Source of the DNA: Burkholderiaceae bacterium
GTDB taxonomy: Bacteria; Pseudomonadota; Gammaproteobacteria; Burkholderiales; Burkholderiaceae_C
DNA: 46,260 nt
NCBI GenBank assembly: GCA_024709845.1
Contig: JANJVX010000227.1
Location: 1 to 46,260 of the forward strand
Direction: 5' to 3'
In this document: positions 1 to 46,260 of the stretch, piece after piece
Layout of the letters: the number at the start of each line of letters is the position of its first letter
How positions within the stretch are numbered: position 1 is the stretch's first letter
Notes under the pieces: generated by a model
Seen by the model: only the letters and a program-made list of their open reading frames with translations
What the model was told of the DNA's origin: nothing
The model's database searches: none
Translations under genes and position numbers: made by a program

Positions 1-110
1 GGAACGGGGTTGCGGTGTGTTGTGGCATGGAAATAGGTGTGCGGGTGCGGCACGGCCGGCGCCGCGCCAGCCCGCCAGATGCGGGCGCGCGCACGCCATG
101 GCCATGCCAC

Positions 111-170
111 GGTTTCAAGCGAAATTGGCCTCCCGCGCTTATGTATCAAGCGCTCGCAGCGATGAATTCA
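111..170 (-). repeat. Palindromic repeat, copy 0
   Basis: Read on the minus strand it aligns with the other copies: cgctgcgagcgcttgatacataagcgc...ggaggccaatttcgcttgaaacc. It sits in the 3' flank of the DUF2946-type gene, 34 nt past its stop, and codes for nothing. The rest of the first 203 nt shows no gene. Confidence 0.8.
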
Positions 171-203
171 GGAGTTATTGCGCCGAAGCGCGAAGGGCCG
201 GAC

Positions 204-620
204 TCAGCCCAGCGCCCGCAGGGGCGGCCCCCGGGCGTGGAACAGCACCACATGGCGTGGCGCCGTGCCCGTGGCGCGCCAGGGCGCGGGCGGCGCGGCG
301 GGCGGCGGGGGCGCAAGGGCCTGGGGCGCGCCCAGGGCGGCGTCGGCCAGCGCAAGCTGGTCGAGCAAGAGGCAGTCCACCGGCGCGTGCTGGGCCAGCA
401 GGGGCGGCAGCAAGGCGCTGGCGCCGTGCGCTGTGCTGTCGTGGGCGTGCCCTTCATCGTGCCCATGGCCGGCATGCACCCCGGCCAGCGGCAGGGCGTG
501 CGCCACCTGGTGCATGCGCCCCAGCGACGGCACCCACACCAGGGCCAGCAGCAGCCACAGCAGGGCCGGGCCGTGCAGCAGGCGCCAGGCCAGGGTGTGC
601 GGGGTGCGCTGGTGGGGCAT
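204..620 (-). CDS. His-rich DUF2946-type small protein
   Basis: 138 aa. The N-terminus carries a hydrophobic segment (LLHGPALLWLLLALVWVP) that could be a signal peptide or anchor. It is followed by a His-rich stretch (HAGHGHDEGHAHDSTAH) and a conserved-looking VDCLLLDQLALAD patch; the C-terminus is Pro/Ala-rich. This pattern fits DUF2946-like periplasmic proteins that sit in zinc- or copper-linked operons. It is the last gene of the minus-strand run headed by the Zur-like regulator, 14 nt after the DUF3299 stop. I infer metal binding in the periplasm from the His cluster and the neighbours. The family name is tentative because these proteins diverge strongly outside the His and Cys patches. 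Confidence 0.7.
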   Translation of the reverse strand: MPHQRTPHTLAWRLLHGPALLWLLLALVWVPSLGRMHQVAHALPLAGVHAGHGHDEGHAHDSTAHGASALLPPLLAQHAPVDCLLLDQLALADAALGAPQALAPPPPAAPPAPWRATGTAPRHVVLFHARGPPLRALG

Positions 621-634
621 GGGTGGGGGCGCGG

Positions 635-1264
635 TTATTTCACCGGCACGGCGTCCACCAGGCGGTAGTACAGGCCGTAGGGGTCGTTGCGCAGCAGCAC
701 CAGGCGGCCTTCCACCACCACGGGCTCGATGGAGTGGCGCACGGCGGTCTTGGCGCGCACCTCCACCATGCTCTCGGGGCCGCCGGGAATGCAGAACGAG
801 CAGCTCAGCGGCACCGAGGTGAGCAGGAAGTGGATCTGCGTGGCCTTGGCGTCCAGCGGCACCATGAAGCCCTGGATGCGCTGTGTCTTGCCCTCCAGCG
901 CCTGCTGCCGGGCGTTGAATTCGGGCACCACGCTGGTTTTGGTGACCTTCTTGGCCAGGTCGGTCAGCACCGTCCAGGGCACCACGTCGGCGCGCTCGGG
1001 CAGCGGCGCGATGGGGCTCTCGGGGCTGTGGTAGCCCGCACCGCTGCCCGAAGCCAGGCCCGCGCCCCCTGCCCCCGAGGGCGCCGCGCCAGGGGTGCCC
1101 GGCGGCAGCGGCGAGGTGAGCACGGGGCCGCGTGCGCGTTCAAAGTCGCCCGGCGCGGGCTTGGTGGCGGGGGTGGGTTGCGCCAGCGCGGCACCGGCCA
1201 GCGCCCACAGCGCTGCCGTGGCACAGTGCAGATACAGGCGCGGGCGGGTCAATGGGTGGGGCAT
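635..1264 (-). CDS. DUF3299 family periplasmic protein
   Basis: 209 aa with an N-terminal signal peptide (hydrophobic to about residue 28, ending ALAQ). A Pro/Gly/Ala-rich linker follows, then the DUF3299 domain from about residue 85: VVPWTVLTDLAKK, QGFMVPLD and LLTSVPLSCSFCIPGGPES, the last with a CxxC-like SCSFC. The function of the family is unknown. Members recur beside FtsX-like permeases and an ATPase, as here, and as I recall in the Zur-regulated PA4063-PA4066 locus of Pseudomonas aeruginosa. The CSFC motif and periplasmic location suggest metal or thiol chemistry, which is inference. ATG start; it lies 60 nt downstream of the small Cys protein. Confidence 0.85.
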   Translation of the reverse strand: MPHPLTRPRLYLHCATAALWALAGAALAQPTPATKPAPGDFERARGPVLTSPLPPGTPGAAPSGAGGAGLASGSGAGYHSPESPIAPLPERADVVPWTVLTDLAKKVTKTSVVPEFNARQQALEGKTQRIQGFMVPLDAKATQIHFLLTSVPLSCSFCIPGGPESMVEVRAKTAVRHSIEPVVVEGRLVLLRNDPYGLYYRLVDAVPVK

Positions 1265-1324
1265 GGCAGGCTGCTAGGTCGGTAGTGCGAAGGAAATCCG
1301 GGGGGGCTGTGGCGCCAGCGCCCG

Positions 1325-1570
1325 TCAGTGCGCGTGCTTCATGCCGCAGTATTTGCCAATCGCCAGGTTCTTGCAGGCGGCCTGCAGCTCCTTCATGCAG
1401 GCGTCATGGCCCTTGCCCGACTCCAGGCACTTGGCGGCGGCCTCGTGGGCGGCGGCCATGGCGCGGTGGCGTTCGACGTCGGCCTTGGTCTCCTTGTCGG
1501 AATGGCCTTGCGCCTGGGCCAGCGTGGCGGCCAGCAGCAGGGGGGCCAGGGCGGTGAGGGTTTTCTTCAT
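1325..1570 (-). CDS. Small exported four-Cys protein
   Basis: 81 aa. A clear Sec signal peptide (MKKTLTALAPLLLAATLAQAQ) precedes a mature chain of about 60 residues rich in His, Glu and Lys, with four cysteines (KCLESG, DACMKE, AACKNL, KYCGMKHAH) spaced as if on two helices. A good ribosome binding site (gaaaggac) precedes the ATG. It lies between the FtsX-like permease and the DUF3299 gene in the same run, so it is probably co-transcribed with the zinc-linked ABC system. The Cys/His content suggests disulfide pairing or metal binding in the periplasm. I do not recognise a named family with confidence. Confidence 0.8.
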   Translation of the reverse strand: MKKTLTALAPLLLAATLAQAQGHSDKETKADVERHRAMAAAHEAAAKCLESGKGHDACMKELQAACKNLAIGKYCGMKHAH

Positions 1571-1597
1571 GGTGCGGGTCCTTTCAAGGGATGGAAA

Positions 1598-2833
1598 TCA
1601 GGTGTGGCTCAGCAGGTCGGCCACGTCGGTGCGGTAGGCCTGCAGCGCGGGCAGCAGCGCCGCCAGGGCGGCCACGCCCATGGCCAGCAGGGGCACACCC
1701 GCCTCGGCAGGCAGCCACAGCCAGCCGCTGACGGGCAGCAGGCCCTGGGCCAGCAGCACGCGGCCCAGCACCTCGGCCAGGCCGTGGCCCAGCAGCAGGC
1801 CCAGGGCGCTGGCCAGCAGAGCCAGCCACAGTGCCTCGCTCAGCAGCAGGCCTGCCACACGCCCGGGCGGGGCACCCAGCATGCGCAGCATGGCAATGTC
1901 GGCCCGGCGCTCGCGCACGGCGTTCCACAGGGCAATGAACACGCTCAGCGCGGCCACGGCCAGCAGCACACCACCAAAGGCGCGCAGCACGTCGGCGCCC
2001 ACGCCCAGCAGGCGCAGCAGGCGCGTGACCTCGATGGCCGGGGCGGCGGCCTGCAGGGCTGTGCCCGCGTTGATGTGGCGCGGCAGCGTGACGGCGGCCA
2101 GCGGCGTGCGGTAGCGCAGCAGGGCCACAGTCACTTCGCGCTCCTGGCGCAGGATGGCGAGGTCTTCCTCGTCGTCGGCGGTGGCATGTTCGTGCACCTG
2201 CCACACCGATTCGGTGCTGGTGAGAATGAGCCGGTCAAGCACGCAGCCGCAGGGCGCCAGCACCCCGGCCACGGTGTAGGGGTGCTCGCCGTGCGCATGC
2301 CCTCCCCCGCCCAGGCCGTGGCTGCCCACAAAGGCGGCGCCCAGCAGCGCCGCGCCCTCGTGCCCCGGGCGGGCCATGCCGCGTGCAGCCTCGGCGCCAA
2401 GCACGGCCTCCATGGGCGCCTGCCAGGCGCGGCCGTGGGCCAGCACGGCGCCATAGTGCGCCGCATAGCCGGGCGTGGTGCCCACGATGCGGTAGCCCCG
2501 GTAGCTGTCGCCCAGGCTCAGCGGAATCACCTGCGCCACCAGCGGGTGCTGCTCCAGGGCCTGCACCTCGTGCAGCGCAATGTTGCCGGTGGGCACGTCG
2601 ATATGGAACACGCCCGAGAGGATGAGCTGCAGCGGGCTGCCCTTGGCGCCCACCACCAGGTCGATGCCGCCGAGGTTGCGCTCGAACGCGCGGTCGAGTT
2701 GCGCGGCCACCAGCAGCACCAGCGTGATGGCGGCCAGCCCCAGGGTGAGCAGCAGCAGGTTGAGCACGGCGGCCAGCGGGCGCGACCAGAGGTAATGCCA
2801 CGACAGGCGGGCCAGATATGCTATTTGTTTCAT
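1598..2833 (-). CDS. FtsX/MacB-like ABC transporter permease
   Basis: 411 aa. One membrane helix lies near the N-terminus (LNLLLLTLGLAAITLVLLVAA), then a large periplasmic domain (about residues 45-270), then three C-terminal helices (FGGVLLAVAALSVFIALW, LALLASALGLLLG, LLAMGVAALAALLPAL). That is the MacB/FtsX/LolC layout. The cytoplasmic loop RRADIAMLRMLGAPPGRV is the usual coupling segment. The periplasmic part contains a His-rich loop (GGGGHAHGEHPYT), consistent with metal traffic. The ATG overlaps the stop of the ATPase gene (ATGA), so translation is probably coupled. The start codon lies inside a copy of the window's palindromic repeat. MacB-type proteins often act as mechanotransmitters rather than import channels, so the transport direction is open. 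Confidence 0.88.
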   Translation of the reverse strand: MKQIAYLARLSWHYLWSRPLAAVLNLLLLTLGLAAITLVLLVAAQLDRAFERNLGGIDLVVGAKGSPLQLILSGVFHIDVPTGNIALHEVQALEQHPLVAQVIPLSLGDSYRGYRIVGTTPGYAAHYGAVLAHGRAWQAPMEAVLGAEAARGMARPGHEGAALLGAAFVGSHGLGGGGHAHGEHPYTVAGVLAPCGCVLDRLILTSTESVWQVHEHATADDEEDLAILRQEREVTVALLRYRTPLAAVTLPRHINAGTALQAAAPAIEVTRLLRLLGVGADVLRAFGGVLLAVAALSVFIALWNAVRERRADIAMLRMLGAPPGRVAGLLLSEALWLALLASALGLLLGHGLAEVLGRVLLAQGLLPVSGWLWLPAEAGVPLLAMGVAALAALLPALQAYRTDVADLLSHT

Positions 2834-2882
2834 AGCTGCTGGCGCTTGTCTACATTGGCCTGGAGGCCAATTTGATTCAAAT
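2819..2882 (+). repeat. Palindromic repeat, copy 1 (codes ATPase tail)
   Basis: Core TGCTAT-N7-ATAGCTGCTGGCGCTTG...GGCCTGGAGGCC..TTTGATTCAAAT. Reading leftward it encodes the final residues and stop of the ABC ATPase and the first codons of the permease. Confidence 0.9.
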
Positions 2883-3507
2883 CCAGCACGGCCGCGCCCG
2901 GCAGGGCCTGCAGCACGCGCGGGTCGTGCGTGGCAATCACCAGGGTGGCTCCGCAGGCGGCGGCGCTGTCCTGCAGCAGGGCCAGGGCGCTGGCGGCGGC
3001 CTCATCGTCCAGGCTGGCGGTGGGCTCGTCGGCCAGCAGCAGTTCGGGCTGCAACAGCACGGCGCGCGCCAGTGCCACGCGCTGCGCCTGCCCGCCCGAG
3101 AGTTGGTGCGGCCTGCGCGCAGCAAGCTCGGCCACGCCCACGCGGGCCAGCGCCTGGGCAATGGCGGCATCGTCGCGCAGCCGCCCGGCGGCAAAGTAGC
3201 TGAGCGCCAGGTTGTCGGCCACGCTCAGCGCGCTGCTCAGGTGCAGTTTTTGCGGCAGAAAACCGATGCAGCGCGCGCGCCAGGCGTCGATTTCGGCGCC
3301 GCGCTGCGTGCCAATCTGCAGGCCCGCCACGAACAGGTCACCCTCGGCCGCGCCGCGCAGCCCGGCAATGAGCGCCAGCCAGGTCGATTTGCCGCTGCCC
3401 GAGCGCCCGCGCACCAGCAGCGTACCGCCCTGGCGCACATCCACATCGGGGTAGCGCCGCCGCTCGGTGCCCGGGTAGGCATGGGCCAGGCCGCGGGTGC
3501 GGATCAT
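2830..3507 (-). CDS. ABC transporter ATP-binding protein, LolD/MacB type
   Basis: 225 aa. Walker A GRSGSGKST, signature LSGGQAQRVALARA, Walker B LLLADEPTASLD and an H-loop ATHD are all present. I place the start at MIRTRGLAHAYPG, not at the upstream ORF start, because this ATG overlaps the stop of the Fur-family gene (ATGA) and gives the normal family length. It partners the FtsX-like permease directly downstream, also through an ATGA overlap. The last 16 residues (LNQIGLQANVDKRQQL) are encoded by a palindromic repeat (2819-2882) and probably replace the native C-terminal tail, which in this family is variable. Confidence 0.9.
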   Translation of the reverse strand: MIRTRGLAHAYPGTERRRYPDVDVRQGGTLLVRGRSGSGKSTWLALIAGLRGAAEGDLFVAGLQIGTQRGAEIDAWRARCIGFLPQKLHLSSALSVADNLALSYFAAGRLRDDAAIAQALARVGVAELAARRPHQLSGGQAQRVALARAVLLQPELLLADEPTASLDDEAAASALALLQDSAAACGATLVIATHDPRVLQALPGAAVLDLNQIGLQANVDKRQQL

Positions 3508-3980
3508 CCAGCACCCTCGGGGTGGGCGCAGCCCGCGCACACGCCGCGCACGGCAATGTCCACGGCCAGGCTTTCGTGCCCGGCCGAGGCCAGGGCGCGC
3601 AGCACCTGCTGCACGGCCGACTGCATGCGCGCCGTGCCCTGCGCCAGCCGGAACTGCCGGTGGCAGGCGTCGCACTCAAAACGCGGTGCCTTGCAGGCCG
3701 GGTCGGTCGTGGCCAGCGCGAAACGGGTGACCCGTGCGCTGTCGATCTGCCGGTGCAGCACCCCGGCAGCGGCAAAGCGGTCGAGCATGCGGTACACCGT
3801 GACGCGGTTGACCGCCACACCCGCCGCGTCCAGTGCCGCCTCGACTTCGGCTTCGGACAAAGCCGCCTGGGGCTGTGCCTGGTACAGCGCCGCCAGCGCC
3901 CGGGTGGCGCGGGTGGCGCGCAGGCCGGGGGGCATGGTCCAGGGGGTGGCGGCAAGGGGGCTGGGGCTGGAGGTGGGCAT
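3504..3980 (-). CDS. zur: Fur-family regulator, probably Zur
   Basis: 158 aa. The N-terminal winged helix has the recognition region VNRVTVYRMLDRFAAAGVLHR; the C-terminal dimerisation domain holds a CxxC pair (ECDACH) and a second one (VCAGCAH) forming the structural zinc site. The sequence suits Zur better than Fur: there is no Fur-like HHDH run, and the partner genes are a His-rich protein, a DUF3299 protein and an ABC system. It heads the operon and overlaps the ATPase start by 4 nt. A 23-bp inverted repeat 29 nt upstream of its ATG may be its own operator. Binding of Zn rather than Fe or Mn is inferred from context. Confidence 0.85.
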   Translation of the reverse strand: MPTSSPSPLAATPWTMPPGLRATRATRALAALYQAQPQAALSEAEVEAALDAAGVAVNRVTVYRMLDRFAAAGVLHRQIDSARVTRFALATTDPACKAPRFECDACHRQFRLAQGTARMQSAVQQVLRALASAGHESLAVDIAVRGVCAGCAHPEGAG

Positions 3981-4009
3981 GGCTGTGCGTGCGTGGCAGA
4001 ACGGCCGCC

Positions 4010-4032
4010 ATAACGCAAGCGGGTTGCATTAT
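4010..4032. promoter_or_regulatory. Candidate Zur operator (inverted repeat)
   Basis: ATAACGCAA-N5-TTGCATTAT: two 9-bp arms that match as an inverted repeat at 8 of 9 positions. It lies between the Zur-like gene and msrA, upstream of the regulator's ATG, in an A+T-rich patch inside GC-rich sequence. Size and symmetry suit a Fur-family dimer site. I infer autoregulation of the operon; no binding data. Confidence 0.5.
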
Positions 4033-4069
4033 TGCAGATCACCCAAGCCGGGCGCCCGCACACGCCCCT

Positions 4070-4630
4070 TTATCGTAGAAAGCGCGCGAAAGTCTGGCGG
4101 AACTTGACCACCTTGGGACCCACAACATACGAGCAATAGCCCTGCAGGGGGTTCTTGGCGTAGTAGTCCTGGTGGCAGTCCTCGGCGGGCCAGTAGTTGT
4201 GCAGGGGCAGCACTTCGGTGGTGATGCTGGCGCCAAACAGCTTGTCTTGCGACATTTCGCGGATCAGGTCGTTGGCCACTTCCGCGTGCGCGGGGTCTTC
4301 GTAATAGATGCCGCTGCGGTACTGCGTGCCAACGTCGTTGCCCTGGCGGTTGAGCGTGGTGGGGTCGTGCGTGCCAAAGAAGATTTCCAGGATGTCGCGC
4401 ACGCCGATGACGGCCGGGTCGAAGGTGAGCCGCACCACCTCGGCGTGGCCGGTGGAGCCGGTGCAGACCTGCTGGTAGCGGGGGCGCAGCGCCTCGCCGT
4501 TGCAGTAGCCGCTTTCCACGTCCACGATGCCGCGCACGCTGTCGAACACCGCCTCGGTGCACCAGAAGCACCCCCCGCCGAGGGTGAGCGTGGACAAGGG
4601 AGGTGCCGTGTGCGCGGGGGTGCCGGTCAT
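4070..4630 (-). CDS. msrA: Peptide methionine-S-sulfoxide reductase MsrA
   Basis: 186 aa, normal family length. The catalytic GGGCFWCTEAVF motif (Cys in GCFWC) is near residue 20, and STGHAEVV, FFGTHDPTT and HQDYYAKNP follow as in other MsrA proteins. It reduces the S-epimer of methionine sulfoxide, free or in proteins, using thioredoxin through recycling cysteines; a further Cys is at GYCSYVVGPK near the C-terminus. It starts 25 nt after the FmdE-like gene on the same strand, so the two are probably one transcript. It faces the same way as the zinc operon but is separated by the candidate operator region. Confidence 0.96.
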   Translation of the reverse strand: MTGTPAHTAPPLSTLTLGGGCFWCTEAVFDSVRGIVDVESGYCNGEALRPRYQQVCTGSTGHAEVVRLTFDPAVIGVRDILEIFFGTHDPTTLNRQGNDVGTQYRSGIYYEDPAHAEVANDLIREMSQDKLFGASITTEVLPLHNYWPAEDCHQDYYAKNPLQGYCSYVVGPKVVKFRQTFARFLR

Positions 4631-4655
4631 GGTGTCGTGGGGGTTCTGGCGGGGT

Positions 4656-5303
4656 TCAGGGCGTTGCGGTCCAGGGGCTGACCTGGACCATCGCGGTGTC
4701 TTCGGCGTGTTCGGTCAGCATGCGGCGCACGCGGTCTTGCCACAGCTGGGCAAAGCGTTCCTGTTCGCCGCTGGTGGCCTGCCCGGCAATGGCCCGGGGC
4801 ATGAGGGCCTTCATTTCGTCGGGCCAGGGTACGGCCGAGGCGTCCAGCCGCACCTGCACGGCCTGGCCGGTGTCCTGGCGGCGCAGGCCCAGCACGCCGT
4901 CGATGGCGCTGCCAAAGGCCAGCAGGTTGTGGCGCGCAAAGCGGCGCGCCGGGCCGATGCCCTGAAAGCCCGTCGCGGGCGCCGCCCCTGTCAGCAGCTG
5001 CGCCACGCTGGCGATGACACCGGTCACGCCCTGGTCCTGCGCGTCGCGCAAAACGACTTCGACCTCGCCGCGCACGGGCATGTCGCTGCCATACAGCGCG
5101 CGCAGGCCGTGCAGCGTCATCAGCCAGGCGCCGGCCACCGTGGGGCACGAGTGCCCTGCGAGGCGCACGGCGTCGGCATAGCAGTACTCCATCACACCCT
5201 GCCGCGCCGCGCCCAGAAACTGGGCCAGGGGGTCGCGCACCGTCAGGCGGGGCGCTTCGGCATAGAAGGCGGGAAAGGTCTGGTCGCGGGGTTCGGTGTT
5301 CAC
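4656..5303 (-). CDS. FmdE-family (Cys/His metal-binding) protein
   Basis: 215 aa from a GTG start (VNTEPRDQTFPAF). The longer ORF would run upstream into the divergent TetR promoter region and has unlikely Arg-rich sequence. The domain motif is CYADAVRLAGHSCPTVAGAWLM, the FmdE signature with an HxC pair early in the chain. Named members are linked to molybdenum formylmethanofuran dehydrogenase operons, but bacterial homologues without methanogenesis genes have no settled role. The next gene is msrA, which hints at redox or metal stress, but this is only context. The ribosome binding site is weak, so the start could differ by a few codons. Confidence 0.7.
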   Translation of the reverse strand: MNTEPRDQTFPAFYAEAPRLTVRDPLAQFLGAARQGVMEYCYADAVRLAGHSCPTVAGAWLMTLHGLRALYGSDMPVRGEVEVVLRDAQDQGVTGVIASVAQLLTGAAPATGFQGIGPARRFARHNLLAFGSAIDGVLGLRRQDTGQAVQVRLDASAVPWPDEMKALMPRAIAGQATSGEQERFAQLWQDRVRRMLTEHAEDTAMVQVSPWTATP

Positions 5304-5465
5304 GGTTCGGGCGGGCGTGGGGCGTGCAGTGGCGCATTGTGCGGCGTGGCGCCGTTGGCGGCTTTCTCCCTGCTGACGTCCGGGTCGTCCGTGGCGGCGG
5401 CCCATGCGACGCCCGCGATGTGGCATGCAATCCGCTGGTTGACCATGCCGGGGCGGTTTGATACA

Positions 5466-5487
5466 TTACTAACCAGTCAGTCAGTAA
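5466..5487. promoter_or_regulatory. Candidate TetR operator in efflux promoter
   Basis: TTACTaAC-N6-GTcAGTAA is an interrupted palindrome 10 nt before the GTG of the TetR gene. It overlaps a likely promoter: TTGATA at 5458-5463 with a 17-nt spacer to TCAGTA. The position fits autorepression of the regulator and its efflux operon. Confidence 0.5.
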
Positions 5488-5496
5488 ATAGCAGCC

Positions 5497-6177
5497 GTGC
5501 CCGCCACACCCACCCCGCCCCCCGCCTCGCCCAAGCGCGAGCGCCGCAAGGAAGCCCGCCCCGGCGAGCTGCTGGACGCCGCGCTCGACCTGTTCGTGGA
5601 GAAGGGCTACGCCGCCACCAAGGTGGACGAGGTGGCAGCGCGCGCTGGCGTGTCCAAGGGCACGCTGTTCCTTTACTTCCCCAGCAAGGAAGAGCTGTTC
5701 AAGGCCGTGGTGCGCGAGAGCATCGTGGGCCGTTTTGGCGAATGGAGCCAGGAACTGGCGCAGTTCCAGGGCAGCACGGCCGACATGCTGCGCTACGCCT
5801 ACACCACCTGGTGGGAAAGCATCGGCTCCACGCGCGCCTCGGGAATCACCAAGCTGATGCTCAGCGAGGCGGGCAATTTCCCGGAGATCACGCAGTTCTA
5901 CCAGCGCGAGGTGATCGAGCCCGGCCAGCAACTCATCCGGCGCGTGCTGCTGCGCGGCGTCGAGCGCGGCGAGTTCCGCACCGTGAACATGGATTACGCC
6001 GTGTATGCCGTGCTGGCGCCCATGATTTTCCTGATGCTGTGGAAGCATTCCATCGGCGCCTGCGTGCCCGATGCGCTGGCATTCGACCCCGAAGCCTATA
6101 TCAGCAGCCAGGTGGACAACCTGCTGCACGGGCTGCTGGTGCGCCCTGACTCCCCTCCTCCACCCCCACCGGTCTGA
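5497..6177 (+). CDS. TetR/AcrR-family efflux regulator
   Basis: 226 aa, GTG start. The N-terminal helix-turn-helix is typical: LLDAALDLFVEKGYAATKVDEVAARAGVSKGTLFLYFPSKEELFKAVV. The C-terminal ligand domain is of the AcrR C-terminal type (FPEITQFYQREVIEPGQQLIRRVLLRG) and ends in a Pro-rich tail. It is the first gene of the RND efflux operon, 4 nt before the adaptor gene, and has a palindrome over its own promoter. It is probably a local repressor released by a pump substrate; the ligand cannot be read from sequence. Confidence 0.93.
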   Translation: MPATPTPPPASPKRERRKEARPGELLDAALDLFVEKGYAATKVDEVAARAGVSKGTLFLYFPSKEELFKAVVRESIVGRFGEWSQELAQFQGSTADMLRYAYTTWWESIGSTRASGITKLMLSEAGNFPEITQFYQREVIEPGQQLIRRVLLRGVERGEFRTVNMDYAVYAVLAPMIFLMLWKHSIGACVPDALAFDPEAYISSQVDNLLHGLLVRPDSPPPPPPV

Positions 6178-6181
6178 TCCC

Positions 6182-7351
6182 ATGAAACGCTGGATTCCCT
6201 GGATGGCTGCGGCCATCGTCATCGTGCTGGTCGCGGGCGGTGCCTGGCGGGCCATCGCAGCGCGGCAGGCGCAACAACAGTCGCTGGCGGCCACGGTCAA
6301 GGCCGGGCCGGTGGTGATGGAGGTTGCGCAGGGCGAGGTGTCGCCGGTGCGCCGCCAGCGCCTGGTGCTGGAGGTGCCGGTATCGGGCTCGCTGCGCGCG
6401 GTGCAGTCGGCCACCATCAAGGCGCGCGTGGCCGGTGAGCTGCAGGGCCTGCAGCTGCGCGAGGGCGACAGCGTGCGCGCGGGCCAGGAGGTGGCGCACA
6501 TCGACCCCGCCGACTCCCACGCCCGCCTGCGCCAGGCGCAGCAGCAGGCCGATGCGGCCAAGGCGCAGGTACAGATCAGCCAGCGCCAGTTTGAAAACAA
6601 CCGCGCGCTGGTGGACCAGGGTTTCATCTCGCGCACCGCGCTCGACACCTCGCAGGCCAGCTTGAACGCGGCCCAGGCCTCGTACCAGGCCGCCCTGGCG
6701 GCCGCTGACGTGGCACGCAAGGCCCTGGCCGACACGGTGCTGCGCAGCCCGATCACCGGCCAGGTAGCCCAGCGCCTGGCGCAGAACGGCGAGCGCGTGG
6801 CCGTCGAGGCGCGGATTCTGGAGGTGGTCGATCTCTCGCGCCTGGAGCTGGAAGCGCTGTTGGCCCCGGCCGACTCGGTGGCCGTGCGCGTGGGCCAGAA
6901 GGCCCGCCTGACGCTGGAGGGCCATGGCGAGCCCTTGCTGGCCACGGTGGTGCGCATCAGCCCCAGCGCGCAGGCGGGCAGCCGAACGGTGCCGGTGTAC
7001 CTGGCCGTGACCCCGGGCACGAACCAGCCCGCGCTGCGCCAGGGCCTGTTCGTGCAGGGCCAGCTGGACGTGGGCATGGCCGAGATGCTGACGGCCCCAC
7101 TGGACGCCGTGCGCACCGACAAGCCGGCGCCCTATGTGCAGGTGGCCGACGGTGGCCGCGTGGCGCACCGCACCGTGCGCACCAGCCAGCGTGCCCAGGT
7201 GGACGGTCAGACCGTGGTCGCCATCGAGGGCCTGCCCGAGGGCACCCTGGTGCTGGCCGGGCGCGTGGGCGCCCTGCCCGAGGGCACGGCGCTGCGCCTG
7301 CCCGAAAGCGGCCCGGCCCTGGCCGCCAGCGCTGCCTCAGCCCAACACTGA
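6182..7351 (+). CDS. RND efflux periplasmic adaptor (MFP)
   Basis: 389 aa. I use the ATG of MKRWIPWMAAAIVIVLVAGG because it begins a membrane anchor and lies 4 nt after the TetR stop; the longer ORF is read-through of that gene. Then come the lipoyl/barrel-sandwich halves (SATIKARVAGELQGLQLREGDSVRAGQEVAHID and DTVLRSPITGQVAQRLAQNGERV) flanking a helical hairpin (about residues 110-190) and a beta-barrel region. No lipobox Cys is seen, so it is anchored by its N-terminal helix. It bridges the pump encoded 18 nt downstream and an outer-membrane channel, plausibly the TolC-family protein at 11.7 kb. Confidence 0.95.
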   Translation: MKRWIPWMAAAIVIVLVAGGAWRAIAARQAQQQSLAATVKAGPVVMEVAQGEVSPVRRQRLVLEVPVSGSLRAVQSATIKARVAGELQGLQLREGDSVRAGQEVAHIDPADSHARLRQAQQQADAAKAQVQISQRQFENNRALVDQGFISRTALDTSQASLNAAQASYQAALAAADVARKALADTVLRSPITGQVAQRLAQNGERVAVEARILEVVDLSRLELEALLAPADSVAVRVGQKARLTLEGHGEPLLATVVRISPSAQAGSRTVPVYLAVTPGTNQPALRQGLFVQGQLDVGMAEMLTAPLDAVRTDKPAPYVQVADGGRVAHRTVRTSQRAQVDGQTVVAIEGLPEGTLVLAGRVGALPEGTALRLPESGPALAASAASAQH

Positions 7352-7369
7352 CCGCCAGGACGACACACC

Positions 7370-10300
7370 ATGTGGTTTACCAAGGTCAGCCTGAAGAATC
7401 CGGTGTTCGCCACCATGGTCATGCTGGCCTTCGTGGTGCTGGGCATTTTTTCGTACCAGCGCCTGAAGGTGGACCAGTTCCCCGAGATCGATTTTCCGGT
7501 GGTGGTGGTCACTGCCGACTACCCCGGCGCCTCGCCCGAGATCGTCGAGAGCGAGGTCACCAAGAAAATCGAGGAAGGCGTCAACTCCATCGCCGGCATC
7601 AACGCGCTGACCTCGCGCAGCTTTGAGGGCACGGCGGTCGTCATCATCGAGTTCCAGCTGCACATCGACGGGCGCAAGGCCGCCGAGGACGTGCGCGAGA
7701 AGGTGGCCACCGTGCGCACACAACTGCGCACCGAGGTGAAAGAGCCGCGCGTGCTGCGCTTCGACCCGGCGAGCCGCCCGGTGTGGTCGCTGGCCGTGCT
7801 GCCCGATGGCGACGAGGCCACGCGCCAGAGTGCGGTGGAGCTGACCACCTGGGCCGACCAGACGCTCAAAAAACGCCTGGAAAACGTGCGCGGCGTGGGC
7901 GCCGTCACGCTGGTGGGTGCCACGCGGCGCGAGATCAACATCTACCTCGACCCCAAGGCGCTCGAAGCCTTCGGCATCACGCCCGAGCAGGTGGCCCAGG
8001 CCGTGCGCAACGAAAACCAGGACCTGCCGCTGGGCGCCATCCGCTCGCTCGACCAGGACCGCGTGGTGCAGATCGACGCGCGCATGGAGCGCCCCGAGGA
8101 TTTCGGCCGCATCATCGTGGCACGCAAGAACGGTGCGCCGGTGCGCGTGGACCAGCTCGCCCGCGTGCAGGACGGCCCGCAGGAGGTGGAAAGCCTGGCG
8201 CTCTACAACGGCCAACGCACGCTGCTGATGTCGGTGCAGAAGGCCCAGGGCGAAAACACCATCGAGGTGGTGGACGGTCTGAACCAGGCCGTGCAGGCGC
8301 TGCGCAAGGAGCTGCCCCCGGGCGTGCGCCTGGAGACCATCGGCGACAGCTCGCGCCCCATCCGCGTGGCCGTGGACAACGTGCGCCAGACGCTCATCGA
8401 GGGCGCGCTGCTCACCGTGCTCATCGTCTTCCTGTTCCTGAACTCCTGGCGCTCCACCGTCATCACGGGGCTGACACTGCCGATCGCGCTGATCGGCACC
8501 TTCCTGTTCATGAACATGTTCGGCTTCACCATCAACATGATCACGCTGATGGCGCTGAGCCTGTGCGTGGGCCTGTTGATCGACGACGCCATCGTGGTGC
8601 GCGAAAACATCGTGCGCCATGTGCAGATGGGCAAAGGCAGCTACCAGGCAGCCATGGACGGCACGCAGGAGATTGGCTTGGCCGTGCTGGCAACCACGCT
8701 GTCCATCGTGGCGGTGTTCCTGCCGATCGGCTTCATGGGCGGCATCATCGGCAAGTTTTTCCACGAATTCGGCATCACCATCGTCGCAGCGGTGCTGATC
8801 TCGATGTTTGTCAGCTTCACGCTCGACCCCATGCTGTCAAGCGTGTGGCACGACCCCAGCATCCACGCCCATGGGCAGAAGGTGGCGCCCGTCACCTTCT
8901 ATGACAAGACCATCGGCCGCGTGACCGGCTGGTTCGACCATGCCACCGACGCCCTGGCCGAAACCTACCAGCACATCCTGCGCTGGTCGCTGGTGCACAA
9001 ACTGGCCACGCTGGCCATGGCGGCGGGCATTTTCGTGCTCAGCGTGGTCATGGTGCCGCTGCTGGGCACCGAGTTCGTGCCCAAGGCCGATTTCTCGGAA
9101 ACCTCCATCAACTTCTATGTGCCCGTGGGCTCGTCGGTCGAGGCCACCGAGGCCAAGGCCCGGCAGGTGGAGGCGGTGGTGCGCTCCATGCCCGAGGTGC
9201 GCTACACGCTCTCGACCATCAACACCGGCAGCACGCAGGGCAAGATCTACGCCAGCGTCTATGTGCGCCTCGTGGACCGCAAGGACCGCCAGCGCAGCGT
9301 GGACGAAATGTCGGGCGTGCTGCGCGAGCGGCTGCGGCAGATTCCGGGCATCACGGTCACACACGTGGGCCTGCTCGACCCGGTGGGCGGACAGAAGCAG
9401 ATCGAGTTCTCGCTGCAGGGCCCCGACCTGCAGGAACTGGCCCGCCTGACGCGCGCCGTGAACGAACAGCTGCGCGGCATTCCGGGCCTGGTGGACCTCG
9501 ATTCCAGCGTCAAGCCCGACAAGCCGGTGATTGCTGTCGATGTGCGCCGCGACACCGCTTCGGACCTGGGCCTGTCGGTCGCGCAGATGGCCAACAGCCT
9601 GCGCACCCTGATCGCCGGGCAGACCGTGGGCAACTGGCGCGCCCCCGACGACCAGACCTACGACGTGAACGTGCGCCTGGCCCCCGAGGCGCGCCACACG
9701 CCGCAGGACCTGGAGCGCCTGCCCTTTGCCCTCACCGGCGCCGACGGCTCCAGCCGCATCGTGCGCCTGAACCAGGTGGCCAGCGTGCGCGAATCGACCG
9801 GCCCCAACCAGATCAATCGGCGCGACCTGACGCGCGAGGTGGCCGTGAACGCCAACGTGTACCACCGCTCGGCCGGCGAGGTGTCGGCCGACATCCGCAA
9901 GGTGCTCGACGGCATGGCCTTCCCGCCGGGCTACCGCTACCAGTTCGGCGGCTCGACCAAGAACATGCAGGAATCCTTCAGCTACGCCATCTCGGCGCTG
10001 CTGCTGGCCGTGGTGTTCATCTACATGATCCTGGCCAGCCAGTTCAAGAGTTTCGTGCAGCCGCTGGCGCTGATGACCTCGCTGCCGCTGACGCTCATCG
10101 GCGTGGTGCTGGCGCTGTTGATGTTCGGCTCGTCGCTGTCGATGTTCTCCATCATCGGCGTCATCATGCTCATGGGGCTGGTGACCAAGAACGCCATCCT
10201 GCTGGTGGACTTTGCCATCCGCGCGCGTGAGGACCACACCGGCGAGGACGGCCGCCCCGTGCCCGGAATGTCACGCCACGACGCCCTGCTGATGGCCGCG

Positions 10301-10543
10301 CGCGTGCGGCTGCGCCCCATCCTGATGACCACGCTGGCCATGATCTTCGGCATGGTGCCGCTGGCGTTCGCGCTCAGCGAAGGCTCGGAGCAGCGCGCCC
10401 CCATGGGGCAGGCGGTGATCGGCGGTGTCATCACCTCCTCGCTGCTGACGCTGGTGGTGGTGCCGGTGGTTTATTGCTACATGGACGATCTGGCGCAATG
10501 GGCGCGCCGGATTCTGGGCGGGAAACGCCCTGCAGCGTCTTAA
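7370..10543 (+). CDS. RND multidrug efflux pump, AcrB/MexB-like
   Basis: 1057 aa, usual length. It starts [45 protein letters not shown], the standard first helix. The proton-relay pair is in [18 protein letters not shown] and the relay Lys in [14 protein letters not shown]. The two halves each have a large periplasmic loop and the usual 12 helices in total. It belongs to the hydrophobe/amphiphile efflux branch and exports compounds across both membranes with the adaptor and a TolC-type channel, driven by the proton gradient. The substrate is unknown. No outer-membrane gene follows directly; pcm and a rhodanese gene intervene. Confidence 0.96.
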
Positions 10544-10588
10544 AATCAAGGGTTTGTCCCGACTCGCCCCACAACCCGGAGTTTTCCC

Positions 10589-11275
10589 ATGAACATGCCC
10601 CTGAACACGACCGCCGACACCAGCGATCCGATCGTCCACGCCCGCTACAACCTGATCCAGCAGCAGATCCGGACCTGGAACGTGGCCAGCGACGCCGTGC
10701 TGGAAACGCTGGAACAGGTGCGCCGCGAGGAATTCGTGCCTCCGGCCTACCGCAGCCTGGCCTTCGTGGACATGGAAATTCCCCTGGGGGCGGGCCAGTG
10801 CATGCTCAAGCCCATCGTCGAAGCCCGCCTGCTACAGGAAGTGAACGCGCAAAAGCACGAGCGCGTGCTCGAAATCGGCACCGGCTCGGGCTACATGGCC
10901 GCCCTGCTGGCCTACAACGCCGGCCAGGTGGTCACCCTTGAAATCAACCCCGCGCTGGCCCAGATGGCCCGCGCCAACCTGGAGCGCGCCGGTATCACCA
11001 ACGTCACCGTGCACCAGGCCGATGGTGCCCAGGCCGGCATTCCCGACGGCCCGTTCGACGCCATCGTGCTCAGCGGTTCGGTGGCCGAAGTGCCCTCGCA
11101 CCTGCTGGCCCAGCTCAACGATGGCGGCCGCCTGGTGGCCATCACCGGCCAGGAACCCCAGATGCGTACCACCGTGGTGCGCAAGACGGGCGACCGCTTC
11201 GAGGCCGCTTACCCCTGGGACGTGAACGCGCCGCGTCTGTCCGGCTTCGGCGAACCCTCGGGCTTCAAGTTCTGA
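10589..11275 (+). CDS. pcm: Protein-L-isoaspartate O-methyltransferase
   Basis: 228 aa. The SAM-binding motif I is RVLEIGTGSGYMAALLA (family form DIGTGSGY), with a conserved early EIPLGAGQCMLKPIVEARLL region and a later DAIVLSGSVAEVP. It methylates isoaspartyl residues in aged proteins to start their repair in the cytoplasm. The gene follows the RND pump by 45 nt and precedes rhodanese and tolC genes. I recall the order pcm-rhodanese-tolC in many betaproteobacteria without an upstream pump, so it probably belongs with tolC rather than with the pump. Confidence 0.93.
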   Translation: MNMPLNTTADTSDPIVHARYNLIQQQIRTWNVASDAVLETLEQVRREEFVPPAYRSLAFVDMEIPLGAGQCMLKPIVEARLLQEVNAQKHERVLEIGTGSGYMAALLAYNAGQVVTLEINPALAQMARANLERAGITNVTVHQADGAQAGIPDGPFDAIVLSGSVAEVPSHLLAQLNDGGRLVAITGQEPQMRTTVVRKTGDRFEAAYPWDVNAPRLSGFGEPSGFKF

Positions 11276-11300
11276 CGCGGACAGGCCCGGAGAGCCACGC

Positions 11301-11642
11301 ATGATCGCCCACGTCCGGCCCGCTGACCTCGCCGCCTGGTTTGCCCAGGCGGCGCCCGGCAGCACGCCGCTGGTGCTGGACGTGCGCGAACCCTGGGAGC
11401 TGGAGCAGGCGGCCGTGGCCCCGCACGGCTTCGAGCTGCTGGCCATTCCCATGGGAAGCCTGCCCGCGCGCCTGAACGAACTGGACCCCGAGCGCCCCAC
11501 CGCCTGCCTGTGCCACCACGGCGTGCGAAGCCTGCATGTGGCGGCCTACCTCGCACACCACGGACACGCATGCGTGGCCAACATCACGGGCGGCATCGAC
11601 GCCTGGGCGCAAGACCACGACCCGGGCGTGCGCCGCTACTGA
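11301..11642 (+). CDS. Single-domain rhodanese-like protein
   Basis: 113 aa, one rhodanese fold. It has VLDVREPWELEQA near residue 25, the active-site loop CHHGVR (Cys about 71), and the closing ITGGIDAWAQDHDP. The size and loop fit GlpE/PspE-type sulfurtransferases that move sulfane sulfur from thiosulfate or persulfides to a thiol acceptor. It starts 25 nt after pcm and ends 61 nt before tolC, same strand. Its role beside pcm and tolC is not evident from sequence; no signal peptide, so cytoplasmic. Confidence 0.92.
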   Translation: MIAHVRPADLAAWFAQAAPGSTPLVLDVREPWELEQAAVAPHGFELLAIPMGSLPARLNELDPERPTACLCHHGVRSLHVAAYLAHHGHACVANITGGIDAWAQDHDPGVRRY

Positions 11643-11703
11643 TCCGGCCCTTTTCGCAAGCGCACACCCTATTCCGCAGGCTTTTTCCAGAAGGACTCCC
11701 TCC

Positions 11704-13029
11704 ATGCAGCTGTTCCGGCTTCTCCCCCTGTCCCTGGCGCTGGGCGCCGCTCTTGCCGCTCCGGTGCAGGCCCAAAGCCTGCTGGATCTGGTGGAATCGG
11801 CGCGCGGCTACGACTCGGCGTGGCAGTCCGCCCAGGCGCAGCTGCAGGCCGCCCAGCGCCGCGCCGAGCAGGCCCGTGCAGGCCTGCTGCCCAGCGCAGG
11901 CCTCACCGCCGGTGTCTCGCGCACCAACACCGACATCACCCGCCCGGCCGTGGAGCGCACCAGCACCACGCAAAGCCTGGCGGTGAGCGCATCGCAGCCC
12001 CTGTACCGCCCCGCCAACCGCATTGCCTTCGAGCAGGGCCAGCGCGGCATCGATGTGGCACAGGCGCAGCTCGACGCCGCCGCGCAGGACCTGCTGGTGC
12101 GCGTGAGCCAGGCCTACTTTGACGTGCTGGCCGCGCAGGACACGCTGACCTTTGTGCAGGCACAAAAATCTGCCGTGTCCGAACAGCTCGCCGCCGCCAA
12201 GCGCAACTTCGAGGTGGGCACCACCACCGTCACCGATTCGCGCGAGGCGCAGGCACGCTTCGATCTGGTCAGCGCCCAGGAAATCGCCGCCGAGAACGAC
12301 CTGCGCGTGAAGAAGCTCGCCCTCGACCAGCTCGTGGGCACCACCGGCGCCCAGCCCCGGCCGCTGGCGCAGCCCGTTCCCTTGCCCCCGGTGCAGCCCG
12401 CCAGCGTGGACCACTGGGTGCAGACCGCGCAGGACCAGCAGCCGGGCGTGCGCCAGGCCGCCATGGCACTGGACGTGGCCCGCCTGGAAACCCGCAAGGC
12501 CGAAACCGGCCACCGGCCCACCATCGACCTGCAGGCCAGCTACGCCATTCAGCACAACCCCCACGGCACGGTCACCACGCCCAACATCAACACGCGCACC
12601 AACAACGCCAGCGTGGGCGTGGCCCTGAACATGCCGCTGTTTGCCGGATACGCCATCCAGAACCGCGTGAAGGAAACCCTGGCCCTGGAGCAGAAGGCCG
12701 AGGCCGACCTGGAAACCGTGCGCCGCAACGTCGCCCAGGCCACGCGCAGCGCCTTCTTTGGCGTGCAGTCGGGCATCGGCCAGGTCAAGGCGCTGGAAGC
12801 GGCCGAGCAATCGAGCCAGAGCGCGCTGGACGCCAACAAGCTGGGCTACCAAGTCGGCGTGCGCATCAACATCGACGTGCTCAACGCCCAAAGCCAGCTT
12901 TTCCAGACCAAGCGCGACCTGGCCGTGGCGCGCTACAACGTGTTGCTGGGCCAGCTCAAGCTGCGCCAGGCGGCGGGCACGCTCACGCTCGACGACGTGG
13001 GCACCATCAACGCGCTGCTGGCAAAGTAG
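11704..13029 (+). CDS. tolC: TolC-family outer membrane channel
   Basis: 441 aa. I chose the ATG that opens a signal peptide (MQLFRLLPLSLALGAALAAPVQAQ); the longer ORF starts inside the rhodanese gene. Two outer-membrane efflux repeats are visible, with long amphipathic helices (residues about 30-220 and 240-430) containing SQAYFDVLAAQDTLTF and TRSAFFGVQSGIGQVKALEAAEQS, and FEVGTTTVTDSREAQARF / YQVGVRINIDVLNAQSQLF as the paired turn motifs. It is probably the outer channel for the RND pump upstream and perhaps for type I export. Its 3' end overlaps the convergent sugar dehydrogenase gene by 23 nt. Confidence 0.95.
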   Translation: MQLFRLLPLSLALGAALAAPVQAQSLLDLVESARGYDSAWQSAQAQLQAAQRRAEQARAGLLPSAGLTAGVSRTNTDITRPAVERTSTTQSLAVSASQPLYRPANRIAFEQGQRGIDVAQAQLDAAAQDLLVRVSQAYFDVLAAQDTLTFVQAQKSAVSEQLAAAKRNFEVGTTTVTDSREAQARFDLVSAQEIAAENDLRVKKLALDQLVGTTGAQPRPLAQPVPLPPVQPASVDHWVQTAQDQQPGVRQAAMALDVARLETRKAETGHRPTIDLQASYAIQHNPHGTVTTPNINTRTNNASVGVALNMPLFAGYAIQNRVKETLALEQKAEADLETVRRNVAQATRSAFFGVQSGIGQVKALEAAEQSSQSALDANKLGYQVGVRINIDVLNAQSQLFQTKRDLAVARYNVLLGQLKLRQAAGTLTLDDVGTINALLAK

Positions 13030-14188
13030 ACGGCTGCAGGCGCAGCAGCCGGCCCCGGGGGCTGTCGGTCAGCAGGTACAGCCAGCCGTCCGGCCCCTGG
13101 CGCACATCGCGGATGCGCTCGCCCAGGTCTTCCAGCAGGCGCTCCTCGCGCAGCACCTTGCCATCACGCACCTCCAGCCGGTGCAGGCGGCCGAACTTGA
13201 GCGAGCCCACGAACAGGCTGCCTTTCCAGGCTGTGCCGTAGCGTTCGCTCGTCAGTAAAGCCATGCCCGAGGGCGCGATCGACGGCACCCAAGAATGCAG
13301 CGGCGGCTCCATGCCCGCCTTGGCCGTGCCCTCTCCGATCTTGCCGCCGCCATAGTTCTCGCCATGGGTGACCACCGGCCAGCCATAGTTGCGGCCCGGT
13401 TCGGGGCGGTTGATTTCGTCGCCGCCCTGCGGGCCATGCTCGTGCACCCACAGACGCCCATCCGGACCCCAGGCGGCGCCCTGGGGATTGCGGTGGCCCC
13501 AGCTCCAGATTTCAGGCAGCGCGCCGGGACGGTGACGCAGCGGGTTGTCGGCAGGCACGCCGCCATCGGGCTGGATACGCACCACCTTCCCGTGGTGGTT
13601 GTCGAGCGTCTGCGCGTCGTCCTTGCGGTGGTAGCGCTCGCCCAGGGCCAGAAACAGATTGCCATCGGGCGCCTGCACGATGCGGCAGCCAAAATGCAGG
13701 CTGCTCGCCACCTTGGGCTGCTGGCTGAAAAGAATCTTCACGTCCTGCAGCGTGCTGGCGTCTTGCGACAGCGTGGCGCTCGCCAGCGCCGTGCTGTTGC
13801 CGCCGCCCTCGCTGGCGGGCTCGGCAAAACAGAAGTACAGGCGGCGGTTGCGCGCAAAACCGGTGTCCAGCATCACATCGAGCAAGCCGCCCTGCCCGCC
13901 CGCCGCCACCCGGGGCAGGCCTGCCACAGGGGGCCCCAAACGCCCATCGGACGCCACCACGCGCAGACGGCCAGGCCGCTCGGTGACGAGAAAGCGGCCA
14001 TCGGGCAGAAAGGCCACGGCCCAGGGGTGCTGCAGGCCGTCGGCCACCGTGACCGCCGTCAGCGATGGCCCATCCGCCGCTCGGACGGGCCAGGACCACA
14101 AGCTGGCAGCCGCCCAGAACGCTACCATAAAGATAGCTTTAAGCGCTTGACTGTACTGGCTTTTAGCCGATTTTTTATTCAAATACAT
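13007..14188 (-). CDS. PQQ-dependent aldose sugar dehydrogenase (Asd/YliI-like)
   Basis: 393 aa with an export signal. The beta-propeller motifs are those of soluble aldose sugar dehydrogenases: LQHPWAVAFLPDGRFLVTERPGRL, SWGHRNPQGAAWGPDGRLWVHEHGPQGGDEIN, GRNYGWPVVTHGENYGG and VPSIAPSGMALLTSERY. The family oxidises aldoses at C1 in the periplasm using PQQ and Ca2+. I set the start at MYLNKKSAKSQ: this Met gives a signal peptide with Lys residues before the hydrophobic core, while the inner Met (IFMVAFWAAASLW) would lack charge. Residues 1-21 of the chosen start are encoded by a palindromic repeat. No PQQ synthesis gene is in the window. Confidence 0.88.
   Translation of the reverse strand: MYLNKKSAKSQYSQALKAIFMVAFWAAASLWSWPVRAADGPSLTAVTVADGLQHPWAVAFLPDGRFLVTERPGRLRVVASDGRLGPPVAGLPRVAAGGQGGLLDVMLDTGFARNRRLYFCFAEPASEGGGNSTALASATLSQDASTLQDVKILFSQQPKVASSLHFGCRIVQAPDGNLFLALGERYHRKDDAQTLDNHHGKVVRIQPDGGVPADNPLRHRPGALPEIWSWGHRNPQGAAWGPDGRLWVHEHGPQGGDEINRPEPGRNYGWPVVTHGENYGGGKIGEGTAKAGMEPPLHSWVPSIAPSGMALLTSERYGTAWKGSLFVGSLKFGRLHRLEVRDGKVLREERLLEDLGERIRDVRQGPDGWLYLLTDSPRGRLLRLQPSTLPAAR
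14121..14184 (+). repeat. Palindromic repeat, copy 2 (codes signal peptide start)
   Basis: GATAGCTTTAAGCGCTTGA...TTTTTATTCAAAT. It encodes nearly all of the first 21 residues of the sugar dehydrogenase on the minus strand; the ATG itself lies just beyond it. Confidence 0.88.
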
Positions 14189-14335
14189 TGGACTTCTCCC
14201 GGAAAACCTGGCCCCACGGGGCCTGTGCATCGGGGACCGGGCAGCCATGCCGGGCAGGAGTGCGTCCCGGCGCGGAATCCGCCCCATGCCTCCGTTGCCG
14301 ATGAGGGGGTGGCACCCGTGGTACCCTTGCGCCCC

Positions 14336-14911
14336 ATGTCCCGTTGGTTCCTCATTTTGCTGCTGGTCTGTTCCGGCGCCCAAGCGGCCCCCGATGCAAC
14401 CCCTGCCGCCGACATGGACGGCAGCGTGCAACAGCCGCGCCTGCTGAGCCAGTTTGTCGAAATCCGCCAGAACATGTCCGTGCAGGCCCACGGGGTGGTG
14501 GACCGCACGTCCGACCTGGTGGTCACCGCCATGGGCTTTCTGGGCGTACCCTACCGCCGTGGCGGCACCAGCGCCGAAACCGGCTTTGACTGCAGCGGCT
14601 TCGTCCGCGCGATGTACGAGAAAACCGCGGGCCTGCTGCTGCCACGCCGTGCCGACCAGCAGGCCGCCTTTGCCGAGAAGATCGACAAGAAAGATCTTCA
14701 GCCGGGCGACCTGGTTTTCTTCAACACCATGCGCCGCGCCTTCAGCCATGTGGGTATTTACGTGGGCGACGGCAAGTTCATCCATTCCCCGCGCAGCGGC
14801 TCCGAGGTGCGCGTGGAAGACATGCAGCATTCTTACTGGAAACGCCGCTTCGACGGCGCCCGCCGGGTGAACACGGCCACAGCCGAAGCGCAAAACCCTG
14901 CCGTCAACTGA
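14336..14911 (+). CDS. NlpC/P60 cell-wall hydrolase
   Basis: 191 aa. A short signal peptide (MSRWFLILLLVCSGAQA) is followed by a linker and the NlpC/P60 domain from about residue 55: TGFDCSGFVRAMY with the catalytic Cys, FSHVGIYVGDGKFIHS with the catalytic His and the third polar residue (His). PGDLVFFNT is also conserved. Such enzymes cut D-Glu-meso-DAP bonds in peptidoglycan stem peptides. The pre-cysteine residue of VCSG is not a lipobox match, so I call it periplasmic, not a lipoprotein. The start is an ATG 147 nt from the divergent dehydrogenase gene; the larger ORF upstream is antisense to that gene. Confidence 0.92.
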   Translation: MSRWFLILLLVCSGAQAAPDATPAADMDGSVQQPRLLSQFVEIRQNMSVQAHGVVDRTSDLVVTAMGFLGVPYRRGGTSAETGFDCSGFVRAMYEKTAGLLLPRRADQQAAFAEKIDKKDLQPGDLVFFNTMRRAFSHVGIYVGDGKFIHSPRSGSEVRVEDMQHSYWKRRFDGARRVNTATAEAQNPAVN

Positions 14912-15002
14912 GGCTGAGTGTCTTTCAGTCTCTGACACCGGGAACACGCCGGACGGGCCCCGGCGCAAGGTTCGTGGCACGGCGGGCCGCCAGCGCGCTA
15001 CC

Positions 15003-15722
15003 ATGCCGGACATTGCTTCGTTGCCCGCCCGCGCCGAAAACGCCATGCCACTGGACCCTCTTGCCTACGCCCCCGGCCAGCCCCTGGCCCACGACCGGGC
15101 CTACCTGCGCCAGTTGCTGGCACAGCGCAACCAGTCCGAGGGGCGCCACGCGGCAATTGATGCCGCCATCGAACAGGCCTTTGTGCGCGACGTGGCCATG
15201 CTGGTGCTGGACATGTGCGGCTTCTCGCGCATCACGGCGAGCCACGGCATCATTCATTTCCTGGCCATGGTGCACCAGATGGAGCAGGCCGCGCGTCCGG
15301 CCATCGCAGGCAACGGCGGCGAGGTGGTCAAGCAGGAGGCCGACAACCTGTTCGCCGTGTTCGGCCACCCCGTGCAGGCGCTGGAGGCGGCACTGGACAT
15401 TGACCGCGCGCTGTGCGCCATGAACGCCGTGCAGGCGCCCGAGGCCGCCCTGCATGCGAGCATGGGCATCGGCTATGGGCCGACGCTGGTGATCGCGGGC
15501 ATGGACCTGTTCGGCCATGAGATGAACCTGGCCTGCAAGCTTGGCGAGGACATCGCCGGTCCCGGCGAGATCTTGCTGACCGCCAGCGCCTGTGCGCAGC
15601 TGCCCGCCGGGCGCTATGTGTTCAGCGACCTGCCGTACACCATCGGCGGCACGCCCATGCCCGCGCACCGGCTGGAGGGCTGCCTGTTCGAGCGCCCGCT
15701 GGGCGGCGCGCAACACGGTTGA
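15003..15722 (+). CDS. Class III adenylate/guanylate cyclase-like protein
   Basis: 239 aa, a single cyclase homology domain (about 60-225). The first metal Asp is in VLDMCGFSRIT, the second in KQEADNLFAVFG, where KxEAD stands for the usual KxxGD. The later signature is GIGYGPTLVIAGMDLFGHEMNLACKLGEDIAGPGEILLT: the catalytic Asn is kept, but the usual transition-state Arg (NxAxR) is Lys here. No membrane or sensor domain precedes it. It may still make cAMP, or it may be a weak or regulatory relative. A second Met (15045) is an alternative start. It is followed 10 nt later by a DUF697-like gene, so the pair is probably co-transcribed. Confidence 0.82.
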   Translation: MPDIASLPARAENAMPLDPLAYAPGQPLAHDRAYLRQLLAQRNQSEGRHAAIDAAIEQAFVRDVAMLVLDMCGFSRITASHGIIHFLAMVHQMEQAARPAIAGNGGEVVKQEADNLFAVFGHPVQALEAALDIDRALCAMNAVQAPEAALHASMGIGYGPTLVIAGMDLFGHEMNLACKLGEDIAGPGEILLTASACAQLPAGRYVFSDLPYTIGGTPMPAHRLEGCLFERPLGGAQHG

Positions 15723-15732
15723 GAGTGCCACC

Positions 15733-16239
15733 ATGCCCAGAAACCAGCCCCCCTCCACCCCCCGGGACGAAGCCCTGGCCGATGCCGCCCGCCGCGCCCG
15801 CAAGCTGCTGCACAAGCGCGCCATGGTGGCCGCCGCAGCGGGCGTGGTGCCGGTGCCCGGACTGGACTGGGCCGTGGATGCAGCCCTGCTCTCGCGCCTG
15901 TTGCCGCGCATCAATGCCGAGTTCGGCCTGACGCCCGAGCAGCTGGATCAGCTCGACCCCAGCAAACGCGAACAGGTCCAGAAGGCCGTCGGCCTGGTGG
16001 GTTCGGTGCTGATTGGCAAGTTCATCACGCGCGACCTGGTGCTCAAGCTCACCAGCGCCATGGGCGTGCGCATGACGACCAAGCAGGCCGCCAAGTACGT
16101 GCCGCTGGCGGGCCAGGCCATTGCGGCCACGCTGGGCTACGCCACGCTGCGCTACCTGGGCGAGCAGCACATCCGTGACTGCATGCAGGTGGCAGAGATG
16201 GCACAGCTTCAGCTGCCCGCTCCGAATGCTACCAAATAG
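15733..16239 (+). CDS. DUF697-like small membrane-associated protein
   Basis: 168 aa. It has a charged N-terminus, then hydrophobic stretches (MVAAAAGVVPVPGLDWAVDAALLSRLLPRINAEFGL; AVGLVGSVLIGKFITRDLVLKL; YVPLAGQAIAATLGYATLRYLG). The Ala-Ala-Gly-Val-Val-Pro-Val-Pro-Gly pattern resembles DUF697 domains, often found attached to or beside GTPases; no GTPase is encoded here. It directly follows the cyclase-like gene. The last residues (NATK) and the TAG stop fall within the palindromic repeat at 16227-16289. Function unknown; family assignment is by pattern only. Confidence 0.7.
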   Translation: MPRNQPPSTPRDEALADAARRARKLLHKRAMVAAAAGVVPVPGLDWAVDAALLSRLLPRINAEFGLTPEQLDQLDPSKREQVQKAVGLVGSVLIGKFITRDLVLKLTSAMGVRMTTKQAAKYVPLAGQAIAATLGYATLRYLGEQHIRDCMQVAEMAQLQLPAPNATK

Positions 16240-16289
16240 ATAGCTGCAAGCGCTTATCCAGTAAGCGCAAGGACCTGATTTTGCTTAAA
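16227..16289 (+). repeat. Palindromic repeat, copy 3 (two stop codons)
   Basis: GCTACC-N5-GATAGCTGCAAGCGCTTATCCAGTAAGCGC...GATTTTGCTTAAAC. It fills the gap between two convergent genes and supplies the TAG of the DUF697-like gene and the TAA of tnaA. Confidence 0.9.
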
Positions 16290-17655
16290 CCCATGCGCAC
16301 TCGCAGGTGAAGTGGCGCAAAAACTTCGGCTGCTTGGTGATCTTCACGCCCCGGATGCTGGCCGCCTTTTCCTTCACCTCGGCGATCACCTCGGCGGCAT
16401 AGTCGAAGTGGCTTTGCGTGTACATGCGGCGCGGGAAGGCCAGGCGCACCAGCTCCATGCTGTGGTAGGTCTCGACGCCGCTGTCCAGGCGCTTGCCGAA
16501 CATCACCGAGCCGATTTCCACACCCCGGATGCCCCCCTCCAGGTACAGCGCGTTGCACAGCGCCCAGGCCGGGTACTGCTCCACCGGCATGTTGGGCAGC
16601 ACGGTCTTGGCGTCGATATAGACGGCATGGCCGCCGGTGGGGCGCACAAAGCCCACGCCGGCCGCCTCCAGGCGCTCGCCTAGGTACTCGGCGGTGCGCA
16701 GGCGGTAGCGCAGGTAGTCTTCCTCCATGCCCTCTTCCAGGCCCACGGCCAGCGCTTCGAGGTCGCGCCCGGCCATGCCGCCGTAGGTGGGGAAGCCTTC
16801 CATCATGATCAGGCCGTTGCGCACGGCATCCATCCACTCCTCGCTGCGCAGCACGATGAAGCCGCCGATGTTGACCATGCCGTCCTTCTTGGCGCTCATG
16901 GTGGCGCCGTCGGCGTAGGAGAACATTTCCTTGACGATGTCCTTGATCGGCGTGTTCTCGTAGCCCGGCTCGCGCATCTTGATGAACATGGCGTTCTCGG
17001 AGAAGCGGCACACGTCCATGATGAAGGGCTTGTCGTATTTCTTGAGCAGCGCGGCGTAGGCACGGATGTTGGCCATCGACACCGGCTGGCCGCCGCCAGT
17101 GTTGTTGGTCACGGTGATCATGCCGAAGGGAATGCGGTGGCCCTGCTCCTTGAGCACGGCCTCGACGCGTGCCAGGTCGATGTTGCCCTTGAACGGGTAG
17201 TCCAGCGCGGGCTGCAGGCCCTCGGCAATCACCAGGTCCACGGCCTCCACGCCCATGTATTCAAGGTTGCCGCGTGTGGTGTCGAAGTGGCAGTTGTTGG
17301 GCACCAGGTCGCCCGCCTTGCAGGTGGCGCCGAACAGCACCTTCTCAGCCGCGCGGCCCTGGTGCGTGGGCACAAAATATTTCATGCCGGTGATGTCCTG
17401 GATCACCTTTTCCAGGCGGTAGAAGCTGCGCGCGCCGGCGTAGCTTTCGTCGCCTTCCATGATGGCGCCCCACTGGCGGCTGGACATGGCGCCGGTGCCG
17501 GAATCGGTCAGCCAGTCGATCAGCACGTCCTCGGCGCGCAGCTTGAAGACGTTGAGCTTGGCCTCTTCGAGCAGGCGCTCGCGCTCGGAGCGGGTGGTCA
17601 TGCGGATGGGTTCCACACTTTTGATGCGGAAGGGTTCGATCAGGGTTTTGGGCAT
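16285..17655 (-). CDS. tnaA: Tryptophanase-like PLP beta-eliminating lyase
   Basis: 456 aa, PLP-dependent beta-eliminating lyase. The PLP lysine is in TMSAKKDGMVNIGG. The N-terminal half resembles tyrosine phenol-lyase (EPFRIKSVEPI, MSSRQWGAIMEGDESYAG, FPTYGGMAGRDLEA). The residues that separate the two enzymes point to tryptophanase: Asp in CHFDTTRG (Thr in TPL), Ile in GVEIGSVMFG (Arg in TPL), and His in LRHFTCE (Phe in TPL). So I call tryptophanase: tryptophan to indole, pyruvate and ammonia. A good ribosome binding site (AGGAG) precedes the ATG. It is divergent from a BCCT transporter; no TnaC leader or TnaB permease is seen. Confidence 0.85.
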   Translation of the reverse strand: MPKTLIEPFRIKSVEPIRMTTRSERERLLEEAKLNVFKLRAEDVLIDWLTDSGTGAMSSRQWGAIMEGDESYAGARSFYRLEKVIQDITGMKYFVPTHQGRAAEKVLFGATCKAGDLVPNNCHFDTTRGNLEYMGVEAVDLVIAEGLQPALDYPFKGNIDLARVEAVLKEQGHRIPFGMITVTNNTGGGQPVSMANIRAYAALLKKYDKPFIMDVCRFSENAMFIKMREPGYENTPIKDIVKEMFSYADGATMSAKKDGMVNIGGFIVLRSEEWMDAVRNGLIMMEGFPTYGGMAGRDLEALAVGLEEGMEEDYLRYRLRTAEYLGERLEAAGVGFVRPTGGHAVYIDAKTVLPNMPVEQYPAWALCNALYLEGGIRGVEIGSVMFGKRLDSGVETYHSMELVRLAFPRRMYTQSHFDYAAEVIAEVKEKAASIRGVKITKQPKFLRHFTCECAWV

Positions 17656-18044
17656 GTGCGCTCCTGGGTTGTCTTGGTCAGGGGCGCAAAGTTATCACCG
17701 CCAAAAACCCTGTGGTGTCGGTTTTTTCCAACGCCGCGGCAAATTGTCTGAAGGCTGTCGATACACAATAATTTATGGCAAAAATTGGCTTAAGCGCACG
17801 TAAACAAAGCGCCACATGCTATCTTTAGCATAGCTAACTCTCGCCATGATTGCCAAACCCAGGAGCCCGGTACTGAGATCGGGACAGCTTCCTGCAAGCA
17901 AACACCGAAGCCATTAGACTGCCTGCTTTTCTACGGAGCATCTGCACGCTCCGATGCCCGCGCCCTGCTGCCGGGCGGGTCCGCCTTCAGTCCGCGCGGC
18001 GCCCACTTTCCCCAAGCCACACACCAATAATCCGGGAGGAAAGC
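17656..18044. promoter_or_regulatory. Divergent tnaA/BCCT intergenic region
   Basis: 389 nt without a gene, serving both flanking start sites. It contains one palindromic-repeat copy (17779-17838) on the tnaA side. On the transporter side there are two adjacent GC hairpins, CGGAGC-N8-GCTCCG (17934-17953) and GCCCG-N11-CGGGC (17956-17976), followed by a strong Shine-Dalgarno (gggaggaaagc) before the BCCT ATG. I could not fix promoters with confidence and recognise no known riboswitch. Confidence 0.6.
17779..17838 (-). repeat. Palindromic repeat, copy 7 (tnaA/BCCT intergenic)
   Basis: On the minus strand: agctatgctaaagatagc then GGCGCTT, GCGCTT and aagccaattttt. It lies in the divergent promoter region of tnaA and the BCCT gene, outside coding sequence. 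Confidence 0.7.
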
Positions 18045-19571
18045 ATGCAACTTTTCATTTCGGCCGGGCTGATCCTGGCCATTGTTCTATGGGGCGTCGT
18101 CGCCCCGGCGTCGCTGGGCGGCGTGTTTGAAACGGCGCTGGCCACCATCACGCGCAACTTTGGCTGGTTCTACCTGTGGGTGGTGCTGGGCCTGGTGGTG
18201 ATGGCCCTGATTCTGGCTTTCAGCCGCTACGGCGACCTCAAGCTCGGCTCGGAAGACGAAGAGCCCGAATTTTCCATCGGCGCGTGGTTTGCCATGCTGT
18301 TTGCCGCGGGCATGGGCATTGGTCTGGTGTTCTGGGGCGTGGCCGAGCCCGTGTCGCATTACGGCGCGCCCCCACCGGGCATTGCCCCCAACACACCCGA
18401 GGCCGCCAACGCCGCCATGCGCTACAGCTTTTTCCACTGGGGCCTGCACCCCTGGGCGGTGTACAGCATCGTGGCGCTGGCCATTGCGTTCTTTCAATTC
18501 CGCAAGGGCGGCTCGGCACTGGTCAGCACCGCCGTGCAAAGCCTGCCCTGGGGCTGGGCACGCGCCCTGGGCCCGCTGGTGAACGTGCTGGCTGTCATTG
18601 CCACGGCGTTTGGTGTGGCGGCATCGCTGGGCATGGGGGCGCTGCAGATCAACAGCGGTCTGCACCGCGTGCTTGGCCTGCCGGTGGGCCATGCGTCACA
18701 GGTGGGCATCATCGTGGTGACCACGGTGCTGTTCCTGCTGTCGGCCATCACCGGGGTGACCAAGGGGATCAAGTGGCTGTCCACCTTCAACCTCATCATG
18801 GCGGCGCTGCTGGCGCTGGCGGTGTTTGTGCTGGGGCCCACGGTGGTCATCATCGACACCTTCACCAGCACGCTGGGCGCCTACGTGAGCGAGTTTGTAC
18901 GCATGAGCCTGCGCATGACTCCGTTCCGAGACAGCGGCTGGGTGGGCGGCTGGACGGTGTTCTACTGGGCCTGGTGGGTGAGCTGGTCGCCCTTTGTGGG
19001 GCTGTTCATCGCGCGCGTGTCGCGCGGACGCACCATCCGCGAATTCCTGCTGGGCACGGTGCTGGCCCCCACGCTGGCGGCGTTTGTCTGGTTCTCGGTG
19101 TTTGGCGGCACGGCACTGCACATGGAGATCATGCAAGGCCTGCCCATGGCCGAGGCGGTGAAGGCCGATGTCTCGACCGCACTGTTTGCCCTGTTCGACG
19201 CCCTGCCCCTGGGCGCCGTGATGACCTTTGTGGCCACAGTGCTGGTGCTGGTGTTTTTTGTTACCTCAGGCGATTCGGCCACGCTGGTGCTGGGCATGAT
19301 GAGCACCGGCGGCAACGAGAACCCCAGCGCCCGCGTCAAGGTGACCTGGGGCGTGCTGGTGGCGGGTATTGCCATCAGCCTGCTGCTGGCAGGCGGGGTC
19401 AAGGCGGTGCAGACGGCCACCATCGTGTTCGCCCTGCCCTTTACCGGCGTGATTCTGCTGCTGGCAATTGCACTGTGGCGCGGAGTGCGCGACGACTGGC
19501 GCGAGGAACAGCGCCGCGAGCGCACGCTGCGCAAGCGCATGCGCGAAATGGTGGATACCCACCCGCGCTGA
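18045..19571 (+). CDS. BCCT-family transporter (betaine/choline/carnitine type)
   Basis: 508 aa, about 12 membrane helices. The family signature GMGIGLVFWGVAEPVSHYG is near residue 90, and the Trp-rich segment WTVFYWAWWVSWSPFVGLFIARVSRGRTIREF near residue 305. These carriers move quaternary ammonium solutes such as glycine betaine, choline or carnitine with Na+ or H+, or by exchange, in the inner membrane. The N-terminal and C-terminal tails are short; the C-terminus is basic and helical (REEQRRERTLRKRMREM), a feature that in some relatives senses osmotic stress. A strong ribosome binding site precedes it. It ends 17 nt from the convergent GMC oxidoreductase. The substrate is not determined. 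Confidence 0.94.
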   Translation: MQLFISAGLILAIVLWGVVAPASLGGVFETALATITRNFGWFYLWVVLGLVVMALILAFSRYGDLKLGSEDEEPEFSIGAWFAMLFAAGMGIGLVFWGVAEPVSHYGAPPPGIAPNTPEAANAAMRYSFFHWGLHPWAVYSIVALAIAFFQFRKGGSALVSTAVQSLPWGWARALGPLVNVLAVIATAFGVAASLGMGALQINSGLHRVLGLPVGHASQVGIIVVTTVLFLLSAITGVTKGIKWLSTFNLIMAALLALAVFVLGPTVVIIDTFTSTLGAYVSEFVRMSLRMTPFRDSGWVGGWTVFYWAWWVSWSPFVGLFIARVSRGRTIREFLLGTVLAPTLAAFVWFSVFGGTALHMEIMQGLPMAEAVKADVSTALFALFDALPLGAVMTFVATVLVLVFFVTSGDSATLVLGMMSTGGNENPSARVKVTWGVLVAGIAISLLLAGGVKAVQTATIVFALPFTGVILLLAIALWRGVRDDWREEQRRERTLRKRMREMVDTHPR

Positions 19572-19588
19572 ATCGGCCCTGGACCAGA

Positions 19589-21205
19589 TCAGGCCAACAT
19601 TTGCGCAGGCGCCCCTGAGAGGCGCTGTGCCAACCCCTGCGCGAGCCGGTTGACAATGCCATAGATGGACAGCTGGGGGTTCGCGCCCACACTGGTCGGG
19701 AAGATAGAGCCGTCATGCACGGACACGTTGTCCACCTGCCAGTGCACGCCATCGGGGCGCACCACGCCCAGCGCCTCGGTGCCCGCCAGGCCGCAGCCCC
19801 CCATCACATGGGCGCTGACCACCTTGGTCAGCAAGGGCTTCATGGGCAGCTGTTCAATGGCGGCCCGGGCCTGTGCCCAGGAGGTGTAGGGCCGCGCCAT
19901 TTCGTGCACCGGAAGCACCTCCTGCGCGCCCGAGGCGAACTGCAGCTCGGCCATGGCCAGCAGGGCGCGGCGCGCGCCGTCCATCACGAAATCGGTCAGC
20001 GGATAGTCGAGCGCCGCAGAGCCGTCGCCCCGCAACTGCACCCGCCCCCCCTGCGATTGCGCATGGAAGCCGTCGCGCAGCAAGGCCAGCAGCACATGGG
20101 TGCGCGGAAACTTGGCCAGCAGGTCGGCATGTGTCTGCCCATGGCCCGGCAGCGTCGTCGCCAGAATCACCGGATGCAAGGGCGGCGCCTCCAGCTTGAA
20201 GCCGATGGGGCCGTCGATGGGCTGGGTTTCCAGGAAATGGTCGGTATAGATGGTTTGCGGCGCGCCCGACCAGCCCTCCACCTTTTGCTCCAGCACGGCG
20301 GCGGACATCACCACCGGGTGCAGAAAAGTGCGCGTGCCCAGGCGGCCGTGCGGGTCGGGTGCCTTGGAGCGCAGCAGCACGGCCGGAGAATTGATGGCGC
20401 CGCCCGCCAGCACGAAATGCCGCGCCACGACGGTGGTATGCGCACCGCCCTGCACCGCCCCATTGGGCTGTACGGCCACGCAGCGCAGCGCCTGGGCCTT
20501 GCCGCCGCTCATCACCAGCTGCTCGGCGCGCGTTTCGACCAGCAGCGTGGCCCCCTTGTCGAGCGCCTCGGGAATGGTGGTCACCAGCATGGACTGCTTG
20601 GCGTTGGTGGGGCAGCCCATGCCGCAGGAACCCAGGCTCCAGCATCCCTTGACGTTGCGCGCAATGGCCGCCGAGGGAATGCCCAGCTTGTCGGCGCCGC
20701 GCCGCAGCAGATCGTTGTTCTCGTTCGGTGGCACCAGCCACGGCGTGACGTTGAGCCGCCGCTCGGCCTGCTCGAAATACGGGTCCAGGGCCGCGCGGCT
20801 GAAGTCGTCGAGGCCAAAGTGCTGCTGCCAGTGCTGCAGCGTGGGCACGGGGGTGCGGAAGGAGCTGGTCCAGTTCACCGTGGTGGAGCCCCCCACGCAG
20901 CGGCCCTGCAGGATGGAGATGGCCTTGTCCGTGGTCTTGCGGCTGCCGCTCTCCTGGTAGAGCGCGGGGTAGGCCTCGGACTCGCGCTGGCGGAAATCGC
21001 TGCTGCTCTTGAGCGGCCCCTCCTCCACGATCACCACATTCAGGCCCGCGCGGGACAGCAGTTCGGCGGTGATGCCCGCCCCCGCGCCCGAGCCCACGAT
21101 GGCGACGTCGCAGGTGATTTTTTCAGGCAGGGCGCCATGCGCGCCGCCCAGCACTTTCCAGCCGCGCTGCAAACCATCGCGAATGGGGTCGGGAAAATTG
21201 CTCAT
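19589..21205 (-). CDS. GMC-family FAD oxidoreductase
   Basis: 538 aa. The FAD-binding Rossmann motif is VAIVGSGAGAGITAELLSRAGLNVVIVEEG (about 34-63). The GMC segment GRCVGGSTTVNWTSSFR follows, then LAGGAINSPAVLLRS, and the C-terminal SAHVMGGCGLAG...NVSVHDGSIFPTSVGANPQLSIYGIVNRLA with the active-site His. It oxidises alcohols, sugars or sterol-like compounds; the substrate is not readable. No signal peptide is seen, but the gene downstream of the small Tat-signal protein (18 nt gap) suggests a dehydrogenase complex in which the partner supplies export, as in gluconate 2-dehydrogenase-type enzymes. No cytochrome c subunit gene is adjacent. Confidence 0.92.
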   Translation of the reverse strand: MSNFPDPIRDGLQRGWKVLGGAHGALPEKITCDVAIVGSGAGAGITAELLSRAGLNVVIVEEGPLKSSSDFRQRESEAYPALYQESGSRKTTDKAISILQGRCVGGSTTVNWTSSFRTPVPTLQHWQQHFGLDDFSRAALDPYFEQAERRLNVTPWLVPPNENNDLLRRGADKLGIPSAAIARNVKGCWSLGSCGMGCPTNAKQSMLVTTIPEALDKGATLLVETRAEQLVMSGGKAQALRCVAVQPNGAVQGGAHTTVVARHFVLAGGAINSPAVLLRSKAPDPHGRLGTRTFLHPVVMSAAVLEQKVEGWSGAPQTIYTDHFLETQPIDGPIGFKLEAPPLHPVILATTLPGHGQTHADLLAKFPRTHVLLALLRDGFHAQSQGGRVQLRGDGSAALDYPLTDFVMDGARRALLAMAELQFASGAQEVLPVHEMARPYTSWAQARAAIEQLPMKPLLTKVVSAHVMGGCGLAGTEALGVVRPDGVHWQVDNVSVHDGSIFPTSVGANPQLSIYGIVNRLAQGLAQRLSGAPAQMLA

Positions 21206-21223
21206 ATGCTGACAAGGTCGGTT

Positions 21224-21730
21224 TCAGATGGCCATAGGACCGGGGTAGCCCACCACGGACCAGGTGCTCTCTTCGGAGAAATAGGCACCGCCCACGATCT
21301 CGTGCAGCGCCAGATAGGCCTGCTGGCGCACCGCCAGGCTGGAGAAGCGCATGCCATCCAGGGCGGCCTGCACCTGGGCGTCGGTGGCATCGGGCCAATC
21401 CGTGGCCAGGCCCGCCAGCCCCAGGCGCCCCGGCGCGGTGCACAGCAGCCCCACCAGCTGTGACAGTTCGGCCTGCACATGGGGCGGCAGGTTTTGCGCC
21501 AGCGTGTCGATGCGCTCGACCATGCCTTGCACCGCCTGCGCCCGGTCCTGCGGGCCGGTCGGCAGGGTGCCCTGGAGGATGGCGCGCCCCAGACTGGCAA
21601 ACAGCGCGCGGGCGGGCGCGGTCAGCCGCCCGTTGTCCAGCCCGGGCCGCAGCAGCACTGCGGCACCTCCGGCCAAGGCCAGCGCCACGCCCGAAACCAG
21701 GCCCAGCTTCAAGAGGGATCTTCTTTGCAT
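21224..21730 (-). CDS. Small Tat-signal partner of GMC oxidoreductase
   Basis: 168 aa. The N-terminus MQRRSLLKLGLVSGVALALAGGAAVLL is a twin-arginine-type signal (RRSLLK). The mature part has helical Leu/Ala-rich segments and ends STWSVVGYPGPMAI. The layout resembles the small subunit (subunit 3) of gluconate 2-dehydrogenase-type complexes that accompany and help export a GMC flavoprotein. It lies upstream of the GMC gene with an 18-nt gap. Probably it carries the FAD subunit across the membrane in a folded state; this is inference from gene context. Confidence 0.82.
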   Translation of the reverse strand: MQRRSLLKLGLVSGVALALAGGAAVLLRPGLDNGRLTAPARALFASLGRAILQGTLPTGPQDRAQAVQGMVERIDTLAQNLPPHVQAELSQLVGLLCTAPGRLGLAGLATDWPDATDAQVQAALDGMRFSSLAVRQQAYLALHEIVGGAYFSEESTWSVVGYPGPMAI

Positions 21731-21760
21731 CTTTCTACTATCGCACGCGATGCAAAGGAG

Positions 21761-21784
21761 GCTCTAGAGGCTGGCGCCTAGAGC
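21761..21784. repeat. Inverted repeat GCTCTAG...CTAGAGC
   Basis: A 7-bp perfect stem around a 10-nt GC loop, in the 167-nt gap between the small Tat protein and the carbonic-anhydrase-like gene. There is no T-tract on either side, so I do not call it a terminator. It might be an operator or a remnant of another repeat. Confidence 0.4.
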
Positions 21785-21897
21785 ATATGGGGGTTTACAT
21801 CGATGCCGCACTGGCCGCGCACGGAAGCCCCCGGCAGGCATTCGCCGGACGGCAAACCCATGCAAATTGCGTCAAAACCCGTCTTTCAAATCCAAAA

Positions 21898-22977
21898 TCA
21901 TCCAAGGGACTGGTATTCCGGCGTTTCAAGCGGCTCCAGCCGGCGTGCCCGCCAGTCCAGCACCGCTTTGCGGACATGCATTTTTTCAGCCAGTGCGGGA
22001 AACTGCGCCGCGATCACCCCGGCAGCGAAATCTGCCAGAAAGGCCGACTTGAGCACGGCACGGGCGCGGTCCATCCCGATCTCCTCATAGGGCACCGAGG
22101 CAAGCAGCAGGAAGCCATCGTCCGGAATGCGTCCGCGCGCCATGTTGGCCTCGATGATGCTGGCCGCCTTGCCCACCGGGTCGGCCAGATCGGGGCTGTA
22201 GGGGCCGACAATCAGGGCCAGATTGGGCATGTGCAGGAAGTCAAAGCCCCTCCCCAGGCAGATCATCCACTCGCGGTGCTCGATGTCGGCGGCGCGGTGC
22301 ATCTGGCGCACCTCCCGGATGTGCGCCTGGTTGCCGCACAGCAGCGGCAACAGGTCGTGGCGTATCTGCCGTGGCATGTCGGGAAACAGCGCGGCCAGCC
22401 GCTGCATCAGCCCATCCTCATCAAGCCCGTCCGCCTGCGACAAGTCCAGAACCTCTCCCTGCCCACCGTGGATCAGCAAGGCATCCTCGTCGGTCTCGAA
22501 GCCGCACAGCAGCGGGTACACGGTGCCGTGGCCCAGGCCAAACACCGACTCGACCTGCGCCTTGATATGGCGCGTGTGCGCAATGGCGGCGGCCGTGTCG
22601 CCATTGAACCCGGCGCAACCACGGTGCACGCTGCCGCGCGAGAAGTGGTAGGTGATGACGAGCAGCACCTGCCGTCCCTCGCGCACGCACCGCTGCACAT
22701 AGCCCGCGAGCACCTCGCCCAGATGCGGCCAGCCCAGGTCGAAAATTCCTCCCAGGTTGCGAAACGGCTGGATGATGCCCAGCGGCGTATTGGTGGCCAC
22801 CGGAATGTTGATGCGTCCATCCATGCACTTGAGCACCGCAATGGCCGTGGGATGCAAGGCCTGGTAGCGCTCGCGCGCCAGCCAGTTTTCGGGGCTGCCA
22901 AAGCGCGCGGCGTAGTCGCGCGCACGCTCGAAAAGCCAGTCGATCCGCTGGTTGATCGGTTTGCCGTGAATGTCCAT
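21898..22977 (-). CDS. Divergent beta-carbonic-anhydrase-like protein
   Basis: 359 aa from MDIHGKPINQRIDW. The longer ORF adds low-quality upstream sequence. Near residue 50 is KCMDGRINIPV, which fits the beta-CA CxDxR zinc/dyad motif (C51, D53, R55); 67 residues later comes SVHRGCAGF, fitting HxxC (H118, C121). Order and spacing match beta-carbonic anhydrases (zinc held by Cys-His-Cys), but the protein is far longer than the usual ~220 aa, with an extra C-terminal ~200 residues containing further His and Cys. It may resemble carboxysomal CsoSCA in being extended, but there are no carboxysome genes here. It would interconvert CO2 and bicarbonate if active. No signal peptide. Confidence 0.6.
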   Translation of the reverse strand: MDIHGKPINQRIDWLFERARDYAARFGSPENWLARERYQALHPTAIAVLKCMDGRINIPVATNTPLGIIQPFRNLGGIFDLGWPHLGEVLAGYVQRCVREGRQVLLVITYHFSRGSVHRGCAGFNGDTAAAIAHTRHIKAQVESVFGLGHGTVYPLLCGFETDEDALLIHGGQGEVLDLSQADGLDEDGLMQRLAALFPDMPRQIRHDLLPLLCGNQAHIREVRQMHRAADIEHREWMICLGRGFDFLHMPNLALIVGPYSPDLADPVGKAASIIEANMARGRIPDDGFLLLASVPYEEIGMDRARAVLKSAFLADFAAGVIAAQFPALAEKMHVRKAVLDWRARRLEPLETPEYQSLG

Positions 22978-23111
22978 TGCGCGGCCTCGGTCGGTTGAAG
23001 AGGGAAAGCGAAGGTTCCGTGGCGAAGTATCGCACCGGGCCCGGCCCACGCACCCTGGCAAATGCCCGGCTCCGGCTTCAGTGAGAAAATCGCGGGTTCT
23101 GCGAGCCTGCC

Positions 23112-24164
23112 GTGCGCAAGGACTCGTGCACCGTGTATTCACCCCCGCCCTCACTCTTGAAAACCGCCCCGACCCATCACCGATACAGCCCCTGGCGCAT
23201 GTCCGTCGCGCCCATGATGGACTGGACCGACCGCCATTGCCGCTACCTGCACAGGCTGCTGAGCCGGAACACCCTGCTCTACACCGAAATGGTGACCACC
23301 GGCGCCCTGATCCACGGCGACGTGGCGCGCCACCTGCGCTACAACGCCGAGGAGCACCCGGTGGCCCTGCAGCTGGGCGGCAGCGAGCCCGCCGACCTGG
23401 CGCATTGCGCCCGCCTGGGCGAACAATGGGGCTATGACGAAATCAACCTCAACTGCGGCTGCCCCAGCGAGCGCGTGCAGCGCGGCGCCTTTGGCGCCTG
23501 CCTGATGAACGAGCCGCAACTGGTGGCCGACTGCGTGAAGGCCATGGTGGACGTGGTGCAAGTGCCCGTGACGGTCAAGCACCGAATCGGCATCGACAAG
23601 GACGAGAGCTACGCCTTCGTGCGGGACTTCATCGGCACCGTGGCCGAGGCAGGCTGCAAGGTGTTCATCGTGCACGCCCGCAACGCCTGGCTCAAGGGCC
23701 TGTCACCCAAGGAAAACCGCGAAATTCCCCCGCTGCGCTACGCGGTGGTGCGCCAGCTCAAGCAGGACTTTCCGCACCTGACCATTGCCATCAATGGCGG
23801 GCTCAGCACCGATGCCCTGGTGCAGGAAGAGTTGCAGCACCTCGACGGCGTGATGGTGGGCCGCGAGGCTTACCACAACCCCTGGTGGCTGGCGCGCTGG
23901 GATGCGCTGTATTACGGCGCGCCCGAGAGCACCCTCACCCGCGAAACGGTCGAGGCGGCCATGGTGGACTACATGGAACGCGAGGCCGCGCAGCATGGCA
24001 CGCACTGGTACGCCATAGCCCGCCACATGCTGGGCCTGCGCCACGGCATGCCGGGGGCACGCCGCTGGCGCCAGGTCTGGAGCGATCACCGCCTCAAGGA
24101 CCGCCCGCCACGCGAGGTGATGGCGCTGGCACAGGCGGCATCGCGGGGCACGCCGCTCCCCTGA
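23112..24164 (+). CDS. dusA: tRNA-dihydrouridine synthase A
   Basis: 350 aa. The FMN-binding TIM-barrel opening is RMSVAPMMDWTDRHCRYLHRLLS, typical of DusA. The catalytic Cys is in EINLNCGCPSERVQRGAFGACLM, and HARNAWLKGLSPKENREIPPL and INGGLSTDALVQEEL follow. It reduces U20/U20a in the D-loop of tRNAs using NADPH. The start codon is uncertain: GTG at 23112 or GTG at 23133, with the conserved part beginning only near residue 29. It is divergent from the carbonic-anhydrase-like gene, with 134 nt between. Confidence 0.95.
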   Translation: MRKDSCTVYSPPPSLLKTAPTHHRYSPWRMSVAPMMDWTDRHCRYLHRLLSRNTLLYTEMVTTGALIHGDVARHLRYNAEEHPVALQLGGSEPADLAHCARLGEQWGYDEINLNCGCPSERVQRGAFGACLMNEPQLVADCVKAMVDVVQVPVTVKHRIGIDKDESYAFVRDFIGTVAEAGCKVFIVHARNAWLKGLSPKENREIPPLRYAVVRQLKQDFPHLTIAINGGLSTDALVQEELQHLDGVMVGREAYHNPWWLARWDALYYGAPESTLTRETVEAAMVDYMEREAAQHGTHWYAIARHMLGLRHGMPGARRWRQVWSDHRLKDRPPREVMALAQAASRGTPLP

Positions 24165-24282
24165 CGCCGTATCAATGCTTGCACCGCACTTTGAATGGAG
24201 CGCGGCCCAGGCCAGCAGCCACCGCGCAAGGGGCGCCCCTTCCCTGCACGCACAGCGAGACGAGTGAAAGGGGTTGCGCCAC

Positions 24283-27024
24283 TCAACCCAGCCTCCGCGC
24301 CACCCAGGGCTCCAGGGGCTCGGGTCGGCCGAACAGGTAGCCTTGCAGGCAGTCGCAGTGGCTTGCCACGAGAAAGTCGGCCTGGGCGCGGTTTTCCACG
24401 CCCTCGGCCACCACACGCAATCCGAGGTGGCGGGCCACCGAGAGGATGGATTCCACGATGGCCGTGTCATTGGGGTCGTCCGGAGTGTCCTGCACGAAAC
24501 TTTTGTCGATCTTGAGTTCGTACAGCGGCAGCTTCTTCAGATAGGCCAGGCTGGAGTATCCCGTTCCAAAATCGTCGATCGAAAAACGCACGCCCATGTG
24601 CACCAGTTCGGTCATTCGGGCGATGGTGTCGTCCAGGTTCTCGATGAGCAGGCTTTCGGTCACTTCGAGAATGAGATGCTCGGGCGGCGCGCCCGTTTGC
24701 GCCAGCAATTCGCGCACGCGCCCAACAAAATCCTCTTGCCGGAACTGGCGCTGGCTCACGTTGACGGAGAGGGACAGCACACCACCGGCAGCCTGCAGGC
24801 GCGCCAACGCTTCACACGCCTGCTGGAGCATCCAGTCGCCCATGCGCAGGATCAGGCCCGAGGACTCCGCGACCGGAATGAAACGCGACGGCGGAACGCT
24901 GCCGCGCTCCGGGTGGTTCCAGCGCATGAGCAACTCGCCACCCACCACCGTGCCCGTCCCATCCACCTGGACCTGCACATGGGCCGCCAGTTGCCCCCCG
25001 GCCAGGGCTTTCTTGAGATCCTGCTCCAGCGCCAGCCGCTCCTGCACATCGGCCTGCATGGCCGCCTCGTAGAAGCTGATGCGGTTGCGCCCCCGGTCCT
25101 TGGCACGGTACATGGCTGTATCGGCCTCACGCAACAGATCCTCCACCCCCTCGCCCCGCTTGGGAAACAGCGTGATGCCAATGCTGGCAGCGCTGTCATA
25201 CACATGGGTATCGATGATGTAGGGCATCTCCAGCGCCGTCCGCACCTTCTCGCCCAGAAGCAGCGCATCGCGCCCGGCCGATTCGATATCAGAGGCCATG
25301 TCGCTGATGAGCACCACGAACTCGTCGCCGCCAAGCCGCGCCACCGTGTCTTCCGGCCGCAGCAGTTGCGTGAGGCGCTGTGCCACCTGCATCAGCAGCA
25401 CGTCGCCCAGGGAGTGGCCGCGCGCGTCATTGATCTGCTTGAAATTGTCCAGATCGATGTACAGCAGCGCCCCCACCCGGCCTGACTTGTGGGCCATGGC
25501 CAGACCATGCTCCAGGCGGTCGAGCAGCATGCGGCGGTTGGGCAGTCCGGTCAGCGCATCGAAGTACGCCAGCTGGTGCGTTCGGGCTTCCGCCTGTTTG
25601 CGCTCCGTGATGTCTCGCGACAAGGCGATGAAGCACGCCCCTTGTCCCGGCAAGGCGCTTTCCTTGCGTGCGATCGACAGCTCGAACCAGCGGGTTTGCG
25701 GCCCCAGCGCCAGCCAGAACTGGTGCCCGTCCGAGTAACCCGTGTGGCGTGCGGCCTCCAGGGCGGCGCGGCAACCCGGGGCCGACTCCGGCGGCACAAG
25801 CTCTGCCAGACGCTGTCCGAGGAACGTCGTCGGCGCCAGCGCTAGCTGCCCGGATCGCGCCGACCGGAAATGGAGAATGCGCCCCTCCGTGTCCAGCTCG
25901 AACAGCAGGTCGGGAATGGCGTTGAGGGTGCTTTCCAGGTCGTCCCGGGTGCTGCGCAGGGCCCGGGTCATGTCGTGCGCCAACGCCTGGGCGCGCTCGC
26001 GTCCGGTGGCCAGAACCCAGGTCAACCCTCCGACCAGCAGGCTCAGGGCCACCCCCAGCAAGGCGTTGAGATGCGGCCCGCCATCGTCGAACCGGTTTTC
26101 GAATTCGGGCAGGGGCTGCATGGACAGCGTCCAGGTGCGCCCCCCGAACTGCATCTGGCGCAAGCCGCGCAACCCGGCGCCTGGCGCCACTTCTTGGCCA
26201 TAGACCAACCGGCCCGCCAAGGGTTGCTCCGCATCGTAGATGGCCAGATCAATGTCGGCGTCAAGCTGCTGGGCCATGCCCTGCAGCAGTTCATTCACGC
26301 GGAAGGGCGCGGACACCCAGCCCACAATGCCTGACCGGCGGCCTTCCACCGTTGTCCCATCCGCGCTGTTGGCATAGATGGGCAGATACATGACCATGCC
26401 GACGGCCGTCGGCTTGCCAATGTCCTGCCGCAATGCCAGCGCCGATGTCAGGGCCAGCCCGCCCGAATCCCGTGCACGGTCCAGGGCCTCGCGGGCTGCG
26501 GGCATGGTGCTGACGTCAAAACCCAGCGCCTTGAAGTTGTCATCGGTCAGGGGTTCGATATGCGACACCGGGGTGTACTGCGGACGCGGCCCTTCGGGAT
26601 GCACGCTGTACGTGGGAAACCCCTTGGCGCGCATCTCCTGGGTGTGCGCAGGCAAGTCACTGGCAGGCAGGCGCAGCACATAGGCAACGCCCTGCAAGCC
26701 CGCCAGGGTTTCCTGCAGCCGCAGGGCCTTCACGTAGGCATGGAATTCGGCGCGGTCGATGCTCTCGGAACCGTCGTAGTAGCCTTTCACCCCGCGCAGC
26801 ACGATCTCGTAGGTATCCATCCGTTCCTGGATGCTGTAGGCGATGCGGTCCACGGCAGCGGCAAAGGTCTGGCTGCGCCGGGACCGGGCCTCCTGCACCT
26901 CCCCCATCCAGTACAGCAGTGTGAAACCCAGCAAGAGCAAAGCCAGCAGCACGCCTGCCAGCACCGGCCAGCGGTCATGGGTCGTGGGGCTTTCAGCAGA
27001 CTCTTGGGTGGAAGTGGGCGGCAT
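24283..27024 (-). CDS. CHASE-PAS-GGDEF-EAL cyclic-di-GMP protein
   Basis: 913 aa. The ORF listed from 27042 uses TTG; the first ATG is at 27024 (MPPTSTQES). An N-terminal helix (WPVLAGVLLALLLLGFTLLYW), a periplasmic CHASE-like sensor (about 45-310) and a second helix (LLGVALSLLVGGLTWVLA) are followed by a PAS domain (about 360-470), GGDEF (LGGDEFVVL, intact) and EAL. The EAL motif reads GGELLMRWNHP: the catalytic Glu is kept. The rest of the site is present (SVNVSQ, LEVTES, IDDFGTGYSSL, LKIDKSF, AEGVE, QGYLFGRP). Both synthesis and breakdown of c-di-GMP are therefore plausible. It is divergent from the alarmone-synthetase gene and is not near flagellar genes. Confidence 0.93.
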   Translation of the reverse strand: MPPTSTQESAESPTTHDRWPVLAGVLLALLLLGFTLLYWMGEVQEARSRRSQTFAAAVDRIAYSIQERMDTYEIVLRGVKGYYDGSESIDRAEFHAYVKALRLQETLAGLQGVAYVLRLPASDLPAHTQEMRAKGFPTYSVHPEGPRPQYTPVSHIEPLTDDNFKALGFDVSTMPAAREALDRARDSGGLALTSALALRQDIGKPTAVGMVMYLPIYANSADGTTVEGRRSGIVGWVSAPFRVNELLQGMAQQLDADIDLAIYDAEQPLAGRLVYGQEVAPGAGLRGLRQMQFGGRTWTLSMQPLPEFENRFDDGGPHLNALLGVALSLLVGGLTWVLATGRERAQALAHDMTRALRSTRDDLESTLNAIPDLLFELDTEGRILHFRSARSGQLALAPTTFLGQRLAELVPPESAPGCRAALEAARHTGYSDGHQFWLALGPQTRWFELSIARKESALPGQGACFIALSRDITERKQAEARTHQLAYFDALTGLPNRRMLLDRLEHGLAMAHKSGRVGALLYIDLDNFKQINDARGHSLGDVLLMQVAQRLTQLLRPEDTVARLGGDEFVVLISDMASDIESAGRDALLLGEKVRTALEMPYIIDTHVYDSAASIGITLFPKRGEGVEDLLREADTAMYRAKDRGRNRISFYEAAMQADVQERLALEQDLKKALAGGQLAAHVQVQVDGTGTVVGGELLMRWNHPERGSVPPSRFIPVAESSGLILRMGDWMLQQACEALARLQAAGGVLSLSVNVSQRQFRQEDFVGRVRELLAQTGAPPEHLILEVTESLLIENLDDTIARMTELVHMGVRFSIDDFGTGYSSLAYLKKLPLYELKIDKSFVQDTPDDPNDTAIVESILSVARHLGLRVVAEGVENRAQADFLVASHCDCLQGYLFGRPEPLEPWVARRLG

Positions 27025-27197
27025 CGGCGACGGAAGTGGCAACCAGCCCCGCCCCCGGCGATGGCAAGGACGACGGCACCTGTGGTGTGGTGGCCATTAT
27101 GGTCAACCCCTTTGACGGAGGCATTATGGAAACCTCCCATATTTGCGGTATACCCGCAGGCACGGCCCGCCGCCCCGGATATTCAGAAAGCACACCC

Positions 27198-28307
27198 ATG
27201 CCATCGCTTGACTTCGAGCAGGAGCAGTCCCGGTTCCTGTCGTTTCACGACCAACACCTGTCGACCATGCAGGCCGCCTGTGAGGCCTATGTGGCCCTCG
27301 TGAACGCACAGTTGATGCGCGACGGCACGCTGGAGATCTCCAAGGTCGAAGGTCGGGTCAAGGAACGCGATGAATGCATCCGCAAGTTCTCGCGCAAGTA
27401 CCGCGCAGGGCTGGAAGAGAGCGGAACCCCCTACGAAATTCGCCCCTTCATCAGCGACCTGATCGGCGTGCGCGTGGTCTGCCTGTACGAGGACGAGCTG
27501 GACAAGGTGGCGCAGGCGGTCGAAAACGTTTTCGACGTCATCGACGTGACCGACAAGGTCCGGGACGTGGAGGGCACGGAGGGCTCCTTCGGCTACAAGG
27601 GCCTGCATCTGGACTTGCGGCTCAATGCCGCGCAGGCAGCCCTGCCGGAACAGGCCCTGCTGACCGAGTGGCCCATTGAATTGCAGATCCGCACGATTGT
27701 TCAGGACTCCTGGAGCGTTCTGGACCACAAGATCAAGTACAAGAAAGCCATTCCGGGGCCGCTCAAGCGGCGCATCAACGTGCTGGCAGCGCTGTTTGAG
27801 CTGGCGGACCGCGAATTCCGTCAGATCCGGGACGAGACCGAAGCCGAAATGCGCAAGACGCCGGACGAACCCGACGATCCCGTCACCGATGCCGACCCGC
27901 AACCGGCCGCGCCCGAATCGGCCCAGGGCAGCGGGCTCAATGCGTTCTCGTTCCTCAAGATCGCCAACCATTTCTTCAAGGATTTCGCGTTCGAGCCGCA
28001 CAAGGTGGACAGCTTTGTCGATGACGTGCATGCGTGGTCACCGGGCATCACCCGGGCACGCTTCAACACCTTGATGCGCCAGACGATCGGCATCGTCAAG
28101 CGCTACAAGCAGTATTTCGAGGAACAGAACCCGTCAGCCCAGTTCAATCCGTACACCGTCATCCGCCACTGCCTGTACCTGAGTAACAAGGACTTGTTTG
28201 GCCATGCGCTGCGCAAGGTGTCCCGGACTTCGTTCGAGGCCTGGCTGCAGACCCAGGGTGCCGCAGCCCCGGCAGGCGCAAAAAATATTGATAAAAAAGG
28301 CCTCTAG
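27198..28307 (+). CDS. RelA/SpoT-domain small alarmone synthetase-like protein
   Basis: 369 aa from MPSLDFEQEQSRF; METSHICG at 27126 is another possible start. The nucleotidyltransferase domain is recognisable: ISDLIGVRVVCLYEDELDKV, SFGYKGLHLDLRL and PIELQIRTIVQDSWSVLDHKIKYK, i.e. the D, Y/H and ExQIRT sites of (p)ppGpp synthetases. There is no HD hydrolase, TGS or ACT domain, so it is a stand-alone synthetase type, but with an extra C-terminal helical region (about 230-369). The canonical GYxSxH has Gly for Ser (GYKGLH). It has no adjacent antitoxin. The last eight residues and the TAG stop come from a palindromic repeat. Confidence 0.85.
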   Translation: MPSLDFEQEQSRFLSFHDQHLSTMQAACEAYVALVNAQLMRDGTLEISKVEGRVKERDECIRKFSRKYRAGLEESGTPYEIRPFISDLIGVRVVCLYEDELDKVAQAVENVFDVIDVTDKVRDVEGTEGSFGYKGLHLDLRLNAAQAALPEQALLTEWPIELQIRTIVQDSWSVLDHKIKYKKAIPGPLKRRINVLAALFELADREFRQIRDETEAEMRKTPDEPDDPVTDADPQPAAPESAQGSGLNAFSFLKIANHFFKDFAFEPHKVDSFVDDVHAWSPGITRARFNTLMRQTIGIVKRYKQYFEEQNPSAQFNPYTVIRHCLYLSNKDLFGHALRKVSRTSFEAWLQTQGAAAPAGAKNIDKKGL

Positions 28308-28348
28308 GCCAATATATAAAAGCGCAAAAAGCTATCTTTACGATAGCA
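28279..28348 (-). repeat. Palindromic repeat, copy 4 (codes alarmone-synthetase end)
   Basis: On the minus strand: TGCTATCGTAAAGATAGCT, gcgctttta, ttGGCCTAGAGGCC. On the plus strand it gives the last codons (KNIDKKGL) and TAG stop of the RelA/SpoT-domain gene, then continues into the phaZ upstream region. Confidence 0.88.
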
Positions 28349-28446
28349 ACCGCATTGATCACTTGCGGTGTCTTGTCGCTGCTGTCGCGTACGCGACTGG
28401 CTATCGGTAGTTCCACTGCCCGCAGAAGTAACCAAATACTGTTATA

Positions 28447-28457
28447 TTGCACTGCAA
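28447..28457. promoter_or_regulatory. Palindrome TTGCACTGCAA upstream of phaZ
   Basis: A perfect 11-bp palindrome 18 nt before the phaZ ATG, partly overlapping a TATATT box (28443-28448). PhaR, the PHA-granule repressor of betaproteobacteria, is reported to bind TGC-rich sequences of this kind, so it is a candidate operator. Assignment is inference. Confidence 0.4.
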
Positions 28458-28475
28458 CATTTTCGGATTCCGCCC

Positions 28476-30200
28476 ATGCTCTACCAGATCTACGAAACCC
28501 AGCGCTCCTTGATGGAGCCTTTTGCGGACTTTGCGCTGGCTGCCTCCAAGCTCTACAGCAATCCGTCCTCGCCGTTCCAGAAGACGCCTCTGTCGCAGCG
28601 CATGTCGGCAGGGTACGACCTGATCTACCGTCTGGGCAAAGACTACGAGAAGCCCGGGTTCGAGATCAAGACCGTACCGGTGGACGGTGTGGAAGTGGCC
28701 ATTCACGAGCGCGTGGAGATCAACAAGCCCTTCTGCGAACTGCGCCGGTTCAAGCGTTTCTCTGACGATCCGAAAACGCTTGAGAAACTCAAGGGTCAGC
28801 CCGTCGTGCTGATCGTCGCCCCGCTGTCGGGCCACTACGCCACGCTGCTGCGCGACACCGTGCGCTCCATGTTGAGCGACCACAAGGTCTACATCACCGA
28901 CTGGAAGAATGCCCGGCTGGTGCCGCTGTCCGAGGGCGAATTCCATCTGGACGACTACGTCAATTACGTGCAGGAGTTCATCCGCCACCTGCAAGGGATC
29001 TATGGCAACTGCCATGTCATCAGCGTCTGCCAGCCCACCGTACCCGTGCTGGCCGCCGTCTCGCTGATGGCCAGCCGGGGCGAAACCACACCGCTGTCGA
29101 TGACCATGATGGGCGGCCCCATCGACGCGCGCAAATCGCCCACGGCGGTGAACAACCTGGCCAACGAGCGCAGCTTCGAGTGGTTCGAGAACAACGTCAT
29201 CTACCGCGTGCCGGGCAACTTCCCCGGCGCTGGCCGCCGCGTGTACCCGGGCTTCCTGCAGCATGCCGGCTTCGTCGCCATGAACCCCGACCGCCACGCA
29301 GTCAACCACTACGACTATTTCAAGAACCTGATCAAGGCCGACGACATCAGCACCGAGGCGCATCGCAAGTTCTATGACGAGTACAACGCCGTGCTCGACA
29401 TGGACGCCGACTACTACCTCGAAACCATCCACACCGTGTTCCAGGAATTCAAGCTGGTCAACGGCACCTGGGATGTCCGCTCTCCGGAAGGCAAGGTCGA
29501 GCGCGTGCGTCCGCAGGACATCACCCAGGGCGCCCTGCTGACCATTGAAGGCGAGCTGGACGACATCTCCGGCGCCGGCCAGACACGCGCCGCCCACGAC
29601 CTGTGCACCGGGCTGGCAGGCAAGGAGCAGCGCCACCACGAGGCCAAGGGCGCCGGCCACTACGGCATTTTCAGCGGCCGCCGCTGGCGCGAGCAGGTGT
29701 ATCCGCTGGTCCGCAGCTTCATCCTGGAGCACCAGAAGCCCCAGGCCAAGGCAGCCGCTGCGCCTATGGCCACTCCGAAGAAGGCCCCGACGGCCCAGGC
29801 CACTGCGGTGGAAGAAAAGCCACGGGCCCGCCCGGCACCCGCCCCCGCCAGCACCCGCAAAGCCGCCAGCGCCAAGACAACGCCGCCCAAGAAGCCAGCC
29901 GCTGCGCCCCAGCCAGCGGCCACACGCCCCGCCAAAGCAGCGGCGCCTGCCGTGAAACCCTCCGCGCAGGCCAAGACGGCGGCGGCTGCACCCGCCCCCG
30001 TTCAGCCCGCTCAGCCCGTGCAGGCCAAGGCCTCCGCACCCGCCACGCGCTGGGTCACCCCGGTGGCGGCCAGCCCCGCCGTTGCACCGGTCACCGCGGC
30101 AGCGGCCCCGGCGGTGCAGCCCGAAGGCGAAGTCGCCACCGTCACGGCGGCTCCGGCGCCCGTTCAGGCCAAGCGCCCATCGCGCAACAAGGCGGCCTGA
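28476..30200 (+). CDS. phaZ: Intracellular PHA depolymerase with Ala/Pro/Lys-rich tail
   Basis: 574 aa. Residues 1-420 match intracellular poly(3-hydroxyalkanoate) depolymerases: [16 protein letters not shown] at the start, the nucleophile Cys in [24 protein letters not shown] with the Asp, and [19 protein letters not shown] with the His. It hydrolyses PHB inside granules. From about residue 420 a ~150-residue tail follows, rich in Ala, Pro and Lys ([42 protein letters not shown]), similar in composition to histone H1-like tails and to phasin PhaF. Depolymerases of this class are usually near 420 aa, so the tail is an addition. A candidate PhaR palindrome precedes it. rnfB-like follows after 8 nt. 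Confidence 0.9.
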
Positions 30201-30208
30201 TATCCGGC

Positions 30209-30859
30209 ATGCAGGCACTGGAGGGTCTGGCTGCGCGCATTGATGCGGCCCTGCCGCAGACCCAATGCACGCGCTGCGGCTATGCCGACTGTGCGGCCTA
30301 TGCCACGGCCATCGCCAGCGGCGAGGCCGGTATCGACCAGTGCCCCCCAGGGGGTGCCCAGGGCATTGCCCGGCTGGCTGCACTGACAGGCCAGGCGGCC
30401 CGCCCGCTCGACCCGCGCTTTGGCACCGAAGGTCCGCGCAGCGTGGTGGTGATTGATGAAAACTGGTGCATCGGCTGCTCCCTGTGCATCAAGGCCTGCC
30501 CGACCGATGCCATCGTCGGTGCGAACAAGCTCATGCATACGGTGATGGAGCCGTACTGCACTGGCTGCGAACTGTGCATACCTGCCTGTCCGGTCGACTG
30601 CATGTCCCTGGAGAACGCCAGTGGCCAGGCCACCGGCTGGGCTGCCTGGAGCCCCGCGCAGGCCCAGCAGGCGCGAGAACGCTATGTTTTCCGGCAAGAA
30701 CGGCTGGCCCGCGAGGCGCACGAAGAAACCGAACGGCTGGGCACACCTGCCCTCGCGGCCGCCGCAGCCGGCACGGACTCGCCACCGCCTCCAGCAGAGA
30801 ACAAACAGGCCGCCATTGCCGCCGCGCTGGCACGGGCCCGGGAACGCCGGGCTGGCTGA
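30209..30859 (+). CDS. RnfB-like ferredoxin protein
   Basis: 216 aa. An N-terminal Fe-S cluster domain ([32 protein letters not shown]) precedes two classic 4Fe-4S motifs, [18 protein letters not shown] and [17 protein letters not shown]. The RnfB N-terminal membrane helix is missing, so the protein is soluble. The C-terminal 70 residues are helical and charged. Such stand-alone RnfB-like proteins are common in betaproteobacteria, often labelled electron transport complex subunit B, but without the other rnf genes. It starts 8 nt after phaZ, so it is probably co-transcribed with it; a partner is not evident. Confidence 0.88.
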
Positions 30860-30880
30860 GCGCAGAAGCGGCCGTCTGTT

Positions 30881-32395
30881 TCAGGCGCGGGCGGCGAGGT
30901 TTTTGTAGACGCCGCAACCCACGTACATGTCGTCCACCATGAGGACGAACGACATCTTGGTCTGCACCGTGCCCGTGGCCGGGTTGTTGATGTCGTACTC
31001 GACCCAGCCCGGTCCCCGCTCGGCCTGGGCCACGATGTCCTGCACCAGCTGTTCACCCGCGATGCCCGGAATGTCCTGCACCCGTGTGCTCACCTTGGCC
31101 GGGTTGCCACCAAAAGCCAGGTAGGTGCCAGCCCGGTCGAGCGCAAACACGTACATGTCGCGGTCGTGGAACGGCTGGCTCTTGTCGGTAATGGTGCGCA
31201 GGAACTGGTCGCGCGAGGTGCCTGCACGCATGGCCACGGCACGCTGGACCAGTGCCACGGCCTCGTCGGCCGTGCCTTGCTGCAGACGGAAGGACTCCAC
31301 CGCGCTCGACAGTGTGCGGGCCCGGCCCTCCAGGGCATTGGCCTGCTGTACGGCGTGCTCCACCATATGGGCGTTGTGCTGGGTGATCTGGTCCAGCTGG
31401 CGCACGGCGGTGGTGATTTCCTGCAGGCCGGTACTCTGCTCGGCCCCCGATGTGGCAATCTCCGACATGGTGGCCGCCACACTGCGGATTCCGCCGGCCA
31501 TGGACGAAATGCCCTCCCCTGCGGAGCGGATGAGTCCGGCGCTGGACTCCACCTGCTGGACCGACGCGCTGATCAGTGCCCGGATTTCCCGCGCCGCCTC
31601 GCCCGAGCGCCCGGCCAGGGTACGGACCTCCGAAGCCACCACGGCAAAGCCGCGCCCTTGCTCACCCGCCCGAGCGGCCTCCACGGCGGCGTTCAGGGCC
31701 AGAATGTTGGTCTGGAAGGCAATGCCGTCGATCACACCAATGATTTCATTCATGCGGCGCGCGCCCTGCTGGATGGCCTCCACCGACTGCACGGCCCGCG
31801 CCATGGCCTGGGTTCCCTGCTCTGCCGCCTGGCTGACCTCGCGGGCCTGCAGGTCGGCGGCGTGGATGGTCTGGGCATTGTTCTGAACGGTGGACGACAG
31901 CTGTTCCACGCTGGCAGCGGTCTGCTCCAGGCTGGCTGCCTGCTGCTCCGTGCGCTCCGCCAATGCCTGGCTGTCCCGCGCGATGCTTTGCCCCGCATGC
32001 GACACCAGTGCGGCGTTGCTGCGGATATTGGCCACCATGCCCGAGAGGGTGCGCACCATGCGATCGAGCAGTTGGGCCAGATCGGCCAGTTCGTCCCGGC
32101 CCCGCATCTGCACATGAACGCCCAGGTTGCCTCGCGCGGTCTGGTCCATCGCATGCGCCAGGGCACCCAGGTCCGAAGACAGGCTGGCATACAGCGCGGC
32201 CAGCAGATACCCCACGCCCAGCACGCACAGCGCCAGAGCGCTCCACACCACCGGGGCGGACGCCCCCTGCCCGGCCAGCAAGGCCAGAAGCAGCAGGGAG
32301 GCCACCGCCACCGTCCCCAGCATCAGCAGCTTGCCCCACAGGGGCAGGCGCCGCATCAACGCAGTGCCCGGCAATAAGAATAGGGACTCGGTCAT
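30881..32395 (-). CDS. MCP with C-terminal cytoplasmic Cache-like domain
   Basis: 504 aa from [10 protein letters not shown], which has an excellent Shine-Dalgarno (aaggaggcaacaaa). Two membrane helices lie at about 20-70 with hardly any periplasmic loop, then a HAMP-like region and the signalling tip [51 protein letters not shown]. After the signalling helices comes an extra ~125-residue domain ([14 protein letters not shown]..., [37 protein letters not shown]) that reads like a single Cache fold. The sensor is therefore at the C-terminus and probably cytoplasmic, the reverse of classical MCPs. No methylation-tail pentapeptide is present at the end. Confidence 0.9.
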
Positions 32396-32621
32396 TTTGT
32401 TGCCTCCTTGCCTGAAATGGGTTTTCTCTGCCGTTGTGCGGCGGGGAGCACCACCCCGCGGGAACGAACGCGAACCCACGGCACACTGCGTGTTATCACG
32501 CCATAGTGTTCATACTCTGCTTGCACTGTACTGACATCCAGTCTTGCCTGCCAGTCTTTCGGCATGCGGCGCCCATCCGGCGCAGGGCGGCATGCGATGC
32601 CATCGCCCATAATGGCGCCCC

Positions 32622-33827
32622 ATGAACCCCCTGCTTTCCCAATTGCAGCCCTACCCATTCGAGCGGCTGCGCCAGCTCTTCGCGGGTGTCACGCCCCCAG
32701 CGTCCTACAGCCCGGTCAGTCTGGGCATGGGCGAACCCCGCCACGCCACCCCGCCGTTCATCAAGGAAGCGCTGGTGGCCGGCCTCGACGGCCTGGCCAA
32801 CTATCCGGCCACAGCCGGAGAGCCCCGCCTGCGCGAAGCCTTCACCGGCTGGCTGGCGCGCCGCTATGGGCTGGCGATGGACCCCGCCACGCAAGTGCTG
32901 CCCATCAATGGCTCGCGGGAGGCGCTTTTTGCCTTTGCCCAGACCGTCATCGACCCCTCGGGCGGCGACGCGATGGTGGTGTGCCCCAACCCCTTCTACC
33001 AAATCTACGAAGGCGCAGCGCTGCTGGCGGGTGCCACGCCATATTTCGCCCCGAGTGACCCTGCGCGCAACTTCGCCGTGGACTGGGACAGCGTGCCCGA
33101 CGCTGTCTGGCAGCGCACGCAGCTGCTGTTTGTCTGCTCGCCCGGCAACCCCACGGGCGCGGTGATGCCGCTGGCCGAGTGGGAAAAGCTGTTCGCCCTC
33201 TCCGACCGCCATGGCTTCGTGATCGCATCCGACGAGTGCTACAGCGAGATCTACTTCCGCGATGAGCCCCCGCTGGGCGGGCTGGAAGCCGCCGCAAAGC
33301 TCGGCCGCAGCGATTTCCGGCGCCTGCTGTCCTTCACCAGCCTGTCCAAGCGCAGCAACGTGCCGGGCCTGCGCAGCGGTTTCGTGGCGGGCGACGCAGC
33401 GCTGGTCAAATCCTTCCTGCTCTACCGCACCTACCACGGCAGCGCCATGGGCCCGGCCGTGCAAAACGCCAGCATCGCCGCGTGGGGCGATGAGAGCCAT
33501 GTGATCGACAACCGTGCCTTGTACCGCGAGAAGTTCGCCCAGGTCACCCCGCTGCTGGAGCCCGTGATGGACGTGCACCTGCCCGACGCCGGTTTTTACC
33601 TGTGGGCGGGCGTGCCACCGCAACTGGGCCTGAGCGATACCGAGTTCGCACGCGGCCTGCTGGCTCAATACAATGTCACCGTGCTGCCCGGCAGTTACCT
33701 GGCGCGCGAAGTGGCAGGCACCAACCCCGGTGCCCAGCGCGTGCGCATGGCCCTGGTGGCCGAAACCTCCGAATGTGTGGAAGCCGCCCGGCGCATCGTC
33801 CAATTCATCCAATCCCGTTCCCGTTAA
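32622..33827 (+). CDS. dapC: Succinyldiaminopimelate transaminase
   Basis: 401 aa, class I/II aminotransferase fold. The PLP lysine is in [41 protein letters not shown] and the substrate Arg region near the C-terminus (RVRMALVAE) are present. It transfers the amino group from glutamate to N-succinyl-2-amino-6-ketopimelate in the lysine/meso-DAP pathway. Naming is supported by direct coupling to dapD (4 nt gap) and dapE further down. The ATG is 226 nt from the divergent MCP gene. Confidence 0.93.
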
Positions 33828-33831
33828 TTCC

Positions 33832-34665
33832 ATGACCCAACACCTGCAGAGCACCATTGAAACCGCGTGGGAAAACCGCGCCAGCCTGTCTCCCAACGCC
33901 GCCCCCAAAGAAGTGCTGGATGCCGTCGAGCACGTCATCGCCGAGTTGAACAACGGCGCGCTGCGCGTGGCCACCCGCGAAGCCGTGGGCCAGTGGACGG
34001 TGCACCAGTGGATCAAGAAGGCCGTGCTGCTGTCGTTCCGCCTCAAGGACAACGAACTCATCGCTGCCGGCGATCTGGGTTTCTACGACAAGGTGCCGAC
34101 CCGTTTCGGCGGCCTGAGCGCGGCGGAAATGGCCGCCACCGGCGTGCGTGTGGTGCCACCGGCCGTGGCACGCCGCGGCAGCTTCGTCGCCAAGGGCGCC
34201 ATCCTGATGCCTTCCTACGTGAACATCGGCGCCTATGTGGATGAAGGCACCATGGTCGATACCTGGGCCACCGTGGGCTCGTGCGCGCAAGTGGGCAAGA
34301 ATGTGCATCTCTCGGGCGGCGTGGGTCTGGGCGGCGTGCTTGAACCCCTGCAGGCCAACCCGACCATCATCGAGGACAACTGCTTCATCGGCGCGCGCTC
34401 CGAAGTGGTCGAGGGCGTGATCGTCGAAGAAAACTCCGTGCTGGGCATGGGCGTCTACATCGGCCAGAGCACGCCGATCTTCAACCGCGACACCGGCGAG
34501 ATCAGCTACGGCCGCGTGCCCGCGGGCAGCGTGGTCATCAGCGGCAACCTGCCGAAGAAGACCAAGACCGGCCAGGACTATTCCACCTATGCTGCCGTCA
34601 TCGTCAAGACCGTGGACGCGCAAACGCGCTCCAAGACCAGTCTCAACGACCTGCTGCGCGACTGA
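33832..34665 (+). CDS. dapD: Tetrahydrodipicolinate N-succinyltransferase
   Basis: 277 aa. N-terminal helical domain, then a left-handed beta-helix of hexapeptide repeats ([82 protein letters not shown]) typical of DapD. It succinylates tetrahydrodipicolinate from succinyl-CoA, the step before DapC. The start is the ATG 4 nt after the dapC stop; the longer ORF lies inside dapC in another frame. Confidence 0.97.
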
Positions 34666-34716
34666 CACACCGCGACCGGCGCAGGCACGCAGCCACACCA
34701 CCTGAGGGAGATCACC

Positions 34717-35886
34717 ATGAGCACGATGGAGCGAATCCTGCGCCTGATGGCCGAAAAGAAGGCCTCGGACGTCTACCTGTCGGCCAACGCACCGGCGCTG
34801 ATCAAGATCAACGGCGAGTGCGTGCCGATCAACAACCAGATCCTGCCGCCGGACGCCACGCGCAACCTGCTCTCCGAAATCGTCCCCCCCGACCGCATCG
34901 AGGAGCTGGAAGAAACCGGCGAGCTGAACATGGGTGTACCGCTCTCGGGCGTGGGGCGTTTTCGCGTCAGTGCCATGCGCCAGCGCGGCAGCTATGCCGT
35001 GGTGATCCGTTTCATCAGCCAGCAGATTCCCGACCTGGCCGACCTGAGCCTGCCGCCCGTCCTGGGCGACCTGATCCTGGAAAAGCGCGGACTGATCCTG
35101 GTGGTGGGCGCCACCGGCTCGGGAAAGAGCACCTCGCTGGCCGCCATGATCGACCGGCGCAACGGCCTGCAGACCGGACACATCCTGACCATCGAGGACC
35201 CGGTCGAGTACCAGTTCAGGAACAAGAAATCCATCGTCAACCAGCGCGAGGTGGGCAGCGACACCCAATCGCTGCAGGTGGCACTGAAGAATGCCCTGCG
35301 CCAGGCGCCCGACGTGATCCTGATCGGCGAAATCCGTGACCGCGAAACCATGTCGGCCGCCATTGCCTACGCCCAGTCGGGCCACCTGTGCCTGGCCACG
35401 CTGCACGCCAACAACAGCTACCAGGCGCTCAACCGCATCCTGTCCTTCTACCCCGTGGAAGTGCGCCCGACCATGCTGGGCGACCTGGCCTCGGCGCTCA
35501 AGTCCATCATCTCGCAGCGCCTGGTGCGCACGGCTGCGGGCGAACGCCTGCCCGCCGTCGAGGTGATGCTCAACACCAAGCTGGTGGCCGAGCTGATCGA
35601 AAAGGGCGATTTCTCGGGCGTGCGCGAAGCCATGGAAAAATCCATGGCCGAAGGTTCGCAGACCTTCGAGGAGGATCTGGCCCGCCTCATCATGCAGAAC
35701 CGCATCGACCGCAAGGAGGGCCTGGCCTACGCCGACTCGCCCACCAACCTCATGTGGCGCCTGCAGAACGACTTCTCCCTGGCCGCCAAGGCCGCCCAGG
35801 CCAGCAAGGACGCTCACGACACCCAGAACCAGGACGACTCTCCCTCGTTCACCGAGATCGTGCTCGACATCAAGCCCGATACCTGA
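34717..35886 (+). CDS. pilU: PilT/PilU-type twitching-motility ATPase (PilU-like)
   Basis: 389 aa. PilT-family retraction ATPase motifs are intact: Walker [15 protein letters not shown], Asp box [12 protein letters not shown], Walker [15 protein letters not shown] and His box [12 protein letters not shown]. It is longer than PilT (~345 aa), with a charged C-terminal extension ([25 protein letters not shown]), which favours PilU, the PilT-dependent accessory motor at the inner-membrane base of type IV pili. A good ribosome binding site (gaggga) precedes it. It stands alone between dapD and dapE; no other pil gene is in the window. Confidence 0.9.
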
Positions 35887-35906
35887 TTTCTCATCTCCCC
35901 TTTCCC

Positions 35907-37097
35907 ATGTCACGTACCCAGCAACTGGCCGAACAACTCATCGCCCTGCCCTCCGTCACCCCCAACGATGCCGGTTGCCTCCAGCTCCTCGCCCAACGCC
36001 TCGAACCCCTGGGCTTCGTCAACACCGCCATGGACAGCGGCCCGGAATCCTTCCGCGTCAGCAATTTGTGGTCAAAACGCTCTGCAAAGCTCACCAGTCC
36101 ATCGCCGAAAGCTATCAAATCAATAGCATTTGCCGGTCACACCGATGTGGTGCCCACCGGGCCGCTGGCCCAGTGGGGCAGCGATCCGTTCAAGCCCACA
36201 GTGCGCGATGGCAAGCTCTATGGGCGCGGCGCCAGCGACATGAAGACCTCCATTGCCGCCTTCGTGGTGGCCGTGGAGGAATTCCTGGCTGCGACCCCTG
36301 AACCCCTGATCGACATCGCCTTTCTGCTCACCAGCGACGAGGAAGGCCCGTCGGTCGATGGCACCAAGGTGGTGGTCGAACAGCTCAAGGCACGCGGCGA
36401 GCGGCTGGACTACTGCATCGTCGGCGAACCCACCTCGGTGCAGAAAACCGGCGACATGATCAAGAACGGCCGCCGCGGCACGCTCAGCGGCAAGCTCACG
36501 GTGCGCGGCATCCAGGGCCACATTGCCTACCCGCACCTGGCGCGCAACCCCATCCACCAGGCCGTGCCCGCCCTGGCCGAACTGGCAGCCATGCGCTGGG
36601 ACGAAGGCAACGCCTTCTTCCAGCCCACGAGCTGGCAGATGAGCAACATCCATGGTGGCACGGGCGCGAGCAACATCATTCCCGGCGACGTGGTGATCGA
36701 CTTCAACTTCCGCTTCTGCACCGAATCGACCGCCGAGGGCCTGAAACAGCGCGTGCACGCCGTGCTCGACCGCCATGAACTCGAATACGAGCTGCAGTGG
36801 ACCCTGGGCGGCCAGCCCTTCCTGACCACCCCGGGCGAACTGGTGGACGCCGTGCAACAGGCCATTGCCGATGAAACCGGACTGACCGCCGAACTCTCGA
36901 CCACCGGCGGCACCAGCGATGGCCGCTTCATCGCCACCCTGTGCCCGCAGGTGATCGAACTGGGCCCGCCCAACGCCAGCATCCACAAGATCGACGAGCA
37001 CATTGCCGTGGCCGACATCGAGCCGCTCAAGAACATTTACCGCCGCACGCTCGAAAACCTCCATGCGCAGGCACTGACCGCCGCGCAAGCCGCATGA
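35907..37097 (+). CDS. dapE: Succinyl-diaminopimelate desuccinylase
   Basis: 396 aa. All metal and catalytic residues of M20 DapE are visible: [32 protein letters not shown] (Glu-Glu), IVGEP and NASIHKIDE, plus [11 protein letters not shown]. It releases succinate to give LL-DAP. Compared with E. coli DapE the loop before AFAGHTD is about nine residues longer ([18 protein letters not shown]); the DNA there (36064-36129) is a diverged copy of the palindromic repeat read in frame. The reading frame stays open, so the enzyme is probably active. It overlaps prmB by 4 nt (ATGA). Confidence 0.96.
36064..36129 (-). repeat. Palindromic repeat, copy 5 (inside dapE)
   Basis: On the minus strand: TGCTATTGATTTGATAGCT then a diverged arm (tcggcgatggactggtgagc). 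It is read in frame as a longer loop in DapE. The most diverged copy; the 5' half is clear, the 3' half weak. Confidence 0.75.
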
Positions 37098-38026
37098 GCG
37101 CAGCCCCCGCTACCCCTCTGCCGCCGCTCGTCGGCGCCACCGTGGGCGAACTCATCGCCTCGGGCGCGCAACGGCTCCAGGCCGCCGGCGTGTCTTTCGG
37201 CCATGGCACCACCAACGCCCACGACGAAGCTGCGTGGCTCGTACTCTGGCGCCTCGGTTTGCCGCTGGACACCCCGCTTGGCGATGCACCCGATTCCAAG
37301 CAAAATCAGCCTGTAGCGCCCGGCCAGCATGCGCTGGTAGCTACTCTTTTTGAAGAGCGCATTGCCACGCGCAAGCCCGCCGCCTACCTCACGCGCGAAG
37401 CCTGGCTGCAGGGCGTACCCTTCTACGTGGACGAGCGCGCCATCGTGCCGCGCAGCCTGATTGCCGAACTCATCGCCGACGGCGGTTTCGACGATTTTCT
37501 GGGCGAACACACCCACCGGGTGCTGGACCTGTGCACCGGCAACGGCAGCTTGGCCGTGCTGGCCGCCATGGCCTGGCCTGACGTGCAGGTGACCGGCGCC
37601 GACATCTCCCCCGACGCCCTGGCCGTGGCCCGCATCAACGTGGACCGGCACGGCCTGCAGAATCGCATTGCCCTGCAGCTGAGCGACGGCCTGGCCGAAC
37701 TGCCCGGCCCCTGGGACCTGATTCTGTGCAACCCGCCCTACGTCAACGCCCAGAGCATGGCCGCGTTGCCCCCCGAATACCGCGCCGAGCCCGAACTGGC
37801 CCTGGCCGGCGGCAGCGACGGCATGGACTTCATCCGCAGCCTGCTGCGCGAAGCCCCTGCCCGCATGTCCGAACACGCCGTGCTGGTGCTCGAAATCGGC
37901 AACGAAAGCCCGCATTTTGAAGCGGCCTTCCCGCAATTGCCCGTGTTCTGGCTGCCCACCAGCGCGGGGGAAGACCAGGTCTTGCTGGTCACGCGCGAAG
38001 CCCTCTCCCGTTTCTCCCCGTCCTGA
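37094..38026 (+). CDS. prmB: Ribosomal protein L3 N5-glutamine methyltransferase
   Basis: 310 aa. SAM motif [16 protein letters not shown], the [14 protein letters not shown] acidic loop and the catalytic [19 protein letters not shown] are PrmB/HemK-type; the N-terminal [25 protein letters not shown] is the PrmB form. It methylates the Gln side chain of L3 during ribosome assembly. An internal loop ([21 protein letters not shown]) is encoded by a copy of the palindromic repeat (37292-37357) placed between two conserved segments. Start overlaps dapE; the stop is immediately followed by the ATG of the ABC-F gene. Confidence 0.95.
37292..37357 (-). repeat. Palindromic repeat, copy 6 (inside prmB)
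   Basis: On the minus strand: gagtagctaccagcgcatgctggccgggcgctacaggctgattttgcttgg. It is read in frame through PrmB as a loop between conserved blocks. Matches copies 2 and 3 in the gattttg end. Confidence 0.82.
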
Positions 38027-40075
38027 ATGATCACTCTCAAAAACGTCACCTTGCGCCGCGGCGTCAAGGTGCTGCTCAACGGCGTCAACGCCACCATCAA
38101 CCCCGGAGAACATGTGGGGCTGGTGGGGCGCAATGGCGCGGGCAAGTCCAGCCTTTTCGCTCTGTTCAACGGCTCCCTGCACGAAGACGGGGGCGACTTC
38201 TCCATTCCGGCCCATTGGCGCATGGCACAGGTCGCGCAGAACATGCCCGAGACCGAGGAGCCGGCCACCGATTTCGTGGTGGCCGGCGACACACGCCTGA
38301 TGGAGGTGCAGGCCCAGCTGGCGCAGGCCGAGGCGGACGACGATGGCATGGCCATTGCCCATGCCTACACCGACCTGCACGACGCCGGTGCCCACGACGC
38401 CGTTCCCCGCGCCCAGGCGCTGATTCTGGGCCTGGGGTTCAAGGTGTCGGAGCTGGACAAGCCGGTCAACAGCTTTTCAGGCGGCTGGCGCATGCGCCTG
38501 CAACTGGCCCGTGCGCTGATGTGCCCGAGCGACTTGCTGCTGCTGGACGAACCCACCAACCACCTGGACCTGGACGCACTGGTGTGGCTCGAAGCCTGGC
38601 TCAAGCGCTACCAGGGCACGATGATCGTCATCAGCCACGACCGCGAGTTTCTCGACGCGGTGACCGATGTCACGATGCACATCGACAACGCCCAGATCAC
38701 CCGTTACGGCGGCAACTACAGCAAGTTTGAAGACCTGCGCGCCGAGCAGCTCGAACTGCAGCAGGCCAGCTACGCCAAGCAGCAGGAAAAGATCGCCCAC
38801 CTCAAGAAGTTCATCGACCGCTTCAAGGCCAAGGCCAGCAAGGCCAAGCAGGCGCAGAGCCGGGTCAAGGCCCTTGACCGCATGGAGAAGATCGCTCCCG
38901 TGCTGGCCGATGCCGAATTCACCTTCGAATTCAAGGAGCCGACCAACCTGCCCAACCCCATGCTGGCCATCACCGATGCGGCTTTCGGTTACCGCAACGA
39001 AGACGGGGTGGAAACCACCATCCTGCGCAACGTCAGCCGCAGCGTGCTGGCGGGCCAGCGCATCGGTATTCTGGGGGCCAACGGCCAGGGCAAATCCACG
39101 CTGGTCAAGACCATTGCCCGTGCCATGAAGCCGCTGGCCGGCACCGTGACCGAAGGCAAAGGCCTGTCGATCGGCTACTTTGCCCAGCAGGAGCTGGACG
39201 TATTGCGCCCGTCAGACAACCCGCTGGAGCACATGATCCGCCTGGCCAAGGAGCTGGGGCCGAACGCCCGCGAATCGGGCCGCGAGCAGGACCTGCGCAA
39301 CTTCCTGGGCACCTTCAACTTCAGCGGCGACATGGTCAAGCAGACCGTGGGCAGCATGAGCGGCGGCGAAAAAGCCCGCCTGGTGCTGGCCATGATCGTC
39401 TGGCAGCGCCCCAACCTGCTGCTGCTGGACGAACCCACCAACCACCTGGACCTGGCCACGCGGGAAGCCCTGTCGATGGCGCTCAACGAGTTCGAGGGCA
39501 CCGTCATGCTGGTCAGCCACGACCGCGCCCTGCTGCGCGCCGTGTGCGACGAGTTCTGGCTGGTGGGCCGTGGCGCCATCGGGCCGTTCGACGGCGATCT
39601 GGACGACTACCAGCGCTACCTGCTGGACGAAGCGCGGCGCCTGCGCGAGCAGGCCCGCACCGAGTCGGCTGCGCCCGGCAGCACGCAAGCGCCGGACCCG
39701 GTCGTGCCCGAATCCATCGCGGAGAACCCAAAGGGTGGCGCAGAAGCCCCCAAGCGGTCTGACAAGCCCGTGGATGCGGCGCCCCCGGCCCGCGATGCCC
39801 GCGAACAGCGCAAACTCGACGCCCAGGCCCGCCAGCAGCAGGCGCAAAAGCTCCGCCCCCTCAAAAACGAGCTGGAGCAGATCGACCGCAGGCTCACAGA
39901 ACTGGCGAAGGAGCGCGCCGGACTCGAAGAACGGCTGGCGCAGCCCCTGCCACCCAGTGACATTGCCGACTGTGGGCGGCGCCTGAAGGCGGCCAACGAC
40001 GCCACGGCAGAGCTCGAAGAGCGCTGGCTGGCTCTGTCGGCACAGATCGAGGAAGCCAGCGCCGCTGGTGCCTGA
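38027..40075 (+). CDS. ABC-F family ATPase, YheS-like
   Basis: 682 aa with two ABC domains and no membrane part. Domain 1: GRNGAGKSS, NSFSGGWRMRLQLARAL, LLLLDEPTNHLDLD. Domain 2: GANGQGKST, GSMSGGEKARLVLA, LLLLDEPTNHLDLA. The linker between them is basic and helical (FIDRFKAKASKAKQAQSRVKALDRMEKIAP), the interdomain arm that reaches the ribosome in ABC-F proteins. The C-terminus is an Ala/Pro-rich linker and a coiled coil (about 600-680). Layout is closest to YheS. ABC-F proteins act on stalled or drug-bound ribosomes; which one here is not known. It ends before a strong terminator. Confidence 0.92.
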   Translation: MITLKNVTLRRGVKVLLNGVNATINPGEHVGLVGRNGAGKSSLFALFNGSLHEDGGDFSIPAHWRMAQVAQNMPETEEPATDFVVAGDTRLMEVQAQLAQAEADDDGMAIAHAYTDLHDAGAHDAVPRAQALILGLGFKVSELDKPVNSFSGGWRMRLQLARALMCPSDLLLLDEPTNHLDLDALVWLEAWLKRYQGTMIVISHDREFLDAVTDVTMHIDNAQITRYGGNYSKFEDLRAEQLELQQASYAKQQEKIAHLKKFIDRFKAKASKAKQAQSRVKALDRMEKIAPVLADAEFTFEFKEPTNLPNPMLAITDAAFGYRNEDGVETTILRNVSRSVLAGQRIGILGANGQGKSTLVKTIARAMKPLAGTVTEGKGLSIGYFAQQELDVLRPSDNPLEHMIRLAKELGPNARESGREQDLRNFLGTFNFSGDMVKQTVGSMSGGEKARLVLAMIVWQRPNLLLLDEPTNHLDLATREALSMALNEFEGTVMLVSHDRALLRAVCDEFWLVGRGAIGPFDGDLDDYQRYLLDEARRLREQARTESAAPGSTQAPDPVVPESIAENPKGGAEAPKRSDKPVDAAPPARDAREQRKLDAQARQQQAQKLRPLKNELEQIDRRLTELAKERAGLEERLAQPLPPSDIADCGRRLKAANDATAELEERWLALSAQIEEASAAGA

Positions 40076-40095
40076 GACGCCAAAAGCGGCTCCAG

Positions 40096-40137
40096 CCCCG
40101 GCAACTGACGTCCCTCTGCCGGGGTTGCATTTTTTTT
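40096..40137 (+). terminator. Rho-independent terminator after ABC-F gene
   Basis: CCCCGGCA stem, 13-nt loop, TGCCGGGG, then TTGCATTTTTTTT. It lies 20 nt after the ABC-F stop and probably ends the dapC-to-ABC-F run. Confidence 0.9.
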
Positions 40138-40201
40138 CACTCCGGGTGTCAACGCGCCGTCAAGCCCTGGCGTTGAGGTTCCATCAACGGAGCTTTCCCC
40201 T

Positions 40202-40285
40202 ATGAACACCCTCTCTCCCCTGACGGCCTGGCCTGACGACGAACGCGATCGCAAGCGCGCACCCGCCCGCTGCCAAGCTGCCTGA
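40202..40285 (+). CDS. Possible 27-aa small protein
   Basis: ATG-initiated frame MNTLSPLTAWPDDERDRKRAPARCQAA, preceded by an acggagc ribosome-binding-like sequence and lying between two terminators, so a transcript of its own would be needed. It is short and basic toward the end, with one Cys. It could equally be chance: at this GC content such frames are common. No family known to me. Confidence 0.3.
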   Translation: MNTLSPLTAWPDDERDRKRAPARCQAA

Positions 40286-40309
40286 AGGTCAGCCGGGCTG
40301 GTGACAGCC

Positions 40310-40351
40310 CCCCAACAAAAAACCCCGCATCCGCGGGGTTTTTTGTTGGGG
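40310..40351. terminator. Bidirectional terminator (near-perfect palindrome)
   Basis: CCCCAACAAAAAACCCCGC-atcc-GCGGGGTTTTTTGTTGGGG: the 19-bp arms are exact complements, with a GC-rich core stem flanked by A/T tracts on both sides. It therefore works in both directions, ending the minus-strand phaB transcript (stop 8 nt away) and anything from the plus-strand side. Confidence 0.93.
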
Positions 40352-40359
40352 AAAGCGGG

Positions 40360-41097
40360 TCAGCCCATGTGCAGGCCGCCGTTGACCGAGAAGTCGGCCC
40401 CCGTGGCGTAGCCCCCCTCCTCCGAAGCCAGCCAGGCGATGATGGACGCGATTTCACTGGGCTCGCCCAGGCGCTTGACGGGCACGGTGGCAACGATCTT
40501 CTCCAGCACGTCGGGCCGGATGGCCTTGACCATGTCGGTGCCGATGTAGCCCGGGCTCACGGTGTTCACCGTCACGCCCTTGGTGGCCAGTTCTTGTGCC
40601 AGGGCCATGCTGAAGCCGTGCATGCCGGCCTTGGCGGCCGAGTAGTTGGTCTGCCCGGCCTGGCCCTTCTCGCCATTGACCGAGCTGATGTTGATGATGC
40701 GGCCCCAGCCCTTTTCCACCATGTCGGCCACCACCTGCTTGGTGACGTTGAACATGCTGTTGAGGTTGGTCTCGATGACCTGGTCCCAGTCCTCGCGGGT
40801 CATCTTGAGGAACATGCGGTCGCGCGTGATGCCGGCGTTGTTCACCAGCACGTCGATGGTGCCATGCTCGGCCTTGGTCTTGGTGAAGGCCTCGACGGTG
40901 GAATCCCAGTCGCCCACATTGCCCACCGACGCGTGGAAGGTGTAGCCCAGCGCCTTCTGCTCGTCCAGCCACTTCGTGTAGTCGCGCGTGGGACCGCAGC
41001 CGGCGATGACCGTGAAGCCTTCCTTGTGCAAACGCTGGCAGATGGCGGTGCCAATGCCCCCCATGCCGCCCGTGACATACGCTACTTTCTTGCTCAT
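40360..41097 (-). CDS. phaB: Acetoacetyl-CoA reductase
   Basis: 245 aa, short-chain dehydrogenase. Cofactor motif VTGGMGGIGTAICQRL, VNNAGITRDRMFLKM, catalytic Ser in NISSVNGEKGQAGQTNYSAAKAG with Tyr and Lys. The NGEKGQAGQTNYSAAKAG segment is the specific form of PhaB. It reduces acetoacetyl-CoA to (R)-3-hydroxybutyryl-CoA with NADPH for PHB synthesis. A clear ribosome binding site (AGGAG) precedes the ATG. phaA and phaC are not adjacent; phaZ is about 10 kb away in the same window. Confidence 0.96.
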   Translation of the reverse strand: MSKKVAYVTGGMGGIGTAICQRLHKEGFTVIAGCGPTRDYTKWLDEQKALGYTFHASVGNVGDWDSTVEAFTKTKAEHGTIDVLVNNAGITRDRMFLKMTREDWDQVIETNLNSMFNVTKQVVADMVEKGWGRIINISSVNGEKGQAGQTNYSAAKAGMHGFSMALAQELATKGVTVNTVSPGYIGTDMVKAIRPDVLEKIVATVPVKRLGEPSEIASIIAWLASEEGGYATGADFSVNGGLHMG

Positions 41098-41201
41098 CTC
41101 ATTTCTCCTGGTTGCTTCTCGGTATTCGGTTCAACTCTACCTAACATTTGCCCCCATGCGGCTGAGGAAAACACCAACACCGCATTTTTCGCCATGTTTT
41201 T

Positions 41202-41215
41202 GTCATGTGCATGAC
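41202..41215. promoter_or_regulatory. Palindrome GTCATGTGCATGAC upstream of phaB
   Basis: 6-bp arms GTCATG/CATGAC around TG, 104 nt upstream of the phaB ATG and 35 nt past the prs-like stop. The surrounding 152-nt gap is A+T-richer than its neighbours and must hold the phaB promoter. Candidate operator only. Confidence 0.35.
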
Positions 41216-41249
41216 GCTGCGGCAGGGCGCGCACCGTCCGGGTGCCTGT

Positions 41250-42182
41250 TCAAGACGGCTCCCCCGGCTGCAGCCCAAGGGCGCCCAGCGCCTGCGCCAG
41301 CGCGGGCGCCATGGCCACGGCATTGGTGGGATGGGCCACGCAGTCGGTGCTCCAGACCTGCCCCACGCCGGCTGCGTGCAGCGCGTCAAGAGAAGCCGCA
41401 TCGATCAAGGCATGCGTGACGGCCACGTCCACCGAGGCCGCACCCGCCGCACGCAGCAGGCGCGTGGCCTGGACCAGGGTATGGCCGGTGCTGGCCATGT
41501 CGTCCAGCAGCACCACTGCACGGCCCTGCACCTCCATGGGCGGAAGGTGGATGGTGACGCTGCGGTCGCCGTGACGCTCCTTGGTGCAGACGGCATGGTC
41601 CAGGCCGTGGCGCACTGCCGCCTGGGCAACCCACTGCGCGGACTCGCCATCGGGCCCGACCAGCAGCGCGCCGGGGCGCTGGTGCACGATCCAGTCGGCC
41701 AGCAAGGGGGCGCCGCTCACCACCACGGTCTGCGCCGCAGGCACGGCCTCCTCCAGCGTGGCCACGCGGTGCAGATGCGGGTCCACGGTGACCACGGCGT
41801 CGAACAGATCGGCCAGGAACGGGCCCACGATGCGCTGGCTGACCGCCTCGCCCGGGTGAAAAGCGATGTCCTGCCGCATGTAGGCGAGGTATGGCGCCAC
41901 CAGCGTGAGATGGTGCACGCCCAGGCTGCGTGCCGTGCGGGCCGCCAGCAGCAACTCGATGAGCTTGTCGTTCGGCGGGTGCAGGCTGCGCAGCAGCACG
42001 GCGCGCGCGGGCAGGCGGCCCGTGGCGTCCACCGGCAGCGTCAGGCGCAGCTCGCCATCCGGAAAGCGATGGCGCTGCACCGGCAGCGCGGGGATGCCGC
42101 ACGCAGCTGCCAAGCGTTGCGCGGCGTCGCGCTCGTCGTCAAAGTACAGCAGGCCATCGGCCACCGGCGGCTGGGCAACCAT
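41250..42182 (-). CDS. Ribose-phosphate pyrophosphokinase-like protein
   Basis: 310 aa from MVAQPPVADGLLYFDDE, 2 nt after the phosphorylase stop; the longer ORF overlaps that gene. Prs-family motifs: HRFPDGELRL, SLHPPNDKLIELLL, VAPYLAYMRQD, VVTVDPHLHR (Prs signature) and the PRPP-binding VVLLDDMASTGHTL. It lacks the close similarity to bacterial PrsA that housekeeping enzymes show and looks more like the divergent or archaeal-type branch. The likely reaction is transfer of pyrophosphate to ribose-5-phosphate giving PRPP, or a related ribosyl-phosphate step. Coupling to the phosphorylase suggests nucleotide salvage. Confidence 0.8.
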   Translation of the reverse strand: MVAQPPVADGLLYFDDERDAAQRLAAACGIPALPVQRHRFPDGELRLTLPVDATGRLPARAVLLRSLHPPNDKLIELLLAARTARSLGVHHLTLVAPYLAYMRQDIAFHPGEAVSQRIVGPFLADLFDAVVTVDPHLHRVATLEEAVPAAQTVVVSGAPLLADWIVHQRPGALLVGPDGESAQWVAQAAVRHGLDHAVCTKERHGDRSVTIHLPPMEVQGRAVVLLDDMASTGHTLVQATRLLRAAGAASVDVAVTHALIDAASLDALHAAGVGQVWSTDCVAHPTNAVAMAPALAQALGALGLQPGEPS

Positions 42183-42184
42183 GG

Positions 42185-43792
42185 TCAGAACTCCACAAAA
42201 ACACGGGGCACATCGTCCGCCGTGCCGACGCGGTAGCCAGTGGCATGTGCGCACGCCTGGCGCGCAAACTCCAGATCGGCCGCAAAACCGGCGTGCACGC
42301 GGTACAGCGTTTGCCCCTGCGCCACCGCATCACCCAGCTTGCACAGCAGGTCCACCCCCGCACCCTGCACCTTGGGAGCCCCCGCCAGGCGCGCAATGCG
42401 GGCAATCTGCAGGTTGTCGATACCCGCCACCACGCCGCTGGCTGCCGCGTGCACCTCCAGGCTCAAGGCGCCCAGTTTCGGATTGTTGTGGTCAAAATCC
42501 TTGTCCCCCTGGGCCTGGATGATGGCCTGCATGCGCGCCAATGCGCGGCCCGAGTCGAGAATGTCGCGGGCAATGCCATAGCCGTCGCCACCGCGCACGT
42601 CGGGGTCGCACTCGATCAGGCGGCCCGCCAGGCGCAAAGCCTTCTGGCGCAGATCGTTGGGGGCGCGGGGGTCGTTCTCCAGCACGCGCATCACGTCGCG
42701 CGCCTCCAGCACCGGGCCGATTCCGTTGCCAATGGGCTGGCGCCCGTCGGTGATGACCACATCGAGCGACAGCCCCAGGCGGTGGGCCACATATTCAAAC
42801 AGGCGGCGCAGGCGCTGCGCCTCGGGCATGGAGCGCACCTTGGCCGTGGGGCCGATGGGAATGTCGAGCACGAGGTGGGTGGAACCGGCGGCGATCTTCT
42901 TCGACAGGATGGACGCCACCATCTGCCCCGGCGAGTCGATCGACAGCGGCCGCTCCACCGAGATCAGCACATCGTCAGCGGGCGAAAGCTGCGCGGTGCC
43001 GCCCCAGGCCAGGCACCCGCGGTGCTCCCGCACGATGCTCTGCAGCTGCTCCAGCGGAAGCTCCACATTGGCCAGCACCTCCATGGTGTCGGCCGTGCCG
43101 GCGGGCGAGGTGATGGCGCGCGAGGAGGTCTTGGGGCACAGCATGCCGTGCGCCGCCACGATGGGTACCACCAGCATCGAGGTGCGGTTGCCGGGAATGC
43201 CGCCGATGCAATGTTTGTCCACCACCTGCGGCTCATGCCAGTCGAGCCGCTGGCCCGTCTGCACCATGGCGTCGGACAGAAAAAACACCTCTTCGCGGTC
43301 AAGTTCGTCGCGGTTGCAGGCCACGACAAAGGCGGTGAGCTCGATTTTGGAATAGCGGTGCCCTGCGATGTCTCGCACGATGGCCCGGAAATCGTCACGC
43401 CCCAGCCGCTCGCCGGAAATCTTGCGGAACAGCGCGCCCATGGATTCAGGCGGCTCGGCCTGCGCCACGGCCACGGTGTGGCCGTCATTCACCCCGAGCT
43501 GGGCAAAGGCGTCTTCCGACAGACCGAGTTCATGGCAACCTACAATGGCCAGGTCGTCCACCACGTTCACCGTCGCAAGGATGCGCCGCCCGTTGGCCCG
43601 CACCTCGATCTTGGACAGCGCCTGAAAGCCTTCGGCACGGTACACCGCACAGTCGCGGTGCAGATAGGCCACGTTTTCGTGCCAGGTGTCGATGGCCACA
43701 CGGCGCAGGGCCAACTGGGAGACCGGCATGCCATTGCCGTCCGGCACCTGGGCCGGTGTGACGGGTGCGGTGGTTTTCTGTTGTGCTTGCAT
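42185..43792 (-). CDS. Thymidine phosphorylase/AMP phosphorylase family enzyme
   Basis: 535 aa. It has the N-terminal ~90-residue extension of the AMP phosphorylase/putative thymidine phosphorylase branch, then the family signature [25 protein letters not shown], preceded by [26 protein letters not shown], and a C-terminal barrel-like domain ([24 protein letters not shown]...). Length is well above DeoA (~440 aa) and fits the archaeal AMP phosphorylase branch. Reaction is phosphorolysis of a nucleoside or nucleoside monophosphate; which base cannot be told from sequence. It is followed by the Prs-like gene with a 2-nt gap. No ribose-1,5-bisphosphate isomerase or RuBisCO gene is in the window. 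Confidence 0.87.
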
Positions 43793-43905
43793 GTTTCTAG
43801 CCTACACCGGAATGGCTTGCCCGAGCGAGTGAATGCCCTGCAGGCCCTGCGCCCTGCACGCAATCCATGCGCACACTTCACCCCCATCTTTGTCAGAATG
43901 CCGCC

Positions 43906-44379
43906 ATGACCACCCCAGCCCCGCGCTACTGGCTCATGAAGTCCGAGCCCGCCGAATGCTCCATCGACGACGCGCTGGCCGCACCGGGCGCCACCGTGCC
44001 CTGGACCGGCGTGCGCAACTACCAGGCCCGCAATTTCATGCGCGACGGCATGCAGGTGGGCGATGGCGTGCTGTTCTACCACTCCAGCTGCCCCCAGCCC
44101 GGCATCGCGGGCATCGCCCGCGTGGCCTCCGGCACCCGCCCCGACCCGACGCAGTTCGACCCCGCATCGCCTTACTTCGACCCGAAATCCAGCCCCAACA
44201 AACCGCGCTGGCTGTTGCTAGATGTGCAGGCCCTGCGCAAAACCCGCCTCATCAGCCTGGCGGAACTGCGCGAACGCCCGGAACTGGCGGGCATGCGCGT
44301 GCTGCAGCGGGGGAACCGGCTGTCGATCACGCCGGTAGAGGAGAAGGAGTGGCGCGAAATCGAGGCGCTGGGGCGATAG
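43906..44379 (+). CDS. EVE-domain protein
   Basis: 157 aa, EVE (PUA-like) domain over the whole chain: YWLMKSEPAECSIDDAL at the start, WTGVRNYQARNFMRDGMQVGDGVLFYHSSC, and GIAGIARVASG...DPTQFD. EVE domains bind modified bases in RNA or DNA; bacterial stand-alone members of this length are widespread and of unsettled role. I chose the second Met (MTTPAPRYW) as the start because it is next to the conserved YWLMKSEP. It is divergent from the phosphorylase gene across 113 nt. Confidence 0.9.
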   Translation: MTTPAPRYWLMKSEPAECSIDDALAAPGATVPWTGVRNYQARNFMRDGMQVGDGVLFYHSSCPQPGIAGIARVASGTRPDPTQFDPASPYFDPKSSPNKPRWLLLDVQALRKTRLISLAELRERPELAGMRVLQRGNRLSITPVEEKEWREIEALGR

Positions 44380-44544
44380 TCGCCTGACAAAAGGCCATCA
44401 TGGAGAACCCAGCCATGGGCGGGTACCGTCATCACATCCATGTATGTGTGCACTGCTCAGCGGTTCACCGCAACCGGCCTAACCAGAGCCAGGGCAACTC
44501 ACGGCATCCGCGCGCATTGCAAAGGCCCGGACGATCTGCGAGCG

Positions 44545-45690
44545 TCAGCTCAGCCAGGCTTGCTTGAACAGCATGACAAGACCGAGCGCGAGCATCACCA
44601 GACCGGATAGCAACTTCAACCAGCGCCCGCCCTGCTCCGTGAGTTTGCCGCTGGAAAGTGCGCTGACCGCAAGCGCGACCATCAGCGCGTCATCGGCGAT
44701 GTATCCGACGATGTACAAGCCGAGATAGCCATGGTAGGCGATACTTCCCAGGTTCTGCTGAGTCAGGATTGCCGTGTAAATGGCTGGCAAGCCTGCTGTG
44801 CAAAGGAGTTCGACAAAATTAACGGCAAGGGCAAGCAGGGCCACACCGGCCATGGCCGCTGGCAGCGATTCGGCGTTCATCACCCGGCGCATGCGCGCAA
44901 ACAGGCCGGGCTTGGCCTTTTCGGGAATCGACAGCGAGACACCGCGCCCCCACGCAAAGTAATCCTTGGTATTGATCGCACCAATGGCGATGGCAAGCAG
45001 CGCAAGCGCCATGCGCAACGGTGCCGACAGGCCGACGGCGAGAAACAGGTTGAGCCACGCCGCCATCAGTGCGTAGTAGACCGCGCCACTGACCAGCACG
45101 AACGTGCCAGCAATCAGCACCATGCGTCGGCGGTCGTGCAACCGCACCAGCAGCGAGAGAAGGAAGAGCAGCACCCAGGTTGCACAGGGGTTGAAGCCGT
45201 CGAGCAGGCCGATGACCAGCGTGAACAGCGGCAAACCAAGTTGCGCGACGCTGAGCGTGCCAAATAGCGGAGCGTCGATCGCCTGGCGCGGTGCAGACGC
45301 GGTGGGTATCGCATCGAGCAGTGCGAGCAGTTCAGGGCCGCTGTCTGCGGCGTCCCCGAAGCCAATCATCACACGCTCGCCAACGACGAAGGTTGGCACG
45401 CCCGGAGGCCAAATACCGGCCTGGCGCGAAATCTGCTCCAGCGCTTCGCGTGCTTGCGGGTCGCGGTCGATAGCGCGATAGTCGATGCGCAGCGTCGGCC
45501 GCTGATGGGCCAGCTCGGCGAGATAGGCCTTGGCGTCCGCACAATGCGGGCAGCCATCGCGGACGAAGACCACCAGCAACGGGCCGTTGCCACCAGCTTC
45601 CTCCGCAGTTGCCCGGGCAGCTCCAAGGAGGGACGCCAGCGCCATCAGAAGTTGAAGAGCAAAAAGCCCGAAAAGTCGATATCGCTGCAC
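44545..45690 (-). CDS. Thioredoxin-like/CcdA-type membrane fusion protein
   Basis: 381 aa, GTG start (MQRYRLFGLFALQLLMALASLLGAA signal). The periplasmic part (30-135) is a thioredoxin/glutaredoxin-like fold with FVRDGCPHCADAKAYL. The membrane part (about 150-381) has six helices with DsbD/CcdA-type Cys residues: GFNPCATWVLLFLLSLLV and VELLCTAGLPAIYT. Together it would carry electrons from the cytoplasm to the periplasmic CPHC site. Its DNA, and the 165 nt downstream of it, look less GC-rich and less biased toward G/C third positions than the neighbours, suggesting acquisition. No cytochrome maturation gene is beside it. Confidence 0.87.
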   Translation of the reverse strand: MQRYRLFGLFALQLLMALASLLGAARATAEEAGGNGPLLVVFVRDGCPHCADAKAYLAELAHQRPTLRIDYRAIDRDPQAREALEQISRQAGIWPPGVPTFVVGERVMIGFGDAADSGPELLALLDAIPTASAPRQAIDAPLFGTLSVAQLGLPLFTLVIGLLDGFNPCATWVLLFLLSLLVRLHDRRRMVLIAGTFVLVSGAVYYALMAAWLNLFLAVGLSAPLRMALALLAIAIGAINTKDYFAWGRGVSLSIPEKAKPGLFARMRRVMNAESLPAAMAGVALLALAVNFVELLCTAGLPAIYTAILTQQNLGSIAYHGYLGLYIVGYIADDALMVALAVSALSSGKLTEQGGRWLKLLSGLVMLALGLVMLFKQAWLS

Positions 45691-45749
45691 GATGGATCAG
45701 GATGGAAGCGCCTGCATATTTTGCAGAAGCTTTCAGTTCGACAACGGAT

Positions 45750-45974
45750 TCAACGCACGGCGGGTTTCCCCATTTCGGCCGTGGCAACCGGCGGCGCATC
45801 CCGGTCGTCCAGCAGGCCCCACTGATCCCAGTCGTCTCCGAACAGCTCCGCCGGATGCTGCGTGCGGTCGGAGCCGTTGCCGCAGCGCATGTCCTTGGCG
45901 GGGCAGTACAGGTCGCAACCCCAGCACACCCGCTCGGGATGGGCAGGGGCCTGGGGGAACTTCTTGGCTGCCAT
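45750..45974 (-). CDS. DUF3079 family small protein
   Basis: 74 aa from MAAKKFPQAPAHPERVCWGCDLYC. The core WGCDLYCPAKDMRCGNGSDRTQHPAELFGDDW is the DUF3079 signature: four Cys suggest a zinc or Fe-S site. No function is known for the family. The larger ORF starts antisense to lpdA and is not supported. It is next to the lpdA 3' end (28-nt gap) on the same strand, so it may be transcribed with it. Confidence 0.85.
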   Translation of the reverse strand: MAAKKFPQAPAHPERVCWGCDLYCPAKDMRCGNGSDRTQHPAELFGDDWDQWGLLDDRDAPPVATAEMGKPAVR

Positions 45975-46002
45975 GGCCGGACTCCGGCGGCTGTGCTCCG
46001 GC

Positions 46003-46260
46003 CTACTTGCGTGCCGGGGGCACGTCGGTGCAACTGCCGTGCGCCACTTCCGCCGCCATGCCGATGCTCTCGCCCAGCGTGGGGTGCGGGTGGATGGTCT
46101 TGCCAATGTCCACGGCATCGGCGCCCATTTCGATGGCCAGCGCGATCTCGCCGATCATGTCGCCCGCGTGGGTGCCGACCATGCCGCCGCCGAGGATCTT
46201 GCCGTGGCCATGCGCCTCCGGCGAATCGTCGAACAGCAGCTTGGTGACGCCTTCGTCGCG
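46003..46260 (-). CDS. lpdA: Dihydrolipoyl dehydrogenase, 3' end (partial)
   Basis: The last ~85 codons of an lpdA-like gene running off the window edge. The translated end is GKILGGGMVGTHAGDMIGEIALAIEMGADAVDIGKTIHPHPTLGESIGMAAEV, the dimerisation domain of lipoamide dehydrogenase with the catalytic His in the HPHPTL motif, ending PPARK-stop. This is the E3 subunit of pyruvate and 2-oxoglutarate dehydrogenase complexes. Its 5' part lies outside the window. Confidence 0.92.
   Translation of the reverse strand, partial: RDEGVTKLLFDDSPEAHGHGKILGGGMVGTHAGDMIGEIALAIEMGADAVDIGKTIHPHPTLGESIGMAAEVAHGSCTDVPPARK

Follow-up and report, generated by a model that had tools for sequence, protein, structure and literature searches.

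The question raised by this locus is what kind of enzyme is encoded by a gene with the motifs of a beta-carbonic anhydrase (beta-CA) and a long C-terminal extension, in a place where carboxysome genes are not seen. The window, meaning the whole stretch of 46,260 nucleotides analysed here, is one whole contig of the host genome (G000), and the gene occupies positions 21898..22977 on the minus strand, with its ATG start codon at 22977 and a product of 359 aa, coordinates on which this analysis and the initial annotation agree. The MDIH start is common to the protein and its close relatives in the alignment. Since full-length relatives occur across many genera and several phyla and the dN/dS is 0.08 against the sister genome G013, whose copy is 91% identical to the window protein, the ORF is a real gene and more than a chance reading frame; together with a dN/dS of 0.13 against Acidovorax defluvii (L039), the frame is under purifying selection. 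The answer to the question is that the window protein is CsoSCA2, a compact non-carboxysomal carbonic anhydrase of the CsoSCA type, matching every feature tested of a class that is already published.

The assignment is based on Pfam, NCBIfam, alignment, and a structure model. The protein scores above the cut-off of PF20686 (CsoSCA_cat), the Pfam family for the catalytic part of CsoSCA, the carbonic anhydrase of the carboxysome shell, and has a partial match to the NCBIfam CsoSCA model TIGR02701 (E 2e-11) that falls below the equivalog cut-off (43.4 vs 241 bits), while no match to PF00484 (Pro_CA) was reported at E<=1. A PDB search with a profile of 83 relatives returned CsoSCA chains only (best E 1e-9); an iNOS match (3hr4, E 5e-5) seen before that disappeared once the profile was used and was taken for chance. 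The model built from the alignment of the 83 CsoSCA2 relatives reached a pLDDT of 90 and a pTM of 0.87; an earlier one, built on 4 sequences, was of poor quality with a pLDDT of 60 and was set aside. The top Foldseek matches were the CsoSCA structures 8THM, 2FGY, and 9G4T (365-394 columns, E 4e-17 to 3e-16, TMq 0.69-0.73), with single canonical beta-CAs far behind (E >= 1e-3) and the tandem enzyme 1ddz at 2.5e-7. Because the model folds onto CsoSCA, the unrelated fold that the initial annotation had named as an argument against its own beta-CA proposal is not what is found.

Homology to CsoSCA extends along both the catalytic and the C-terminal domains. The last ~200 residues align with the CsoSCA C-terminal domain in sequence, profile, and Foldseek comparisons, and the model and Foldseek match CsoSCA end to end; therefore the C-terminal half, first described as unrecognised and as a possible source of a new function or partner binding, corresponds to an already known part of CsoSCA, a degenerate second beta-CA domain that has diverged and carries no zinc (PMC11086599). 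At the other end, the model has helices at residues 8-26 and 29-41, a short two-helix N-terminus, and 50 residues precede the first zinc cysteine in comparison to about 165-195 in carboxysomal CsoSCA; judging from the alignment, the protein lacks the N-terminal domain through which CsoSCA is anchored to Rubisco and the shell. The contacts of the dimer and of the hexamer are cut short as well. Identity to carboxysomal CsoSCA is only ~22%, and since the TMq values are likewise limited, the fine geometry of the active site has to be taken as predicted.

Conservation was examined in 83 CsoSCA2 and 22 carboxysomal CsoSCA sequences, using the CsoSCA active-site residues of PMC9164163 Table 2. Seven residues, C51, D53, R55, H111, C121, H234, and E236, are invariant in 83/83 and 22/22 sequences and align with C173, D175, R177, H242, C253, H397, and E399 of H. 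neapolitanus (Hn) CsoSCA, respectively. On the minus strand, the predicted zinc ligands are encoded at 22825..22827 (C51), 22645..22647 (H111, within YH[FYW]S), and 22615..22617 (C121), the Asp-Arg dyad D53-G54-R55 at 22813..22821, and H234-R235-E236, which carries the H397 and E399 equivalents, at 22270..22278. The CxDxR noted initially at 51-55 is thus present and invariant in the 83 relatives. The string HxxC at 118-121 is also literally there, but its histidine does not hold as a zinc ligand: H118 (22624..22626, minus strand) is a histidine in 27/83 CsoSCA2 sequences and a glutamine in the 91%-identical sister. Because H111 is conserved and H118 is not, the predicted ligand order is C51 - H111 - C121, and the zinc histidine assigned from the alignment is H111, not H118. 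The residues R73-N74 (22756..22761, minus strand) form the RN motif of canonical beta-CAs, and CxDxR-x17-RN, with exactly the spacing of a canonical beta-CA from the same genome, occurs in 83/83 CsoSCA2 and 0/22 carboxysomal CsoSCA sequences, a contrast added by the present analysis. D246 (22240..22242, minus strand) aligns with Hn D409, a position that is acidic in the RuBP-independent HnCsoSCA and lysine in the RuBP-regulated Cyanobium enzyme (PMC11086599); as it is D in 82/83 CsoSCA2 sequences and E in one, RuBP control is not expected, and the window protein would be RuBP-independent.

CsoSCA homologs outside carboxysome loci have already been described (PMC9164163, PMC11086599). The name csoSCA2 was given in 2022 to a compact variant with a 40-residue N-terminus, yet to be studied (PMC9164163), and in 2024 the same orphan cluster, of which A0A080M7C6 is an example, was reported with a hook-less N-terminus and neighbourhoods containing hydrogenases or permeases (PMC11086599); according to both papers, the class is described from genomes and still awaits laboratory study. 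The window protein has the seven residues, the ~40-residue two-helix N-terminus, a location outside a cso locus, and a place in the separate cluster, the compact proteins splitting from carboxysomal CsoSCA in the tree with an SH-aLRT of 100%. CsoSCA2 is widespread: among the GTDB species genomes, at least 285 contigs encode relatives, and those examined in the tree belong to Pseudomonadota, Thermodesulfobacteriota, Myxococcota, and one Nitrospira record; a search of viral contigs found no csoSCA2 relatives, and PADLOC gave no match. The carboxysomal enzyme may descend from CsoSCA2, as proposed from the distribution of the latter (PMC9164163), and the retained CxDxR-x17-RN agrees with such an origin without proving it.

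The position outside a carboxysome locus, already noted by the initial annotation, holds from the gene content of the window, and no RuBisCO was found in G000 or in G013. In G000 there is likewise no carboxysomal CsoSCA and no second PF20686 match; this genome is only 79% complete, so that the absence of RuBisCO and carboxysome genes rests partly on the sister of the same genus, which is 93% complete. Among 25 genomes of the genus that were searched, csoSCA2 is confined to these two, and canonical beta-CAs are present in the host genome. Two minus-strand genes close to csoSCA2, for a GMC oxidoreductase (19592..21205) and for a 168-aa protein with no family match (21227..21730), were considered as functional partners and rejected: the pair is found, independently of csoSCA2, in genus members that lack it, and its genes are therefore bystanders. 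The 168-aa protein has a twin-arginine-like start and is encoded beside the GMC oxidoreductase, of which it is possibly the small subunit, in all members of the genus that were inspected. An extra antiporter operon of G000 and G013 was dropped as a candidate carbon pump, its gene sizes and order being like those of a second Mrp-type operon. In G004, a member of the same genus without csoSCA2, a NuoL-like gene adjoins a DabA gene (PF10070) at L123:7207-11336.

In other lineages the neighbours of csoSCA2 often include DAB, SulP, or hydrogenase-like proton-pump genes. Among 80 loci, which are the best matches to the query and are mutually related, not random, antiporter-type genes (PF00361) lie within 10 kb of csoSCA2 in 29; thinning the set at 85% identity leaves 35 loci, 11 of them with such a gene. 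The expected proximity is roughly 1-2%, as estimated by assuming a few PF00361 clusters in each genome. Three arrangements are seen repeatedly. In the first, DAB genes occur with DabA and often with SulP, DabA adjoining csoSCA2 in 10 loci; in the second, SulP is accompanied by a hydrogenase-4-like complex, with cbbL alongside in G038; in the third, seen in Geobacteraceae and kin, a HyfB-like gene precedes csoSCA2 on the same strand at a distance of 34-96 bp (12 loci). The CxxC motif is absent from the large subunit of the hydrogenase-like complexes (0/10 sequences), which are therefore not NiFe hydrogenases. Where published accounts name hydrogenases as neighbours, these loci suggest that csoSCA2 is connected with pumps for inorganic carbon; literature searches returned nothing relevant on a SulP/Hyf/CsoSCA connection.

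Single loci illustrate this variety. The pair of a HyfB-like (PF00361) gene and csoSCA2 is seen at L064:7952-11050, with equivalents in L046, L048, L054, L055, L056, L061, L065, L076, L085, L086, and L103, and in many loci it is followed by the hydrogenase-4-like complex without NiFe ligands. L036:2-19817 (G038) brings together SulP, a hydrogenase-4-like complex, csoSCA2, a LysR-type regulator, and the RuBisCO large subunit. A divergent csoSCA2, with 38% identity to the window protein, lies near Rnf-like genes at L034:7460-14285 in G146; this genome also encodes a carboxysomal CsoSCA and gave no Pro_CA match above the cut-off. In L138 (G607), ~6 kb separate csoSCA2 from what is probably the gene of a carboxysomal CsoSCA in the same genome.

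The window protein is very probably a cytosolic, zinc-dependent beta-class CA of the compact CsoSCA2 clade that interconverts CO2 and bicarbonate without Rubisco, a shell, or RuBP control. The catalytic domain would contain the single active site, in which C51, H111, and C121 would hold zinc, D53-R55 would gate it, and H234 and E236 would complete the site, and the two domains would form a fused pseudo-dimer in which the C-terminal half is catalytically dead. The activity, the cytosolic location, and the physiological role that we infer would place the enzyme beside the canonical beta-CAs of the host, likely supplying bicarbonate to ordinary carboxylases or balancing CO2 and pH in a lineage where no RuBisCO was found. 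The beta-CA-like chemistry first proposed is upheld as a prediction from conserved residues. The protein may instead be catalytically silent or gated, by analogy with DabA2, whose ligand set is of the same kind and which, when purified, showed no spontaneous CO2 hydration (PMC13144422).

The reading from which the analysis started, a canonical beta-CA with C51, H118, and C121 as zinc ligands and an unrelated new C-terminal module, can appeal to CxDxR, the literal HxxC, and the canonical RN spacing; it is contradicted by conservation and fold, given the variable position 118, the unreported PF00484, and a C-terminal half that aligns with that of CsoSCA, and is extremely improbable. That the protein is an inactive or repurposed CsoSCA2, serving as a sensor of CO2/bicarbonate or decaying after horizontal acquisition, would suit its occurrence in two of 25 genus genomes that were searched and the canonical beta-CAs already available, yet every active-site residue is kept and the dN/dS values are 0.08-0.13, which makes this improbable.

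It is less easy to set aside, although still unlikely, that CsoSCA2 serves energy-coupled uptake of inorganic carbon as its CA partner; it would act at the membrane with pumps of NuoL/HyfB-like, DAB, or SulP type so that CO2 is trapped as bicarbonate, the window copy having moved horizontally and lost its context. The PF00361 frequencies, the closely spaced HyfB-like pairs, the DabA neighbours, the G038 locus beside cbbL, and the lack of NiFe cysteines all point this way. On the other side, no pump-type neighbour was found in the window, in G013, in Acidovorax defluvii L039, or at nine more distant loci; beta/gamma loci have the pumps on the opposite strand and therefore no shared operon with csoSCA2; and the sampled loci are related best matches. 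A bolder version, by analogy with DabB-DabA, makes CsoSCA2 the catalytic half, on the cytosolic side, of an energy-coupled trap for inorganic carbon that has yet to be described, with the HyfB-like/CsoSCA2 two-gene unit of Geobacteraceae and kin beside the hydrogenase-4-like complex without NiFe ligands and with free copies, such as that of the window, derived from it or ancestral to it; this is doubtful.

As a cytosolic CsoSCA2, the preferred reading, the protein can be compared with four known systems. It shares with the CsoSCA2 class (the second variant of PMC9164163 and the orphan cluster of PMC11086599) the length, the short helical N-terminus, the active and defunct domains, the seven active-site residues, and the location outside a cso operon; the CsoSCA2 of Candidatus Accumulibacter phosphatis, a species named in PMC9164163, is 69% identical to it, and no separating feature was found, the host being an Acidovorax-like Burkholderiales lineage in which no RuBisCO was found. 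With carboxysomal CsoSCA (2FGY, 9G4T, 8THM) it has in common the fold, the predicted zinc site, the dyad, the H397/E399 equivalents, and the C-terminal domain, whereas it lacks the N-terminal hook and the Rubisco-binding region, has H-x9-C in place of H-x10-C, and keeps, without a carboxysome, the RN motif that the carboxysomal enzymes do not have. Canonical beta-CAs (Pro_CA, PF00484) share CxDxR-x17-RN and, presumably, the Cys2His zinc chemistry; in contrast to them, the window protein leaves the HxxC histidine unused, does not match PF00484, and has a single predicted active site per fused pseudo-dimer. In DabA (PF10070), too, there are two beta-CA-like domains and a single Cys2His zinc site (PMC13144422); unlike the window protein, it is much larger, belongs to another family, and works with the membrane partner DabB.
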